64,000 nucleotides of DNA from Leptolyngbya sp. CCY15150. GTDB lineage: Bacteria > Cyanobacteriota > Cyanobacteriia > RECH01. Made by a program: the position numbers and the translations under genes. The notes beneath the pieces are model-generated. The model had not been told where the DNA came from. It ran no database searches and saw nothing but the letters and a program-made list of their open reading frames with translations. The first letter of the stretch is position 1; each line of letters starts with the position of its first letter. The stretch spans positions 62,001 through 126,000 of the forward strand of contig NZ_JACSWB010000207.1 of the NCBI RefSeq assembly GCF_016888135.1, in the 5' to 3' direction. Below are positions 1 to 64,000 of the stretch, one piece after another.

Positions 1-1
1 C

Positions 2-940
2 TCCGGCACCGAAGCTTGCATGGCCGTGCTGCGCTTGATGCGGGCCTTCACCGGTCGCGACAAGATCATTAAATTTGAAGGCTGCTACCACGGCCATGCC
101 GATATGTTCTTGGTGAAGGCCGGATCTGGGGTTGCCACCCTCGGTCTGCCCGACTCCCCCGGCGTCCCCAAGGCGGCCACCCAAGCTACCTTGACCGCTC
201 CCTACAATGACCTGGAAGCAGTAAAAGCCCTGTTTGCCGAGAATCCCAACGAAATCGCTGGGGTGATCCTAGAGCCGGTTGTGGGCAACTCCGGCTTCAT
301 TCCCCCCGATGCCGGTTTTCTGGAAGGACTGCGGGTGCTCACCCAAGAACATGGCGCGCTGCTGGTGTTCGACGAAGTGATGACCGGCTTCCGCATTGCC
401 TATGGCGGTGCCCAAGAGCGTTTTGGCGTCACCCCTGACCTCACCACCCTCGGGAAAATTATCGGCGGCGGTCTACCTGTGGGAGCCTACGGCGGTCGGC
501 GCGACATCATGGACATGGTGGCTCCGGCTGGGCCCATGTATCAAGCGGGCACCCTATCGGGCAACCCCCTAGCCATGACGGCAGGCATCAAAACCCTAGA
601 ACTGCTGCGCCAGCCTGGCACCTACGAGCAGCTCGATCGAATCACCAAGAAGCTAGCTGAGGGGATGCTGGCGATCGCCCAAGAAACGGGTCACGAGGCC
701 TGCGGTGGGCAAATCAGCGCCATGTTCGGCTTCTTCTTCAACGCTGGCCCGGTGCATAACTACGAAGATGCTAAGACGTCGGATCTAGCCAAATTTGGTC
801 GCTTCCATCGCGGCATGTTGGAACAAGGCGTGTACCTGGCTCCATCCCAGTTTGAAGCCGGCTTCACCTCCTTGGCCCACACCGATGAAGACATCGATCG
901 CACCCTAGAAGCAGCGCGTACCGTGATGTCGAAGCTGTAG
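2..940 (+). CDS. hemL: Glutamate-1-semialdehyde 2,1-aminomutase, 3' part
   Basis: PLP enzyme that converts glutamate-1-semialdehyde to 5-aminolevulinate, the committed precursor of heme, chlorophyll and bilins, in the cytosol. The reading frame is open to the left edge (SGTEAC precedes the first in-window Met), so the N-terminal part lies outside. Visible family marks are the GCYHGHAD segment, the FDEVMTGFR aspartate that contacts the PLP ring, and [10 protein letters not shown], whose lysine forms the Schiff base. The C terminus is complete and ends at TAG 938-940. About 312 residues are present, which would leave roughly 120 missing from a usual ~430. No frameshift is seen. Confidence 0.97.
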
Positions 941-1023
941 GGTTCTACCCAAGCTAGCCGAGCATCGTTCTATTAATAGTCAACGGATGTCTAGTTCCCT
1001 TAGTTGACGAACAAAACTCAAAG

Positions 1024-1182
1024 CCCCTCACCCCAAACCCCTCTCCCAGGACGGGAGAGGCTTTGAAAGTGCTTGACCTTTCTTGCTCCCCTTCTACCCT
1101 TGTGGGAGAAGGGGCTGGGGGATGAGGGGAAACGCTAGGTCAACAAATCACCCCAGCCCTCTCCCAACGTTGGGAAAGGGCT
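1024..1182. repeat. Cluster of three G/C-rich intergenic hairpin repeats
   Basis: The 364-bp spacer between hemL and the lipoprotein gene has no convincing gene. It carries three hairpins built from CCCCTC/GAGGGG-type words: CCTCTCCC 1040-1047 with GGGAGAGG 1053-1060; CCCCTTCT 1088-1095 with AGAAGGGG 1107-1114; and 1155-1182, AGCCCT..TCCCA ACGT TGGGA..AGGGCT with one internal mismatch. Repeats of this look are scattered between genes in many cyanobacteria. None is followed by a clear T-run, although the set lies between convergent genes and could help end transcription. Confidence 0.7.
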
Positions 1183-1304
1183 AGGCTCTGTTTTAAAACC
1201 TGCTAAACCCCTTGATCTTTCGTACGAGAGAATCAGGGCTTGGATGAGTTTTAAAACACTCCCTAGGATGAGGGGTAGATTAGATAGCCTAGCTGGATTT
1301 AAAA

Positions 1305-1898
1305 TCAGTCCTCGCGCTGGATAAACTCAGCGGAATTGGCGACATCTGTGGGAGCGTAGTCAATTCGGTAGTTGGCGATCGCGATCGTTGCATCAATCGC
1401 GATCGTTGCATCGGTCTCATCTGTGGCGTCTGGAAACGCAGCGATCGCTGCCTCTGGATTGGTGAAGCAAAACCATAGGCGGCGTTCATCAAAGTCGAAG
1501 CGAGGCAGGGATGAACGAGTTTCATCGACATTGAAACAGGGCGTTCCCTCCGAGGCCCCTGGAAACATAAACTCCGGTTCGTAGGTGCCGCTCACCGTCG
1601 TGGTACCCTCAAACTCAGCCCAGCCCGAGATAATCTGGTTGTTGTCGCCATGGAACATCACCTCAAGGCCGGTGAGTTCTAGCCCAGCAATGCGATCGCC
1701 CACCTGGACATCTTGAGGATCAAACGAGGTGGGCTGATTCCCATCATCTGCCGGTGGCTCATCTTCAGGAGATACCTCTGGCACCTCTGGCACCGGGGGC
1801 AATTCGGGCGGCACATCGGACGGCTCTCCACATGCCCCTAGTCCCACAATAAGACTAGCCAAGCACAAGCCTAGACCACGTTGAACATTGAGCCTCAT
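1305..1898 (-). CDS. Putative lipoprotein of unknown function
   Basis: A 197-residue protein with a lipoprotein signal: a short basic N terminus (MRLNVQR), a hydrophobic stretch to about residue 22, then the lipobox LGAC, so Cys23 is the likely lipidated residue. A Pro/Glu-rich linker follows (about residues 27-58). The C-terminal domain (about 60-197) has two cysteines and is predicted to be periplasmic. It matches no family I recognise. The start is well supported by GGGAGAAG about 6 nt upstream of the ATG. Codons near the C terminus run through HIP1-like words that read as IAIDATIAIA. It lies just downstream of the membrane-protein gene on the same strand, so co-transcription is possible. 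Confidence 0.7.
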   Translation of the reverse strand: MRLNVQRGLGLCLASLIVGLGACGEPSDVPPELPPVPEVPEVSPEDEPPADDGNQPTSFDPQDVQVGDRIAGLELTGLEVMFHGDNNQIISGWAEFEGTTTVSGTYEPEFMFPGASEGTPCFNVDETRSSLPRFDFDERRLWFCFTNPEAAIAAFPDATDETDATIAIDATIAIANYRIDYAPTDVANSAEFIQRED

Positions 1899-1941
1899 AC
1901 ATTCTTCTCCCTATCGTTTTGCAGCTAGGCATCACCACCCG

Positions 1942-2961
1942 TTACTGCAACCCCAGCAGCCAGCCCGCCAGCGATCGCCCTCGGCTTTGGGGCGTGATCA
2001 ACTGCTGCCAGACCCAGCGTACAATCCAGCGATTTAGGCGGGGCAAAACAGATCCACGGCACAAGCTCCAGATCACCATCCATCCCATGGAGGCGATCGC
2101 GCCCAGGGCAAGCTGTGGCAAGGCCAGCAACGGTTCAGTCACCAAGAGAGGCAGGCTGTGCCCACAGTTCACCAGAAATACAGACAGACTGCCTCCAACC
2201 ATAATTTTATCAATGTAAACAGAGATACTCAGGCGCAGTTGATGCAGCAGTTGTCCTGAGAGCCAGTGGTGAACGGCAATCATCTCCCCGCAGCGGGGAT
2301 GGCTGAGGGCATGATGGCTAATTTGCTGGAGCAGATCGCCATCAATGGATAGCACCGTGCGCACCACCCGTTGGGCGTCTCCATCCTTGCCGTCATGGTA
2401 GACCGTACAAAAGCTGATGCCAGACTGGGCATAGGCGATCGCCCTCGATCTTGTCCGGCGATAGGTTGGCGGAATCACCTGATATAGAGTTGCCTGACGA
2501 ATCGTAGAACGGAGCTGGTCTGGCAGTTGAGGAGCACGCTTTTGGTAGCAGGCTTCGGTCAGCCGATCCAGGCCATCCGGGGTGAAATGAAACTCGAATT
2601 CACCATGGTCCGCCGTAATCAACACCTGTTCACCCACCGGCATGGCTAGATCAGATGAGGCGATCGCTTGTCTCTCCGTTGCCGTCGTCTTAGACCGAGG
2701 AGTCATCCTCCGTCCCAGCCATTGCCCCAGCCCCTTGCCACCTTGCACCAAGCCCGCCCACAGCAGAGTCAAGGTTTGCCCTAGCAAAACGCCCACGGCT
2801 TTGAGCTTGATAGACCAACGATACCCCCCCTGGATAACCGTCACCGTACGGCTGATCGCAGCCAAGGCATCCCGAATGGTCAGCGATCGCTCTTGTTCCA
2901 GAGGAGCAAACCCAAGTTGGTAGGGCACCGTGAGTTTCGAGGGAGAGTCAGATTGGGTCAT
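1942..2961 (-). CDS. Uncharacterised membrane protein, last gene of the 8434-1942 cluster
   Basis: A 339-residue protein of unknown function. The start at 2961 (MTQSDSPS) overlaps the 3' end of the upstream gene by 14 nt; an in-frame ATG nine codons earlier (2988) would overlap by 41 nt. The N-terminal ~90 residues include a moderately hydrophobic segment ending in GLGQWLGRR. A soluble middle (EFEFHFTPDGLDRLTE onward) reads like a domain rather than linker. The C-terminal third has two to three hydrophobic segments (VFLVNCGHSLPLLV, ALPQLALGAIASMGWMVIW) and ends in basic/aromatic helices. Overlap with the preceding gene argues for translational coupling. I recognise no family. Confidence 0.72.
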   Translation of the reverse strand: MTQSDSPSKLTVPYQLGFAPLEQERSLTIRDALAAISRTVTVIQGGYRWSIKLKAVGVLLGQTLTLLWAGLVQGGKGLGQWLGRRMTPRSKTTATERQAIASSDLAMPVGEQVLITADHGEFEFHFTPDGLDRLTEACYQKRAPQLPDQLRSTIRQATLYQVIPPTYRRTRSRAIAYAQSGISFCTVYHDGKDGDAQRVVRTVLSIDGDLLQQISHHALSHPRCGEMIAVHHWLSGQLLHQLRLSISVYIDKIMVGGSLSVFLVNCGHSLPLLVTEPLLALPQLALGAIASMGWMVIWSLCRGSVLPRLNRWIVRWVWQQLITPQSRGRSLAGWLLGLQ

Positions 2962-3691
2962 TGGGCGATTGCGAACGGCCTGTGTCATGACCAGGGCGCA
3001 AGATTACACGTTGCACCAAGTCAAATAAGAATTTGAGCAACTCTCGCCAGTTGGATTCTCCTGAGGTGACGGCTTCGCTATGCACATGAATCAGAAATTC
3101 CTTATCTTGAGCCGAGAGGCGATCGGAAAACAGTTGTTCATGAAATCGGTTGATGACATCACCATCTAATTGAATCACCGTTTGGGCGTAGATAATATCG
3201 GTAATGTTATTTTGATCTGCCCGCTCCCCACCCATAAGAGCTTCCAATTCACTCAGCTTGCGCAAATTTCGGAGAAACTCACCATCGGATAGCAGCGTCT
3301 CTACAACGGGCTGATCGGTCGGATTGTTAGGATCCGGCACTATATTGACCGAGGTCATCCCCATTTTCTGCATACAGTCCTTACAAGAACTCTGCAGGCT
3401 GCGCCGCAGGGGTTGATACTTACTAGACTCCCCATGACTGTGATACATGGCGTACAGATCTTGATAGGCTTCCTCCGGCAAGAACTTCGCCCCAGTAATC
3501 GTCGAAACGACCATCGTATTCACTTCTAGAGCCGTGATGTCATTAAGCACCTCCGCCAGCGCATTGGCAAATCGCTCAATTTGCTGAACCGCACCCCGAA
3601 CTAGCGAACTCGGCTGGGTCTGAGCAGCCGATCGCGGGGTAGGCGGAATGGCGGAAACGGGAGGCGTTGAACGAGATCTCGAGGATGTCAT
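2948..3691 (-). CDS. Uncharacterised 247-residue protein with a CxxC motif
   Basis: Unknown function. After a Ser/Pro-rich leader (about 1-28), residues ~35-62 read ALAEVLNDI..LEVNTMVVS. This resembles the opening of the two proteins encoded upstream (AL..AL.DA.EL.V.TWVS), so a distant shared N-terminal module is possible; that is my inference by eye. The middle has CKDC, a CxxC pair that could bind metal or form a disulfide. The C-terminal ~90 residues are predicted helical (INRFHEQLF, LLKFLFDLVQRVI). The start has AGGA about 12 nt upstream. The gene overlaps the next one and sits about 200 bp after the acidic repeat protein. No enzymatic motif is visible. Confidence 0.72.
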   Translation of the reverse strand: MTSSRSRSTPPVSAIPPTPRSAAQTQPSSLVRGAVQQIERFANALAEVLNDITALEVNTMVVSTITGAKFLPEEAYQDLYAMYHSHGESSKYQPLRRSLQSSCKDCMQKMGMTSVNIVPDPNNPTDQPVVETLLSDGEFLRNLRKLSELEALMGGERADQNNITDIIYAQTVIQLDGDVINRFHEQLFSDRLSAQDKEFLIHVHSEAVTSGESNWRELLKFLFDLVQRVILRPGHDTGRSQSPNDPI

Positions 3692-3895
3692 CGGTGCATG
3701 TCCTGAGGTGAACCGGCAGGTCGTCTGATGAAACCATGCAGAATCAACGGTTTGAGTCTAGCCTGATCTGCAGGTCGTCATGGGTCACAGCCAGACATCA
3801 GCTAGCTGCGATCGCTCTGAAGCTCACGACAGACGCTGACCACCCAGTGCGATCGCCATATGATACTGCATTCTTCCTCAAAGTGGCCGGAGCCC

Positions 3896-6800
3896 TTAGG
3901 AATTGAGTTCATCCCAGGGGTCGGGTAGATGGGAAGGATGTTGGGGATGCTCGGTAGGAGCTGATGACGATGGTTTCATCGGATCGGCCGATCCTTCCAT
4001 CGCCTCCCAAAGATCGCTGAGATCCACCTCCTCATCGAGCAATTGCTCCACCGCCCCATCAGGATCAGCCGTTTGGTCAAACAACTCTTCTAACTGTTGC
4101 TCCGTGGAAGTCAAGTCATCCTGTAGATCCAGCAAGATATCAGGTTCATCTGGAGCTGCACTGGGCTCTAGCTCCATGTCGGTGAATAATCCTAGAGGAT
4201 CGGCATCATCCTCCGCCGACTCATCATCAGCATTCAAATTAATCCAGTCCAAATCTTCCACAGAACTCGTTGAAGAACTGGGCTGATCTGAGAGGAAGAG
4301 GGGCTCATCCTGCGGCAGGTCGAACGATGTAGCGGCAGGATCATCCGTGCTGCTAGGCAGATCGTCCATCAATGAAAAGGGTTCATCAGCAGCATCAGAC
4401 GCATCCAAGTCATTCATTTGCTCCATCAGCTCACCGAAGTCCATATCGTCTGAAGCTTCCAAAACCTCAGGATCTTGCTGCTCCACAGACGGGATGGCAA
4501 AGGGATCCAGGTCAGCTTCTACATCAACGCCCTCGGCAGAAGGCTCGAAATGCGACAGATCTAGATCATCCACCTCAGCGATCGCTTCTGGCTCTAACGT
4601 GGGGAACAACCCCTCGTCTACATCTGAGTCGGGAGCGATCGCTTCTGGCTCTGACTCAGCAAACAACTCTTCGTAAACATCGGAGTCGGAGTCGAGAGCG
4701 ATCGCCTCTGACTCCGGTTCAGCAAACAGTTCTTCATAGTCGTTCGAGTCTGTGTCGAGAGCGATCGCTTCGGGTTCCGGTTCAGCAAACAACTCTTCGT
4801 AGTTGTCCGAGCCTGTGTCGAGAGCGATCGCTTCAGATTCTGGTTCAGCAAACAGCTCTTCGTAGTTGTCCGAGCCTGTATCGAGAGCGATCGCCTCTGA
4901 CTCCGGTTCAGCAAACAACTCTTCGTAGTCGTTCGAGTCGGAATCGAGAGCGATCGCTTCAGATTCTGGTTCAGCAAACAGCTCTTCGTAGTTGTCCGAG
5001 CCTGTGTCGAGAGCGATCGCCTCTGACTCCGGTTCAGCAAACAGCTCTTCGTAGTCGTTCGAGTCGGAATCGAGAGCGATCGCCTCGGGTTCTGGCGTAG
5101 ACAACAGATCCTCTTCAACAGATGAGGGATTCAGTTCACGTTCAATCAGCAGATCGTTGAGATCCGATACATCATCTGGATTATCCTCATCCGTCGGAGA
5201 CGGCAATGATGCTGACGAATCATCATCATCAAACTGACCTAGAAAAACCTGAAAATCTTGCAGGGCGTCTTCCGTGACTTCTGTACTGGTAAACTCATCC
5301 TCCAGCCCATCATCTAACTCATGATCCAGACGTTCCTCAGTCTCGTTGAGCCGTTCATCGGTTAAATCTAAATCGCCATCCAGATACGTTGCTTCGCCAT
5401 CTGCTAGCCCATCTGCTAGCTCATCCTCCATCTCTTGATCGGCAACCGCTGCAAGACTCAAAGACTCAGCTTCCGCCTCATCCATAGAAAGCGGCTCTGT
5501 CGATGGGAAAGTATCTGCGTTTAGGTGATCAGTATTTTCTAGCTCAAATAAGTCAGATAATTCATCTTCCGACATTTCGACCGCTTCATCAACCATGGGC
5601 TCATCCAGCGACAGATTGACCACCGATGGATCCGACTCAAACTCTAGGTCATCAATACCAGGATCAGACGCGATCGCTTGGATAAAATCAGCCTGCTCCA
5701 AAATATCCGAGTCAAGCTCTAGAAAAGCCCTAGGTTCATCCGAGGATAGATCCCCCATTTCCTCCAGCGGCAAGTCGTCGTCTAATGAGAGCTCATCCGC
5801 TAACAGCAGCTCGTCCGCTACCTGCAAGTCATCGCCTAACGGCAGGTCTTCCTCTAACTGCAAGTCGTCAATGGGTTGAAACTCCATGCCATCAAGCGGC
5901 AGGTCGTCGTCATCGTCTGGTAATGCCTCGTCAATCTGCAGGTCTCCATCAAGCTGGAGTTCCTCAACAAACTGGAGTTCCTCAACAAGCTGTGCGTCTT
6001 GAAAGTCTAACGGAGGTTCTTCAACAAGCTGCCCATCTTCATCAGCCTGAAGGTCTGGCTGAAGGTCGAACTGCCGATCCATGCCATCAAGCTGGAGTTC
6101 TTCATAAACCGGCAGTTCATCGTCTAGCTGAAGCTCCTCCAGAGCGATCGCTGCTTCTGTAGGTTCCGGTTCCACCTCGGTACCCGGCTCAGTCATAGGC
6201 TCAACCGGAGCTGGCTCCACCGGAGACGGGGTCGTCGGTGGTCGTTTCTTGGGCAGGGGATGGAGGGGCGTCATCTCCGCCAGCGATCGCAAATTCGTAG
6301 CGCGATCGCCCGGTGCCACCATCGCTTCTAGATCGGCAGCGGTATAGGAGTTCAGCAAATCGCGCTCTAGAAGATGCAGTTCCTCCGCAACATCCATCGG
6401 CACCAGCGGTTCTTGGGGAGCCTGGCTAGCCGCAACCTCAAGCTGATGCTGTAGATCTTCTGGCAAAGCCGCCGAGGCGATCGCTGCGTCAATCATGTCA
6501 GCGCTAACCGTTTCTGCCACGGCATGATCCTCATCCCCAATCTCAGGGAAAGGCTCTGGAGAAAAGTCTGGAGACAACTCAGGACTTTCCCCATCGGTCA
6601 GCACGTCGTCCGACCTGAGATCTGTCTCAGAGAGTTCCAGATCTAAATCCTCTAGATCTAAGGCTTCCAGATCTAAGGCTTCCAGATCCAAGCCACCTGG
6701 CTCTGAGACCTCTAGATCTAAGACCTCCAGACCGGAGCTATCGGGCTCTAAGCTATCGGGTTCTGAACTATCGGGTTCCAAAGCCGTCATGTCTACGTCG

Positions 6801-7831
6801 GAGTTCAGCAGATCTGGCTCAATCAGATCTGCGCCGTCAGGCAGGTATGACAGATCTCCCAGCTCCGGATCTTCCCTTAGCATCGCCGCGGCATTCACGG
6901 CATCATCAACCGATGCAGTCTCTGCCACACTCTGATCGACAACCTGATCCTCAGGGGCGATCGCTTCTTCCAAATCCTCGTACAGTAAATCTGAAATATC
7001 CAAATCATCGCCGGGGAGCGGATCGAGAGAAGGATGATCAAAAATAGCATCCGCCTCATCCAAGCTGATTAAGGTGTTGTGGAACGCAAGGTCTCCCAAC
7101 TCAGGATCATCGGCCAGCATCGTCGCCGCATCTGGTTGCTCAGGATGATCCTGCGGCATGGGCCCCGGCTCCACCAGCAAATCATCCAAATCGATGTCTC
7201 GACCAATATCATCTAAAGATAGAGGAGCCTCTGGTATAGCCTCTGGTATGGGCTGATCCATCAACGGTTCCGCCCCCAAAATTCCAGACCCAGACTCAGA
7301 TATCACGGCATCGCCTAGGACCCGATTTTCAGCGATCGCCCACTCCGGTTCATCCGCCGTCACGCCCAAGGGATGCGCCTGTGGATCACCCTGCCATGCA
7401 CCATTCAGAGCATCCGGTGGTACGTCATAGGTCGGCAGTTCAACCGTGGATGCGTCTGGCGAACTAGGCCGCCGCCCTTGACGCACCTGCACCAACACCT
7501 GAAAGAGATGCTGCACCGTACGCAGATTTTCGTGGATAATGTCAAACCCGCGCTTTACCTGATCGTCATGAAAGTCTCGCAGTTCGCTATAGGCCCCATC
7601 TAAGAACTCACGGCCAATTTCATGTTCAACATCGCCCTCTAGGATATTGATGCGGGTTTGCATCCGTTTTCCAGGGCTGGGGCGCTCTTCCCCCTGAGAC
7701 CAGTCGGATCCATCGCCCGTAGATACCCAGGTCACGACATGCAGTTCTATCGCGTCCGTCAGAGCTGTAGCAAGGGCCTGCTGAAAGCGGCCGGCTTGTA
7801 GTTCCTTCGAAAATTCATCCCGTGCAGTCAT
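3896..7831 (-). CDS. Giant acidic repeat protein with N-terminal TWVS/REFLDG module
   Basis: A 1311-residue protein, extremely rich in Asp, Glu, Leu and Ser. Residues ~1-118 form a compact module with VVTWVS, RMQTRINI, EIGREFLDG and ELRDFH, closely matching almost the entire neighbouring 151-residue protein. The rest is low complexity: LDLEALDLE-type repeats near 370-400, an ELQLDDELP-like block near 560-700, and seven to nine copies of a 21-residue repeat (EAIALD..S..YEELFAEPES) near 905-1088. No transmembrane segment or enzyme motif is seen. I infer a largely disordered acidic tail attached to a small folded head, perhaps a scaffold or binding platform. No clear Shine-Dalgarno precedes the ATG. 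Function is unknown. Confidence 0.85.
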   Translation of the reverse strand: MTARDEFSKELQAGRFQQALATALTDAIELHVVTWVSTGDGSDWSQGEERPSPGKRMQTRINILEGDVEHEIGREFLDGAYSELRDFHDDQVKRGFDIIHENLRTVQHLFQVLVQVRQGRRPSSPDASTVELPTYDVPPDALNGAWQGDPQAHPLGVTADEPEWAIAENRVLGDAVISESGSGILGAEPLMDQPIPEAIPEAPLSLDDIGRDIDLDDLLVEPGPMPQDHPEQPDAATMLADDPELGDLAFHNTLISLDEADAIFDHPSLDPLPGDDLDISDLLYEDLEEAIAPEDQVVDQSVAETASVDDAVNAAAMLREDPELGDLSYLPDGADLIEPDLLNSDVDMTALEPDSSEPDSLEPDSSGLEVLDLEVSEPGGLDLEALDLEALDLEDLDLELSETDLRSDDVLTDGESPELSPDFSPEPFPEIGDEDHAVAETVSADMIDAAIASAALPEDLQHQLEVAASQAPQEPLVPMDVAEELHLLERDLLNSYTAADLEAMVAPGDRATNLRSLAEMTPLHPLPKKRPPTTPSPVEPAPVEPMTEPGTEVEPEPTEAAIALEELQLDDELPVYEELQLDGMDRQFDLQPDLQADEDGQLVEEPPLDFQDAQLVEELQFVEELQLDGDLQIDEALPDDDDDLPLDGMEFQPIDDLQLEEDLPLGDDLQVADELLLADELSLDDDLPLEEMGDLSSDEPRAFLELDSDILEQADFIQAIASDPGIDDLEFESDPSVVNLSLDEPMVDEAVEMSEDELSDLFELENTDHLNADTFPSTEPLSMDEAEAESLSLAAVADQEMEDELADGLADGEATYLDGDLDLTDERLNETEERLDHELDDGLEDEFTSTEVTEDALQDFQVFLGQFDDDDSSASLPSPTDEDNPDDVSDLNDLLIERELNPSSVEEDLLSTPEPEAIALDSDSNDYEELFAEPESEAIALDTGSDNYEELFAEPESEAIALDSDSNDYEELFAEPESEAIALDTGSDNYEELFAEPESEAIALDTGSDNYEELFAEPEPEAIALDTDSNDYEELFAEPESEAIALDSDSDVYEELFAESEPEAIAPDSDVDEGLFPTLEPEAIAEVDDLDLSHFEPSAEGVDVEADLDPFAIPSVEQQDPEVLEASDDMDFGELMEQMNDLDASDAADEPFSLMDDLPSSTDDPAATSFDLPQDEPLFLSDQPSSSTSSVEDLDWINLNADDESAEDDADPLGLFTDMELEPSAAPDEPDILLDLQDDLTSTEQQLEELFDQTADPDGAVEQLLDEEVDLSDLWEAMEGSADPMKPSSSAPTEHPQHPSHLPDPWDELNS
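4578..5083 (-). repeat. 63-bp coding tandem repeat phased by HIP1 (GCGATCGC)
   Basis: Inside the acidic repeat gene, GCGATCGC begins at 4578, 4635, 4698, 4761, 4824, 4887, 4950, 5013 and 5076. The last eight are exactly 63 bp apart and the first interval is 57 bp. Each unit encodes 21 residues, with the HIP1 palindrome always reading E-A-I-A. Units alternate between two subtypes (DTGSDNYEELF and DSDSNDYEELF), which points to expansion of dimers or to gene conversion. Because 63 is a multiple of three, all frames stay open, giving spurious long ORFs on both strands. Confidence 0.95.
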
Positions 7832-7954
7832 GACTGTTATTGGTGAAGAGGATTAGGAAAGCGCGGATGGGTAGGCAGATGGCATTTATCCCATTGTATG
7901 GTCAGGCTAGAATGCCACGCCACCCAGGCAGGTATCGCTGATTTGACCAGATGT

Positions 7955-7976
7955 CAGGGTGTTATCAGCAACCCTG
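7955..7976. other. Hairpin between the two module genes
   Basis: CAGGGT (7955-7960) pairs with ACCCTG (7971-7976) across a 10-nt loop, directly after the stop codon of the 151-residue gene. No T-run follows on the minus strand, so it is not a standard terminator. It may protect the 3' end, or partly attenuate read-through into the acidic repeat gene. Confidence 0.4.
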
Positions 7977-7978
7977 CC

Positions 7979-8434
7979 CTAGGACGTTGGGGGAGATCCT
8001 GGATGAGACTCACTGCTCGACAAAAGGCGGGGATCTGCACTAGCGGGGCGCGATCGCGATATGCGAGATAGACCTTGCAGCGTGTCCGATAGGGTCAGAA
8101 AAAGTTGCTGAAGATTATCTAAATTTTGGCGAATAATGCCCATGCCCTTGTCCACTTCTCTGAGGTGGAAGTCACGCAGCTCTGCATAGGGGCCGTCTAA
8201 AAACTCGCGCCCGATCTCATTTTCAATATCACCATCCACAATGTTGATGCGGGTATGCATCCGAAAACCAGGGCGAGGACGGTTATAGTCATCGGCGTTT
8301 TCACTCCCTGGCGGCGGCGTTTCAGAGACCCAGGTGGTGATGTCTAGCTCAACGGCTTCTCCGAGGGCAATGGTCAGGGCCTTGCCAATATTTCCAGCCG
8401 CTAAGGCTTCTTTAAATTGATCACTTGCAGCCAT
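7979..8434 (-). CDS. Small stand-alone TWVS/REFLDG module protein
   Basis: A 151-residue cytosolic-looking protein of unknown function, and the first gene of the 8434-1942 cluster. Its core (~4-125) parallels the N terminus of the giant acidic protein: AL..AL..A.EL, TTWVS, RMHTRINI, EIGREFLDG, ELRDFH, then a helical segment IIRQNL. This makes the two genes tandem paralogs, one with an added acidic tail. The C-terminal ~30 residues are Ser/Pro-rich and probably disordered. The ATG at 8434 is chosen because AAGGAGG lies 7 nt upstream; an in-frame Met eleven codons earlier would have to run through that site. No catalytic motif is visible. Confidence 0.85.
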   Translation of the reverse strand: MAASDQFKEALAAGNIGKALTIALGEAVELDITTWVSETPPPGSENADDYNRPRPGFRMHTRINIVDGDIENEIGREFLDGPYAELRDFHLREVDKGMGIIRQNLDNLQQLFLTLSDTLQGLSRISRSRPASADPRLLSSSESHPGSPPTS

Positions 8435-8440
8435 GGGTTG

Positions 8441-8448
8441 TCCTCCTT
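8441..8448 (-). promoter_or_regulatory. Strong Shine-Dalgarno fixing the small module gene start
   Basis: On the minus strand AAGGAGG is followed by a 7-nt spacer and ATG at 8434. It is the best ribosome binding site in the cluster and argues against the longer reading frame starting at 8467. Confidence 0.8.
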
Positions 8449-8630
8449 GGGACGGGCAGTACAACAACGAGGTGGACGAGGGGCAGGTCGTAGGAATCAG
8501 GAACGGAAGAGTCTGGCAGGATGCGCATAGCCTACGGCATGGCTTTGCTCAAGCGACAGCGTAACGCATCCAAGCCTCATAAAACGGTGCGGTATTGCTG
8601 AATGGGGTTATGAAATCGGCATGGGTGCAA

Positions 8631-8677
8631 GATGCTCACACTCAAACCTCATTCACCATCAAGGCAGTGTGAGCATC
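8631..8677. repeat. 12-bp perfect inverted repeat
   Basis: GATGCTCACACT (8631-8642) and AGTGTGAGCATC (8666-8677) form a perfect 12-bp stem with a 23-nt loop. It lies in the 496-bp spacer 8435-8930 between the methyltransferase and the module cluster, both on the minus strand. No T-run follows. It could be a regulator binding site, an RNA hairpin or a small mobile-repeat remnant. I see no gene in this spacer. Confidence 0.75.
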
Positions 8678-8713
8678 TCGCTCACGGTTCCTCTGCGCCA
8701 ATCATATATAGAT

Positions 8714-8749
8714 TCAGCAACGCCATCAGCAACGCCATCAGCAACGCCA
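8714..8749. repeat. 12-bp tandem repeat, three units
   Basis: TCAGCAACGCCA is repeated three times without mismatch. It lies in the spacer upstream of the module cluster. No function is visible. Confidence 0.9.
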
Positions 8750-8930
8750 ACGATGCGTTACAGCTTCGCCTAACCGCACCCTACTCGGCAAGGGTTCATT
8801 GAAGTAACCTGCAGCAAGCTCTAGCCTGGATTTATCATGCCCAAACTAGCTGAATCATCACAGGGAATCTTGTTCAGAATCATAGGCGGAATTGAGAGCG
8901 ATCGCACCTAAGGATTTCAAAGCACAGCAT

Positions 8931-9707
8931 CTAGTTCTCATAGCCTTCATCCCTGCGCAGCGATACCAGGGATGGTTTTTGAAACAGGATCACATGCTGT
9001 TGGGGCAGCGTATCAAGGGTTTCTAGCCACTCTAGACCCACCGCTGCCATCTCGCGACGCACTTGGCGCTGGCTCATTTTATGGAGCCCTTTGATGGCGA
9101 TCAGCGGATTTTCTTGCCGATATTCCAGCAGTGCTACCCGTCCCCCTGGCTTCAGAGATTCTACAATACGGGTCATGATTTCCTGAGGATAGGCAAATTC
9201 ATGGTAGGCATCAACCATCAGAGCTAGGTCGATGGACTCAGGCGGCAGGTGAGGATCGGTCTCGCTGCCCAGAATGGGCTGTACGTTGGTCACTTGCTGA
9301 TCTGCAATCAAAAAGTCCAATATATCAATCATTTCTGGCTGGATATCCACCGCCAACACTTGCCCTTGGGGCACTTGGGCGGCCATGCGAAAACTAAAGT
9401 AGCCGGTACCCGCGCCCACGTCGGCGATCACATCGGTGGGGTTTAACTGCAGGGCAGCGATCGCGTCCTGGGGTTGCTCACGGGTCAAACGCTCGGGGCG
9501 CTCTAGCCACAGGGCCTCTTGATGCCCCATCACCTTGGCAATTTCTCGCCCCATGTAGAACTTACCAATGCCATCGGGGCTATGGATCGAGCGATAGGTA
9601 TACCCTTGGGCATTGGTCGGCTGCAGGAGGGCGATCGCCACCCAAACCATCCAGGACAGGATAAAGGCCAGGCCGATCCATCGAATTGCTGTACCACGTT
9701 GCTTCAA
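8931..9707 (-). CDS. Membrane-anchored class I SAM-dependent methyltransferase
   Basis: A 258-residue protein. An N-terminal hydrophobic segment (about residues 9-29, WIGLAFILSWMVWVAIALL) is either a signal anchor or an uncleaved signal, so the catalytic part probably sits at or across a membrane. The methyltransferase fold follows: motif I VIADVGAGTGYFS binds SAM, AVDIQPEM carries the acidic residue after strand 2, and LMVDAYHEF is near motif IV. It resembles the Methyltransf_11/UbiE-like group; the substrate cannot be told. The TTG start at 9707 is supported by AGGAG 10 nt upstream. It is probably a single-gene unit downstream of psaK. Confidence 0.85.
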   Translation of the reverse strand: MKQRGTAIRWIGLAFILSWMVWVAIALLQPTNAQGYTYRSIHSPDGIGKFYMGREIAKVMGHQEALWLERPERLTREQPQDAIAALQLNPTDVIADVGAGTGYFSFRMAAQVPQGQVLAVDIQPEMIDILDFLIADQQVTNVQPILGSETDPHLPPESIDLALMVDAYHEFAYPQEIMTRIVESLKPGGRVALLEYRQENPLIAIKGLHKMSQRQVRREMAAVGLEWLETLDTLPQQHVILFQKPSLVSLRRDEGYEN

Positions 9708-9887
9708 GGCGTTAGATCTCCTGAGTTAGATGAGGCATAGTAAGTGATCTTAACTGGGAGAATGGAACGATTGGCAAGCCTTTCGACGTCGATCAAGGCT
9801 CAAATCCTGATGAGAAGAGGGTTGAGGGTCGTTGAAACCCGGCAAGCTCTTGAATGGAGTCCACCTCCTGATCAAGCGCCTTGGGAT

Positions 9888-9912
9888 AAAAAAAGCAGCC
9901 GGTTAGGCTGCT
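9888..9912 (-). terminator. Rho-independent terminator of psaK
   Basis: On the minus strand AGCAGCC, a 5-nt loop and GGCTGCT are followed directly by seven T. The 7-bp GC-rich stem plus T-tract lies about 100 nt after the psaK stop codon, which fits a short monocistronic psaK message. The rest of the 307-bp spacer 9708-10014 shows no gene. Confidence 0.9.
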
Positions 9913-10014
9913 AACAGTTGAACTGAGGCGAGGCATAGACGCCTGGCATGACTGAGAAGCTATACCAAACGCCCAAGCCACTATGGCAAAGCGTAGGAGC
10001 AGAATCTGGATGGA

Positions 10015-10275
10015 CTACAGCAATCCAGCGTTGGATAGGCCAAGGATCATCCCAGCACCGAGGATATGACCAAAACTAGCCGTGGCGAGCAGTTCTGGAA
10101 TGCCAAAGCCGGTAAAGATGGCTGGCATGTCTACCGGTAGGCCGGGGCCAACGCCGCGCTTCTGGATCGCGTAGTAGCCAATGGCGATCGCAAAGAGGTT
10201 GCAGGTAATCATAATCAATGCAACATCAAAGGACCAAGCCGTTGTTGTCGCCGCCGCAAGCACCATCGAATGCAT
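10015..10275 (-). CDS. psaK: Photosystem I reaction centre subunit PsaK
   Basis: An 86-residue thylakoid membrane protein that sits at the periphery of photosystem I and holds antenna chlorophylls; the length matches cyanobacterial PsaK. Two hydrophobic helices are visible, around residues 14-36 (FDVALIMITCNLFAIAIGYY) and 60-84 (ELLATASFGHILGAGMILGL). The loop between them contains the family-like IQKRGVGPGLP and PAIFTGFG segments. The ATG at 10275 is preferred over an upstream in-frame ATG (10404) because the extension is basic and unrelated to PsaK, and because GGGAGAAAG precedes 10275. It is divergent from trpF, with promoters presumably in the 217-bp gap. Confidence 0.95.
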   Translation of the reverse strand: MHSMVLAAATTTAWSFDVALIMITCNLFAIAIGYYAIQKRGVGPGLPVDMPAIFTGFGIPELLATASFGHILGAGMILGLSNAGLL

Positions 10276-10492
10276 TAGAGCTTTCTCCCAATTCAGCGTG
10301 AAGGTCTTGCCCCTTAGAATAAAAGAGCAGGGGCCCCTACCCTTACCCTTCGTTGAAAGAGTTAACAGTTTGCTGGTTTTTCGCAACAAAAGTTTGTACG
10401 CCAATCATCTAGGAGTAGTCTCAGGACATAGGTCAAGGCGGTTGGTAGTGTGGTAGTCCTGAGATAGATGAGATTTGTGCAGGGAGGCGATC

Positions 10493-11155
10493 GTGACGAC
10501 GCTACGGGTCAAAATTTGTGGCATTACTCAAGCAGACCAAGGGGCAGCGATCGCTCAGATGGGAGCGTCGGCCCTCGGGTTTATCTGTGTTCCCGACTCA
10601 CCTCGCTACATTCCTCCCAAGCAAATTAGGGCGATCGCAGAGCCCTTACCTCCTGCCGTGGCCAGGGTTGGGGTATTTGTGAATGCTGACCTAGACACCA
10701 TTAAAGACGTCGCCAGCATCGCGGGTTTGACGGCGATCCAGCTCCATGGCGATGAATCAAAAGACTTTTGTCAACGCCTACGCGATCGCTTACCCACGAT
10801 GAAGCTGATCAAAGCCATGCAACTGCACGACGTTGATGCCCAAACCATGACTCAGCCCTACCTCGATGTCGTCGATACCCTATTGCTCGATGCTTACCAT
10901 CCCACCCTGCGGGGTGGCACTGGTCATGCCCTCAACTGGGATGCCCTGCGACACTTTCATCCCCCCATTCCCTGGTTTCTCGCCGGAGGCATCAATCCCA
11001 ACAACGTTCTAGAAGCTCTGGGAACGCTTTCACCCAACGGCATCGATTTATCCAGTGGCGTCGAACGCGCTCCCGGCGACAAGGCGATCGATCAAGTGGC
11101 GCTGCTCTTCAGTCGGCTGACTCTCCACGGCTATCAATGCCGCCGGGGAAAATAG
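10493..11155 (+). CDS. trpF: Phosphoribosylanthranilate isomerase
   Basis: A 220-residue TIM-barrel enzyme of tryptophan synthesis that isomerises N-(5-phosphoribosyl)anthranilate to the deoxyribulose form. Family marks are VKICGIT with the catalytic Cys near the N terminus, SPRYI, the QLHGDE strand, LLLDAYHP with the catalytic Asp, and AGGINPNNV in the phosphate-binding loop. The GTG start at 10493 is chosen because AGGGAGG (10481-10487) lies 5 nt upstream; the longer TTG frame (10475) would begin before this site. The 3' end overlaps the convergent small membrane protein gene by 47 bp. No other trp gene is adjacent, as is usual in cyanobacteria. Confidence 0.95.
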   Translation: MTTLRVKICGITQADQGAAIAQMGASALGFICVPDSPRYIPPKQIRAIAEPLPPAVARVGVFVNADLDTIKDVASIAGLTAIQLHGDESKDFCQRLRDRLPTMKLIKAMQLHDVDAQTMTQPYLDVVDTLLLDAYHPTLRGGTGHALNWDALRHFHPPIPWFLAGGINPNNVLEALGTLSPNGIDLSSGVERAPGDKAIDQVALLFSRLTLHGYQCRRGK

Positions 11156-11420
11156 GGCGGCGGCTCTTGGCATCAAACCGCTGATACCAAATGACATTTC
11201 CCAGCACCGTTACCCCCAAAACAATGCCACCGCCCACCCAGCCCAGCATGGGGTTATAACCACTGCGTGCCAAAGTTTCTAGCCAACGGTGGGTCAGTTC
11301 AGAACCCACCAGCCCATCGGCCATCACTGGAAACAGGTACATCAAAGCAGCTCCCACCAGCAGCCAACCCACCATGGAGGTCAGCAGAAAAATAGTTTTT
11401 GCAGTGGATTGGCTACCCAT
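11109..11420 (-). CDS. Small two-helix membrane protein of unknown function
   Basis: 103 residues from the ATG at 11420 (MGSQSTAK). Two transmembrane helices are likely, about residues 9-33 (FLLTSMVGWLLVGAALMYLF) and 62-84 (MLGWVGGGIVLGVTVLGNVIW), with a short polar C-terminal tail. An in-frame upstream extension to 11582 reads through a dispersed ~70-bp repeat and is unlikely to be coding. The gene ends inside the 3' end of convergent trpF (47-bp overlap). The family is not recognised. Confidence 0.65.
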   Translation of the reverse strand: MGSQSTAKTIFLLTSMVGWLLVGAALMYLFPVMADGLVGSELTHRWLETLARSGYNPMLGWVGGGIVLGVTVLGNVIWYQRFDAKSRRPIFPGGIDSRGESAD

Positions 11421-11500
11421 GGGCGATCGCTGATGAAGAACTTCCCTGAGAGTACCATGGCGTCTCTCGTTCAAGCATGGGGTGAACGCCTGCATCAGAA

Positions 11501-11570
11501 GGGGGCGATCGCCCTTCCTGGGTCTGAGAGGATGCACAGAGGCAGGCCTGTGATGCACAATAAAAAAAGA
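11501..11570. repeat. Dispersed ~70-bp repeat, copy 1 (left of toxin-antitoxin pair)
   Basis: This copy starts with a HIP1-containing GGCGATCGCC, then shares TTCCTG, GAGAGGATGCACAGAGGC and GGCCTGTGATGCACAATAA with copy 2 at 12326-12396, differing at only a few positions. The core can fold through CACAG..GGC with GCCTGTG. The two copies are direct repeats about 825 bp apart and enclose exactly the toxin-antitoxin pair. Confidence 0.9.
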
Positions 11571-11628
11571 CGCCGCATCCATCAGAATCGGTCAGAGCAG
11601 TCTAGTATTTCTGGTTCGAGAGACACCT

Positions 11629-11856
11629 ATGACCCAACTCACCATCGAGCTTCCTGACCACTTGGCTGAGCAGCTCCAACATTATCTCAACACCAATCCT
11701 CAGGAAACGCTAGCCAGTCTGCTTTATGATGCCCTTCACGTTAAGCTGACACCAAAAGACAGTTCTCAGTTGTTGACACTAGCGGGAATCATCCACTCTG
11801 CTCCCCGAGGTGCCGCTGATCATGCTGAGGATTTTGCTGAGGGTATTGAGGAGTGA
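11629..11856 (+). CDS. Antitoxin of a VapBC-like pair
   Basis: A 75-residue protein whose N terminus (MTQLTIELPDHLAEQL) has the pattern of a ribbon-helix-helix strand followed by a helix, as in small DNA-binding antitoxins. The C-terminal half (GIIHSAPRGAADHAEDF) would be the toxin-binding tail. Its stop overlaps the toxin start (GTGA at 11853-11856), so the two are translationally coupled, which is standard for such pairs. Autoregulation through operator sites in the spacer 11571-11628 is expected from the family but not visible as a defined motif. The exact antitoxin family is not certain. Confidence 0.8.
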   Translation: MTQLTIELPDHLAEQLQHYLNTNPQETLASLLYDALHVKLTPKDSSQLLTLAGIIHSAPRGAADHAEDFAEGIEE

Positions 11857-12269
11857 AACAGCTTGTCCTAGATGCCGGGCCGTTGATCGGTCTGTTCTAC
11901 GCTCAAGATACTTATCACTCAAACTGTGTAAAGGGATTTCAGCAATTGGCGACCCAATCAACTAGTCTGCTAGCCCCTATTCCCATCATTTTTGAGGTCT
12001 ATAAGTGGCTGCTCCAGCGCACCCAGCCAACCATAGCCCAAGCCACACTCAGAGTAATGCAAGCAAGCCTCCACCCACTTACGATCACCCATCAGGACTT
12101 TGAAGTTCTGGAATCAATGGTGCTGCAACTTCCTGACTGGAAGGGTTCCTTGGAAGATGCAACCGTTGTTTTGATGGCACTGCAGTATCGCTGCCCCATT
12201 TGGACGTATAACTTTCGAGATTTTTCTAGTTTCAAGAGCTTGGAGTTTTGGAATCCTGGGGCTAGCTGA
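11853..12269 (+). CDS. PIN-domain toxin, VapC-like ribonuclease
   Basis: A 138-residue PIN-domain protein, by family a Mg-dependent endoribonuclease. The acidic active-site residues are in place: Asp7 (VLDAGPL), Glu48 (IIFEVYK), Asp102 (LEDATVV) and Asp123 (YNFRDF). Length fits VapC-type toxins (~130-140). It starts with GTG inside the antitoxin stop. All key residues are present, so it is probably active rather than decayed. The pair is bracketed by direct copies of a ~70-bp repeat, suggesting that it moved in as a cassette or that the repeat marks an insertion-prone site upstream of gcvP. Confidence 0.88.
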   Translation: MKQLVLDAGPLIGLFYAQDTYHSNCVKGFQQLATQSTSLLAPIPIIFEVYKWLLQRTQPTIAQATLRVMQASLHPLTITHQDFEVLESMVLQLPDWKGSLEDATVVLMALQYRCPIWTYNFRDFSSFKSLEFWNPGAS

Positions 12270-12325
12270 ACAGCGTTGACCATAACCCTAAGCCAACTAT
12301 TGACATGGACATAGAAGATGCTTAG

Positions 12326-12396
12326 AGGGGAGCGATCGTCCTTCCTGAGGTTGAGAGGATGCACAGAGGCGGGCCTGTGATGCACAATAAGTAAAG
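12326..12396. repeat. Dispersed ~70-bp repeat, copy 2 (right of toxin-antitoxin pair, before gcvP)
   Basis: Same orientation as copy 1. Shared words include GAGAGGATGCACAGAGGC and GGCCTGTGATGCACAATAA. It ends 10 bp before the GTG start of gcvP, so it forms the immediate 5' leader of that gene. Confidence 0.9.
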
Positions 12397-12406
12397 AAAT
12401 TTTGCA

Positions 12407-15400
12407 GTGTTGCCATTTACGGGTTTACCCATGTCCATGCCATCCGACTCTGTAGGTTATGCGATCACATCTGACGTTACAACACCCAAACGGGGCGATG
12501 GGGTAGGGGGCGATCGCTCCTTGAGTGAAACCCTAAGTGACCATCTGAAGGCGATCGCGGCGGGAACCGATGCCTTCGCACCACGACACATTGGCCCCAG
12601 CGACGCTGATGTCGAAGCCATGCTGGCAGTACTCGGCTATGACCAGCTCCCTGACTTGATTGACCAAGCCGTGCCGCCCAGCATTCGTTTGTCACGGGAT
12701 CTAGCGGTGCCGGCGGCGGTGAGTGAGCATGAGGCCCTGCAAGAGCTAAGGGCGATCGCCTCCAAAAATCAGGTCTTTCGCTCCTATATCGGCATGGGCT
12801 ACCACAACTGCATCACCCCGCCGGTGATTCAGCGCAATATTCTCGAAAACCCCGGTTGGTATACCCAATACACCCCCTACCAGCCCGAAATTGCCCAGGG
12901 TCGCCTAGAAGCCCTGCTCAATTTCCAAACCATGGTGACCGACCTGACAGCCATGGACATTGCCAATGCCTCGCTGCTAGATGAAGGCACGGCGGCAGCG
13001 GAGGCCATGACCCTCAGCTACGGACAGTGCAAAACCAAGGCGAAAGCTTTCTGGGTGTCGGATCTCTGCCATCCCCAAACCCTAGAGGTGGTGAAAAGTC
13101 GTGCTCTGCCCCTAGGAATCACGGTGATCGTGGGTGACCACCGCAGCTTCACGGCCGAGGCACTCCCAGAAGCGATCGTGGGTGCGCTGCTGCAATATCC
13201 TGCCACCGATGGCGGCGTCTATGACTACCGTCCGATGATTGAGCAGGTACACCAAGCGGGGGGCTTGGTCACCGTAGCGGCAGATTTGTTGAGCCTAACC
13301 CTGCTGACGCCGCCGGGAGAGTTTGGCGCAGATATCGTCGTGGGCAGCACCCAGCGCTTCGGAGTGCCCATGGGCTATGGGGGGCCCCATGCAGCCTACT
13401 TTGCCACCCGAGAGGTCTATAAGCGCCAGTTACCAGGGCGGTTGGTGGGCGTCTCGCGGGATGCACAGGGGCAGGTGGCCCTGCGGTTGGCCCTGCAAAC
13501 CCGAGAACAACATATCCGTCGCGATCGCGCCACCAGCAATATCTGCACGGCTCAGGTTCTATTAGCCGTGATGGCTAGCATGTATGCGGTCTATCACGGC
13601 CCTCAAGGGCTGCGCCGCATTGCCACCCGCATCCATCTGCTCACCATGCTGCTGGCAGCCGGTCTGGAACGCTTAGGCTACACCCTCAAAAATGTGCCGG
13701 TCTTTGACACCCTGACGGTGGAAGCAGGGGAATGTTTGGGGGCGATCGCTCAACGAGCCGCGGCCCAGCGCATCAATCTGCGACCGCTCGAAGGACAGCA
13801 GTTGGGGATTTCTTTGGATGAAACCACCACAGAGCAAGACGTTGTCGATCTGCTCACCGTCTTTGCAGGCAATCCCTTTCAGGGGAAAGGCGATGCCTGG
13901 ATGGCGCGGGCCCAAACCCACAGCGATCGTCTGCGCGACCATTGGCGACAGTCGGACTACCTGAGCCATCCGGTGTTCAACACCTACCATTCCGAGACGG
14001 AACTGCTGCGCTACATCCATCACCTGCAGGCCAAGGATCTATCGCTGACGGCGGCGATGATTCCCCTCGGGTCTTGCACCATGAAGCTCAATGCCACGGC
14101 GGAGATGATTCCCGTCACCTGGCCCGAATTCGGGCAGATCCATCCCTTCGCGCCGGTGGAGCAAACCGAGGGGTACCAAATTCTGTTCCAGCAGCTAGAA
14201 GACATGCTGGCGGAGATCACTGGATTTGCTGGCATTTCCCTACAGCCCAATGCCGGATCGCAGGGGGAATATGCCGGTCTGTTGGTGATTCGAGCCTACC
14301 ATCAGCAGCGCGGGCAAGGGCATCGACAGATTTGCCTCATTCCTGAGTCGGCCCATGGCACCAATCCGGCTAGTGCGGTAATGGCCGGGATGACCGTCGT
14401 TCCCGTCGGGTGCGATCGCGATGGCAATATTGACCTAGCAGATCTGCAAGCCAAGGCAGAAAAGCATCGGGATCAGCTAGCGGCGTTGATGGTCACCTAT
14501 CCTTCCACCCACGGGGTTTTTGAGGCCGGTATTCGCGATATCTGCGAGATCATCCACAGCTACGGCGGGCAGGTCTATATGGACGGAGCCAACATGAATG
14601 CCCAGGTAGGCATCTGCCGTCCCGGCGACTTTGGGGCCGATGTTTGCCACCTAAACCTCCACAAAACCTTTTGTATTCCCCATGGCGGCGGTGGCCCTGG
14701 CGTGGGGCCCATTGGCGTCGCGGCCCATCTCGTGCCCTTCTTACCCGGTCATGCCTTGATTCCCACCGGTGGCGAGCAGGGTATTGGAGCGATCGCCTCT
14801 GCCCCCTGGGGCAGCAGCAGCATCCTGCCGATCTCCTGGATGTATATCCGCATGATGGGCGGAACGGGGTTGACCGATGCCACCAAGCTGGCAATTCTCA
14901 ATGCCAACTACATCGCCAAACGGCTAGAGGATCACTACTCCATTCTCTATCGCGGTAATGGCGGACTCGTGGCCCATGAATGCATCGTGGATCTACGTCC
15001 CTTCAAAAAAGCCGTGGGCATTGAGGTCGATGATATCGCCAAGCGGTTGATTGACTACGGCTTCCACCCTCCCACCATGTCTTGGCCCGTGGCCGGCACC
15101 ATCATGGTAGAACCCACGGAAAGTGAAAGCAAACCTGAACTGGATCGCTTCTGTGACGCCATGATCGCCATCCGCGAGGAAATCAGCCAGATCGAAACCG
15201 GGGCGATGGATGCCCAGGATAACCCCTTGAAACATGCCCCCCACACCGCTGCTTGCCTCACGGTGGATGCATGGCCCCACGCCTATTCCCGTGCTCAGGC
15301 GGTGTATCCTACGGCATGGACGAGGCAGCGTAAATTCTGGCCAGCGGTGGCCCGGGTGGACAATGCCTATGGCGATCGCAACTTAGTCTGCGCTTGCCTA

Positions 15401-15421
15401 CCGATGTCGGCCTACGCTTAG
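12407..15421 (+). CDS. gcvP: Glycine dehydrogenase (decarboxylating), P protein
   Basis: The P protein of the glycine cleavage system: PLP-dependent decarboxylation of glycine and transfer of the aminomethyl group to lipoyl GcvH, important for photorespiratory glycine. It is a full-length fused P protein (1004 residues, both halves). Visible marks are PRHIGPSD near the N terminus, [13 protein letters not shown], and [17 protein letters not shown] with the PLP lysine at about residue 753. The GTG at 12407 or the ATGs at 12431/12437 are possible starts; family similarity begins only around residue 55, so the leader is variable. gcvT and gcvH are not next to it. The stop overlaps the convergent kinase gene by 4 bp. 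Confidence 0.95.
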
Positions 15422-16875
15422 CAAGGCTCTGGGCTTAGGCCCGCTTCCTCTCGTTGCCTGGGCTGGGGCTGAGATCGTGATTGCTGCAGGGGAATGGTGA
15501 TCACAAACTCCGTCCCCTGCCCGAGGGTAGAGGTGCAGGTGAGGGTGCCCCGATGGCGTTCGGTGATGATTCGATAGCTGATGGACATCCCTAGACCCGT
15601 GCCGCGGCCAATGGGTTTGGTGGTAAAAAATGGATCGAACAACCGCTGCTGAACGCTGTCTGGCATTCCTGGGCCATTGTCGAGGATGCCGATATGTACG
15701 GTCTGCGCCTCCGTCATCCAAGTGGAAATTGTCACCTGCCCAGGAATGGGCGATCGCCCTTGGGCCAGGCACTGGCTGTTTCCATCCTCAATGGCATCGA
15801 GGGCATTGGTGAGAATATTCATAAACACTTGGTTGAGCTGCCCCGGATAACATTCCACCCGAGGTAAATCACCGTAGCGCTTCACAATCTCAACACCGTC
15901 GCTACTGCCATCTTGGTGGTTATCTTGCTTAATACGATTGCTTAAAATCATCAGCGTGCTGTCTAGCCCATCATGGAGATCAACGGTTTTAATATCCGCT
16001 TCATCTAGCCGGGAAAACGTCCGCAGCGATCGCACAATGCCCATAATCCGGTCAATGCCCACCTGCATAGATTCTAAGAGCTGCGGCAGATCTTGCTTCA
16101 CAAACTCCAGATCAATACTGTCCATTTGCGCCTGGAGCTCCGGCGGCGTGGGTGCGCTTTTCTGGTAGGCATGGATCAGCATCAGCAGGTGCTCAGCGTA
16201 GTCCCGAGCGGGGCGCAAATTGCCGTGAATAAAGTTAATCGGATTGTTGATCTCGTGGGCCACGCCTGCCACCAATTGCCCCAAGCTGGACATTTTTTCC
16301 GACTGCACCAGTTGCATCTGGGTCAAGCGCAGCTCCTCCAGGGCAACTTCTAGCTCCTGGGTACGCTGGCGTAGAGCCGCCTCCGAATCCTGCAAAATAT
16401 CTTGGGCTTGCTTACGTTGCTGCACTTCCTGCATCAAGGTTTGGTTACTTTGCTGCAATTTAAGCTGCATTTGCCGCAGGGTAAGCTGGTTTTCCACCCG
16501 CGCCAGCACCTCTTCCACCTGAAACGGCTTGGTAATGTAGTCTGCGCCGCCAACTCGAAACGCCTTGACCTTATCCGCCGTATCGCTCAGCGCACTTAGA
16601 AAAATGACGGGAATTGCCCCCGTTTGTTCACAGGCTTTCAACTCTTCACAAACCTGATAACCGTTCATAGCCGGCATGTTGATATCCAACAAAATCAGAT
16701 CCGGGGGGAGGGCTCGAACCGCCATCAACGCTGCAGAACCGCTAATGGCGCTGCGCACTTCATACCCCCGCTGCCCCAACATGCGAGACAGCAGACGCAG
16801 ATTATCGGCTTTGTCATCCACAATCAGAATGTTGCCGTTGAGGGAGCGATCGTCCATTAGATCTGACTTGCTCAT
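15418..16875 (-). CDS. Response regulator-histidine kinase (REC-HisKA-HATPase)
   Basis: A 485-residue cytosolic two-component protein. The N-terminal receiver (~14-130) has the acidic pair VDD, phosphoacceptor Asp64 (ILLDINMP) and Lys116 (ADYITKP). A coiled-coil stretch (~130-195) leads to a HisKA domain with His207 ([10 protein letters not shown]) and then a HATPase domain with [15 protein letters not shown] and GTGLGMS. The NNP after the His places it with the HisKA kinases of the AHEINNP type common in cyanobacteria. Its ATG overlaps the stop of the upstream hybrid kinase (ATGA), so the two are coupled. The input may come from that partner; there is no DNA-binding output. Confidence 0.93.
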
Positions 16876-19800
16876 GGAGTTGGAAGGGTGTGGGAGGAGG
16901 AGGAGGTCAGGGCGACAATGTCTTCAAAACGAAAATCGTGGGTGAGTTTGGTGAGGGCAAGGGCAAGGGGTTGCTGGTTATCGGGCAATTGCTGAATGAG
17001 CTGCAGCACTAAGCGATCGCTACATCCACTGGCAGCGCGATGGAGCTGGGCCAGCCAGTCTGGGGGCATGGTGGCTAGGGCATCGGGGGTAAGCACCATC
17101 TGACTGGTCGCCACATCGGTTTGATCTTCATAGGAATAGTCAAGTCCTAGATGGTAGGACAGGAGGTCTAGCAGCCGTTGCTCTTGAACCGGCTTATACA
17201 AAAAGTCATCGCACCCTGCATTGAGAATATCAGCCCGATCATCTTCAAACACGCTACTCGTAACGGCAATAATGGGGGTCTGCCGACCCTGCTCCTCGGC
17301 TTTAATGCGTTGAGTCGCTTCATAGCCACTCATTACGGGCATCCGCATATCCATCAGAATGGCATGGGGGTGCCATTGTTGCCAAAGGGCGATCGCTTCT
17401 TCCCCATTCTCGGCCTCTTGGACGATAAAACCAATAAAGGTCAGCAACTTCACCAAGACATTACGACTATCTTCATGATCATCAACCACTAAAATCCGAC
17501 ATTCGGGTTGATCGGGCATCAGACCGATGACGCGCTGGGGGAGCGATCGCTCTGGCAGATCGGCAATACTAGCCAAACGCACCTGAATATAAAACTTGAA
17601 GGTGCTGCCTTGATCCAGTTCGCTGCTAACGGAAATTGCTCCCCCCATGAGCTGCACAAATTTTTGACTAATACTCAGCCCCAGCCCGGTTCCTTCCCGC
17701 TGGGCATGACCAGCCGCGGCCTGCTCGAAGGGCAAAAACAGGCGTTCCATATCGCTACGACCAATGCCCACCCCCGTATCACTGACCTCAAACCAAAGCA
17801 ACTGATATCGCTCCTGTGGATCCGAAGATGGCACCAAGTCCGTCGAGCGGGGCAGAGTATGCACCCGCAACACCACGCCGCCTTGGCGGGTAAATTTGAT
17901 GGCGTTGCCCAGTAGGTTGATCAGCACTTGCTGGAGCTTGCCTTCATCCGCCGTCACATAGCGCGGCACACCGGGTGAACGATGGAAGGCCAGGGTGAGA
18001 TCTTTTTCATGGGCCTTAAGGCGCAGCATATCTTCCAAGCCATCTAGCAAGTTGTATAAATCAAAGCTTTGCTCATTGAGATCAATCTGCCCGGCTTCAA
18101 TTTTAGACATCTCCAAGACATCATTGATCAGGGTGAGAAGGTGCTGGCCACTGCGGTTAATGATGTTCAGGTATTCCCGGTTGTCAGACCCCAGAGATAG
18201 ATCATGGTTCATCACTTGGCTAAATCCCAAAATGGCATTAAGCGGCGTGCGCAACTCATGGCTCATATTAGCCAAAAATTCGCTCTTAGCCCGATTGGCC
18301 GATTGGGCGGCATCCCTGGCATTGGCTAGCTCAATCGCTTGGAGCTGGGTACGCTGCAACAATTCGGCCTGCTGCACCGCCACGCCCAGTTGGGTGCCCA
18401 CATGGGTGGCGAGCTGAACGTCGCTATCTTTCCAATAGCGGGGGCGATCGTTTTGGTAGTGGGCGAGCAAACCCCAGAGGCGATCGCCCTGGAAAATTGG
18501 CACGGTGAGATAGGCTCGGGCCTGATAGCGCTCCAGCAGGCTAATGTAGCAAGGGGAAAATCCTGCCTGGTAAATATCGCGGACACAGAGAAACTGCGTA
18601 CCCCGAGCATAGCTTCCTCCCTGGGTTTCATGGAGATAGGTATCTTGGGTATCGCTGCCGCGCTTCGACCAGTCTTTGACGACACAGCTATCTTCTTGTA
18701 GTACCTCATCGTTCAAGCCACCTTCATGCCATTGGTCAATCACCAAGGGTTTCCAGCCCGCCCCCGCTGATTCAGCAATGAACTCGCCACTCCAATCGGC
18801 ATTAAAACGGTAAATGGCCACGCGATCGCACTGGAGCAATTGCCGCAGCTCTTGGGTGGTAGAACGAAAGATTTGCTCTAGATCCAAGGTTTGGCGCATC
18901 CGTTCAATCACATGTTGCGCTGCCCGCTGGCGTTCGGCTAGTTCCTTGAGGGCTTCTTGGGCCTGATGGCGATCGCGAATTTCATGCTGGAGGTCTCGGT
19001 TTTGCCGATCCAGCAACTGGCGCTGCTGCTGCTCCTGTTCCAACAGTTTCGCGTGCTGCAGAGCAATGCCTACCTGGGCAGCGATCGCCTGCAGCAGATG
19101 CATGTCCTCCTCCGTCCAGTCTCGCTGATGGTCGCATTGATGCAGCTCCAGCATTCCCGTTGGCTGCCCTTGGTAAGACGTGCGCACCGCCAGAATCGAC
19201 TGCACCTGCACCTGGTTCCACAACGGCTGTAGCGCAGCAAGACGCGGATCGGTTGCAACATCGGGAACAGGAATCACCTGATCATGGGCCAAGACAGCGA
19301 TCGCGTAGGAGTTATTGTGCAGCGGAATTTGAAACGTCATCGGCAGTTGATAGCCCGACTCCGCATAGACTGCCACGGTGGAAATAGCAGACGGCGGCGA
19401 CTGGCTGCAGGTGTGGATAATGCAGCGATTCACACCAAAGGTGCGAGCCACTTGAGCCACCGTCGTCTCAAAAATTTTCTTGCTGTCGATTTGCCAGCGA
19501 ATTTCATCGGTCACCTGACGGATCAGCAAGGCTTGATTAAGCTGCTGGGACAGGGCTTCCTCGGTCAGCTTGAGGTCGCTAATATCGCGTAGCGAACCCA
19601 CCATGCGCAGGGGCTGCCCGATGCTGTTCCACTGGGCCTTGCCCCGCACCAGCACCCATTTATAGGCACCATTGCTGCACTTCATGCGATATTCCGCCAT
19701 GAAGGTAGAACGCTGTCGCCGCAGATGGGTCTGGGCAGCCACCTCCACCAGTTCAGCATCATTGGGATGAATCCGCTGCAGCCACCTGTCATAGTTGAGC

Positions 19801-20966
19801 ACCAGCTCCGATGGCCCATAGCCCAAAATATCCGCAAAGCGATCGGAACAAACAATGTGGTTGCTGGGAATATCCCAATCCCAAATGCCGTCATTATTGC
19901 CGTCGAGGGCCAACTGCCAGCGCTCTTCACTTTGACTGAGAGCGTCTTGAATGCGCTTTTGCTCAAGAATGGCCCGTAGTTGGGACGCGATCGCCATAGA
20001 AAGCTGCATCTGCTTCGGTTCATCCGCATGGGGATGGGTGTAGAACACCAAGACAGCCAGCACGGGCGGCGTCTGGCAAGAGTCTACCTGGGGCACCTCC
20101 GCCTGGGGCGACACAATGGGAATCACCAACTTTCGCCCATAGCCCAAATCTGCCAGCCACCGTAACGGCTGACTGCCCCAATCCTCCGGACTGCCCAGCG
20201 TGCCCCACATGGGCTCCCCCGACTGCCATACCTGCCCTTCTAAACCTTGATGGGGCTGCAGCGTGATCGCCTGAAGATGCTGCTGACTTTCCTCTAGCTC
20301 CACAACGTGGCTGGCGCAGAGTTTAGGCTGGGCATACCACATAAAGCTACAGGCTAAGGTGTTGGGATCCGTGGGCATCCAGGCGCAGCCATAGCCAAAG
20401 TCCAACACATTGCATAGATACCTCAGCACCACGTCTAGAGCGGCATTCAGGTCTGGCGCACTGCTCACCTCCTGCATCATGGACAGCAACACCTGGTTTT
20501 GAGCTTCCGCCTGGGTGCGATCGCGGATTTCCTGCTGAAGGCGTTGATTTTTCTGCAGCAACTGCTGCTGGAGATGGCGGATGTGCAATTGATGCTGAAT
20601 GCGAACCACCACTTCCTGAATATTCAGAGGCTTGGTCAGGTAATCAGCACCGCCCACCTCAAACGCCCGCACCTTATCCAACGGCTCTTCTAAAGCACTG
20701 ACAAAAATGACAGGTATATCTGCCGTCGCTGGATGAGCCTTCAGCCGCCGACAAAGTTCATACCCATCCATCTGCGGCATACGAATATCTAGCAGCACAA
20801 GGTCGCAGGACATGTGAGCCAAATTGTGGAGCGCTTGCTCTGGACTCAAAGCCATGGTGGCTTGATAGCCTTCCTGTTCTAACAGTTGGCATAAAATCCG
20901 AGCATTTGGCAAAATGTCATCGACAACCAGAATGTGGCCAGCAGTGTCAGAGGTAGGTGGGTTCAT
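16872..20966 (-). CDS. Large hybrid histidine kinase: REC-GAF-PAS-GAF-GAF-HisKA-HATPase-REC
   Basis: About 1364 residues from the ATG at 20966. An in-frame start at 21074 would add 36 residues; neither start has a good ribosome site, and 20966 puts the receiver close to the N terminus. Order: receiver with Asp60 (LLDIRMP); coiled coil; GAF; PAS near 352-470 (GIWDWD); a second GAF; a third, phytochrome/CBCR-like GAF with a candidate bilin Cys806 (SPCY); HisKA with His903 (MSHELRTP); HATPase (DTGVGIG, GTGLGLS); and a C-terminal receiver with Asp1206 (LMDMRMP). No membrane segment is seen. It is coupled by ATGA overlap to the next kinase. I infer a phosphorelay sensing light, redox or a small ligand. 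Confidence 0.92.
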   Translation of the reverse strand: MNPPTSDTAGHILVVDDILPNARILCQLLEQEGYQATMALSPEQALHNLAHMSCDLVLLDIRMPQMDGYELCRRLKAHPATADIPVIFVSALEEPLDKVRAFEVGGADYLTKPLNIQEVVVRIQHQLHIRHLQQQLLQKNQRLQQEIRDRTQAEAQNQVLLSMMQEVSSAPDLNAALDVVLRYLCNVLDFGYGCAWMPTDPNTLACSFMWYAQPKLCASHVVELEESQQHLQAITLQPHQGLEGQVWQSGEPMWGTLGSPEDWGSQPLRWLADLGYGRKLVIPIVSPQAEVPQVDSCQTPPVLAVLVFYTHPHADEPKQMQLSMAIASQLRAILEQKRIQDALSQSEERWQLALDGNNDGIWDWDIPSNHIVCSDRFADILGYGPSELVLNYDRWLQRIHPNDAELVEVAAQTHLRRQRSTFMAEYRMKCSNGAYKWVLVRGKAQWNSIGQPLRMVGSLRDISDLKLTEEALSQQLNQALLIRQVTDEIRWQIDSKKIFETTVAQVARTFGVNRCIIHTCSQSPPSAISTVAVYAESGYQLPMTFQIPLHNNSYAIAVLAHDQVIPVPDVATDPRLAALQPLWNQVQVQSILAVRTSYQGQPTGMLELHQCDHQRDWTEEDMHLLQAIAAQVGIALQHAKLLEQEQQQRQLLDRQNRDLQHEIRDRHQAQEALKELAERQRAAQHVIERMRQTLDLEQIFRSTTQELRQLLQCDRVAIYRFNADWSGEFIAESAGAGWKPLVIDQWHEGGLNDEVLQEDSCVVKDWSKRGSDTQDTYLHETQGGSYARGTQFLCVRDIYQAGFSPCYISLLERYQARAYLTVPIFQGDRLWGLLAHYQNDRPRYWKDSDVQLATHVGTQLGVAVQQAELLQRTQLQAIELANARDAAQSANRAKSEFLANMSHELRTPLNAILGFSQVMNHDLSLGSDNREYLNIINRSGQHLLTLINDVLEMSKIEAGQIDLNEQSFDLYNLLDGLEDMLRLKAHEKDLTLAFHRSPGVPRYVTADEGKLQQVLINLLGNAIKFTRQGGVVLRVHTLPRSTDLVPSSDPQERYQLLWFEVSDTGVGIGRSDMERLFLPFEQAAAGHAQREGTGLGLSISQKFVQLMGGAISVSSELDQGSTFKFYIQVRLASIADLPERSLPQRVIGLMPDQPECRILVVDDHEDSRNVLVKLLTFIGFIVQEAENGEEAIALWQQWHPHAILMDMRMPVMSGYEATQRIKAEEQGRQTPIIAVTSSVFEDDRADILNAGCDDFLYKPVQEQRLLDLLSYHLGLDYSYEDQTDVATSQMVLTPDALATMPPDWLAQLHRAASGCSDRLVLQLIQQLPDNQQPLALALTKLTHDFRFEDIVALTSSSSHTLPTP

Positions 20967-21918
20967 GGTCGAGAGGTGCAAATGTGCCAGAGATACTGGC
21001 GGAGGATGAAATGGCATCTGCTCTAGCTCAGGGTGATGTACATGGAGGGCGATCGCCCCATAAAACCCTTGCATAGCCCAAAAGCAGAGGAGGGTGAAAC
21101 AGCATTAGGTTGACTTATATCTCATCTTAGGAGCCTTGGTGGGAGTGCAGGCTCTACCCCCAGATAGGGCTTAAGTAGACAACGATGAACCCATGCTCAG
21201 ATCGACATAGACAGGGGCATGACGCTGGTTAGGGTAGTCTTCCAAGCATCAGGTCTAACGATCGCAAGCGTGAGCAACACCATCTCTCCTCTCAAGCCTC
21301 GCTTGAGGTGTTTGGCCTTGTAGGTATTCGAATCGCTACCTCGAAGAGTGTCCCAGCTTAGACCAATGGGATGAGTCACAGTTCCAAGCCCCCATCGATG
21401 ACATAGCTCTCTGTAGGCTGCAAGGTTGCCTACAGCACCGCAAGGGCAACAACTGCCTAAACTGATACACACTCAGGAATTCTAAACCCCGACAGAGGTT
21501 GGCAAGCAACGAAATGGTGAGTCGTCTAGGCACCCTGATGCAGCCTAGGGGACTAACGCATACCCAGGGCGATCGCCTAGTAGACGTTAGACACTACTAC
21601 CCTATCGAATATTTTCAGGAGAAAGTGATCGATTTTCCAATATAAAGGTGAGGAAATTCCCGAACCTATGTGTTTTTTGATGAACAAGAAGAATAGGGAT
21701 CCTCTACCAATCCCGGTTGACGGACACACCTTGCTTCCCATGCCTTTTCCCAAAAGGTAGGGGACGTCTAAGGAGTCATGGTCTCCCAAGCCCTCTTCCC
21801 GCCTGGCAGAAAGGCTTAGGGCCAGGGCAGCAGCCATGGTTCGCCCACACCTGAGCGTCAATCTACCTGACCGTCAATCTACCTTGTCAACCAACACCAC
21901 CCCCTACCAGGATGAACG
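20967..21918. other. Long spacer with hairpins, no convincing gene
   Basis: A 950-bp gap between divergent signalling genes. Reading frames here (for example minus-strand 21197-21472 and 21577-21861) match no family I know. Hairpins are clustered: CTCAAGC/GCTTGAG (21291-21307, 3-nt loop), AGGTA/TACCT (21322-21341) and CTGTAGGC/GCCTACAG (21411-21435). This could be an unidentified structured RNA or decayed mobile DNA. It must also hold the two divergent promoters. Confidence 0.45.
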
Positions 21919-23046
21919 GTGAACAGAATGCCTGAATCATCTCGTCCCCCCTTGCCTCGGTTGTCCCCCACAACCAGCTACTACATCCGTCGCTTGCTGC
22001 ATCAAAACCTTGATCAGCTGCGATCGGTCTTAGCCAGCGGAGCTGGGCTGGAGGCCAACCCCCTCTCTGACCTCAACGAGGTGATGGGAAGCCTATATTT
22101 GGAGGCAGATGAGCTGAAGGAAGCTGTTCAAAGCATCGAGCACCTAGCCACCTGTCATCAGGCTCTCGCCACCCAAGGCGGACTCCATCGCCAAGAACTA
22201 GAGCAAACCCAGTCGGAAATTTTTTGGCTGCTAGGGTTTCGGCTAGATCGCCCTGAACATCGAGGGCTATTGCTGCTGGTGGATGATCAGCCTGAAAATT
22301 TGCGATTGCTATCGACCACCCTCAGTAAGCAGGGCTATGACATTCGCAGTACCGTGAGCGGCTCCATGGCGATTACGGCGGCGAAAACGGCGAAGCCCGA
22401 TCTGGTCTTGCTGGACATCATGATGCCGGGGATGGATGGCTATGAGGTCTGCCGCGAGCTGAAGTCCCAGGTGGAAACCGCCGACATTCCCATCATTTTT
22501 GTCAGCGCCATCGACGACACCTTCGATAAGGTTAAGGCCTTTCAAGCTGGCGGAGCCGACTACATTACCAAACCCTTTCGCATTGAAGAAGTGGCCGCCC
22601 GCATTGAAAATCAAATGCAAATTCGCCAGCTTCAGCAGCGGCTGCGGGGGCAAAATGTACGGCTTGAGGAAGAACTGCAGCGTATTAAGACCGAGCAAAA
22701 CCAAGCCGAGCTGATGCGGCTAGCGATGGCGCAAATTGGCGACTACGTTCTATTTTGTGATGACCAAGCCCAAGTCATCCATGGCAACGAGCCAGCCTGC
22801 AAGCACCTCGGCTATTCCTATAGCGATTTGCTCACCCTCAGCCTCTACACCATCGCCCCCACCCTAACGCCCGACCAGTGGTCTGGATATCGCCAAAAGC
22901 TAAGGGATTGGGGCTTTATCACCCTGCAAATGGAGCATCAATCGGTCACCCAGCAAGCGATCGCTGTTTCCCTAGGGATGCATTACTTTAAACAAAATGG
23001 TCAGGAGCGCTTTTGTCTGGTTGCTCGAAAACTGGTGACGGCCTAA
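21919..23046 (+). CDS. Response regulator with helical N-terminal and PAS-like C-terminal domain
   Basis: 375 residues, from GTG at 21919 with AGGA 7 nt upstream. Residues ~15-108 form a helical region of unknown type. The receiver domain (~115-235) has VDD, phosphoacceptor Asp166 (LLDIMMP) and Lys218 (ADYITKP). A short coiled coil (to ~262) leads to a PAS-like domain (~268-371, GDYVLFCDDQAQVIHGNEPAC, broken here for length only). There is no kinase, DNA-binding, GGDEF or EAL domain. It is divergent from the two kinases at 15418-20966 and may be their phosphorylation target. Output is probably by protein-protein contact. Confidence 0.88.
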   Translation: MNRMPESSRPPLPRLSPTTSYYIRRLLHQNLDQLRSVLASGAGLEANPLSDLNEVMGSLYLEADELKEAVQSIEHLATCHQALATQGGLHRQELEQTQSEIFWLLGFRLDRPEHRGLLLLVDDQPENLRLLSTTLSKQGYDIRSTVSGSMAITAAKTAKPDLVLLDIMMPGMDGYEVCRELKSQVETADIPIIFVSAIDDTFDKVKAFQAGGADYITKPFRIEEVAARIENQMQIRQLQQRLRGQNVRLEEELQRIKTEQNQAELMRLAMAQIGDYVLFCDDQAQVIHGNEPACKHLGYSYSDLLTLSLYTIAPTLTPDQWSGYRQKLRDWGFITLQMEHQSVTQQAIAVSLGMHYFKQNGQERFCLVARKLVTA

Positions 23047-23080
23047 TGACTCATCTATGACTGTCTAATGGCAGATCTAA

Positions 23081-23140
23081 GGGTTGATTTAAGGATTGAT
23101 TTAAGGATTGATTTAAGGGTTGATTTAGCGGTTGATCTGC
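23081..23140. repeat. 12-bp tandem repeat, five units
   Basis: The unit GG(G/A)TTGATTTAA is repeated, with the last two copies drifting (GGGTTGATTTAG, CGGTTGATCTGC). It lies just after the response regulator gene and before the large GH15-like gene. A frame through it would encode a DLRVDLRID-type peptide, which is a by-product of the repeat. Confidence 0.9.
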
Positions 23141-23258
23141 TGGCTGAACAATCTGATCATGTTGCACAACGGTACGATGATGGGCATTCTGGTAGGAGCG
23201 ATCGCTTCCACTGTTTGCGTCGTCGTCATTGCGTCATCATTGTTGGATGCTTAGTTGG

Positions 23259-26200
23259 ATGCCTATGTCTCAGCCTCATGCCCATTCTGCTGCCTACCCC
23301 ACCACCCAAGGAGCACTGCGCGATCGCCTCGATACCTACTACCAAGACATCAAAGCGGTGATCTTAAACCGTCAGCACCCGATTACGGGCCTGCTGCCCG
23401 CCAGCACCGCCATCAATAGCCACGGCAACTATACTGACGCCTGGGTGCGCGACAATGTGTACAGCATTCTGGCTGTATGGGGTTTGGGGCTAGCCTACCG
23501 CAAATGCGATCGCGATCAGGGGCGCGCCTATGAGCTAGACCACAGTGTCATCAAGCTGATGCGCGGCTTACTGACCTCCATGATGAAGCAGTCCAACAAA
23601 ATTGAGCGCTTCAAGACCACCCAGTCGCCCATGGATGCCCTCCATGCCAAGTACCGCACCAGCACCGGCGAAACGGTGGTCGGCGATCATGAATGGGGAC
23701 ACCTACAGCTTGATGCCACCTCCATCTACCTGCTGATGTTGGCGCAGATGACTGCGTCCGGTCTGCGCATTATCTACACCCTCGATGAAGTCAACGTGGT
23801 GCAAAATCTGGTGTACTACATCGGCCGCGCCTACCGCACCCCCGACTATGGCATCTGGGAACGGGGCAACAAGATTAACCATGGTGACCCAGAGCTGAAT
23901 GCCAGCTCCATCGGCATGGCCAAGGCGGCCCTTGAAGCGATGAACGGCATCAACCTTTTTGGCATCGAGGGCGATCAGTCCTCCGTCATCCACGTGCTGC
24001 CCGATGAGATTGCCCGCACCCGCAGCACCCTAGAATCCCTACTGCCCAGGGAATCCGGCTCCAAGGAAGTGGATGCGGCCCTGCTGAGCGTCATCGGCTT
24101 CCCCGCCTTCGCCATTGATAACCCCAACTTGGTCGATCGCACCCGCCGCAACGTAGTGGACAAACTCCAGGGCAACTACGGCTGCAAGCGCTTCCTGCGG
24201 GATGGGCACCAAACGGTGATTGAAGACAGCCAGCGGTTGCACTATGAGCCCATTGAACTCAAGCAGTTTGAGCATATCGAATGCGAGTGGCCGCTGTTTT
24301 ACACCTACCTGTTCCTCGACGCGATCTTTCGGGGCGATCGCCCTCAGATCGACGACTATCAGCAGCGCCTGCAATCGGTGCTGGTGGAACAGAATGGGCG
24401 GATGCTGCTTCCCGAACTGTACTATGTCCCCCAAGAGCATCTGGATGCCGAACGCGACGACCCCGGCAGCCAACCCCGCCAACCCAATGACAATGTCCCG
24501 CTGGTCTGGGCCCAGAGCCTCTACTACCTAGGGCTGCTGCTGTCCGACCATTTGATTGCCGTGGGCGATCTCGATCCTCTAGGACGGCATTTATCCCTCC
24601 AGGCTCCCCAAGCGCCGCTGGTGCAAGTTGCCCTGATTGCCGAAGATGAAGCCCTGCAGGCCCAGCTATCCACCTATGGCGTGCCCACCCAGGTACCCAC
24701 CCAAGTGGAGCCGGTGCAAATTCGCCATGCCGCAGAGCTAGCCGTTATCTACAGCCAAATTGGCCGCAACGACGTATTAGGGCTATCAGGACGTCCCCTG
24801 CGTCGCTTGCGCAGTCTGACCACATCACGCCTCTTCTACGTCCATGGTGATGCAATAGCTTTCTTACCTTCATTTTTGGATCAGCAACAGTTTTATCTGA
24901 CCATCGACTACCATTTCCTGGTTGCCCAAATCAAAGGTGAACTAGCCTATATTCAGCGCCACTGGAGCCAGCTAGGACGACCCACCCTCACCCTTTTGCT
25001 GACCCACAGTATGTTTGAAGTAGGTCAGCCCAGCGCCATTGGTGAATCGCCGTTATTACAATTGATTCAGGAATTGATGAGCGGCCGCTGTGATGATGTC
25101 TCCGTGCGCGTTGCGCCGCTGAATCAATTAATGTCCACAGCAGCGGTAGAGCGCATTGATTTCGTCCATGACTTCCGCTTTAGCCAAGCCCCCGTGCGCC
25201 CCGTACCCCCCAAACCCCAATTCTTACCCTTTGATCCAGCGGTCAACCAACCGCTGACCGGCCCCCAGGAGTTTTTGCTGGAATGCGAAACCGAAGCTGA
25301 AGCAATTCTAGATCGCTTAAAACAATCCGCCAGCCTCTATGAACAGATCGAGCTGCTAGACACCCTTTGTGAAGTAGAAGGACTCACCTACGAACTTCCC
25401 TGGGAAAGCGATCGCCCCCTAACGGTGGCAGACTTGCTGGATGAAGTCTACGAAAAAGCCACCCAGCTTGAGCTGTGGTCAATTATTCGCAAAGCCGCTG
25501 GACTCCTCAATAAGATCGACATTGGTTTATCCGATGCGGTGATGGAAATCCTAGTGCGCCAAAAGCAAATTACCGTAGGCAAGGCCTTCAGCCAAGCTTC
25601 TCTGATCGATCGCCCCATGTCTCACCTAGAGATCATGCACAAAATCCAGGACTTCTGTGGAGAGGATATTCGCGATCGCTCCCTCACCCAAGAAATGCTG
25701 ATTTACCTCAGCATCCTGCTAAAAACCGACCCCAGTGTATTCCGAGGCTTTCTCACCCTGCGCGTAAGTTATCTGACCCTCCTAATCACCACGGAGCTAG
25801 CCCAGGAACTCCATGTCACCCAAGACGAAGCCTACGAGCATCTGATGCAGCTTAGTCCCTTTGAGATCAAAACTCGCCTGCGCCAAGTGCTGGCAGGCTA
25901 TGAAGGACATAACAAAGCCCTGATGCAGCAGGAGTCCTTACATATCCGTCAGCAACAGGCCATTCAATGGGTGGTCTTACCCGAAGAAAGCAGCATTCCT
26001 ACACCGGAAAGCTGGCGACGGCAGCGGCAGCTCGACGGCTCTTTGAACCGCGTGCCAGAAGGATTTTATCCTGGCGTATGGCAGGTATTACACCACTGTC
26101 GCGGCTTGGTGATTGGCGATAAGTTAGAGCGGCGCAATCGTCTCGATGGCGAAGTGATTGTGTCAGAAATGACGCCCGAGGAAAAGAACTTCGCCCTGCG

Positions 26201-26543
26201 GGTGGAGCATTTACTCAACAAGATCCAGGCTCCAGAATATCGCCAAGTCAACATCGAGGCGCTGATGGAACTAGCCGTTCTGGCTGACGAAAACCCAGAT
26301 CTACAGATTGAAGACTACATTGTCATGGATGTCCTCATCGGTCATGCGGTGCGCCTGGGTTGGCTAACCCATCATCCCGACCATAGCGATCGCTACGATG
26401 AATTCAAAGCGGAAGCCTGGCAAGCGTTCTACGATAGTTCGCCCCGCACCTGCGCCGAATATATCGCCCAAGCGCTGCAGTTCCTCACGGAGCTGGGCGA
26501 GTCGAATCCGGTCGATGAGGAAGCGATCGCTGAGGTGAGCTAA
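23259..26543 (+). CDS. Phosphorylase-kinase alpha/beta-like (GH15-like) protein
   Basis: About 1094 residues. The N-terminal half resembles the (alpha/alpha)6-barrel of glucoamylase (GH15) and eukaryotic phosphorylase kinase alpha/beta subunits: HGNYTDAWVRDNVY, GDHEWGHLQLDATSIYLL, YGIWERGNKINHGDPE and a DAIFRGDRPQIDDYQ segment. Cyanobacteria commonly carry one such long protein, whose role is not settled; a link to glycogen or carbohydrate metabolism is the natural guess. The start is uncertain: ATG 23259 and 23265 are candidates, and an earlier frame to 23229 overlaps the spacer. The C-terminal ~450 residues are helical and acidic with no recognised motif. Confidence 0.85.
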   Translation: MPMSQPHAHSAAYPTTQGALRDRLDTYYQDIKAVILNRQHPITGLLPASTAINSHGNYTDAWVRDNVYSILAVWGLGLAYRKCDRDQGRAYELDHSVIKLMRGLLTSMMKQSNKIERFKTTQSPMDALHAKYRTSTGETVVGDHEWGHLQLDATSIYLLMLAQMTASGLRIIYTLDEVNVVQNLVYYIGRAYRTPDYGIWERGNKINHGDPELNASSIGMAKAALEAMNGINLFGIEGDQSSVIHVLPDEIARTRSTLESLLPRESGSKEVDAALLSVIGFPAFAIDNPNLVDRTRRNVVDKLQGNYGCKRFLRDGHQTVIEDSQRLHYEPIELKQFEHIECEWPLFYTYLFLDAIFRGDRPQIDDYQQRLQSVLVEQNGRMLLPELYYVPQEHLDAERDDPGSQPRQPNDNVPLVWAQSLYYLGLLLSDHLIAVGDLDPLGRHLSLQAPQAPLVQVALIAEDEALQAQLSTYGVPTQVPTQVEPVQIRHAAELAVIYSQIGRNDVLGLSGRPLRRLRSLTTSRLFYVHGDAIAFLPSFLDQQQFYLTIDYHFLVAQIKGELAYIQRHWSQLGRPTLTLLLTHSMFEVGQPSAIGESPLLQLIQELMSGRCDDVSVRVAPLNQLMSTAAVERIDFVHDFRFSQAPVRPVPPKPQFLPFDPAVNQPLTGPQEFLLECETEAEAILDRLKQSASLYEQIELLDTLCEVEGLTYELPWESDRPLTVADLLDEVYEKATQLELWSIIRKAAGLLNKIDIGLSDAVMEILVRQKQITVGKAFSQASLIDRPMSHLEIMHKIQDFCGEDIRDRSLTQEMLIYLSILLKTDPSVFRGFLTLRVSYLTLLITTELAQELHVTQDEAYEHLMQLSPFEIKTRLRQVLAGYEGHNKALMQQESLHIRQQQAIQWVVLPEESSIPTPESWRRQRQLDGSLNRVPEGFYPGVWQVLHHCRGLVIGDKLERRNRLDGEVIVSEMTPEEKNFALRVEHLLNKIQAPEYRQVNIEALMELAVLADENPDLQIEDYIVMDVLIGHAVRLGWLTHHPDHSDRYDEFKAEAWQAFYDSSPRTCAEYIAQALQFLTELGESNPVDEEAIAEVS

Positions 26544-26806
26544 GCATCTGGGGAGCGATCGCTGTTGTCCGCCAACGGGGTTCAGCGATCGCCCTCAGGC
26601 ACCATGAACAGCCGTCATCAAGACGTTGATCCTGTCCTAACGCCTCTACTCAACCCCAAAGATTCCCATCGCCCCGTCTTGATTCGTTGACAAACCGCCT
26701 GCCCGTAGATGCCACGATGAAGGCAGGTCATAAAAAAAACAGGCGATCGCCGCCATTTTTCCTGATTTCCGGTTAGGATTTACAGCGCAACCATCCGACA
26801 ACAGCG

Positions 26807-27190
26807 ATGGAATTCATGAGCCTTGATCCCCTGACCTCCGAACCTTCAGCCCTCGATGCTCCCGATGTAGCCCAACTGATGCCGGTCGAAGCGGTACAGC
26901 AGGCCATCGGGCGATCGCGGGCATCTGTCTATCGCTATGCCAATACGGATGCCAATGACCTCAATCCGCCCTATGACCCGAACCGGCTAAATCCTGAACT
27001 TCGCATGACGAAGGACGACCCGCTGATGTTCCATCCCAACGAAGTTGCCCGCTTTGCCAAGGATGTGCTGCGGCAAAATGTCACCATTCAGGTACAAGAA
27101 GCGCCGCCCAATGTCACCCACGATCTGCTGCGGGCCATCTTGCAAGAACTGCAAACCATTCGCCAGTTGCTGGATACTCCGTCATCCTAG
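26807..27190 (+). CDS. Small conserved protein with helix-turn-helix-like region
   Basis: 127 residues. Residues ~20-48 ([20 protein letters not shown], then VYRYANTD) look like a helix-turn-helix of the kind that opens resolvase or MerR-like proteins, followed by [10 protein letters not shown] and [14 protein letters not shown]. The C-terminal ~30 residues form a likely coiled coil ([16 protein letters not shown]). No catalytic motif. The start at 26807 or the Met four codons later (26816) is possible. Its stop overlaps the convergent rlmN stop by 4 bp. A DNA-binding role is inferred only from the fold-like pattern. Confidence 0.7.
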
Positions 27191-28248
27191 CTAGGGCTCG
27201 TGGAAGAATCAGCATTGGCCCGCAGTTGCCCGCAGGCCGCATCAGCCGCCAGACCACGCGATCGCCGGACGCTGACGGCAATGTGCTGCGCCTTGAGCGT
27301 ATCCATGAAGTCTTGGATGCGTTGAGGGCTGGGGCGCTGGTAGTCTACTTCCTGGATGGGATTGTAGGGAATGAGGTTGACATGGGTTTGGAAACCGCGC
27401 AGATGCTTGGCCAATTCCAAGGCATGGGAGTGGCAGTCGTTGAGTTCTGCCAGCAAAATGTACTCGAAGGTGACCCGCCGTCCGGTGCTATCGACATAGT
27501 CGCGACATTCATCGAGCAATTGCTCTAGGGGATATTGGCGAGCGCTGGGAATCAACGTTTCGCGCAGAGCTTGGTTAGAGGCATGGAGGCTGACGGCTAA
27601 CGTTGCCTGCAGGCGTTGCTCAGCCAACCTGCGGATGCGCCCCGGAATGCCCACGGTAGACACGGTGAGCGATCGCTGCCCAATTCCCACGTCTTCATTA
27701 AGCGATCGCACGCTATCGAGCACCACATCCACATTCAGCAACGGCTCGCCCATGCCCATAAAGACAACATTGCTGACCCGTTGCTCAAAATCTTCCTGCA
27801 CCGTCAGCACCTGATCGACAATTTCATGGCGATGCAGATTACGCAGAAAGCCGCCCTTGCCCGTGGCACAAAAGTCACAAGCCATAGGGCAACCCACCTG
27901 GGATGAAACGCAAACCGTCAGCCGCTTCCCCGAGGGAATGCCGACGGTTTCAATAATCTGTCCGTCCTCCATCCGCAACAGGTACTTCACCGTCCCGTCG
28001 GGAGCCGCCGAGCGATGGTGGATCTGCGATCGCCCCACGGGAATATCCGCCAGCTCACTGCGCCATTGTTTGGGAAATACGGACAGATCAGACAGCGATC
28101 GCCCACCTTGGTGATAGAGCCATTGATGCAGTTGCTTGGCTCGGTAGGCCGGCTGATTGTGTTGGGCCACCCAGTCGGTGAGTTCTGGTAAGGATGCACC
28201 GAGCAGCGGCGGTAGAGGAGATGGGCGATCGATCAAAGAAACAGACAT
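27187..28248 (-). CDS. rlmN: 23S rRNA/tRNA adenine-C2 methyltransferase RlmN
   Basis: A radical-SAM enzyme that methylates C2 of A2503 in 23S rRNA and A37 in some tRNAs. The diagnostic CxxxCxxC iron-sulfur motif is seen as CPMACDFC, followed by [18 protein letters not shown] is the SAM-binding GGE-like motif, and VSLHASNQ and [13 protein letters not shown] follow. The C-terminal region includes AADAACGQL, where a conserved Cys carries the methyl group. 353 residues from ATG 28248; longer frames to 28278/28287 exist without a better ribosome site. It is 88 bp downstream of the manganese exporter on the same strand, so it may share its riboswitch-controlled transcript. Confidence 0.95.
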
Positions 28249-28336
28249 AGCAACCGGGAATGGAGGGACGGTGGGCATCGTCCCCAAGGAGACAAGACCC
28301 AGTCTTTCTATTCTACGAGGTGGGGCGAAGGACGGA

Positions 28337-28954
28337 CTACCCTAAGCGGGTGGCGGCCACTCCAGCAAAGATCAAGAACAGGATGCCGCTCAAGAGGGTG
28401 ACCGTGCGCTCAGAAATCCGCCCGCAAATCGCCCGTCCGCCAATGACAGCGATCGCCGTACAGATGGCATGACCGAGGATCGCCCCGACCGTCACCCCCA
28501 AGGGATGCTTAGCAGCAGCGAGAGCAATAGTAGCAATTTGGGTGCGATCGCCCCATTCGGCAAGAAACGTTAGGCTGAACACCTCAAAGACGATCGCTAG
28601 AACACTGGGCTTAGGAGGGCTATTGGATTCCGCCCGAGCCACCGCCTCCATCGCTTCTCCCTCCTCACACCCATCAGCGATCGCCTTCATCCTCCAAGCG
28701 TCATACAACAGCTTGAGCCCAAAGCCCAAAAACAGCAGCACCTCTGCCCAGCGCACCAGCGAGGGAGGCAAGAGCGATACCACCTGCCCAAACAAGACGG
28801 AAAGCACCGTCATAGCAGCCAAGGCACCCCAAGCGCCCAGAAACACCAAGCGCCGCGAGTGCTTCATCGCCAAAATGACCGCAATGAAAAATGTCTTGTC
28901 TCCCAACTCGGAGACCGTAATCAATAACAATCCAGCCGTAAATGCTTCTAGCAC
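28337..28954 (-). CDS. mnx: UPF0016/Mnx-type manganese exporter
   Basis: A 205-residue membrane transporter of the UPF0016 (GDT1/TMEM165) family. In cyanobacteria this family exports Mn2+ from the cytosol, to the thylakoid lumen or outside, and protects against Mn toxicity. Both signature motifs are present: ELGDKTF in the first half and EWGDRTQ in the second, each on a membrane helix, with about six to seven hydrophobic helices overall. The GTG start at 28954 is preceded by AGAGGAG. The leader carries a yybP-ykoY riboswitch, which independently supports manganese as substrate. The symbol is by family role. Confidence 0.92.
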
Positions 28955-29165
28955 TATCTATCAAGCTCCTCTCGTAGTGGCTGTGAGCTTGATAGGAGAC
29001 TAGGCTTCACCAAGCTCACAGATGTTGTGAACTAAGTGAAGGTCTCGCTGATCGCAGGCCATGCTCGATAGCACGCCCTAGGATATCTCGAACCAGGTGA
29101 ATTACCAGTATGTTGATTCGAGAGCTTGGGGTTTTTCTCCCCAATAGCTACTCCCCTTCAAGTCT
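28955..29165 (-). promoter_or_regulatory. yybP-ykoY manganese riboswitch with translational expression platform
   Basis: Read on the minus strand, the leader has the hallmarks of the Mn2+-sensing yybP-ykoY aptamer in order: AAGGGGAGTAGC (complement of 29148-29159), TCAACATACTGGT (29104-29116) and GAGACCTTCAC (29035-29046). The outer stem is CTTGAAGG with CCTTCA. Downstream lie three interlocking segments. A (29011-29021) is the exact complement of the 3' part of B (28981-28991). The 5' part of B (28985-28995) is the exact complement of C (28958-28968), and C contains the Shine-Dalgarno of the exporter gene. A:B frees the ribosome site and B:C hides it, so an Mn-ON translational switch is predicted. 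Confidence 0.93.
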
Positions 29166-29477
29166 CCTATCTTATGAGCATAAGGAGGGAAAAGACAAGC
29201 TTTTGGTCGCTTCGTATGGTGCCAGCGCTCCCGCGTACCGGTCTTGATCGCTTCTGCGACTCTTAAGACTTAAAGATCTGGGCGCAGGAGCAACCCTGGG
29301 AGCATTCCCACGCATAGTATAGGAACGATATCAAATGCCAAAACTGGTATCAGCTAGGTGAAGCGCCCGGATCACCTTGGGGACAGGGTAGGTTCTCCAT
29401 CCCCCAGAACCTTGGCAGACTCCAGTATTATGTTGAAGTAATCAGGTCGTTTGTCTGTTCTTCATCCCCCAGGATTT

Positions 29478-30410
29478 ATGAAAGCTACCCGTCGCTCACT
29501 TCTTCTCACATGCCTAGCTGCCGTTGTTGCCCTATTGGTGATTGCCTGCAACACCACCACCTCCCAGTCCCCTGCCGATGGAGCTACAGCGACCATTCGC
29601 GTGGGTTCTAAAGATTTTACTGAACAGTTTATCCTGGGAGAAATGTATGCCCTAGCCCTAGAAAATGCTGATATTCAGGTCGAACGCAAGCTCAATCTAG
29701 GAGGCACACCGGTGGCTCAGGCAGCTCTGACCAGCGGCGAAATTGACCTTTATCCGGAATATACCGGCACAGGTTTGCTGACAGTGCTCAAACTGCCGTC
29801 CAGCAGCGATCGCCAAGCGGTCTACGAGACTGTGGTCACGGAATATGAAAGCCAGTTTGAGTTAACCTGGCTTGATCCATCGCCGATGAACAACACCCAA
29901 GCCCTGGCTATGACCCGCACTAAGGCAGAGGAGCTGAACATTACCAGCATCTCGGATATGGCTGCCCAGGCCAGCGACTTGGTTCTCATTGGGCCCCCTG
30001 AGTTTGAAGTTCGGGAAGACGGTCTACCGGGAATTCAGGCCGCCTACGGTAACTTCACGCTCAAGGAGTATAAGGCCGTGGATTCTGGTCTACGCTATAA
30101 GGGACTAGTAGACGGTGAAGCGGATGTGGTTGTAGCCTTTGGTACCGATGGCGAAATCAGCGCCTTTGATTTGGTCTTGCTAGAGGATGACCAAGAGCTA
30201 TTCCCGCCCTACCAAGTTGCTCCAGTGGTGCGCCAAGACGTCTTAGAGGCTAATCCTGCCATTGCTGATGCTCTGAATGCGATCGCTCCCCTGTTGACGG
30301 ATGAGGTGATGCAAGCTCTCAACTACGAGGTCAGCGGCAATCAGCGAGAGCCTTCGGATGTGGCCCGAGATTTTCTGGTCAGCCAAGGCATTCTTGCTGC
30401 CGATAGTTGA
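29478..30410 (+). CDS. Osmoprotectant ABC transporter substrate-binding lipoprotein
   Basis: 310 residues from ATG 29478 (AGGA just upstream). A lipoprotein signal (KATRRSLLL.., lipobox VIAC) anchors it to the outer face of the inner membrane. The mature part belongs to the OpuAC/OsmX-type binding proteins for glycine betaine, choline or carnitine: VGSKDFTEQFILGEM at the start, then GEIDLYPEYTGTG and a second lobe with EADVVVAFGTDG. It is the first gene of a three-gene operon with an ATPase and a permease. The ligand is inferred from the family only. Confidence 0.92.
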   Translation: MKATRRSLLLTCLAAVVALLVIACNTTTSQSPADGATATIRVGSKDFTEQFILGEMYALALENADIQVERKLNLGGTPVAQAALTSGEIDLYPEYTGTGLLTVLKLPSSSDRQAVYETVVTEYESQFELTWLDPSPMNNTQALAMTRTKAEELNITSISDMAAQASDLVLIGPPEFEVREDGLPGIQAAYGNFTLKEYKAVDSGLRYKGLVDGEADVVVAFGTDGEISAFDLVLLEDDQELFPPYQVAPVVRQDVLEANPAIADALNAIAPLLTDEVMQALNYEVSGNQREPSDVARDFLVSQGILAADS

Positions 30411-30559
30411 GCCAAAACTCAGAATCTTGCTGACATCAAGCTTGCTGACCTGGCAGGCCAGCCAATCCAACCCGTTCTCCATCCTAGTCAGCCAACACTA
30501 GCCACTAAACACTAGCCACCGATGATCGTCCTGGGGGTTAACCATGAGGCACAGCAGCC

Positions 30560-31522
30560 GTGAGTGCAATTCAATTTGATCAGGTTTTTCTGAAATTTCC
30601 CCAGGCATCCCGCCCTGCCGTCAACCACTGTAGCTTTACGGTGCAAGAGGGAGAACTGGTGGTGATCCTCGGGCCGTCGGGATGTGGCAAAACCACTCTC
30701 CTGAAGATGGTGAACCGTCTGTATGAACCCAGCCAAGGGTCGATTACGCTCTACGGTCGAGATATTCGCCGCATGAATGTCTCGAAGCTGCGGCAGCAAA
30801 TTGGCTACGTCATCCAGCAGTCGGGGCTGTTTCCCCATATGACCGTGGCCCAAAACGTGGCGGTGGTGCCAGAACTCCTGGGCTGGCCCAAGCCCAAAAT
30901 CCAAGCCCGCATTGATGAACTGCTGGCCCTCGTGAGCCTCACTCCCGGAGAATATCGCGATCGCTATCCCTCCCAACTCTCTGGTGGGCAGCAGCAGCGG
31001 GTGGGGCTGGCGCGGGCCTTGGCTGGCGATCCGCAGGTGATGCTCATGGATGAACCCTTTGGAGCCATTGATGCCATCACCCGAGCTGGTCTGCAGGATG
31101 AAATTCTTCGCCTCCAGCGGCAGCTCAAAAAAACCATTCTGTTTGTCTCCCACGACGTGGAAGAAGCCCTCCGGTTAGCCGATCGCATCTTAATTCTGCA
31201 GGAGGGCAAGATTGTGCAATACGACACGCCCTTTGCCGTTTTAACTCGCCCTGTGAATAGCTTCGTGCATGATCTCATGGGTGCGGATGACATGGTGCGC
31301 CAACTGCGGCTGCTGCGGGTGGAAACCGCCATGGTGCAGCCGCCCGATAATTACCACCACAATGGTCAACCCGCGATCGCTCCCCAAGATAGCCTTCGCC
31401 ATGCCCTGTCGCTGATTCTCAAAACCGGCGCGCCGCAACTGACCGTCTTGGATCAAGGAAAACCCATTGGCGTGCTCACCCTAGAACATATTCGGGACTC
31501 CGCTACCGCCGTTCAGGTTTAG
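30560..31522 (+). CDS. Osmoprotectant ABC transporter ATP-binding protein
   Basis: A 320-residue cytosolic ATPase. Walker A is GPSGCGKTT (~38-46), the signature LSGGQQQR, Walker B VMLMDEPFGAID, and the switch His in VSHDVEEA. The N-terminal ~240 residues are the nucleotide-binding domain of the OpuCA/ProV group. The C-terminal ~70 residues end in one CBS-like unit (LTVLDQGKPIGVLTLEHI), a known regulatory add-on in this group that senses ionic strength or nucleotide. GTG start at 30560 with a weak ribosome site, 149 bp after the binding-protein gene and 11 bp before the permease gene. Confidence 0.93.
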   Translation: MSAIQFDQVFLKFPQASRPAVNHCSFTVQEGELVVILGPSGCGKTTLLKMVNRLYEPSQGSITLYGRDIRRMNVSKLRQQIGYVIQQSGLFPHMTVAQNVAVVPELLGWPKPKIQARIDELLALVSLTPGEYRDRYPSQLSGGQQQRVGLARALAGDPQVMLMDEPFGAIDAITRAGLQDEILRLQRQLKKTILFVSHDVEEALRLADRILILQEGKIVQYDTPFAVLTRPVNSFVHDLMGADDMVRQLRLLRVETAMVQPPDNYHHNGQPAIAPQDSLRHALSLILKTGAPQLTVLDQGKPIGVLTLEHIRDSATAVQV

Positions 31523-31533
31523 CCAACTAGTTT

Positions 31534-32217
31534 ATGGACTATTTGTGGAACAATCCAGGCCAGGTCTGGGGCTACCTGCTCCAGCATCTGCAAATGACCG
31601 GCATAGCCCTAGCGATCGCCATTATGATTGCCGTGCCGCTCTCGGTGTTGATTGCCCGCAGTCGCTGGCTCACCGTGCCGGTCATGGGCACCCTCGGCAT
31701 CATCTACACCATCCCCAGCTTGGCATTGATTATCCTCTTGGTGCCGCTGCTGGGGCTCAATGCCCAGTCGGTGATTGCCGCCATGGTGCTGTACATTCAG
31801 GTGATTTTGGTACGCAATCTATCGGTGGCCCTGCAGTCCATTGATCCGGCCCTGATCGAAGCGGCGAAGGGCATGGGCATGGACATGGGGCAACGCTGGT
31901 GGCGCGTGCAGGTGCCCCTAGTGCTACCGATCTTTTTAGCTGGGGTACGGCTCTCGGCCATTGTTGCCATCGCCATCGCCACCATCGGAGCCAAGTTTGG
32001 ATCTGGCGGTCTGGGGGTGTTGCTGTTTGAAGGCATTGCCCAAGCCGGACGCTATGACAAAATTTGGGCCGGAGCGATCGCTGTCTCGCTCCTGGCCCTA
32101 GCCATCAACCTGGGTATTTTAGTCCTAGAGCGGATCACCACACCGCCGCCGCTGCGCAAGCATCAGCGCTCTCGACCAGCCAAGGTCTTAGAAACCTCTA
32201 ATATCCCAGAATCATGA
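31534..32217 (+). CDS. Osmoprotectant ABC transporter permease
   Basis: A 227-residue inner-membrane permease of the binding-protein-dependent type (OpuCB/ProW group) with about six hydrophobic helices. The conserved cytoplasmic loop that contacts the ATPase is seen as IEAAKGMGMDMGQRWWRVQVPL, the EAA motif (written in two parts: IEAAKGMGMD and GQRWWRVQVPL). The C-terminal tail is basic. It is the last gene of the operon. Only one permease gene is present, as expected if it works as a homodimer. Confidence 0.93.
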   Translation: MDYLWNNPGQVWGYLLQHLQMTGIALAIAIMIAVPLSVLIARSRWLTVPVMGTLGIIYTIPSLALIILLVPLLGLNAQSVIAAMVLYIQVILVRNLSVALQSIDPALIEAAKGMGMDMGQRWWRVQVPLVLPIFLAGVRLSAIVAIAIATIGAKFGSGGLGVLLFEGIAQAGRYDKIWAGAIAVSLLALAINLGILVLERITTPPPLRKHQRSRPAKVLETSNIPES

Positions 32218-32245
32218 GGCATCCCAGAATCATGAGGGCGCACCC

Positions 32246-32782
32246 CTAGGATTCCTCCAAAATCCTCACCCCCACCACCGACGTATTAAAGCGATAGGTC
32301 AACCCCTCCACTTCAATCTGGGTACCAATTTTGACCTTGTTGTTGCCAAAAATAGGCCCCCCGTCCGTAATCTGAGCTTCGTCTGCCAAGGTCACCAGCA
32401 TGTCTAACGTAAAGCCCAATTCCGGCCGCGGATCGGGGAATGCCGTCACAGAACCATCGGGTTGGGGCACCGCCACCGATCGCGGCAATTCTTGAATCTC
32501 CTTCACCCCCACCGACCCCGCCGGTTGATTGCGAATGATGATATTGAGGCGGCCCTCTTCACGCATGCTGGTGACCAAGGCCTGGGGTTCTGCCACCGTC
32601 AATCCACGCACCATCAAATCCACTTCCACAGGCCGCGTGGTGACGCCCAATTGCGCCACGGAGCCCGATGTGCCGGGAAAGAGAAACACGCCGGCCAGCA
32701 CCAGCAAAATAATCACGGCGGCACCAATATCGAGGATGCTCACCTTCCCAAATAATCGCCCGTTTGAATCAATAATCGCCAT
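32246..32782 (-). CDS. DUF4330 membrane-anchored protein
   Basis: A 178-residue protein of the DUF4330 family, widespread in cyanobacteria and of unknown function. A short cytosolic N terminus (MAIIDSNGRLFGKVSILD) is followed by one transmembrane helix (~19-37, AAVIILLVLAGVFLF) and a beta-rich domain outside. TAGGAG, 9 nt before the ATG, supports the start. It is convergent with the osmoprotectant operon (28 bp apart). A pair of CTTAAAGT direct repeats lies about 170 bp upstream. Confidence 0.85.
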   Translation of the reverse strand: MAIIDSNGRLFGKVSILDIGAAVIILLVLAGVFLFPGTSGSVAQLGVTTRPVEVDLMVRGLTVAEPQALVTSMREEGRLNIIIRNQPAGSVGVKEIQELPRSVAVPQPDGSVTAFPDPRPELGFTLDMLVTLADEAQITDGGPIFGNNKVKIGTQIEVEGLTYRFNTSVVGVRILEES

Positions 32783-32948
32783 CGTTGTCTGCTCCTAACT
32801 GCTTGTTGCCTGGTGCTACCTAGGCGAGAGTTGGCTTCAATCACTCTATCAAGAGTGGGGTAATCCCAACATGGTTGGTCACACGACTTGGGCATGGGGC
32901 TCCTCAGTCCAGCAGCAACTATCCAGCCATCTGCCCACATCCCAACCA

Positions 32949-32970
32949 AAACTTTAAGGAAACTTTAAGA
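32949..32970 (-). promoter_or_regulatory. Direct repeat resembling an OmpR-family binding site
   Basis: The minus strand reads CTTAAAGT, TTC, CTTAAAGT: two identical octamers with an 11-bp period. That layout is typical of sites for PhoB/OmpR-type regulators, although the octamer differs from the usual cyanobacterial Pho box at two positions. It lies upstream of the DUF4330 gene and in the divergent gap to the phosphatase gene. The rest of the 513-bp gap 32783-33295 shows no gene. Confidence 0.4.
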
Positions 32971-33295
32971 GAAGAGGAACCAGCGATCGCGCTTCAGCGG
33001 TTAGGCTAGAAGTCGGTTCATGACGCGCAGCAGATCGGGGCGACCAAGGGTACCATGACGTCCAATGTCTATCCTGAGAGCCTCCTGCAAGGCTGTTTAT
33101 TCATCATTCCTTTATCACTTCCATACGCTTCTTTCACGCGAGACGAGGGGCGATCGCGCAAGATAGAAGGAACGCGTTAGCATTAAAGAAAGACTGCCCT
33201 ATGCATCTTAACCCCCTCCACTGTTGGTGCAACCAGTCTCCTATTCCATCTACCGGTCATGCCATTCATCTGCACCTAGGAAGGATTTAAAAACT

Positions 33296-34051
33296 GTGTC
33301 TAGTGGTCGTCGAATTTTTATCGGAGATGTTCATGGTCATTATGATGGGCTAATGGCCCTTTTTGATGCGATCGCTCCCGCCTCCGACGACCAGATCTAC
33401 TTCCTCGGAGACCTCATTGACCGTGGGCCCAAAAGCTGTGACGTGGTGGAGTTCGTCAAGGAGAACAGCTACACCTGCATTATGGGCAACCACGAACACC
33501 TCTTACTCGAAGCGCTGATCGAAGAAGGCGTTCACCCTCCCGCTCTGCAAGCATGGCTCTATAGCGGCGGTCAGTCCACCGTTTCTAGCTACAAAAGTGT
33601 CGATCATCTGCTCGAACACCGCAATTGGATTCGCACCCTCCCCACTCACCTCGATCTAGGGGATATCTGGCTGGCCCACGCTGGCATCCATCCAGGGCTG
33701 CCGGTGTCTGAACAAACCACCCAAGAACTATGCTGGATCCGCGAACGCTTCCACAGCATGACCCAGCCCTACTTTGAAGACAAGCTGATCATTATTGGTC
33801 ATACCATCACCTTTACGCTGCCGGGGGTGAATCCTGGTGAATTAGCCCAAGGGCAAGGCTGGCTGGATATTGATACCGGAGCCTACCATCCCAAGAGCGG
33901 CTGGCTCACAGGCGTTGATGTGGATCATCATCAGGTGTATCAAGTCAATGTGTTTGATCAATCAGTCCGTACCCTACCGCTCCACAAAGCCGTCACCCAA
34001 ATTGATCCCAGCAAGGTGCTCGAACGCCGCCGTCACCTGATGCAGCTCTAA
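33296..34051 (+). CDS. PPP-family protein serine/threonine phosphatase
   Basis: 251 residues. A metallophosphatase of the PPP type with the three signature blocks GDVHG (~10-14), GDLIDRG (~38-44) and GNHEH (~63-67), and later histidines in LAHAGIHPG and IIGHTITF that complete the two-metal site. It likely dephosphorylates proteins or small phosphoesters such as diadenosine polyphosphates. The GTG at 33296 is preferred because AGGAAGG (33278-33284) precedes it; a longer frame to 33224 adds a non-conserved leader that would include this site. Confidence 0.88.
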   Translation: MSSGRRIFIGDVHGHYDGLMALFDAIAPASDDQIYFLGDLIDRGPKSCDVVEFVKENSYTCIMGNHEHLLLEALIEEGVHPPALQAWLYSGGQSTVSSYKSVDHLLEHRNWIRTLPTHLDLGDIWLAHAGIHPGLPVSEQTTQELCWIRERFHSMTQPYFEDKLIIIGHTITFTLPGVNPGELAQGQGWLDIDTGAYHPKSGWLTGVDVDHHQVYQVNVFDQSVRTLPLHKAVTQIDPSKVLERRRHLMQL

Positions 34052-34172
34052 TCCTCCCAATCCAATCCATCGTTCACTCCTGGAGTAGGCGTAGTGGAGT
34101 AGGCGTGATGCCTTGCCCCCTACTCCAAGTCTTACTAAGCGCACAGTTGCTAAGCGCACAGTGCCCCATCTT

Positions 34173-34206
34173 TGAGACTCCCCGGTTTTTAGTCTGGGGA
34201 GTCTCA
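34173..34206. repeat. 11-bp perfect hairpin
   Basis: TGAGACTCCCC (34173-34183) pairs with GGGGAGTCTCA (34196-34206) across a 12-nt loop that holds TTTTT. It lies about 120 bp after the phosphatase stop. No T-run follows the stem, so it is terminator-like at best. Just before it, CTAAGCGCACAGT occurs twice in tandem. Confidence 0.75.
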
Positions 34207-34292
34207 GTTCGTTGGAAGTCCATCAACATGTCCCCTTGAGCTTCGTCAGCAATGGAGGCTGATGTGTCGTTTATTGTAGTGGCCTAGGCAGT

Positions 34293-34322
34293 TAGTTAAG
34301 GTTGGGTTAAGATCAGATTAAG
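34293..34322. promoter_or_regulatory. Candidate Pho box (SphR/PhoB-type tandem octamers)
   Basis: The minus strand reads CTTAATCT, GAT, CTTAACCC, AAC, CTTAACTA: three octamers separated by exactly 3 bp. This is the layout and near-consensus, (C/T)TTAA(C/T)(C/T)(T/A), described for cyanobacterial phosphate-starvation boxes. The nearest downstream gene on the plus strand starts at 34659. Octamer orientation points the other way, toward the 3' end of the phosphatase gene, so the target is unclear. Confidence 0.5.
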
Positions 34323-34658
34323 ACAGACGATGATCATAAAAGCTAGACTGTGCTCCTTGTGCCTACCCCATAGACTCTGATGCAGACTCTGATACAGGCA
34401 GAGTTGGGGTAGATATAGTGCGCGGTTGGAGCCATGGGAACAAGACTCCGGCGGCTGTTCCCTTACATAGCAGATACATGCTGCAATTGAGCAATGTCCC
34501 TGGGTTTGGGTTTGAGAAGTTCTTCAACCTTTCATAGGGCATGGTTGTCAGCCGTTGAGTGACCTTGAATGATCAGGGATGATGATCCCAGGGGTCGTCA
34601 GCGGCATTTCATCTAGACCTCTAGATGGTTGTCCACCTCGTTTGATTGGAGATGATCC

Positions 34659-34889
34659 ATGAGCAACAATACCCATCGAGATTGGCTATACCCTCGCGCG
34701 TCCTACCATGGCAGCGATCGCCCCAACCATCTCATTTTCAACGCAAACCTACAGGAATTCGCCCAGCGGGTCAGCTACATTTCTAATTTAGAAACCGCTG
34801 GAAAACTCACGCCCGAGGAAGCCTACACCCAAGTTAGCCATCTTTGGAAAACCTTGAAGCACAGCAAAAAGGAACTCGGGATTCCCTAA
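34659..34889 (+). CDS. Small conserved cyanobacterial protein
   Basis: 76 residues, start ATG 34659 with GGAGA about 7 nt upstream. It opens with a Trp/Tyr/Arg-rich segment (RDWLYPRASYHG), then FNANLQEFAQRVSYI and LTPEEAYTQVSHLWKTLK, which look like two helices. Small proteins of this shape are widespread in cyanobacteria (I recall a DUF7219-like family) and have no known role. No membrane segment. It stands alone with a 600-bp leader. Confidence 0.75.
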   Translation: MSNNTHRDWLYPRASYHGSDRPNHLIFNANLQEFAQRVSYISNLETAGKLTPEEAYTQVSHLWKTLKHSKKELGIP

Positions 34890-35080
34890 GCGCATGCCCC
34901 CCATCCAAGCAACAGGTATCCCTGTGTTCAGCCTCGGTTCGTCTGGGAGACAAGCTAACCGAGGCTGGCTTATGGGTCAGCCAAATCTTCCAAAAGATCA
35001 CAGATTCTGCATCGATCCTGAACAGGGCAACGCTCGATAGACTCGATAGAATGGAGGGTAGATCTTTTTTATACTATTGA

Positions 35081-36799
35081 GTGAGGTGGCCGGAGTTCCG
35101 GTCGAGTGCGCCTATCGAAACTATTTACGGTAATCTGAAAGGGCTAAAATCAAGCCAGCTCAAACTACTTCAGCGCTTGTACCACCAGCGCTTACCAGGC
35201 GATCGCATCACTACGCCTGAGTTTTCCCAGCGCTTGGCGGCCGTGAGTGCCGAACTCGATCAACCCGTGAGCGCCTATATTAATCGCCGAGGCCAGGTGA
35301 TTCGCGTGGGGGTGGGGTCGCCGGCCCAAACCCAGATTCCCCCTGGCGAGCTGCCCCGCTACGGCACAGAACGGCTCTGTGGCATTCGCTGCATTTCCAC
35401 CCAAATGAAGTCCGAGAGTCCCAGCAGTGCTGTGTTGACAGCCATGGCTATTCAGCGACTAGATGCCTTGGCCGTGTTGACCCTGTCGGGCAGTGGCTTC
35501 ACCCGTCGCGGCGGTACGGTGGCTGGCTATGTGCAAGAAGCGTACCTAGCCCATTTGGTACCCCATCCCGAAGTGACATGGACAGTGTCAGACCCCATGT
35601 CCCTAGAGGATTTGGCGGAACAAGATTTTGTTGACCTCACGGAAGGCCTAGAGGAAGAGTTTCGGCGGCAATATGTGGCGGAGGAGGTAGACCTCGACCA
35701 CGATCGCGTCCTGCTGATTGGCGTACAGACCCAAACCGTGTCTCCCCAACGCTTTCAAGATGGTCTGACCGAACTAACGCGGCTGGTGGAAACTGCCGGG
35801 GGTGAGGTGCTGCAGGTGTTGATCCAAAAGCGATCGCGCCCCCACCCTCGCACCGTTGTTGGGGATGGAAAGGTGCAGGAAATTGCCCTGACTGTGCAAA
35901 CCATTGGGGCCAATCTCGTGGTGTTTGACCGAGACCTATCGCCAGCTCAGGTGCGCAACTTGGAAGGTCGGATGGGCGTGCGGGTGGTGGATCGCACCGA
36001 AGTTATCCTAGACATCTTCGCCCAGCGGGCCCAGTCGGGGGCCGGGAAGCTGCAGGTGGAGCTAGCCCAGCTTGAATATATGATGCCGCGTCTGACAGGA
36101 CGTGGGCAATCCATGTCGCGGCTAGGGGGTGGCATCGGTACCCGAGGCCCTGGGGAAACCAAGCTGGAGACCGAGCGCCGAGCCATTCAGCAACGCATTT
36201 CTCGCCTACAGCGCGAGGTGACACAACTGCAGGCCCATCGATCGCGCATGAGACAGCAGCGCCAGCATCAGCAGGTGCCTTCCATTGCTGTGGTGGGCTA
36301 CACCAATGCCGGCAAGTCTACCCTGCTCAATGTGTTGACCAACGCCGAGGTCTACACCGCCGACCAGCTCTTTGCTACCCTCGATCCCACCACTCGCCGC
36401 TTAGCGCTCACCGATGCGGAAACCGAAGAACCGTTTCCCATTGTTTTGACCGACACCGTGGGCTTCATCCATGAATTGCCGCCGCCCTTGGTGAATGCCT
36501 TCCGAGCCACCCTAGAAGAAGTCACAGAAGCCGATGCCCTGCTGCATTTGGTAGATTTATCCCATCCGGCCTGGCAGAGTCATATTCGCTCCGTGATGCA
36601 AATTTTGTCCGATATGCCGATTACGCCGGGGCCAATTTTGCTGGCCTTCAACAAAATTGACCAGGCCGAGAGCGAGACCTTAGCGATCGCCCGTGAGGAA
36701 TATCCCCAGGCCGTTTTCTTGTCCGCCAGCCATCGCCTAGGTTTAGAGACGCTCCGACAGCGCATGATCCAGCTCGTCCGGTATGCCGTCGTCTCCTAA
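35081..36799 (+). CDS. hflX: Ribosome-associated GTPase HflX
   Basis: A 572-residue GTPase that binds the large ribosomal subunit and helps rescue stalled or heat-damaged ribosomes. The N-terminal half is the HflX-specific domain (PHPRTVVGDGKVQEI, GAGKLQVELAQLEYMMPRL in two parts: GAGKLQVELAQ and LEYMMPRL, then GGIGTRGPGETKLE). The G domain has GYTNAGKS (~405-412), DPTTR, DTVGFI and AFNKID. An extra ~190-residue N-terminal part is usual for cyanobacterial HflX. The start is doubtful: the only canonical in-frame start before the conserved ETIYGNLKG is GTG 35081, without a ribosome site, while ATC stands where a start codon would be expected. Confidence 0.93.
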   Translation: MRWPEFRSSAPIETIYGNLKGLKSSQLKLLQRLYHQRLPGDRITTPEFSQRLAAVSAELDQPVSAYINRRGQVIRVGVGSPAQTQIPPGELPRYGTERLCGIRCISTQMKSESPSSAVLTAMAIQRLDALAVLTLSGSGFTRRGGTVAGYVQEAYLAHLVPHPEVTWTVSDPMSLEDLAEQDFVDLTEGLEEEFRRQYVAEEVDLDHDRVLLIGVQTQTVSPQRFQDGLTELTRLVETAGGEVLQVLIQKRSRPHPRTVVGDGKVQEIALTVQTIGANLVVFDRDLSPAQVRNLEGRMGVRVVDRTEVILDIFAQRAQSGAGKLQVELAQLEYMMPRLTGRGQSMSRLGGGIGTRGPGETKLETERRAIQQRISRLQREVTQLQAHRSRMRQQRQHQQVPSIAVVGYTNAGKSTLLNVLTNAEVYTADQLFATLDPTTRRLALTDAETEEPFPIVLTDTVGFIHELPPPLVNAFRATLEEVTEADALLHLVDLSHPAWQSHIRSVMQILSDMPITPGPILLAFNKIDQAESETLAIAREEYPQAVFLSASHRLGLETLRQRMIQLVRYAVVS

Positions 36800-37204
36800 A
36801 AGCCAGCCGCACAACGACAACGCGCCCCAGAAACGCCCCAGAAGCAACCCAGACAAAAATATTTAGAATCATTTCGGAGTTAGGGTCAAGCCTAGGGACT
36901 GCGCCTCTTTGCGCAGGGTAAGCGATCGCCGTTCGTCCAACAGCGGCAAATCCTATCCTGACCCTGCTGTCAAGTCACCGAAGAAGAAGATAAGCCAACC
37001 GACGGCGCTCCGCATCCATCACCTATTCATCCCCTTGCATGACTCCGATCCGTCACCCTGTCCTTTTTGGATTCCAGGAGCAGCGATCGAGTCACCTCCA
37101 TTAAGTCACCGATGCCCCTGCCATGTAAGCGGGCGACGGTAACCACGAATGGGCGATCGCGCTGAGCCGTTTGATGACTGCATGACTCATCTGCCCCAAC
37201 TGCC
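36800..37204. other. Spacer without a gene
   Basis: 405 bp between hflX and the TPR gene. It contains a small hairpin CTGCGC/GCGCAG (36899-36916) and a few HIP1 words. No coding frame, RNA gene or clear promoter is recognised. Confidence 0.6.
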
Positions 37205-40126
37205 GTGACAGAACTTCCCTCAGACTTGAATGCAGGCTCCAATCAACAGACCTACGATCGGCTAACGTTATCGTTGCAGCTCGGGTTGCGCCGTCAGCTT
37301 TTGATCGCCGTCTGTGATGATCCTAGAGAGCGCGATCGCTTCGTTGCCCAGCTTCAGCAGGATTTAGGGCGTTCCGCTCCATCCGCAGGCACCATTTATC
37401 CCTCGGTGGTCACCCTGGTTTTAGACCTAGGCGACCCCAACCCCATTGCCCAGATTGCCCAGTGGCTCAACCAATATCCACCGCCGATTGTGGGTGGACA
37501 ACGAGCCACCATGCCGATCTTTCAAATTGTGGGGATTGAGCAACTGACGCGCCAATCCTTGGTGGTGCAGCGGCTCTTTTTCAACTACTTACAAAATGTT
37601 GAACGCAACCTACCCCGCCTAGAGTCGGGCATTGTGTTTTGGATGCCTCGCCCTTGGGTGAATGGTCTACCGCAGTCGGCTCCAGAGTTTTGGCGTTGCC
37701 GCACGGCCGTTTTTGAGTTCATCGGCGATCCGATGCCCACCACCCAGGTTGAGGAGCCTGTGGTGAGCGCCGCAGCGATGCCGAAACCAACGGAGTTGCC
37801 GTTTGAGATCGACGAGCTGCTAGACGACGAAGCATTGCCCGATCCAACGGATTTCCTAGAAGATGGGCTGGACGTTCCCGCAGACTTACTCGCCGAGTTG
37901 ACGGCTGATTTAGAGGCGATCGCTCCCCTAGACACTCCCCAAAATACGTCCCAAGACATAGCGCAGGATATCCTCGACAATCGCCACGACGTCACCCTAG
38001 ACAATTCCCAAGACATCCCCCACGAGGAGTCCTACGAGGATCCCTACGAAGATTCCCAGGAACCTCTCCAAGAGAATGCTCCGCCAGCCATCGTTCAAGA
38101 GATTGCCCAAGAGAGCCCTCAAGACAGTCAACAGGAGGAGCCCCTAGTAGACGACCAGCCCATGGCCACCCCAGCCATGACGCCCCCAGTCTTACCACCA
38201 CCGCCCACCGGAGGTATTCCACTGCCTCTGTCTCAGGAAGAGCTGTGGACTATTCTGCACCATGACCTCAGCCAGCAGATGGACATGTCTGCCCCTATCG
38301 TTGAGGAACGTCGTGAGGATAGCAGCGATGAGCCTGAGTCGCAAGGTTCTGCAGAGCCCCGTGAACCTTCCCCAGCAGAAGGCGATCGCCCTCTCGATAT
38401 GGGCTGGACAGAAGCTCCAGCCATGCCCGATCCTGATCAGCCTGACTACTCTGGTCATGCAGAGGACGAGAATGGGCGATCGCCCCGCCTGCACCGAGAT
38501 ACCCTCGATCGCTCCAAGCTAGACCTTGATGATCGGGGGAGCGATCGGGTGGGCGATCGGGTAGAGGAAAAGCAGGCTGTGGTCGCTCAGACCATGCCCC
38601 GCAAAACGTTGACCCCCTATCGACCCGTCAGCAGACCCGCGGCCCGCCAACCGGTGACCGTGCTGCAAGCTGTGCGCAAAACCCTCCGCCAGTCCCAAGC
38701 CACCCACGACAGCTATAAGTCGCCCAGCCAGCGAGAGGATGCCGCCGTTTCCGTCGTGGATCGAGTGGCGAATCGGGTAGCGAGCCAGGTGGCAGACCAG
38801 GTGACCGACGCTGTTGAGGAATCCGCCGCCGCAGAAGCCCCCGCCGTGGCAGTTGGGATGCCCCTGCCGGTGCAGGATCTGGATCCCTCCACGCTGCATG
38901 AACAAATCGAGCGCCTGCATAAGCAACATGCTCCGCCAGCTCTGCTGGCCAATGCCTATCGCACCTTGGGCAATGTGTATCGCGATCGCATTGAGCAGGG
39001 ACTCGCCTCAGCCGAGGATCTAAAAGCAGCGATTCAAGCCTATGAGCAAGTTCTCGTCTGGCTGCATGAAACTTCTCCCCTCTGGGCCGATGTGCTCAAC
39101 GATTTGGGCAATCTCTACTGGATGCTGTCGCGCCAGTCTGCCCGTCTCGATGAGGTGTTGTCTAATTTACAGCAGGGTATTCAGGCCTATCAGCTCGCTC
39201 TCAACAAAATCAACATCCAAACCCAGGTAGCCAGCTACACCATGGTGCAGAGCAACCTGGGGGCAGCCTACGGCGATCTAGCTCGGTATCAAGATACGGC
39301 GGATAACCTCCAGCGCTCCATCCAGGCCTATCAACAAGCCCTGCGCTATCGCAAACCGGATGATGAACCCCAACGCTACGCCCTCACCCAAAATAATCTC
39401 GGCACCACCTACTGGAATCTGGCGCAGCATCAGCAACCTAAGATTTACCTCAAGCAAGCGATCGCTGCCTATTCAGAAGCCCTGCGCTACTACAGCCCCG
39501 AGTCTGAGCCGATGAATCACGCCATGATTCAAAACAACCTGGGTACCGCCTACTGGAACCTGGCGCAGCATGAGCGTCCGAGGGAATGGTTGATGTTGTC
39601 CCTGGCGGCCTATCGCACCGCCCTGCGCTACCGCACCCGCCAAACGGCTCCAGTTGCCTACGCGGCCACCCAGAACAATCTCGGCACCGCCTACTGGCAC
39701 TTGGCCAACCATGCCAAAGACTCCCCCGATGCCCGCCTTGATTACCTACAGCAAGCGATCGCTGCCTACAAATCCGCCGTGGCGATCGTCCAGCATCTCA
39801 AAGAAGCCGGCCCCGACCATCCTCCCCTCAACTTTGATATCTTTGCCACCCATAACAATCTAGGGCTAGCCCATTACCAACTGGGCAGCGATCGCCAGAT
39901 TCAACTGGATACAGATCAGCGGCAAACGCACATGGAATCAGCCCTGGAGTATCACCTAGAAGCGCTAGCAGGCTGGGAACATCGCCCTGACCTACGAGAA
40001 GCCACCCTCAAATGTGTCTTGCAGGCCATCCGCACCGCCTACACCCAAGGCGGCATCAGCGGGCAAAATCTGGCCCTCTCAAAAGTGCCAGGTCACCTTT
40101 TGCCGGAACTCCTGCCCCAGCTTTAA
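37205..40126 (+). CDS. TPR protein with ATPase-like N terminus and long acidic linker
   Basis: 973 residues, GTG start. Residues ~15-175 resemble the start of STAND/AAA ATPases of cyanobacterial TPR proteins (RRQLLIAVCDDP, PIFQIVGIEQL, FWMPRPWVNG, FWRCRTAVFEF), but no Walker A is visible, so it is probably not an active ATPase. Residues ~190-590 are a Pro/Glu/Gln-rich, likely disordered linker that includes VVDRVANRVASQVADQV repeats. Residues ~595-945 hold about seven tetratricopeptide repeats with the recurring words NNLGTAYWNLA and AIAAY. I infer a scaffold that binds partner proteins; the pathway is unknown. Confidence 0.88.
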   Translation: MTELPSDLNAGSNQQTYDRLTLSLQLGLRRQLLIAVCDDPRERDRFVAQLQQDLGRSAPSAGTIYPSVVTLVLDLGDPNPIAQIAQWLNQYPPPIVGGQRATMPIFQIVGIEQLTRQSLVVQRLFFNYLQNVERNLPRLESGIVFWMPRPWVNGLPQSAPEFWRCRTAVFEFIGDPMPTTQVEEPVVSAAAMPKPTELPFEIDELLDDEALPDPTDFLEDGLDVPADLLAELTADLEAIAPLDTPQNTSQDIAQDILDNRHDVTLDNSQDIPHEESYEDPYEDSQEPLQENAPPAIVQEIAQESPQDSQQEEPLVDDQPMATPAMTPPVLPPPPTGGIPLPLSQEELWTILHHDLSQQMDMSAPIVEERREDSSDEPESQGSAEPREPSPAEGDRPLDMGWTEAPAMPDPDQPDYSGHAEDENGRSPRLHRDTLDRSKLDLDDRGSDRVGDRVEEKQAVVAQTMPRKTLTPYRPVSRPAARQPVTVLQAVRKTLRQSQATHDSYKSPSQREDAAVSVVDRVANRVASQVADQVTDAVEESAAAEAPAVAVGMPLPVQDLDPSTLHEQIERLHKQHAPPALLANAYRTLGNVYRDRIEQGLASAEDLKAAIQAYEQVLVWLHETSPLWADVLNDLGNLYWMLSRQSARLDEVLSNLQQGIQAYQLALNKINIQTQVASYTMVQSNLGAAYGDLARYQDTADNLQRSIQAYQQALRYRKPDDEPQRYALTQNNLGTTYWNLAQHQQPKIYLKQAIAAYSEALRYYSPESEPMNHAMIQNNLGTAYWNLAQHERPREWLMLSLAAYRTALRYRTRQTAPVAYAATQNNLGTAYWHLANHAKDSPDARLDYLQQAIAAYKSAVAIVQHLKEAGPDHPPLNFDIFATHNNLGLAHYQLGSDRQIQLDTDQRQTHMESALEYHLEALAGWEHRPDLREATLKCVLQAIRTAYTQGGISGQNLALSKVPGHLLPELLPQL

Positions 40127-40317
40127 CCAACACCCTAGCAACACCCTTCAGAGGTAGGGCAAGGGCGACGTCTGAGCGGCAACCTGCTGAAACTGCCCGG
40201 ATCATCCTACAGCAGCGCGAACAGATAACTATACTTGCATTACTGGATCCGCCGGACAGAGGATCCAGGGCCGCGTTGAAGAACCGGTCGGTTCCATGCT
40301 CCTTCTCCTGAAAACCC

Positions 40318-40914
40318 ATGAAGCGATCACTTTTTGCACTGCTGTTACTCACGGTTCCCTTCGTCACTGGACAAGCGGCGATCGCCTTCGAGCCCGATCA
40401 CCTGACTCGACTCCAGCGGGCCAATAACTGCGTCAACTGTGACCTAGTCGCCGCCTACCTCAGCAGCGCCAACCTCAGAGAAGCCCACCTCCTGGGTTCC
40501 AACCTCTTCCGAGCCATGCTGCGCGGCGCAGACTTAGAGCAAGCCAACCTAGGGGCAACGAATCTAGAAGAAGCTGATCTACGCGGTGCCAATCTCCGCC
40601 AAGCCTTTTTAGACTATGCCTATCTCGGCAACGCCAATCTTGAAGGAGCCAGTTTAGATGGCGCTAGCTTAGAGCAAGCCTATTTGGGCGATACCCTACT
40701 GATGGAGGCAACGTTGGCAGGCGCAAATCTCCGCCGCGCCAATCTAGAGCGGGCAGTCTTACGTCGCGCCAACCTAGCAGGAGCAGACCTCAGCGGTGCT
40801 AACCTGCGTGGGGTTGATTTCACGGGAGCCAGCTTAGAGGGCGCTGACCTATCTAATACCGATCTTTGTGGAGCAACATTACCCGATAGCTCTGTCAATA
40901 CCGATGACTGCTAA
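40318..40914 (+). CDS. Secreted pentapeptide-repeat protein
   Basis: 198 residues. A cleavable signal peptide is likely (KRSLFALLLLTVPFVTGQAAIA). After a CVNC pair come about 25 consecutive pentapeptides of the A(D/N)Lxx type (ANLRE, ADLEQ, ANLGA, ADLSG), which fold as a four-sided right-handed beta helix. The C terminus NTDLCGATLPDSSVNTDDC adds two more cysteines. It is probably periplasmic or in the thylakoid lumen, where similar cyanobacterial proteins are found. No enzyme motif; the target is unknown. Confidence 0.88.
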   Translation: MKRSLFALLLLTVPFVTGQAAIAFEPDHLTRLQRANNCVNCDLVAAYLSSANLREAHLLGSNLFRAMLRGADLEQANLGATNLEEADLRGANLRQAFLDYAYLGNANLEGASLDGASLEQAYLGDTLLMEATLAGANLRRANLERAVLRRANLAGADLSGANLRGVDFTGASLEGADLSNTDLCGATLPDSSVNTDDC

Positions 40915-40964
40915 GCATCAAGCCCTTATGGGCATTGCATCAAGATATTAATCTCAGTCGGGCG

Positions 40965-41003
40965 ATCGCCTCCAGATATCGCCTCCAGACATCGCCTCCA
41001 GAT
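40965..41003. repeat. 13-bp tandem repeat, three units plus a partial
   Basis: ATCGCCTCCAGA(T/C) is repeated three times, with a degenerate fourth copy running to about 41015. The array begins inside a HIP1 site and lies after the pentapeptide gene stop. Confidence 0.85.
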
Positions 41004-41169
41004 ACACCTCCAGCTAGAAAATAAGTCCTCCCTATTCGACGGAGATCATCAAGCTCTTCACTCATCCTAATCTGGCTGAAGGAACAGATCGCAACGGCAC
41101 ACATCATCCACGGGTTTAGCGATCGCTAAACCCGTTTAGAGCATAACCACAGCCGATCGATGTCCCCCG

Positions 41170-41493
41170 CTAGGCGGCGGCTAGCCGTTGTTCGAACATT
41201 TTGCGATCGCTATAGATCGTAAACATCTGTTCTGTATCGGTTTCTTCTAGCAACATGCGGGCCTGCCCACCCAGAGAACATAGGGCGAAGGTACCCCCCA
41301 TCGCTTGCACTCTCGTTAAGGCAACGACTAACGTACCTAAACCACTGCTATCCATGAACATAACATTGCGGAGATCAAGCAGGAGTTCGGTAGCGCCATC
41401 GTCTAGGCTCTGATTAATCCAGCAGAGAATATCCGTGGTGCTTGTAGCGCTCAAAATCCGAGTTGTGGGAACTAAAACGTGACGGGTAGACAT
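41170..41493 (-). CDS. STAS-domain anti-sigma factor antagonist-like protein
   Basis: 107 residues from the ATG at 41493. It is a single STAS domain like SpoIIAA/RsbV, with the diagnostic FMDSSGLGTLV loop, where a serine is phosphorylated by a partner kinase. The preceding strand LLLDLRNV and the C-terminal LEETDTEQMF also fit. A longer frame to 41724 exists, but its extension is not STAS-like and has no ribosome site. Its kinase and phosphatase partners are not in this window. It likely acts in a partner-switching stress or growth pathway. Confidence 0.88.
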   Translation of the reverse strand: MSTRHVLVPTTRILSATSTTDILCWINQSLDDGATELLLDLRNVMFMDSSGLGTLVVALTRVQAMGGTFALCSLGGQARMLLEETDTEQMFTIYSDRKMFEQRLAAA

Positions 41494-42610
41494 CTTAAAA
41501 CCTAGTATTTGTGACGGTGTAAACAATTCAGGAAAGTATTCAGGAACAAAGTCAGAACAAGATGAATCTATAGATAGACGAGTAAGATTCATCGACGTCA
41601 TCAGCGATCGCCCCATCCAAAATCGCCCTCGCATCACGATGATGAGAGAGAATTGAGAATCACCAGCGATTTGCTTAGCAGCAGCTCCTCTAGACTGATC
41701 CTCTAGAGTTGAGAGCCAGCACAACGGTTACCCTAGCAGTCTCACCCCAGAAGCCACGAGCAGCGATCGCCCGCGATCTTGGAGAGACCGTAGAACAACG
41801 GAGATATTGGTAGATCACATGTCTAATCTATGACCTGATATCTCTCCATGCTGGGATACCCATGACTATACAGACCTCCCCATCAGCAGGACAGCGATAG
41901 ACTACGGATATTTTTTATCCAGCAAAGAGATCAGCTCCGCAAAAGCTCTGATTCAAGATCTTGGCGGCAGCTTTTTCGTTAATGGAACCTTAAGGCAAAA
42001 CGGCTGGGATCGGCTGAATGAAGCGGTAGAATGCATAGAAATTCAGTGCGTTGGTTATCCAACAGGAGGCACGGTCAAACCCTGAGAGGAATCTCGTCGC
42101 TGATATCTGGGGGCAAGCAGGCTAGAACATGTCGGCGGACGTCAATGAAGCTCATGACTGATTGGTAGATACCCTATGCGGACGCGATCGCTGATGTCAC
42201 CCAACGTATGTTTTTACTTATGACGTGATCCGGATATCTGAACGATAACTACCGACCGAAAAACGATGTGCTCCAGAACGATATGAAGAGCCTTAGTGAT
42301 TGCAACTCGCCTGTAGATAGCACATGGGGGCATCCGGTTTGTATCACATCATAGATTTTACTGAAGCTATGCAGTTGGCAGTCGTGAACTATACCCATGG
42401 CTCAAATTATACACAACTCCATAAGAGGAATGCAGTGAGATATGCTGAGACAACATAAAACTCTGGTAAAGATTTAACGGAGATTCTACGGAAATTTTCC
42501 TGCCAGTTGCGCCATAAATCGAAGCAGAGACCTATCCAGAACCATTCAGAGTCCTCACGGATCCATCTAGAGTCCATCTAGCGATTCATCAAAACAGGTC
42601 GCCCCTAAGG
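41494..42610. other. Long spacer without a recognised gene
   Basis: 1117 bp between the STAS gene and the metallophosphoesterase gene, both on the minus strand. Only very short frames are present. A small hairpin GGATA/TATCC with a T-rich loop lies near 41908-41922. AT content rises toward 42470. I see no tRNA, known RNA or mobile element; an undetected small RNA is possible. Confidence 0.5.
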
Positions 42611-43741
42611 CTAACGACCCGCCGAGACTAAACGCTCTTGCAGCAGCAGCGTCGTATGGTTATCGATAGGGGCGTAGTTGCCATGGGCATCCAACGCACT
42701 AAACTGCTCAAAATGCTGGCGCAGGGGCTCGTCCAACATCGAGAGTTGGATGTGGGCATCCCCTTGGGCAATATCTGCCCAGAAATAACGCAGGTGGGGA
42801 GCGAGGGCTTGGGCTTGGTTGACCGGCAGATTCAGGGGCGGATGGGTGAGCAGCTTCATCATGAACGAAAAGGAGCGATCGCCCATCCATTCCCGCGACA
42901 TCTGCTGCAGATGGGGATAGCCAGGAACGGCTGGCACCTTATGCGACTGGATATGGAGCCTGTAGCCCTGTGCTTCCTGCTGCAGTTCCAGAATGCGATA
43001 GGGGTGGGGATAGCTAACCAAGGAGCCGGTGGTGATGTCGTACAAACCATCCTGCTGAGCAATATCCTGCACATGCAGATGCCCGGTGAACACCAGTTGC
43101 ACCCCTGCTGCCCGCAAGATCTGCTGGAGGCGGGGAGCATGATCCAGCATGTAGCGTTGTCCCAACACATGGTGGCGCTGGCCGGGTAAATGCTCCACCA
43201 CATTGTGATGAATCATCACCATCACCAGCTCATCGTGGGTCTGGGCAAGGGTCGTCTCTAGCCAGTGGATTTGCTGATCATCAAGGGCTCCTAGCGATCG
43301 CTGCTGTCCATCGTCATCAAAGGCAATGGAATTGAGGCCGATTAACCGTAGCCCCGGCGCGAGGAGGTGACTGTAGTACAGCTTGTCGGTGTTTTGATAG
43401 CCAAACTGGCGGTAAATCTCAGGGAAATCACTGGCGGCAATGAAGCGATCGCCTCTATGGGTGGCAATCAGGTCGTGATTGCCGGGAATGACGTACACCG
43501 GATAGGGCAATTGGGCAAGGCGCTGGGCCAGCCAGGCATGGTTTTCCGGTTCCCCATGCTGGGTCAGATCTCCGGGCAGGAGCAAGAAGTCCAGATCGAG
43601 GCTGGAAAAATGGTCTAACACCACCTCTAGGGACGGAATGCTCACCTCAACGAGATGGAAGCGATTGGGATGATCCAGAATGGTGTGGGGCAACCCAATG
43701 TGTAAATCGCTGGCGATGGTAAATCGAACGGACAGGGGCAT
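42611..43741 (-). CDS. Calcineurin-like metallophosphoesterase
   Basis: 376 residues. The two-metal phosphoesterase motifs are complete: SDLHIG near the N terminus, GDLTQHGE, GNHDL, MIHHNVVEH and TGHLHVQD. The spacing fits the Icc/CpdA-like group of cyclic-nucleotide or phosphodiester hydrolases, but substrate cannot be told from sequence. The C-terminal ~110 residues are outside the catalytic core and unrecognised. No signal peptide is seen, so it is cytosolic. Confidence 0.88.
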   Translation of the reverse strand: MPLSVRFTIASDLHIGLPHTILDHPNRFHLVEVSIPSLEVVLDHFSSLDLDFLLLPGDLTQHGEPENHAWLAQRLAQLPYPVYVIPGNHDLIATHRGDRFIAASDFPEIYRQFGYQNTDKLYYSHLLAPGLRLIGLNSIAFDDDGQQRSLGALDDQQIHWLETTLAQTHDELVMVMIHHNVVEHLPGQRHHVLGQRYMLDHAPRLQQILRAAGVQLVFTGHLHVQDIAQQDGLYDITTGSLVSYPHPYRILELQQEAQGYRLHIQSHKVPAVPGYPHLQQMSREWMGDRSFSFMMKLLTHPPLNLPVNQAQALAPHLRYFWADIAQGDAHIQLSMLDEPLRQHFEQFSALDAHGNYAPIDNHTTLLLQERLVSAGR

Positions 43742-43997
43742 AGCTTCAATCCAGGAGCAACGTTAACCTTGAACCCGTCCCATGCTACCCATCTAGCCCG
43801 AGCCTTCGACATGTGTTCCTGCCTTGCTCAAAACAAGACACCCAAGCACCCATTAGACAGGTGAGACGGTTCTTTCTGAGCATATCGTTGAATGCCGAAG
43901 CCTGGCTATCCCTAGGGAAGCGATCGCTTTTTTGAGCCATCCTCCCAAGCAGAATGCTAGGATCAAAAGCCGGCGATATAGTCTTCGAAGCGAACCT

Positions 43998-44636
43998 ATG
44001 CTCCCAGCCTCCATGAAAAAACGGGTGAGACAGCATGTCAATCCCCTGAGCGCAAAATATGGCACGCCTTTGCCACCGCCCAATTGGGCAGAGATCTTTG
44101 CCGACCCCACCCACCCGCTTCATCTCGACATTGGCTCGGCTAGGGGGCAGTTTGCGATCGCCATGGCCCAGCAGTGGCCCGACTGGAATTTTCTGGGGCT
44201 GGAAATTCGGGAACCCTTAGTCGAAGCCGCTCAGCGTCAGGCACAAGCTTTGACCAATGCCCATTTCTTGTTTGGCAATGCCAACAACTCCCTGCGCGGT
44301 ATACTCACGGCGTTGCCGCCAGGGGTGCTGCGCAGTGCCTCGATTCAGTTTCCTGATCCATGGTTCAAAAAGCGCCATCAAAAGCGCCGAGTTGTGCAGC
44401 CCGAGTTGGTGCATGTGCTAGCAGAGGTCTTGCCCGCTGGCGGCCAGGTGTTTCTCCAATCTGACATCGAAAGCGTCGCTGTGGCCATGGGCGATCGCTT
44501 TTCTGAGCATGGAGGGTTTGTTCGTTCTAGTCCAGACTGGCTGGACGCGAGTCCATTCCCAGTCCAAACGGAGCGGGAAGCCGTTACCTTATCTCAAGGA
44601 AAACCGGTTTATCGCGCCTTGTATGTCCGCACCTAG
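43998..44636 (+). CDS. trmB: tRNA (guanine-46-N7)-methyltransferase
   Basis: A 212-residue SAM enzyme that forms m7G46 in tRNA variable loops. Marks are LDIGSARGQFAIAMA (SAM site), LGLEIREPLVEAA, NANNSLRGIL, and IQFPDPWFKKRHQKRRVV, the family signature with the PDPW and KRRV elements. The start at 43998 (MLPASMKKRV) puts VRQHVNP in the expected place; an earlier in-frame ATG at 43932 would add 22 unconserved residues. No obvious ribosome site at either. Confidence 0.94.
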   Translation: MLPASMKKRVRQHVNPLSAKYGTPLPPPNWAEIFADPTHPLHLDIGSARGQFAIAMAQQWPDWNFLGLEIREPLVEAAQRQAQALTNAHFLFGNANNSLRGILTALPPGVLRSASIQFPDPWFKKRHQKRRVVQPELVHVLAEVLPAGGQVFLQSDIESVAVAMGDRFSEHGGFVRSSPDWLDASPFPVQTEREAVTLSQGKPVYRALYVRT

Positions 44637-44668
44637 GTACAGGAGGGAGGTTGAGCGCAAAAAACGTT

Positions 44669-44726
44669 GGGCAAGGGATTGGGTATCGATCTGATGGATT
44701 GATCGATCCATCAGATCGTCTTGCCC
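44669..44726. repeat. Long nested inverted repeat after trmB
   Basis: Inner arms CGATCTGATGGAT (44687-44699) and ATCCATCAGATCG (44706-44718) are perfect 13-bp complements around a 6-nt loop. Outer arms GGGCAAG (44669-44675) and CTTGCCC (44720-44726) extend the structure. It lies 33 bp after the trmB stop. No T-run follows, so it is not a classical terminator. Confidence 0.85.
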
Positions 44727-45316
44727 AGAACCTACAACCATCGGACTTCCCCCCGCTTCGAGACGCTAATCGTCCATACCAAACGTCCAAGCCATGGCGT
44801 TTCTGGCTCTCAAATCTAGCATTCATCTATCTCAAACGCCCTACCCATACGTCTTTTGACCTCCAACATCCCCTGCCCCATTAGACAAAGAGCAGCCTGC
44901 CGGGGGAAATATAAAGTTATAGCTGCAATTTCGAGAAAGAGTGTTGCGTTTCAGAATGAATAAGACACAATTAAAAAAGTCGGGTCATGGCTAGCTTGTG
45001 CCATGACGTCTAAGCTCGTCCTTTGCAATGCTATTTTTTTGTCTCAGCACAAGCAACCGTCAAGTGTGTTAAGACAGATTGAGTCAAAAGGTTGGATGAG
45101 ATTCTAAAACGATTCTTCTGTCTAGCGGGCTATTGTGCCTATCGCGTTAGTCTATAAAGTAGAGGGCAACCCACACTGTCTCATAAGCAGGTGTGGCTAC
45201 GGTCGTCTGCTTCATAGGTTCTACATCTACTGCCATAGTCTTACGGGTAGGAGTTTTGCTGGGAATATCGCACTATCTATTACCCACGTAGCTCTCCGCT
45301 CAGTTCTTAACTCGGA
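44727..45316. other. Leader/spacer before the hybrid kinase
   Basis: About 590 bp with locally lower GC than neighbours. It holds an 8-bp hairpin GTCATGGC/GCCATGAC (44984-45007), a T7 run at 45031-45037 that is too far from that hairpin to make a clear terminator, and a TATAAAGT word near 45153 that could be a -10 element. No gene is recognised. Confidence 0.45.
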
Positions 45317-48300
45317 GTGCTCGGTTTTATCCCTATGCCAACCGCCACTGTTCTCAACTTTTTAATATCAGCACCTACCATTCTCGCCACGGAGCCCCTC
45401 TCCACCGTGGCGACTTGGCTGGCTGACCATCCCTGTGAGCAGGTGGTGGTGCTCAACGAGCACCAGCGGCCCATAGGGTGGGTGCGATCGCTAGAGGTGC
45501 TGACCGTAGCTTGGCGGCGCAATGCATCCCCTTCATCAAACCATACAGAAGACTATGGCATTCCACCGGATCTGATGCGATCGCTGCCCTTAGTAACCAA
45601 TAGCGAGTTAGCGCTAGAGCTGGGACGACAGGGCATGGCCGCGCCCCTGCCAGACATCATTGCCATTGTCGATCCTGAGGGATGCTATTTGGGGTTACTC
45701 AACCAAACAGAATTTTGGCGGTTTATCGCTCTTCAGCCATCGGCTAGCACCAAGCCCCCCGAGTCACCAGCCTGGCCTATTCCAATTGACCCGTCCCCCA
45801 CCGCCCTGCTCGTGCAGGTTCTGGATCACCTACCGCTGCCCCTCATGCTGCAGACCAGCAGCGGCACAGTCATCGCCCAAAATCAAATTTGGCAGCGGCA
45901 GATTGGCGAAGTGCCCCATCTGCGCAGCAATCTACAAACGGTGAAACAGGCCGCCACCGATCCATCGATCCTCGCCCACCCCTGGGAAAGCGAACAGTTT
46001 TCCAGCCTCCGACAACCCTCCCTATCCCTCGCCTCCATCGCCCAGGGATACCAAGTCACCAAGGGCGGCGACGTCTTGAGCGCCAATCAATGCCGCATTG
46101 ATGCAGATACGAATACCTGCATTTGCGTTTGTCCGACCTCCGATGGCAGCAATCGGCTCTGGCAGTTCACCACCGTCTCCCTAGGGGACGTGCGATCGCC
46201 AGACTACGATGCCGCCTATGATTCCCTATGGCTCGTCTTAGCCCAGGACTACACCGAACAGCAGCGGGTTGGGCAAGAGTTGGCGGCCAAAAATGCCGAC
46301 CTCATTCAGCTCAATCGTCTCAAGGATGAGTTTTTGGCCTGCATCAGTCACGAGCTAAAAACGCCGCTCACATCCATTTTGGGACTATCAAGCTTGCTGA
46401 AAGATCAGGCGATTGGAGCCATGAGCGATCGCCAAGCCCGCTATGCACAATTGATCTACCAAAGCAGTCGGCATTTGATGCTGATTGTCAACGATATTCT
46501 CGATCTGACGCGCATTGAAACCGGGCAAATGGAGCTGATCCTAGAGCCCGTCAACCTAGAGGTCGTTTGCCACCGCGCCTACGAACAGGTGACTCAGGGC
46601 CATGGCGGCCCGTCCAATCCCCTACACCAAGAGGGGGAGGATGATCCAACAGCATCGTGCCCCTCTATTCAGGTGACGATCCGCACAGACCAAGCTTGCC
46701 TCTTAGCCGATGAACTGCGCCTGCGCCAAATGCTGGCCAACCTACTGTCAAATGCCATGAAATTCACCACGGCATCTGGGGCAGTGGGGCTGGAGGTGGA
46801 AGACTGGGGGCATTGGCTAGCCTTCACCGTGTGGGACACGGGCATGGGAATTCCCGCCGATAAACAACACCTAATTTTCCAGAAATTCCAACAGCTTGAA
46901 CAGCCCCTAACACGCAGTTTTGAAGGAACAGGACTCGGGTTAGTGATCACCCAGCGGCTAGCTCGTCTGCACGGGGGTGAGGTGACGTTCACATCCAAAG
47001 AGGGGGAGGGAAGCCGGTTTACCATTCTTCTGCCCGTGGTGCCGCCCCAGGCCAAGCAAACCCTTGACCCGGCAGAAGCAGCGGTGATCCTGCCCCATAA
47101 GCGATCGTCTAATAATCGGCTGATGCTGGTGATGGAGTCTGTCCCCCAGTTGCTCGACGACGTGACCTATCACCTAGGCAAACTGGGCTACCAGGTGGCG
47201 ATCGCTCGCTCCGGAACCGAGGCCCTAGAAAAAACTCGGCAGCTTCAGCCAGCTATGGTATTCCTCGATCCCGTCCTACCGCAGCTTTCGGGATGGGATG
47301 TACTGACGCTGCTCAAGTCTGATGACGACACCAGCCATATTCCCATCATTGCCATGACCACCCAGGCCGAAAGCCAGCGGGCGGAGTCTGCCGGAGTAGA
47401 TGGTGTGCTCAGCTTACCCATCGATGGGGAGGCCCTAGAGCAGTTGATGGATCAACAGCTTGCGATCGCGACGCCTACCGAACAGTACCCGAGCCTAACG
47501 GTGTTACACCTTGGCCAACCCAGCCCATGGACTGAGATCGCCTTGGCAGATCCCGACTGGGTGCCGTCGCCTGACGGCAGCGATCGCTCTCCAGTTTTAG
47601 ACCTCAATCATTTGCTGCATCCCTACCATTGCCGGGTTTTAGAAGTTGACGATATCGATCAGGCTGATGTGCTATCGCGGGTGTGGCGGCCGGATGTGGT
47701 ACTCCTCAGCGATCGCGCAGCGGATCCCGTCGCTTATTTCCAGCAAATTCAGGACTGCTCCTACCTAAGCACCCTGCCGATGATTACCCTCACGGCGGAA
47801 CTCACCCAGGCAGCCAATCAATACCCTGAACTCACGGTGTTCCCCTGTCTCGACCCTGCGGCCCCGGTTTCACCCATGAGTCGAGATGCTGGCATTCCAA
47901 CCCTGCTGGAGGTGATTCGGGTGGCCACCGGCACCTATTGGACACCCCATGTTTTGGTGGTCGATGTCACCACAACAGGAGAGACGCCCCTGCTGCAGCC
48001 ACCGCTCCAATATCTACAGCAGTCAGGTCTAGCCAGTGTTATTGCCCAATCTCCCACGGAGATGGCTCAAGCGCTTCAGCAAAAGTCTGGGGATTTGCTG
48101 CTGCTCTGCACCGATACCCTGGCCTTTAACCCAGCCTTGGTGCAGGTGATTCAAATCTTAGAGCAGGCTCCTATTCGACCACCGGTTTTAGTGTGGCAGC
48201 AGGCAGGACGGCAAGGACAGCGATCGGCTAGTCCAGAGTTTTGGTCAGAAACCCAAACTCTGCGCCAGCGGTTAGATGCGATCGCTGCCCAAATGCTACC

Positions 48301-48376
48301 CCTGGATATTTTGGTCGAAGACGTCATTTTGCGGATTCAAAGCACCTTAGGGCAACAATATTCCCAATCCCAGTGA
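45317..48376 (+). CDS. Hybrid histidine kinase: CBS pair-PAS-HisKA-HATPase-degenerate receivers
   Basis: 1019 residues, GTG 45317 (ATG 45335 is also possible). Residues ~10-140 look like a CBS pair (VVVLNEHQRPIGWVRSLEVL, IIAIVDPEGCYLGLL), which by family could sense adenylate compounds. A PAS-like region spans ~165-310. HisKA has His345 (CISHELKTP) and HATPase has NLLSNAMKF, DTGMGIP and GTGLGLV. The C terminus holds a receiver-like domain with Asp651 (VFLDPVLP) but with the acidic pair replaced by ES and the Lys lost. Two further receiver-like segments (RPDVVLLSD, THVLVVDVT) are even more degenerate. No membrane segment. Phosphotransfer to these receivers is doubtful. Confidence 0.9.
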   Translation: MLGFIPMPTATVLNFLISAPTILATEPLSTVATWLADHPCEQVVVLNEHQRPIGWVRSLEVLTVAWRRNASPSSNHTEDYGIPPDLMRSLPLVTNSELALELGRQGMAAPLPDIIAIVDPEGCYLGLLNQTEFWRFIALQPSASTKPPESPAWPIPIDPSPTALLVQVLDHLPLPLMLQTSSGTVIAQNQIWQRQIGEVPHLRSNLQTVKQAATDPSILAHPWESEQFSSLRQPSLSLASIAQGYQVTKGGDVLSANQCRIDADTNTCICVCPTSDGSNRLWQFTTVSLGDVRSPDYDAAYDSLWLVLAQDYTEQQRVGQELAAKNADLIQLNRLKDEFLACISHELKTPLTSILGLSSLLKDQAIGAMSDRQARYAQLIYQSSRHLMLIVNDILDLTRIETGQMELILEPVNLEVVCHRAYEQVTQGHGGPSNPLHQEGEDDPTASCPSIQVTIRTDQACLLADELRLRQMLANLLSNAMKFTTASGAVGLEVEDWGHWLAFTVWDTGMGIPADKQHLIFQKFQQLEQPLTRSFEGTGLGLVITQRLARLHGGEVTFTSKEGEGSRFTILLPVVPPQAKQTLDPAEAAVILPHKRSSNNRLMLVMESVPQLLDDVTYHLGKLGYQVAIARSGTEALEKTRQLQPAMVFLDPVLPQLSGWDVLTLLKSDDDTSHIPIIAMTTQAESQRAESAGVDGVLSLPIDGEALEQLMDQQLAIATPTEQYPSLTVLHLGQPSPWTEIALADPDWVPSPDGSDRSPVLDLNHLLHPYHCRVLEVDDIDQADVLSRVWRPDVVLLSDRAADPVAYFQQIQDCSYLSTLPMITLTAELTQAANQYPELTVFPCLDPAAPVSPMSRDAGIPTLLEVIRVATGTYWTPHVLVVDVTTTGETPLLQPPLQYLQQSGLASVIAQSPTEMAQALQQKSGDLLLLCTDTLAFNPALVQVIQILEQAPIRPPVLVWQQAGRQGQRSASPEFWSETQTLRQRLDAIAAQMLPLDILVEDVILRIQSTLGQQYSQSQ

Positions 48377-48404
48377 GCGCTTCCAGGTAGCATTCCAAAG
48401 AGAA

Positions 48405-50216
48405 CTACTCCTCCGGCGGTGGCGGCAAATCATCGGGCAGGGGCAAGGTGACGCGAAAGAGCTGGAACGCATCGGTTTCCTCTAGTTTTTCGGCTTGATC
48501 TAGGGGGAGGCCTGTGCGCCGCAGCCGCCCTGGATAGCCCAGCAGCAGAAGGGAGTCCGGTGCATCCGGGCGATCGCCCAAGCGCTGCAGACGCTGGATC
48601 ACCAAACTGGGAGCGCTCAAATATAAAATCGGCTGCTGGGTATAAAACACCAGGCTGGGCTTACTAAACCCCACCATGGCAATGGGTTCATTGGGCCGCT
48701 GCTGAGCAACCGCCACCTGAGCAAGATGGCGCAGGGGAGCTTGGCGTAGTTCATCGACGATGAACCCCATGGGCATCACCGTCACCATCAAAAAGGCCGC
48801 AAAACCGACGATATGCACAGACCAAAACCAGCGCCCCTGCCCCTTGAGCCACAAGGTGACCATGGCGATCGCCATCAGCAGCCATACGACCGTGCCAGCC
48901 TGGAGCAGCGATGTTTGCTGAATCACCTCCGGCAACGTGGGCATCGCCGGATCATCGCCCATCACCGCAGGGCTATAGAGCAAGGCAATCCCCAAGGCCA
49001 CAGACAGCACCACGGTTACACCATGACTGAGGCGAATCGCCCAGCCCTGAGATGGCGATCGCAGCAGTTGATCACTCCAAAATAAACCCACCAGTATCGC
49101 GGCCGCCGGCATCAAGGGCAGCACATAGCTGGGTAGCTTGGTGACCGCCACGGTGAAGAATCCAAAAATCACCCCAAACCAAGCCAGGGCAAACAAACTC
49201 AGTTGCCCAGATCGGGGTTGATCTACCCAGAGCGATCGCCGCCAAACCTGCAAACGAGCGATCGCCACCGGCAGATAGATCGAGCCGGGAAAGAAGCCCG
49301 CTAGGACAACGATGAAGTAAAAATACCAAGGCGCACCGTGGTTGTTGACTACTTGGGTGAAGCGCTCAAAGTTGTGGTAGCCAAAAAAGCTATCGGTGTA
49401 GGCAGCCCCGTTTTCTAAAATAACCAGCACATACCAGGGCAGCGTCAGGATCACAAACCAGAGAATCCCCAACACCAGATGCATTTCCTTCCACAGCACC
49501 GTCCAGAGGTTGCCGGTGTATGCCAAAAAGCAAATAATAGTCAAGCCGGGAATCACCAAACCCACCGGCCCCTTCGCAAGTACGGCTAAGGCCGTGAGGG
49601 TATAAAACGCAAAATACCATCCCTGCTGCACTCGGGGGCGATCGCGTTCTGTATAGCCGCAGAAAAATGACAGGAGGGCTGTTCCCATACAGCCGCTCAG
49701 CAACATATCCGACACGCCCGTGCGGGCCCAGATTAACGTATGGGCATTCAGCGCCATCAGAGCAGCACCAATCCAAGCGGCTGCCCATCGCTGGCCTGAA
49801 CTAGATTGGGGATCATTCGCCTGGGCGGGGGATGGAAACCCAAAACGGCGCAGTACGTAGAATCCCATCACCGTCAGCGCAGTGGCGGAGAGGGCCGACG
49901 GCAGACGCACCGACCATTCATTGACCCCAAGGGTTTGATAGGCGATCGCCATCAGCCAGTAGATGAGGGGAGGCTTATCAAACCGAGTATCCCCGTTAAA
50001 ATAGGGCGTGATCCAATCTCCCGTGACGGTCATCTGGCGGGCGGCTTCAGCAAACAGAGGCTCGGTTTCGTCAATGAGACCCACGCTGCCCAGATGCAAA
50101 AAAAAGGCTCCACCGCAGAGCAGCGCCAACCCAAGGGCGGATAGTCCCCAACGGAGAGCAGGATGCTTGTCCCACGATTGAAGCAACAGGGAGAGAGGAG
50201 TAGAACGGGAATCCAT
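48405..50216 (-). CDS. ArnT/PMT-like glycosyltransferase (GT39/GT83 type)
   Basis: A 603-residue polytopic membrane protein with about 11-12 hydrophobic helices. The first outer loop carries LIDETEPLFAEAARQM, with the acidic residues (~49-52) that are catalytic in this fold, followed by the RFDKPPLIYW signature. These enzymes use lipid-linked sugars to glycosylate lipid A, proteins or other envelope targets. The soluble C-terminal ~100 residues (QQPILYLSAPSLVIQRL onward) are typical. Acceptor and sugar cannot be told. Divergent from the flavoprotein gene. Confidence 0.88.
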   Translation of the reverse strand: MDSRSTPLSLLLQSWDKHPALRWGLSALGLALLCGGAFFLHLGSVGLIDETEPLFAEAARQMTVTGDWITPYFNGDTRFDKPPLIYWLMAIAYQTLGVNEWSVRLPSALSATALTVMGFYVLRRFGFPSPAQANDPQSSSGQRWAAAWIGAALMALNAHTLIWARTGVSDMLLSGCMGTALLSFFCGYTERDRPRVQQGWYFAFYTLTALAVLAKGPVGLVIPGLTIICFLAYTGNLWTVLWKEMHLVLGILWFVILTLPWYVLVILENGAAYTDSFFGYHNFERFTQVVNNHGAPWYFYFIVVLAGFFPGSIYLPVAIARLQVWRRSLWVDQPRSGQLSLFALAWFGVIFGFFTVAVTKLPSYVLPLMPAAAILVGLFWSDQLLRSPSQGWAIRLSHGVTVVLSVALGIALLYSPAVMGDDPAMPTLPEVIQQTSLLQAGTVVWLLMAIAMVTLWLKGQGRWFWSVHIVGFAAFLMVTVMPMGFIVDELRQAPLRHLAQVAVAQQRPNEPIAMVGFSKPSLVFYTQQPILYLSAPSLVIQRLQRLGDRPDAPDSLLLLGYPGRLRRTGLPLDQAEKLEETDAFQLFRVTLPLPDDLPPPPEE

Positions 50217-50453
50217 GACAGGCTGTATCCATCAAGTCTGACCTTGATCATAAGCTGTCTTGAGGGAGGTCAGGGGTTTGGGATCAGATTTCTGGGATCG
50301 GTGGTAGGCTCGGTCTGGATGGCGACTCAAACGCTGCGGCAGGGAATGGAGTTCCAGCCCCCTAGGAGCGATATAGATGGCTGTCCCCGCGCTACCTCTG
50401 CCAGCAACGGGTACGCTCAAGGTTCAGGACAGTCTAGAAAGGAGACATGGATC

Positions 50454-51041
50454 ATGCTTGCTCCCTGGCGATCGCCCTTGGCTCGGGCTCTGCATCGCAA
50501 TCGTTCCCTAGCCTATGCTCGCTATCTACAGTTGGCGACCGTGCGGCCAAATGGCCAACCGGCAAATCGCACAGTGGTGTTTCGCGGATTTTTGGATGAC
50601 AGCAATCAGCTACGGATGGCGACCGATGTCCGTAGCCAAAAAATTGACCAGATTCAGCATCAGGCCTACGGTGAACTCTGCTGGTACTTTCCCAAAACCC
50701 GCGAGCAGTTTCGCCTAGCAGGATCCTTAACCATGGTCACCCATGCTGAACCAGAGCCGATGCTCCAAACCGCGCGGCGATCGCTCTGGCACGCTCTCTC
50801 CCCAGACGCCCGCAGCCAGTTTGCCTGGCCCGATCCCGGTGCGCCACGGACAAAGGAGGGTTCAGACCTAAGCTCAGAAGCGATCGCTGACCTAGACCTA
50901 GATCAGCCGCTGGATACCTTCTGTCTGCTGCTGCTAGATCCGGATAGCGTTGATCATCTAGACCTGCGGGGAGAACCGCAACATCGCTGCCTGTATGAGC
51001 GCCAAGGAGCAACTTGGACTAGCCAGTCCGTAAATCCTTAG
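50454..51041 (+). CDS. PNPOx-like FMN-binding protein (Alr4036 type)
   Basis: 195 residues from ATG 50454, with AAGGAG 9 nt upstream. It has the split-barrel fold of pyridoxamine 5'-phosphate oxidase-like flavoproteins: ARYLQLATVRPNGQPANRTVV (ARYLQLATVRPNG and PANRTVVFRGF) at the start, SQKIDQI, and CWYFPKTREQFRLAG. This matches the cyanobacterial Alr4036 FMN-binding group, whose substrate is not established. A much longer upstream frame (to 50163) is rejected in favour of the site with a ribosome binding sequence. The C-terminal half contains an acidic insert. Confidence 0.88.
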   Translation: MLAPWRSPLARALHRNRSLAYARYLQLATVRPNGQPANRTVVFRGFLDDSNQLRMATDVRSQKIDQIQHQAYGELCWYFPKTREQFRLAGSLTMVTHAEPEPMLQTARRSLWHALSPDARSQFAWPDPGAPRTKEGSDLSSEAIADLDLDQPLDTFCLLLLDPDSVDHLDLRGEPQHRCLYERQGATWTSQSVNP

Positions 51042-51173
51042 GCATTCAAGCATGTGATGTTGTCCCAATACTGAACTACGGTACAGTGCGGGCTGGACTG
51101 GATCACTCCAGCGACGCTCTCTTTTGTTCAGTCTTGCCTAGGCCGATCCCGTCCAGAGGCGAGTTGATCTGTC

Positions 51174-51932
51174 CTAAATTCCTGTGCCGTTAAGAAACTC
51201 TTCGATGGCCCGATCATTCAAGCGGCAGGAGTCAGAATCTTGGTCAGCTCCGTGATCCGATGGCGCACCCATAGACACCAACACCCGCTGGGGAGGAGCC
51301 GTTTGCTGCCATTGTTCCACTTGCTTTTCTAGGGCCTCAATGCGATCGAGGAGGGCTCGAATCACCTGGGCTTCCGAGTCGGGCAGGCGGCCGTGCTCCA
51401 ACGGTTCTACCCGCTCACCGGAGCGATAGACGATCCGTCCGGGAACACCCACCACCGTGCAGTCGGATGGCACGTCCCGAAGCACGACGGAACCAGCCCC
51501 AATCCGCACATTGTCGCCAATTTCTAGATTGCCCAACACCTTAGCGCCAGCACCCACCACCACGTTATTGCCTAGGGTTGGGTGGCGTTTACCGCTTTCC
51601 TTGCCGGTTCCGCCCAAGGTCACCCCTTGGTAAATCAGCACATAGTCGCCGATGATGGCCGTTTCGCCAATCACGACGCCCATGCCATGGTCAATGAACA
51701 CACCGTGACCAATGACCGCGCCGGGGTGAATTTCAACGCCGGTGATGAAGCGCGCCAGATGGGAAATGACGCGGGGAATCAGAGGGAGCCGCCAGCAATG
51801 GAGTTGATGAGCAATGCGATGGAGTACTAAGGCTTGTAGCCCGGGGTAGCACAGAATGACTTCAAGCCAGTTGCGGGCTGCCGGGTCGCGGTCAAAAATG
51901 ATGCGGAAGTCGGCCGTTAGGGTAGACAGCAC
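51174..51932 (-). CDS. cysE: Serine O-acetyltransferase
   Basis: A 252-residue enzyme that acetylates serine from acetyl-CoA, the first step of cysteine synthesis. N-terminal helical region (~1-60, RIAHQLHCW), then the left-handed beta-helix of hexapeptide repeats, with the catalytic [17 protein letters not shown] region and [15 protein letters not shown], whose Lys/Arg/His bind CoA. The C-terminal ~75 residues go beyond the catalytic core: a coiled coil ([18 protein letters not shown]) and a Ser/Asp-rich tail. GTG start with GAGG upstream. Confidence 0.95.
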
Positions 51933-52203
51933 GAGTCTCTAACCTCGGTGTGCAATAGTTGGACAACGTTCGAAAGGTGGAACGGACGCCGCAGTTTAGC
52001 AAACAGGCTCAGCGCCGTAGGTTACTTCTCTAGAATCCTACAATGCACGGCTGCCCTATCCCTACCCCTAAATATCTTAACGTTCTGCGTCAACGAATTC
52101 CCACGAAGCCCTTACTTCAAATGTTGGGAGGCGGCACAAAGGCTGGCTGAATCAGCGATCGCCCCCTGCTACTCCCCATCCTCGACGATCGATGCCCCCT
52201 CGA

Positions 52204-52251
52204 TAACATGGTTGCCCAGAAACATGGTTGCCCAGAAACATGGTTGCACAG
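52204..52251. repeat. 16-bp tandem repeat, three units
   Basis: AACATGGTTGCCCAGA occurs three times in a row, the third with a single C-to-A change. The array lies 93 bp upstream of the tyrA start, in its leader or promoter region. Confidence 0.93.
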
Positions 52252-52343
52252 AGGGTGAGAGGCCTTGAACCCCATAGTTCAGTAGGATGAATCTTGCATG
52301 GCATGATGTTGAACGATAATGGGCTAGCCGTGGAGCAACAACG

Positions 52344-53189
52344 ATGAAAATTGGCATTGTGGGACTGGGTCTGATTGGCGGATCGCTGGCCATCGATTGG
52401 CGATCGCTGGGCCATACCATCTTGGGGGTCAGCCGTCGCCCTAGCACCTGTGAAGCGGCGATCGCTCGCGGCATCGTAGACCAGGCAAGCTGCGACCTAG
52501 CTCTGATGGCAGAGGCGGAGGTGGTGGTGCTCTGCACGCCCCTTGGAGCCTTTTTACCCGCAGTGGATCAGCTCTTGCCCCATTTGTCGCCAGAGACGAT
52601 TGTCACCGATGTGGGTTCGGTGAAGGGCTGGGTAGTGGAGGCGATCGCCCCGCGCTGGGAGAATTTTGTGGGCGGGCATCCCATGGCGGGCACGGCGGAG
52701 AGCGGTCTCGATGCTGCCTTGACGGGGCTCTTCCAAAACTGCATCTACGCGATCACGCCCACAGCCCAAACTCCGAACCGGGCCGTGGAGGTGGTCACCC
52801 AGCTCGCGCGATCGCTGCAGGCCCAGGTTTACCAGTGCGATCCCCAGGATCACGACCGGGCTGTGGCTTGGATTTCCCACCTGCCGGTGATGGTCAGTGC
52901 TAGTTTGATTGCTAGCTGCATGGACGAAGAGAGCGCCACAGTGCGATCGCTTGCCCAAACCCTAGCTAGCTCTGGCTTTCGAGATACGAGTCGGGTGGGC
53001 GGCGGCAATCCGGAGCTGGGGGTGATGATGGCCCGGTATAACCAGGCCGCCGTGGTGCGATCGCTGCAGGGCTATCGTCAGCAGTTGGATGCCATCCTCC
53101 AAACCATCGAAACCTCCGACTGGGACAGCCTAGAGACATTGCTCGGGCAAACCCAGAGCGATCGCCCCGCCTTTGTCGATCCGGTCTAG
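52344..53189 (+). CDS. tyrA: Prephenate/arogenate dehydrogenase
   Basis: A 281-residue NAD(P)-dependent enzyme of tyrosine synthesis; cyanobacterial members usually act on arogenate with NADP. The Rossmann motif GLGLIGGSLA opens the protein, with SRRP at the end of the second strand, which fits NADP preference. DVGSVKGWV, GGHPMAGTAESG (prephenate/arogenate site) and the helical C-terminal dimerisation half follow. It ends 4 bp from the convergent antiporter gene. A 16-bp tandem repeat lies in its leader. Confidence 0.94.
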   Translation: MKIGIVGLGLIGGSLAIDWRSLGHTILGVSRRPSTCEAAIARGIVDQASCDLALMAEAEVVVLCTPLGAFLPAVDQLLPHLSPETIVTDVGSVKGWVVEAIAPRWENFVGGHPMAGTAESGLDAALTGLFQNCIYAITPTAQTPNRAVEVVTQLARSLQAQVYQCDPQDHDRAVAWISHLPVMVSASLIASCMDEESATVRSLAQTLASSGFRDTSRVGGGNPELGVMMARYNQAAVVRSLQGYRQQLDAILQTIETSDWDSLETLLGQTQSDRPAFVDPV

Positions 53190-53192
53190 CCC

Positions 53193-54335
53193 CTAGTCCA
53201 GATCATCCAGTTCCTTGCGCCGCTGACGCCGTTGGGCCAGCTTAGATGCCCGCAGCATCCGCATAATCCAATCCATCAACGCCACCAGCGTCAGCAGCGC
53301 CACTAGGGCCAGCACCAGCGTGCTAAACAGTTCAATGCTGTCATGCTGAGTGGCGTTGAAAACCAGGTAGCTCGTGTAGGCCAGGTAGTAGCCCAAAAAG
53401 AGCAGCCCTTCCCAACGATCGACAATGCCCCCGGTGAAGAAAATGGGTAAACAGGCGATCGCCACCGCCACCATCACGGGAATATCAAACCGCAGGGCCG
53501 GCAGGGCAATGGGCAAGCCCTCGGGAGCAATCATGCTGCATACGCCCATGACGAACAGGATATTGAAAATATTGCTGCCGATCACATTACCGATAGCAAT
53601 GTCCTTTTCTCCCTTGATGCTGGCCATCACCGACGTGGCCAACTCCGGCAGCGAGGTGCCCACCGCCACAATCGTCAGGCCAATAATCAGCTCACTGAAG
53701 CCCAAGGAACGGGCGATCGTCGAGGCACTGTAAACCAGAGCGCGCGACCCCAACACCAACATGGCAAAGCTGACAACGATCCAGCCTAGACGAATCGCAA
53801 TCTGACCTTTGCGCGGACGCTCCAGGGCGATCGCTGGAGGGGCATCCAGATCCAGCGCCGCGATTCGGGCATCTTCCGACTCCTCGCGACGGCTTTGGTA
53901 GATGATAAAGCCGGTATAGAGAAGCGCGCCTAGGAACAGGATCGCCCCTTCTAAGCGGCCAATACTGCCATTCCAGGCCATGGCCATGGTTGTGATGGAG
54001 ATACCAATCAGCAGCGGCACCTCCAAGCGAATAATTTTTCTCGACACCACCAAGGGCGTCACCACCGACGAGACGCCTAAAATCAACAGCACATTGGCAA
54101 TGTTGCTGCCGACCAGGTTGCCCACGGCTAAATCTCCCTGGCCGCTATAGCTCGACTGCACCGACACCACCAATTCTGGGGCGCTAGTGCCATAGGCCAC
54201 AATCGTCAACCCAATCACCAAGGGAGAGATGCCAAACGCCAAAGCTAGGAAAGATGCATGATTGACTAGCATCTCCGCCCCAGCAATCAGCAGCGCACAT
54301 CCCACAATAAAAAGCAGAATAACCGTACTATCCAT
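53193..54335 (-). CDS. CaCA-family Ca2+/Na+ (or Ca2+/H+) antiporter
   Basis: A 380-residue inner-membrane antiporter with two inverted alpha-repeats. The first repeat has GTSAPELVVS and GSNIANVLL, and the second has GTSLPELATSVMAS and GSNIFNILF; these carry the glutamates and asparagines that bind cation. About ten to eleven hydrophobic helices are seen, with a short basic cytosolic loop in the middle (RREESEDARIAALD). Most like the YrbG/NCX-type group. Start ATG 54335 (MDSTVILLF). A basic C-terminal tail (KLAQRRQRRKELDDLD) is present. Confidence 0.92.
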   Translation of the reverse strand: MDSTVILLFIVGCALLIAGAEMLVNHASFLALAFGISPLVIGLTIVAYGTSAPELVVSVQSSYSGQGDLAVGNLVGSNIANVLLILGVSSVVTPLVVSRKIIRLEVPLLIGISITTMAMAWNGSIGRLEGAILFLGALLYTGFIIYQSRREESEDARIAALDLDAPPAIALERPRKGQIAIRLGWIVVSFAMLVLGSRALVYSASTIARSLGFSELIIGLTIVAVGTSLPELATSVMASIKGEKDIAIGNVIGSNIFNILFVMGVCSMIAPEGLPIALPALRFDIPVMVAVAIACLPIFFTGGIVDRWEGLLFLGYYLAYTSYLVFNATQHDSIELFSTLVLALVALLTLVALMDWIMRMLRASKLAQRRQRRKELDDLD

Positions 54336-54905
54336 AAACGAGCCTAGGGAGTTGGCAGCAAACAAACAGAAAACTCAGGGAATGAAAACGTTTCTAGAAT
54401 GAACCTCAAGGGCGATCGCCTCTATCACGGCACCAGGAAAGCGATCGCCTCGATGCACCTACGACCAACCTTTCCAGGCGAAGCCCAGGGACAGCGGTTC
54501 GTGTCAAGCCATGGGTCTCATGGTGACCGGATCGATCGTTCTAGCTGAGGAGATAGGATCTATTGCAGCATGGAACATCCCCAGGCCAAGCCATTGCCGC
54601 CATCCCCCTGCTCCATAAGCCTAGTCATCGATGCGGTCTCATGATCGATGCAAGGCTTGCACAGCGTAGACTGAGCCGATCGCTGTCTACCCAGAATAGC
54701 CATGAAGATGCTTGACAAAACTGTTCTTCACCCAGGGGATGCATCACGCGATCGCAACGGCATGGTGCAAGCCAGGTAGAACCTAGAGACCTAGCCCACG
54801 GTGATTCTATTTCCAGAATAAAGTCCAGCCTGTCCAGATGTAAAATAGCTGACCTAGCCAGGTTTACCTAGTATGCCCATCCAAGCCGCCTCCCTACAAC
54901 GGTGA
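54336..54905. other. Spacer without a gene
   Basis: 570 bp between two minus-strand genes. Several HIP1 copies, but no coding frame, RNA gene or terminator is recognised. Confidence 0.6.
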
Positions 54906-57518
54906 TCATGCTTTGAACGTTGCCGATGGGGTTGGGTTCAGCGCCGCCTTGGGGTAGGGAATCCGCTTATGGTTGAACTGCTGCCAAACCTGCACAAAGA
55001 TGTCTGCCACCTTGGCTAAATCGGCACGGCTGAGCCCAGAATCCACCAACTGATTATCCTGCCAGCGGTGACGCATGATTTTGTTGACCGTAGACAGCGC
55101 TTCCTCAGGAGTGGCATCCTTAAGCGATCGCAGGGCCGCCTCACAGGAATCTGCCAGCATCACAATGCCGGTCTCCCGCGACTGAGGAATGGGGCCGTCG
55201 TAGCGGAAGTCCGCCTCGTTCACCACCAACGTCGGGTCTTCTTTGGCGCGCTCCTGGGCCTGGTAATAGAAATAGGTAATCAGCATGGTGCCCTGGTGCT
55301 CTGGAATGAACGAGCGCACGGCCCGGGGCAGACGACACTTGCGGGCCATGACCAACCCTTCGGTGACGTGTTTTTTGATAATGGCGGCACTTTTCCAAGG
55401 GTCGTCGATCAAATCATGCTTGTTGGGCCCACCCATTTGATTTTCGATAAACCCCATGGCGTCGTGCATTTTACCAATGTCGTGGTACAGGGTGCCGGTG
55501 CGAATCAGTTCCACATTGCAGCCTAGGGCCCGGGCCGCAGCCTCCGCGAGGGTCGCCACAAACAGGGTGTGCTGGAAGGTGCCCGGAGCTTCCGACACAA
55601 GGCGCTTCAAGAGGGGACGGTTGGGATTTGACAGTTCCACCAAGCGGGTAGGCGTGACCAAGTCAAACCCATGTTCCAAGTAAGGACTGACGCCCAAGGC
55701 GACAACACTCCAGGCAATGCCCAGCAGGGTCTGAACACCAGCAGCCGTGAGCACGGCATACCAAACAGGACTGGTAGCCGCCGTCAGCATCAGACTGAGA
55801 CTTAAATACACCACCCCTTGGGTCAAGCCGACGCCTAGCCCCAAGAGCGCCAGCTCCTCACGCGATCGCATCCGACCGGATAAGACCGCCCCCACTGCAC
55901 TGCCTACCGCACTCGCCAAGAGGGAATTGAGCGCCACTTCCATGCCAATGGGCAGCACAATCCCCAGCAAGGCAATCACCGTCATGCTCAGGGGAGAGCC
56001 ATAGAAACTGCCGATGAGAAGACCAATGGCAGGTAAACTGCTGCCGGGCAAGCCCAAGACGATCGCCAAGGGAGCCGTTAACACCAGCAGCAGAATCAAG
56101 ATATGGTCACGCAGTCGTAGCTGGGCATAAAAAATACGCTCAGAGAGCCAGAAAAGGGCGATCGCTCCACTGATCAACGCAGCAAAACCTGCTAAGGCCA
56201 AGTAATTGAGGCGGCGGCGACTCATGCCAAAGTGATCCAGCAGGACAAAATCTGCCTGGGTAATCGTGTCCCCCGCTTCTACAATGGTCTCGCCTCGGCG
56301 AATGGCCACCATTTCTGGATCAATGGCCTCCGCTGCCTGCTCAGCCCTAATACGGGTCTGTTCTGGATCTTGGGTGAGGTTGGGGCGCACCACCGAGTCG
56401 AGCAGCTCAACAGCCAAGGGTTGTACAGAGTCCGACATACTCACCGCCACCTGAGCCTGAATGGCTTGGCGGCGAATACTGTTGGGCAAGCCTGGAGGAA
56501 TGCCTTGGAGCAAAATGCGTTCTAGCACCTGACGCATCTCCCCCTGCACCTGAGTCCATTCCTCATCCGTTAAGTCTAGGATGTAAGACCCAAAGGGTTT
56601 ATCCAACTCATCGGGATTATTCTCAAGCTGATCGGCAATCGTCCTGTAGCGATCGCGGGCTCGACTGATCGTGCTTTCCATGTGCTGGACTTCATCCTCA
56701 GACTTATCCCGCAGCGCCGTCCGTAGCTCTAAAATCGCCAGTTGTTGGGAACCGCCCAGCCCATTCGCTGAGGAGGGTACACGAGTTGTGCTGGTGCTAT
56801 CCGCTGGCATCCCCGGAGCCGCAGGACGCGGTGGAGGTGGCTGGAGATTGGCCGTCGTGGAACTTGGCGTAGCAGAGCGCGATCGCGTCGAGCCTGGCCG
56901 CACCTCAGACCAAATCCTCCGCCACTCCCATTCGGTGGTGCGTTGGAGATAGCGTTGGCTGGCCAAGGAGATATTGCTGGTGGAGGTAAATGGAAACCCA
57001 CCCAACTGCTGCCGTACATCATTACCTCGCTGCAGCAGGCGATCAAAGGATTGATAGATCGTCTGATTAGCGGTTTCGTCAATCATCAAAACCGGAATTG
57101 AACCGGTACGAGCCGCTTGCCGCGCTTCTTCCGTCGTTTTTGTATCTTCGACCCGAGCATTATCCGGAGCCGTGAGGGTTTCCGGAGCCGTCGTATCCAC
57201 GGCCAGCTGGGGCTCGTTATAAAACCGATACCCAATTACACTCGTCAGGGAGAGGATAGCCACACTCGTGAGCAACCCGCGCACCGCCATGGGGCGCTGC
57301 TGGGAAATATCTTGCCGAAACGTCCGAGCAGAACGTTGAGTTGTTTTCATGGTCTGCAGCGATGAAGGTCGAGTCGAAGCGGAGACTGAACTGTGATGAA
57401 GTCGTCCGAGGCGATCGCCCCACCGCTGCATCCGAGGCCCAAACCTAGAGGAGGAAGCACTCTGATGGAACTGTCGCCATCGATCGAACTGCTGAGTAAG
57501 ACGTCGAAACGATTTCAT
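54906..57518 (-). CDS. PgpH-like 7TM receptor with HD phosphodiesterase domain
   Basis: 870 residues from ATG 57518. An N-terminal cytosolic tail and one helix (~75-97, AVRGLLTSVAILSLTSV) lead to a large outer domain (~100-460). A block of about seven hydrophobic helices (~465-650) and a cytosolic HD domain follow, with FQHTLFVATLAE, the metal-binding His679/Asp680 in LYHDIGK, HVTEG, HQGT and ADSCEAA. This is the 7TMR-HDED/7TMR-HD architecture of PgpH, which hydrolyses cyclic di-AMP. I infer the same reaction here. c-di-AMP controls osmotic and potassium balance in cyanobacteria. Confidence 0.92.
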   Translation of the reverse strand: MKSFRRLTQQFDRWRQFHQSASSSRFGPRMQRWGDRLGRLHHSSVSASTRPSSLQTMKTTQRSARTFRQDISQQRPMAVRGLLTSVAILSLTSVIGYRFYNEPQLAVDTTAPETLTAPDNARVEDTKTTEEARQAARTGSIPVLMIDETANQTIYQSFDRLLQRGNDVRQQLGGFPFTSTSNISLASQRYLQRTTEWEWRRIWSEVRPGSTRSRSATPSSTTANLQPPPPRPAAPGMPADSTSTTRVPSSANGLGGSQQLAILELRTALRDKSEDEVQHMESTISRARDRYRTIADQLENNPDELDKPFGSYILDLTDEEWTQVQGEMRQVLERILLQGIPPGLPNSIRRQAIQAQVAVSMSDSVQPLAVELLDSVVRPNLTQDPEQTRIRAEQAAEAIDPEMVAIRRGETIVEAGDTITQADFVLLDHFGMSRRRLNYLALAGFAALISGAIALFWLSERIFYAQLRLRDHILILLLVLTAPLAIVLGLPGSSLPAIGLLIGSFYGSPLSMTVIALLGIVLPIGMEVALNSLLASAVGSAVGAVLSGRMRSREELALLGLGVGLTQGVVYLSLSLMLTAATSPVWYAVLTAAGVQTLLGIAWSVVALGVSPYLEHGFDLVTPTRLVELSNPNRPLLKRLVSEAPGTFQHTLFVATLAEAAARALGCNVELIRTGTLYHDIGKMHDAMGFIENQMGGPNKHDLIDDPWKSAAIIKKHVTEGLVMARKCRLPRAVRSFIPEHQGTMLITYFYYQAQERAKEDPTLVVNEADFRYDGPIPQSRETGIVMLADSCEAALRSLKDATPEEALSTVNKIMRHRWQDNQLVDSGLSRADLAKVADIFVQVWQQFNHKRIPYPKAALNPTPSATFKA

Positions 57519-57979
57519 CTCTGTACCAAGAATTCGAGTGGGAGAGCAATAGAACAGCGCGCGGCGATTAGCTCTAGTTAGACAAGACCCGGGCAAAGGT
57601 CTTGATCAAAACCGTATGAGGGACAAAACGGAAGAAGCACCACACTCAACAGAACAGAGACATGAAGACGATAGGGCGCAGGGCCAATAGATGTGTAAAA
57701 CCATCATGTTCAGGCCACTTTAGTGTGAACAATTCTGGTCAAAATCGCCATCTACCTACAGGATTGTATATTGCGATTATAGAAGCTCAACGAGGAAGGC
57801 AAGGGGCTGATACCTCCAACAGCCTGCAGTTCGTTGAAGCCAAGGGATTGTAGCGATCGGTTAACGGATCGGTTAACCGAGATGTACCTTCAGGCATAGA
57901 CTTCGCATACTCAAGTACATACTCCAAGGACATACCCAAGTAATAGTATATCGAAGCCATTTCACGACGGTGTCTAAGC
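57519..57979. other. Spacer without a gene
   Basis: 461 bp. The start of the gap is the leader of the PgpH-like gene. Near 57854-57880 GATCGGTTAAC is present twice in tandem, the second copy extending to GGTTAACC. Around 57905-57945 short CATAC..CAAG words repeat. These could be regulator sites; none matches a known box. Confidence 0.4.
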
Positions 57980-58900
57980 TTAACGGGGCTGCAAGGTTTG
58001 GGCCGCTGCGATCGCCAGACTAGGATCGATGACAGGCTGGGGAACCATAGCTCCCATCCATGCCGACGCTAGGCGTTGCACGTCATGCTCAAGCTCTAAT
58101 CGGGACGAGATTCCCCAAAGTTGCAGCAGACTGGAGGGGCGATCGCTGGTTCCTTCCACAGCCCCATACCAACGCCAGGGCCATCCCAACGCGCCATGGA
58201 ACGCCCCCGCTACCATGCCCACCGTCATGCCCACACTGCGATAGGTATCCACATCCTGAATCCCCCGCTGCTCACAGTGGTAGAGCGATCGCACGAGGGT
58301 CAGGGCAGGTGCATCGGTTATGGTTTGCATTGCCGAGGTGGCGATCGCCAGAGTTGCTCCCATGGGGTGATCGGGTTCAAGATCTTCAGGCATCAGATCT
58401 ACGGCAGCCCCCTTCCGCTGCAGGACTTGGGCCATCCATCGGGCGAGATCCTGCACCCCAGCGGTTACCTTGCCATGATGGGACGGCTCGAACGGCAGCC
58501 CGCTGATCATGGACTGAAACTGCTGCTCAAAGGCAGAGCAATCATCGTGGTAAAACAGGATCAAAGGCACCGCATAGCTGATCACTTGGGCCAGCGATCG
58601 CTCATCCATAGACAGATCAACAGATGGATCGACAGATGGATCAACAGGCAGATCAACATGAGCGATCGGCCCATGGGTTTGCAGCTGATGCACCAGGGCT
58701 AAACTTTGTCGTCCCCAGGCAGGCATTGGAGCGGCAGCCAGAAAATTAGGTTGATATAAGCGATGGGCAAGCGATCGTCCTGGTGAGCGCCGCGCTGCCC
58801 ACCCCGCAGCCATCAAATCGCCAAAAAGAACGCCCCAGTAGACGCCCAGCCATTGATCAACAAGGGATGGAACATGAGCAAGCGGGTAGACCAGCGGCAT
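57980..58900 (-). CDS. ADP-ribosylglycohydrolase-like protein
   Basis: 306 residues, distantly like the ADP-ribosylglycohydrolase (ARH/DraG) fold. The N terminus VYWGVLFGDLMAAGW resembles the G..LGD.LG opening of the family. Near the C terminus DVDTYRSVGMTVGMVAGAFHG matches the D.DT..A..GA..GA metal-binding helix, written here as DVDTYRSVG and MVAGAFHG. The usual N-terminal TDDT metal site is not seen, so activity is doubtful. A short internal repeat (VDPSVDPSVDLSMD) interrupts the middle. Function unknown. Confidence 0.65.
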   Translation of the reverse strand: MPLVYPLAHVPSLVDQWLGVYWGVLFGDLMAAGWAARRSPGRSLAHRLYQPNFLAAAPMPAWGRQSLALVHQLQTHGPIAHVDLPVDPSVDPSVDLSMDERSLAQVISYAVPLILFYHDDCSAFEQQFQSMISGLPFEPSHHGKVTAGVQDLARWMAQVLQRKGAAVDLMPEDLEPDHPMGATLAIATSAMQTITDAPALTLVRSLYHCEQRGIQDVDTYRSVGMTVGMVAGAFHGALGWPWRWYGAVEGTSDRPSSLLQLWGISSRLELEHDVQRLASAWMGAMVPQPVIDPSLAIAAAQTLQPR

Positions 58901-58981
58901 AGGTATGTAGATGTAAAACGCTAGAAAATTAATCCGGATAGACGAGTGGAGCGATCGACGATGTGCAGTACACTCATGGCA

Positions 58982-59065
58982 CAGTTAATACAGTGCAGTT
59001 AATACAGTGCAGTTAATGCAGCGCAATTAATGCAGTGCAGTTAATACAACGCAATTAATACAGTG
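58982..59065. repeat. 14-bp tandem repeat, six units
   Basis: The unit CA(G/A)TTAAT(A/G)CA(G/A)(T/C)G is repeated six times from 58982, with a partial seventh. The first two units are identical; later ones drift at the same few positions. The array ends 37 bp before the start of the peptidoglycan-binding gene and 80 bp from the divergent ADP-ribosylglycohydrolase-like gene, so it fills their shared promoter region. Confidence 0.93.
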
Positions 59066-59102
59066 CAATTGTGGACTCTGGACATAACCATAGCAAACAA
59101 TC

Positions 59103-59888
59103 ATGAACGGCAGGATCACTCACGGTTTACCTTCTAATCCTTCAGAAGGGTGCTTCCAGACAAGTCGAGGTTGGCTGGCTCTGGGGCTAGGGCTAGGGAT
59201 GGCCATGCTAGGCAATCCAGCGATCGCTCAATCCCCAGCGGCCGCCCCATCGGCCGACCCATCGGCCGACCCACCGGCTGCGCAAACGGAGCGATCGCCC
59301 CAGCGGCCCACTCTCCAACTCGGCAGCCAGGGTGTGGCCGTGGCTCAAGTGCAGGCCATGCTGACGCTGCTGGGGTACTACACCGGGCCCGTGGATGGAC
59401 AGTATCAAGACAGTACAGCGATCGCTGTGGCCACGTTTCAGCAGGCTGCCGGACTCGCGGTCGATGGCGTCATGGGGGCCAATACTTGGGCTGCTCTTCT
59501 CCCCAGCCCCAATGGACAAGCCGCCACCGAGCCCACCGAACCTACCGAGACGCCAGCAGCATCCGTGCCGTTTCCAAGCCCCTCCCTCGAAACACCGAGC
59601 GAATCAGCGCCTTCTGAAGCACCATCGTCTGAAGAAACGGCTTCTGAGGAAGCGATCGCCCCCAGTCCCACAGATCTACCCGTGTTGCGCTTGGGAATGC
59701 GAGGATCGGCCGTGGAGCGGCTGCAGGAACGTCTACGAGTTCTAGGCGTATACAGCGCTCCCATTGACGGTGTTTTTGGCCCGGCAACCCAAGCAGCCGT
59801 GCAAGATATTCAGCAGCGCAACCGCCTCAATGCCGATGGTATTGTGGGCCCGGCAACCTGGACAGTACTCTTTCGTGCCACCAACTAG
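59103..59888 (+). CDS. Secreted protein with two peptidoglycan-binding domains
   Basis: 261 residues. An N-terminal signal (~20-43, LALGLGLGMAMLGNPAIAQ) is likely cleaved after AQ. Two PG_binding_1 domains are clear: ~72-132 (LGSQGVAVAQVQAML, GYYTGPVDGQY, VDGVMGANTWAAL) and ~196-258 (LGMRGSAVERLQERL, GVYSAPIDGVFGPAT, DGIVGPATWTVLF). They are joined by a Pro/Ser/Glu-rich linker. No catalytic domain is attached, so it probably binds the cell wall in the periplasm as a stand-alone module or adaptor. The promoter overlaps a 14-bp repeat array. Confidence 0.92.
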   Translation: MNGRITHGLPSNPSEGCFQTSRGWLALGLGLGMAMLGNPAIAQSPAAAPSADPSADPPAAQTERSPQRPTLQLGSQGVAVAQVQAMLTLLGYYTGPVDGQYQDSTAIAVATFQQAAGLAVDGVMGANTWAALLPSPNGQAATEPTEPTETPAASVPFPSPSLETPSESAPSEAPSSEETASEEAIAPSPTDLPVLRLGMRGSAVERLQERLRVLGVYSAPIDGVFGPATQAAVQDIQQRNRLNADGIVGPATWTVLFRATN

Positions 59889-59914
59889 TCCTAGGCCGCA
59901 AGTCAAATCTCTAA

Positions 59915-59985
59915 AGCGGGTGGGGGGAATCGAACCCCCATCATCAGCTTGGAAGGCTGAGGTTTTACCACTAAACTACACCCGC
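59915..59985 (-). tRNA. tRNA-Gly(UCC)
   Basis: The minus strand folds as a complete cloverleaf: acceptor GCGGGTG with CACCCGC, D arm GTTT/AAAC, anticodon stem TCAGC/GCTGA with loop CTTCCAA (anticodon TCC), and T arm GGGGG/CCCCC with loop TTCGATT. The discriminator is U73 (complement of 59915), normal for tRNA-Gly. CCA is not encoded. It lies between the peptidoglycan-binding gene and gap1. Confidence 0.97.
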
Positions 59986-60114
59986 ATGGGTAACCCATAG
60001 CTCAGCCATACTACCATGAACCGAATGCTTAGGGAAATACCCAAGAGCGATCGCCCCTGAGTATTCCCAAAGGTTCATCAATGCATAACTAGGCTGAAGG
60101 CTAGAGGCTCAAGC

Positions 60115-61540
<1,426 letters not shown>

Positions 61541-61750
61541 TTAATCGACGACTTTCAGCAGGCCCATTTGCAGGCGATCGCTCACGGAGCGCACCTGGGC
61601 TAGTTGATGACTCGTCAGCGTTTCACCTGCCATTAAAAAGCCCAGGAATCGCTGTTTGTCGCTGTAGGTAATACGTCCAGTGGAGAGCACTCCTTGGATG
61701 AGTTGCTCTAGCTCACGGTCTAGGTCGTTGCTATGGGTTTTAAGTGACAT
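61541..61750 (-). CDS. Small conserved cytosolic protein
   Basis: 69 residues from the ATG at 61750 (MSLKTHSN); an in-frame Met eleven codons earlier (61783) is less likely. Predicted largely helical: LDRELEQLIQGVLSTGRITYSDKQ (two helices split by TGRIT) and LTSHQLAQVRSVSDRLQMGLL. Short proteins of this shape recur in cyanobacteria without known role. No membrane segment or metal motif. Family not named. Confidence 0.65.
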   Translation of the reverse strand: MSLKTHSNDLDRELEQLIQGVLSTGRITYSDKQRFLGFLMAGETLTSHQLAQVRSVSDRLQMGLLKVVD

Positions 61751-62264
61751 ATCGATATCAGGAGAAGATGGAAGGCTAAGCACTTATCCGTAAAAACACT
61801 AGATCGTCTTGTTCAATTAGCCGATTTTTTAAGGATTTATTAAGTATGCGTCTCGTATTAGTCTCTCATTATACGAACTATACGGGATTATACCTGGGTA
61901 TCCGGATGAACTAATGATAAAGTTCACGGAACAATCTAAGAGTTTTTGCTGAACTTAAAGCCATTACTTATCCATCATAGAACATTTGAACTCATCAACC
62001 CTGAAGCAACACCGGCGTTCAATCTACGAATCACCGATCGGAAAACGAGGGTTTAAGCCTTGACGAGCTCCAGGGCTGCCGATAGAATAAAGACTCGCAA
62101 ACATCACTATCTCTATCGATTTACCGTAGATTCAACTCGTAGACCAGGGCGCCTTCCATCTTGGGGATAGGCTTCCATCTCTGTTGATCTGTTGGCAGAC
62201 AACCGGCCAAGAGTTATCTAGTCCAATGATGATGCGCGATTTCACCGACAAACCAGGAGACCCT
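61751..62264. other. AT-rich spacer between divergent small genes
   Basis: 514 bp, clearly more AT-rich than the surroundings between 61780 and 61990, with TTAAGGATTTATTAAG-type words. It must hold the divergent promoters for the 69-residue protein and the NIL-domain protein. No gene or known RNA is recognised. Confidence 0.5.
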
Positions 62265-62531
62265 ATGTCCGTTGATCAGCCGTTGGTTCAGACACGTCTT
62301 CGTCTTCGCATTCCCCAGCACTACCACCAAGAGCCGGTGATTTCTAAGCTGGTGTCTCACTATCACGTCACGGTGAATATTGCGGCGGCCGTTCTGGGGG
62401 CCAATGCTGAGGGCGATGGATGGTTTGACTTGGTGCTGCAAGGGCAGCCCGATTGCCTTGAGCAGGCCTTGCACTACCTTCATGACCTAGAGATCGAGGT
62501 GTGGAGCGGCTCAGATATCAGCGCATGGTAG
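62265..62531 (+). CDS. NIL-domain protein
   Basis: 88 residues, ATG 62265 with AGGAG 6-7 nt upstream. It is a single NIL domain: a ferredoxin-like fold with QTRLRLRIPQHYHQEPVISKL, VNIAAAVLGAN, GWFDLVLQG and ALHYLHDLEIEVW. In methionine ABC ATPases this domain senses ligand; free-standing copies are common in cyanobacteria, sometimes next to iron-sulfur proteins. No cysteine is present here, so it is not a ferredoxin. Possibly co-transcribed with dapF, 63 bp downstream. Confidence 0.88.
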   Translation: MSVDQPLVQTRLRLRIPQHYHQEPVISKLVSHYHVTVNIAAAVLGANAEGDGWFDLVLQGQPDCLEQALHYLHDLEIEVWSGSDISAW

Positions 62532-62594
62532 TTCGCATCAGTTTCGACGTATGCTAAATCCATAGAGAGCTTCACCCTCAACTCGTTCACTCCT

Positions 62595-63440
62595 ATGGCT
62601 ATAGACTTTACGAAATATCACGGCATTGGTAACGACTTCATCTTGATTGACAATCGTCAGCAAGCCGAGCCGCTGCTCACACCAGAGCAAGCGATCGCTT
62701 GGTGCGATCGCCATTTTGGTATTGGGGCAGATGGGGTGATTTTTGCCCTGCCGGGGCAGGCCGACACCGACTACACCATGCGGATCTTCAATTCCGATGG
62801 CTCGGAGCCAGAAATGTGTGGCAACGGGATTCGCTGCATGGCGCGGTTTGTGGCTCAGCTTGAAGCGGCAGGGGGTGTAGATACTACGGAAAAAACCTAT
62901 CGTATCCATACCCTCGCGGGCTTGATTTCACCAAAGCTAGAACCCGACGGGCAGGTGACTGTAGACATGGGCATCCCGCGCCTGCTGGCGGGCGAGATTC
63001 CCACGAGCCTCGGCGCGGCGGATGACAAGGTGGTAGGAACCTCGATATCCGTGGCCAGTCAAGATTGGGCGGTCACCTGCGTGAGCATGGGCAATCCCCA
63101 CTGCATCACCTTTGTAGACGATGTAGAAGCGATCGCCCTAGAGCAGATTGGCCCACAGTTTGAGCATCATCCCGCCTTCCCCAAGCGAATTAATACCGAG
63201 TTCATCCAGGTGGTGCGATCGGATTATCTCAAAATGCGGGTGTGGGAACGGGGTGCAGGGATTACCCTAGCCTGCGGCACCGGAGCCTGTGCAGCCCTAG
63301 TGGCTAGCGTGCTGAACAATCGCAGCGATCGCCAAGCCACGGTAGAGCTACCCGGCGGTTCGCTGCTGATTACCTGGGCAGAGGACAACCATCTTTACAT
63401 GACCGGCCCCGCCGAACAGGTATTCACCGGTAGTCGCTAG
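62595..63440 (+). CDS. dapF: Diaminopimelate epimerase
   Basis: A 281-residue PLP-independent racemase that makes meso-diaminopimelate from the LL form, for lysine and peptidoglycan. The two catalytic cysteines are Cys75 (EMCGNGIRC) and Cys227 (LACGTGACA), one in each half of the pseudo-symmetric protein. KYHGIGNDF at the N terminus and MGNPHC in the middle are also typical. Complete and of normal length. Confidence 0.96.
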
Positions 63441-63607
63441 TACCGCAAGACAGAAGAACGAAGACAGAAAAACGAAAAGGAACCCCAGGACACACACTAG
63501 GCGGGTTACGTTCGTCTCAGAGTACTCGTTGACTGGGGCAGAGATCCGGCGATCGCCCAGATCCTGCCTGAGCGCCATTCCAGGTTCCTCAGGCCTGTTC
63601 CATCAGG

Positions 63608-64000
63608 CTAGATCCAAGGATCATCATCCTCAAGATCAGGCCCTGGAATCAGATCCGGCTGAATGGGGCGCTGATCCTCGGTGCTGAGGGCACCGGATGC
63701 CTGCTTGGTCAACGCCGATTCTGCAGCAGGGGTCTTCTCCGAATTCGCCCCTGGCTGCTCAGAGCGATCGCCCTTCGCGTCTTCCTCGGCACTCCAGTCA
63801 TCAAAGAGAATTTCAAACTCGTCTTCATCCCCATCATGGTCAGGGGTGAGGGGGCGATCGCCCTCAAACTCTTCCGGCACATGGAAAAAGTCAAACTCCT
63901 CAATGCGATCGGTGAGCAATGCCGCCTGTTGCTTCACCCGATCAAGGAGCGATCGCCCAGTTTCCTTAGCCTGCTGGGTGAAGGTTTGCCCCTCGTCCCG
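63608..64000 (-). CDS. Acidic protein, C-terminal part (runs off window)
   Basis: The frame is open to the right edge of the window, so the N terminus lies outside; an internal GTG at 63937 is not needed as a start. The first visible residues (QTFTQQAKETGRSLLDRVKQQ) look like an amphipathic helix, and the rest is strongly acidic and Pro-rich (DHDGDEDEFEILFDDW) and ends in EDDDPWI. Likely a disordered tail. No family recognised. About 130 residues are in the window. Confidence 0.65.
   Translation of the reverse strand, partial: RDEGQTFTQQAKETGRSLLDRVKQQAALLTDRIEEFDFFHVPEEFEGDRPLTPDHDGDEDEFEILFDDWSAEEDAKGDRSEQPGANSEKTPAAESALTKQASGALSTEDQRPIQPDLIPGPDLEDDDPWI

Follow-up and report, generated by a model that had tools for sequence, protein, structure and literature searches.

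A conserved cyanobacterial gene cluster predicted to encode four copies of an undescribed module, a long acidic arm and a membrane anchor

Introduction

A 64,000-nt stretch of DNA from Leptolyngbya sp. CCY15150 (here called the window) carries, near its beginning, four neighbouring genes of uncharacterised function. They raise the question of whether their products belong together and, if so, what kind of system they might form. The original prediction recognised a module shared by two of the four proteins and regarded the genes as parts of one system. Here we compare the four proteins with one another, with their relatives in other genomes and with known families. We propose that they may be the components of an undescribed membrane-anchored assembly, a reading to which we assign a probability of roughly one in three.

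Results

The four genes

The minus strand between 1942 and 8467 contains four neighbouring ORFs, each with one module of about 115 residues. All four lie where the original prediction had placed them, on the same strand (Table 1). The start of the small gene is set at an ATG; an upstream TTG would lengthen the ORF to 8467. The overlap announced between the membrane gene and the third gene measures 41 nt, or 14 nt if the second ATG of the membrane gene is used. Hydropathy, from which alone membrane topology was assessed, peaks at residues 255-306 of the membrane protein, with a weaker peak at 64-82. Hydrophobic segments were found in every membrane-protein orthologue scanned and in none of the three other window proteins. 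Scans for promoters and terminators gave results no better than those obtained with shuffles. An ORF of lipoprotein-like sequence (LIVGLGAC; window 1305-1898, minus strand) begins 43 nt past the membrane gene; among the loci searched, its matches are confined to the same genus.

Table 1. Features of the four-gene locus (window positions).
Feature	Position	Strand	Basis
Small stand-alone module protein, 151 aa	7979..8434	-	ORF, ATG start
Giant protein, 1,311 aa	3896-7831	-	ORF
Module at the giant N-terminus, residues 1-120	7472..7831	-	match to small protein
Giant tail, acidic, low-complexity, probably disordered, about 1,190 residues	3896..7471	-	composition
63-bp (21-residue) tandem repeat in giant tail, about 7 copies	4623-5086	-	
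Third protein, 247 aa; helical insert between module strands 1 and 2	2948..3691	-	profile comparison, AlphaFold
Membrane protein, 348 aa; divergent module, then hydrophobic segments	1942..2988	-	profile comparison, hydropathy

One module in all four proteins

As originally proposed, the small protein and the N-terminus of the giant share a module: they are 52% identical over 121 residues (E 1.7e-32), and are the sole two copies that this sequence search detected in the 5.75 Mb genome. Three alignments were built, A1 from module proteins, A2 from third proteins and A3 from membrane proteins, and compared in pairs with hhalign; unrelated neighbour families served as decoys. Once the insert of the third protein was removed, A1 matched A2 with an E-value of 2.7e-6 over 92 columns and a score of 40.8, the best decoy scoring 21.0; the suspected resemblance of the third protein to the module is thus borne out. 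A3 matched A2 (E 1.3e-6), the C-terminal half of A2 (7e-8) and A1 (4e-5), with decoys at 0.09 or worse. The module had been claimed for two proteins, which holds for those two, but the number was too low, since profile comparison places it in the third and membrane proteins as well.

The AlphaFold model of the small protein (pLDDT 85.6, pTM 0.62) shows the predicted order helix-helix-strand-strand-strand-short helix-long helix. In the model of the third protein (pLDDT 80.8, pTM 0.53) this order recurs, except that five helices are inserted after strand 1 and before strand 2 (H29-51, E54-61, five helices, E166-174, E179-183, H194-231). Homology between the small and third proteins is thus argued by a profile match above decoys together with the same predicted order of strands and helices. 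In the alignments, a hydrophobic-x-T motif in strand 1, a DGD turn and a His in the long helix recur across module types. Altogether, it is well supported that the four proteins are paralogues of one predicted alpha-beta-beta-beta-alpha module whose genes keep a conserved order, one of them being membrane-anchored, one interrupted by a helical insert and one extended by a long polyanionic tail.

This fold order brings to mind the nucleoid-associated, DNA-binding YbaB/EbfC family (PF02575), in which a helix, three strands and a long helix follow one another in a similar way. Were the module a distant relative of this family, the tail could be a DNA mimic or an autoinhibitor, and the cluster could tether or regulate DNA at the membrane. 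When Foldseek was run with the small module, the YbaB structures 1j8b, 1pug, 3f42 and 1ybx ranked near the top, and 1pug appeared again for the third protein; however, these matches are non-significant (E 0.57-5.1, probability 0.28 or less). Comparison of A1 with 20 cyanobacterial YbaB proteins in hhalign gave an E-value of 0.004 over 19 helix columns, where it scored 23.2 and the best decoy 21.0. The cut third and membrane profiles gave no match to YbaB, and none of 44 module members matches PF02575. Unlike YbaB/EbfC, the module has an extra N-terminal helix, and its strands 1 and 2 are separated by a long loop; the module family has acidic or membrane fusions and an operon-like group of four paralogues. 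With profile comparison so close to decoys, homology to YbaB was rejected and this explanation of the cluster is unlikely.

The acidic tail of the giant protein

Past residue 118, the giant protein continues for 1,193 residues, of which 31% are D or E and 1.5% K or R, for a net charge of -350. The tail contains a 21-residue tandem repeat, and the description of the giant as the module followed by some 1200 acidic, repetitive residues was accurate. The repeat units are built on the HIP1 palindrome, the octamer GCGATCGC, read as Ala-Ile-Ala; throughout the giant gene, 14 of 16 HIP1 sites lie in this one coding frame. Orthologous tails range in length from 48 to 1,813 aa and in net charge from -14 to -42 per 100 residues, mostly from -22 to -42. 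Maintenance of charge density and composition while length varies is as expected of a flexible charged arm, and the tail may, as first suggested, be an "acidic scaffold". Shuffling predicts 2.6 occurrences of the motif [DN]P[FL]A in the tails, and 27 were observed; the background consists of shuffles of the same proteins only, and some patterns were picked after the C-termini had been seen. Several short tails end in acidic-Trp runs instead of this motif.

A charge density this extreme and conserved, at variable length, would also suit a high-capacity, low-affinity buffer of Ca2+ or Mg2+, or a mineral template at the membrane. Against such a role, three-gene loci persist without any acidic tail, and none of the conserved neighbours was recognised as a transporter or biomineralisation gene. 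We regard it as improbable.

Distribution and gene order in cyanobacteria

Among 291 cyanobacterial genomes sampled across the class, 53 carry the module, 44 the third gene and 39 the membrane gene, a few of these last matches being weak; by a quality-filtered tally, the module occurs in 22 of 130 genera. In relatives, genes were taken as the longest ORFs, with uncurated starts. The order small-giant-third-membrane, all on one strand, is found in the window and in many distantly related cyanobacterial families, as the survey of gene neighbourhoods suggested with the original prediction was meant to establish. The arrangement varies: small-third-membrane, with no giant, in Pseudanabaenaceae and family f32; giant-third-membrane at other examined loci; small-giant-third in f40 (f32 and f40 being working handles for lineages). 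Other genomes have small-giant or the giant alone, and those tested by profile search are without a third or membrane gene. Third and membrane genes are nearly always found in each other's company, and their overlap recurs in relatives (14 to 50 nt). Thus the view of the four genes as one system is upheld by their conserved order, but the giant is not an obligatory member and some genomes keep the giant only.

Individual loci show further peculiarities. In Pseudanabaena, two small conserved genes (about 130 and 87 aa) with no Pfam match precede the three-gene cluster (e.g. L138 7758-8602). At one locus (L126 616-11226), about 8.2 kb with other genes separate a short giant gene from the third gene. 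In two genomes the membrane-gene match contains an in-frame stop (G277 C4:7292-7894 and G225 C5:45261-45791), perhaps a sign of cluster decay. In G002 the cluster is split over contigs C139 and C316 and the giant gene runs off one of them, perhaps due to repeats.

Neighbours that recur across loci are maf, hemL and genes named from sequence as prk-like and petH-like; hemL and psaK lie inside the window. Neighbours shared in this way speak for a cluster that has been inherited vertically and lost frequently, and that looks, from these sequence comparisons, ancient. The neighbourhood also prompts the thought of a factor in thylakoid or photosystem II biogenesis. Besides hemL and psaK, maf is present at 17 examined module loci and psbP at 12 of these 17. 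However, psbP and maf are adjacent in 12 of 22 genomes without the module. Being equally common there, the adjacency points to an ancestral chromosomal place and not to a functional link. Most sampled cyanobacteria are without the cluster, and the module is also found in Azospirillum, which is non-photosynthetic. A role in biogenesis of the photosynthetic apparatus is thus quite unlikely.

Selection on the window genes

The dN/dS ratios of the window genes, computed against two congeners, are 0.03 for the small protein, 0.00-0.02 for the giant module, 0.10-0.13 for the third protein, 0.17-0.20 for the membrane protein and 0.25-0.29 for the giant tail, the last with many indels. At dN/dS 0-0.03, purifying selection on the small and giant modules is very strong. 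Conservation of their residues would also be compatible with an enzymatic or ligand-binding role.

The cluster in Azospirillum

In a tblastn search of plasmids, the module was detected in Azospirillum only, where megaplasmids carry it. The two regions read have the order parA-parB-module-third-membrane-like; on plasmid ABSP7_p2 of Azospirillum brasilense Sp 7, this group lies at L165 7746-11796. The cluster proteins of A. brasilense Sp7 bear the locus tags AMK58_RS24010-24020. The third-type protein is recognised by the A2 profile (E 6.7e-8 in a search of six proteins). The product of the last gene is small, has a DGD motif and a single hydrophobic segment, and goes unrecognised by the A3 profile; from its place and pattern, it is likely to be the counterpart of the membrane protein.

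The position of the module genes directly after parA-parB in both regions might indicate that module proteins are cargo for partition or positioning, as partners of a ParA/ParB-type system. Near-identical parA and parB accompany the module in each of the seven Azospirillum plasmid records that contain it. However, related parAB also occur on many Azospirillum replicons that lack the module, so the neighbour may be a mere plasmid partition locus. ParA/ParB systems adjoin the cluster in Azospirillum but are absent from the cyanobacterial loci examined, where no homologue of either Azospirillum protein was found; module proteins match neither ParA, ParB nor any other Pfam family. A link limited to Azospirillum was not retained, and this interpretation is very unlikely.

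Comparison with known families

Pfam and NCBIfam gave no significant match for any of the four window proteins, and scans of 44, 30 and 27 orthologues produced nothing beyond isolated weak matches, each in one member. Profile searches of solved structures (PDB) returned no match for the module and, for the third protein, none that was significant; Foldseek found no significant fold for the small or the third protein. The PADLOC and PHROG models gave no significant match, with two weak ones at E 0.007 and 0.049. Literature searches retrieved nothing on the module family. The module family therefore has no match among curated families or solved structures and, as judged from sequence and predicted fold, is previously undescribed. 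A match to a characterised family had been named as a finding that would refute the original prediction, and none of these resources supplied one.

Further candidates were rejected. The gas vesicle proteins GvpA/GvpJ (PF00741) resemble the module in being small, in their helix-strand-strand core and in forming clusters of paralogues. In a first sample, gas vesicle genes were present in 14 of 16 third-gene genomes against 42 of 100 others (Fisher p 0.0008, uncorrected for relatedness, as gene-presence statistics here take no account of phylogeny). The association failed in 41 module-positive genomes tested next (two of them, G086 and G021, shared with the first sample), where gvp (PF00741) was present in 17 and absent in 24; in hhalign, the GvpA/GvpJ profile scored at or below decoys against the module family. 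No sign of an anti-phage defence, phage or viral origin came from the PADLOC and PHROG searches or from searches of phage records and viral contigs, in which the module was not found. The thylakoid-formation protein Thf1 entered an iterative search once (L112) and was absent when a clean profile was used, and was accordingly treated as profile drift.

Discussion

The boldest reading is an undescribed membrane-anchored assembly, made of four copies of a new fold and a giant polyanionic disordered arm, which would be ancestral to many cyanobacteria, be present also in Azospirillum and organise cargo or a region of membrane. The explanation that we prefer, to which we give somewhat under even odds, is that the four paralogous modules and the polyanionic flexible arm are parts of one membrane-tethered hetero-oligomer.

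Such an assembly would have arisen by tandem duplication of one module family, earlier than the divergence of most cyanobacterial lineages that carry it. The modules may bind one another through their shared core, namely helix 1, a three-stranded sheet with a widely kept DGD turn and a long helix with a conserved His, and thereby assemble into a hetero-oligomer at the cytoplasmic side of a membrane. The membrane paralogue would anchor it; the third protein would act as spacer or adaptor, and the small one would make up the bulk of the complex or cap it. The tail of the giant could serve as a flexible negative arm, maintaining hydration and spacing of the complex; alternatively, it might collect basic proteins or cations by way of its aromatic-acidic motifs (DPFA, DW). 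Several lineages do without the giant, and elsewhere the module pair or the giant occurs without third and membrane genes, which argues against a universal fixed complex.

In conclusion, strongly constrained modules and a gene order kept across distant cyanobacterial families coexist here with a lack of any curated family or solved structure. Tails of very different length at similar charge density offer a natural series in which to examine how disordered proteins function. A four-paralogue membrane assembly with a tunable acidic arm is a prediction that could be tested in culturable organisms, Pseudanabaena or Azospirillum brasilense Sp7.

Follow-up and report, generated by a model that had tools for sequence, protein, structure and literature searches.

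The leader of a predicted GDT1/UPF0016 (Mnx-type) cation exporter gene in Leptolyngbya sp. CCY15150 (minus strand, ~29162 to 28955 of the window, the whole 64,000-nucleotide stretch of DNA that was analysed) very probably acts as a translational ON riboswitch of the yybP-ykoY manganese class, in which the state of the aptamer helix P1 would be relayed to the ribosome-binding site through four downstream segments, Z, A, B, and C. Cyanobacteria require manganese for water splitting, and the metal is harmful in excess. Manganese export has been established for Synechocystis Mnx, a member of the GDT1/UPF0016 family (PMC7020235), and on this family relationship it is the predicted function of the product encoded in the window. 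The gene and its expression signals are as follows.

28337..28954, minus strand: predicted GDT1/UPF0016 (Mnx-type) cation exporter gene, 205 aa, GTG start at 28954, Pfam PF01169 matched in two stretches (E 6.2e-48)
28966..28970, minus strand: Shine-Dalgarno AGGAG, read from the sequence; AGGAGCTTG is common 5′ of the start codon in relatives
29169..29174, minus strand: probable −10 promoter element TAAGAT, visible in the sequence

The PF01169 match agrees with the earlier note, which had named the gene as an exporter of the Mnx type from the sequence alone, and both GDT1 domains carry the E-x-G-D-(K/R)-(S/T) motif (ELGDKT and EWGDRT in the translation). The window comes from a cyanobacterial genome, and among named relatives Leptolyngbya sp. 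DLM2.Bin15 is nearest (93% protein identity). The transcript probably starts near 29162, just outside P1, since many relatives (leaders L014-L093) have TATAAT-like boxes directly 5′ of GAAGGGG, with the spacing found in the window; the window's own −10 element is weak, and a consensus scan did not report TAAGAT at 29169..29174. An rlmN-type gene (27187-28337) lies on the same strand ~50 bases 3′ of the exporter gene and thus may share the riboswitch-controlled transcript. On the other side, a divergent operon for an OpuAC-type (glycine betaine) ABC transporter (29451-32217) begins ~290 bases from the leader.

The aptamer occupies the 5′ part of the leader and is composed of the following elements.

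29033..29166, minus strand: manganese riboswitch aptamer (yybP-ykoY type) with P1-P4 and loops L1 and L3, identified by covariance model R1 (see below), a partial RF00080 match and compensatory changes
29155..29160, minus strand: P1 5′ strand TGAAGG, pairing with 29042-29037
29147..29156, minus strand: L1 block GGGGAGTAGC; GGGGAGTAGCT in 144 of 156 leaders
29105..29116, minus strand: L3 block TCAACATACTGG, near-invariant across 156 leaders and containing UCA
29046-29036, minus strand: third conserved block GAGACCTTCAC
29037..29042, minus strand: P1 3′ strand CCTTCA, sharing bases with Z, from leader comparison and the consensus fold

As the earlier note had reported, the three yybP-ykoY blocks follow one another in order on the minus strand, and the signature blocks of the class, L1 GGGGAGUAGC and L3 UCAACAUACU, are both present in the window. 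The consensus fold of 40 leaders (RNAalifold) is the canonical P1 to P4 with L1 and L3 in place and has compensatory changes at 23 of its 34 aptamer pairs; in P1, GAAGG/CCTTC becomes GAAAG/CTTTC in several relatives. The manganese contacts of the Lactococcus lactis structure include U39-C40-A41 (PMC9190785), to which the UCA of L3 would be the counterpart.

A search with RF00080, proposed in the earlier note, succeeded in part: at a relaxed threshold the window gives a partial match (20.5 bits, model positions 47-85), and at the Rfam gathering cut-off (45 bits) it gives none. None of the 59 genomes covered, which comprise the window's own and those of relatives, passed the cut-off, and the best scored 42.8 bits (E 7.6e-10) directly 5′ of its GDT1 gene; matches in relatives fall at the same place as in the window. 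The well-known E. coli mntP and alx leaders (L230:1963-2071 and L231:2370-2504) also score below the gathering score (Rfam 15), so that the cut-off is uninformative as a test of membership, annotation that relies on it misses well-known members, and a missing RF00080 hit, which the earlier note took as grounds for refutation, cannot serve as such at this threshold. A covariance model, R1, was built from 40 diverse cyanobacterial leaders; it has a single match in the window's genome (87.2 bits, E 5.8e-21, the window being one of the 40 training sequences), and in E. coli its top matches within 8.5 kb are mntP (45 bits, E 1.3e-11) and alx (25.1 bits, E 7.3e-6). The E. coli leaders, both RF00080 members, share with the window L1, L3, the P1-P4 layout, a P1 beside GAGACC and exporter genes downstream, a likeness that R1 establishes for the aptamer and not for the expression platform. 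By its L1 and L3 sequences, P1-P4 architecture, homology and exporter context the leader is assigned to the yybP-ykoY manganese riboswitch class, and Mn2+ binding is predicted.

Four segments connect the aptamer with the start of translation.

29026..29041, minus strand: segment Z CTTCACTTAGTTCACA, overlapping the P1 3′ strand; its partner is A when P1 is unformed
29005..29021, minus strand: segment A CTGTGAGCTTGGTGAAG, partner of Z or B
28981..28995, minus strand: segment B CTATCAAGCTCACAG, partner of A or C
28958..28968, minus strand: segment C GAGCTTGATAG, overlapping the Shine-Dalgarno and sequestered when paired with B

The two 11-bp pairings described in the earlier note are exact: the core of A:B, CTGTGAGCTTG (29021-29011), pairs perfectly with 28991-28981, the full helix reaching 14 bp with two G-U pairs included, and 28995-28985 pairs perfectly with 28968-28958 to give B:C, in which C covers the final three bases of the Shine-Dalgarno (28970-28966). 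Shuffling the 100-base stretch 20,000 times gave at least one perfect 11-bp pairing in only 16 cases, and the window has two. Absent from that account was Z:A (29041-29026 with 29020-29005; 15 of 16 bp), a hairpin that almost all of 82 non-redundant leaders are able to form. The result is a chain of competition in which P1 and Z:A contend for shared bases, Z:A and A:B for A, and A:B and B:C for B; each helix thus excludes its neighbor, so that P1 and A:B occur together and leave the start site open, and Z:A and B:C occur together and close it. In one clade (L153, L159, L170, L182, and L184) C holds the start codon (GCATGA) in place of the Shine-Dalgarno, and B is changed to match (TCATGC). A fourth pairing, of the 5′ flank GATAGGAGACT with AGTCTCCTATC (11 bp), was rejected because it is missing in a close relative (L014) and covers the probable −10 box.

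The earlier note had presented A:B and B:C as mutually exclusive and had pointed to covariation among relatives as a check; they are mutually exclusive, and compensatory changes occur in relatives. When duplex energies of native segments were compared with those of segments exchanged between species (80 leaders, 5000 permutations), native pairing was stronger for Z:A (z −10.9), A:B (z −13.1), and B:C (z −11.8), with 0 of 5000 permutations as good, and the non-neighbors Z:B, A:C, and Z:C had no native advantage in the same test (z −0.9, 0.0, and +3.1). In an alignment of 69 leaders, the covariation score of Z:A, A:B, and B:C was in each case higher than in any of 500 shuffles, a comparison in which the shuffles leave the effect of relatedness in and the non-neighbor pairs are a partial control, and sliding the partners out of register lowered the score. 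On the alignment, B:C covaries least strongly, with 70% of cells paired. Z, A, and B also change jointly at one position, from U-A-U to C-G-C or C-G-U, a pattern that would be predicted only with A as a partner of both Z and B.

The leader precedes the GDT1 genes of 79 of 80 named relatives and 76 of 93 GDT1 genes sampled from further genomes of the class; the aptamer model matches in 142 of 291 class genomes and, at lower scores, in a few genomes elsewhere in the phylum, outside the class. Elsewhere the aptamer lies 5′ of MntP, TerC, and Na/Ca-exchanger family genes (L216, L222, L219, L220, and L221), not all of them within the class of the window; MntP, UPF0016, and TerC are manganese exporter families (PMC9334652). 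The Z/A/B/C platform is not tied to GDT1, since one MntP leader (L216) keeps it. In one genome, two equal-scoring aptamer copies (L225:354-529 and 1486-1661) flank a cytochrome-like open frame, by duplication or as an assembly artefact.

In the mechanism proposed, manganese would dock L1 on L3 and keep P1 closed, as the class suggests; closed P1 would take the first bases of Z, leaving the Z:A hairpin without its base, and A could then capture B immediately on its synthesis, ahead of the transcription of C. B would be unable to seize C, the Shine-Dalgarno would be free and the exporter would be translated, provided that A:B persists long enough for ribosome loading. With no manganese, P1 would stay open, the full-length Z:A would form, and B, left free, would pair with C and close the start site.

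P1 was enforced in folding as a stand-in for manganese binding, and part of the resulting shift is built into the test because Z overlaps P1: in transcripts ending before C, mean P(A:B) is 0.86 with P1 vs. 0.09 without (0.87 vs. 0.00 for the window RNA), and 75 of 79 leaders shift toward A:B with P1, none in the opposite direction. Folding thus agrees with the direction given in the earlier note, in which the bound aptamer favors A:B; its three-segment model was incomplete, lacking in Z the link to the aptamer. At full length, mean P(A:B) over all leaders is 0.32 with P1 vs. 0.002 without and only about half shift; equilibrium folding of the full-length leader shows no switch (start-site opening 0.16 vs. 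0.13). With P1 enforced on the window RNA at full length, P(A:B) is 0.08, and P1 with B:C (−83.2 kcal/mol) is ~6.6 kcal/mol better than P1 with A:B (−76.6 kcal/mol), a preference that contradicts an equilibrium reading of the switch. Because the finished window RNA favors the closed state even with P1, the choice is probably made during transcription or with the help of the ribosome; translation would be the regulated step, since a terminator scan found no terminator-like site in the leader.

These results make it unlikely that manganese simply shifts A:B against B:C at equilibrium, with Z playing no role. The two helices are each perfect over 11 bp and each covary, as such a switch would have it; however, it leaves A, B, and C without any segment that would tie them to the aptamer, Z:A is roughly as strong as A:B and covaries equally well, and A:B loses at equilibrium as described above. 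There is likewise little chance that a genuine aptamer works at the level of transcription or of RNA decay (by a terminator, by pausing, or by access for nucleases) and that closure of the start site is a secondary effect. The L. lactis member does control transcription, by way of P1.1 (PMC11087558), and the present leader also calls for a decision during transcription. Against such control stand the missing terminator-like site and the content of C, which holds the Shine-Dalgarno or, in the clade with L153, L159, and L170, the start codon, with B matching in each case. Rho is generally regarded as absent from cyanobacteria, which counts against it as well.

A leader that uses this fold mainly to sense something else, for instance alkaline pH or a different divalent metal, has its precedent in the mntP and alx leaders of E. 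coli, which answer alkaline pH and manganese, pH tightening manganese binding (PMC9603457); the near-invariance of the L1/L3 metal-site sequences and the presence of known manganese exporter families among the associated genes make this very unlikely here. Chance complementarity with no riboswitch, for which the missed RF00080 gathering score could be cited, is refuted with near certainty by an aptamer found in 142 of 291 class genomes, strong covariation and the rarity of even one such pairing in shuffled sequence.

The preferred reading, a P1-driven relay through Z, A, B, and C, resembles the L. lactis yybP-ykoY riboswitch, where manganese stabilizes the switch helix P1.1 in competition with a downstream pairing (PMC11087558, PMC9190785). 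In L. lactis, however, the competitor of P1.1 is a terminator hairpin, whereas in the window leader Z:A competes with P1 and the outcome is passed by A:B and B:C to the Shine-Dalgarno. The combination of riboswitch class and gene family was, as the earlier note said, already known in principle: Dambach (2015), as cited in PMC7380456, placed UPF0016/GDT1 genes under yybP-ykoY in 328 of 333 screened strains, as in the window, whereas PMC7380456 places an Anabaena member under ManS/ManR. A 2019 cyanobacterial review gives only ManS/ManR as established and describes the response to excess manganese as little explored (PMC7020235); a 2024 study of Mnx names only ManS/ManR as established (PMC11649195), and neither names a riboswitch for Mnx. 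The aptamer class, its UPF0016 link and P1-based switching are therefore known, while the class-wide relay looks undescribed in the open-licence literature, an earlier description elsewhere being possible.

There is a reasonable likelihood that an RNA sensor of manganese excess governs Mnx in a large part of the cyanobacteria by way of a conserved strand-exchange relay (P1, Z, A, B, and C), necessarily decided in transcription since the finished RNA favors the closed state, and that it has gone undescribed in cyanobacterial work citing only ManS/ManR. The relay yields distinct, individually testable mutations for a co-transcriptional translational switch. If the reading is correct, the exporter riboswitch would be the missing sensor of manganese excess in many species, one that annotation at the Rfam cut-off overlooks.
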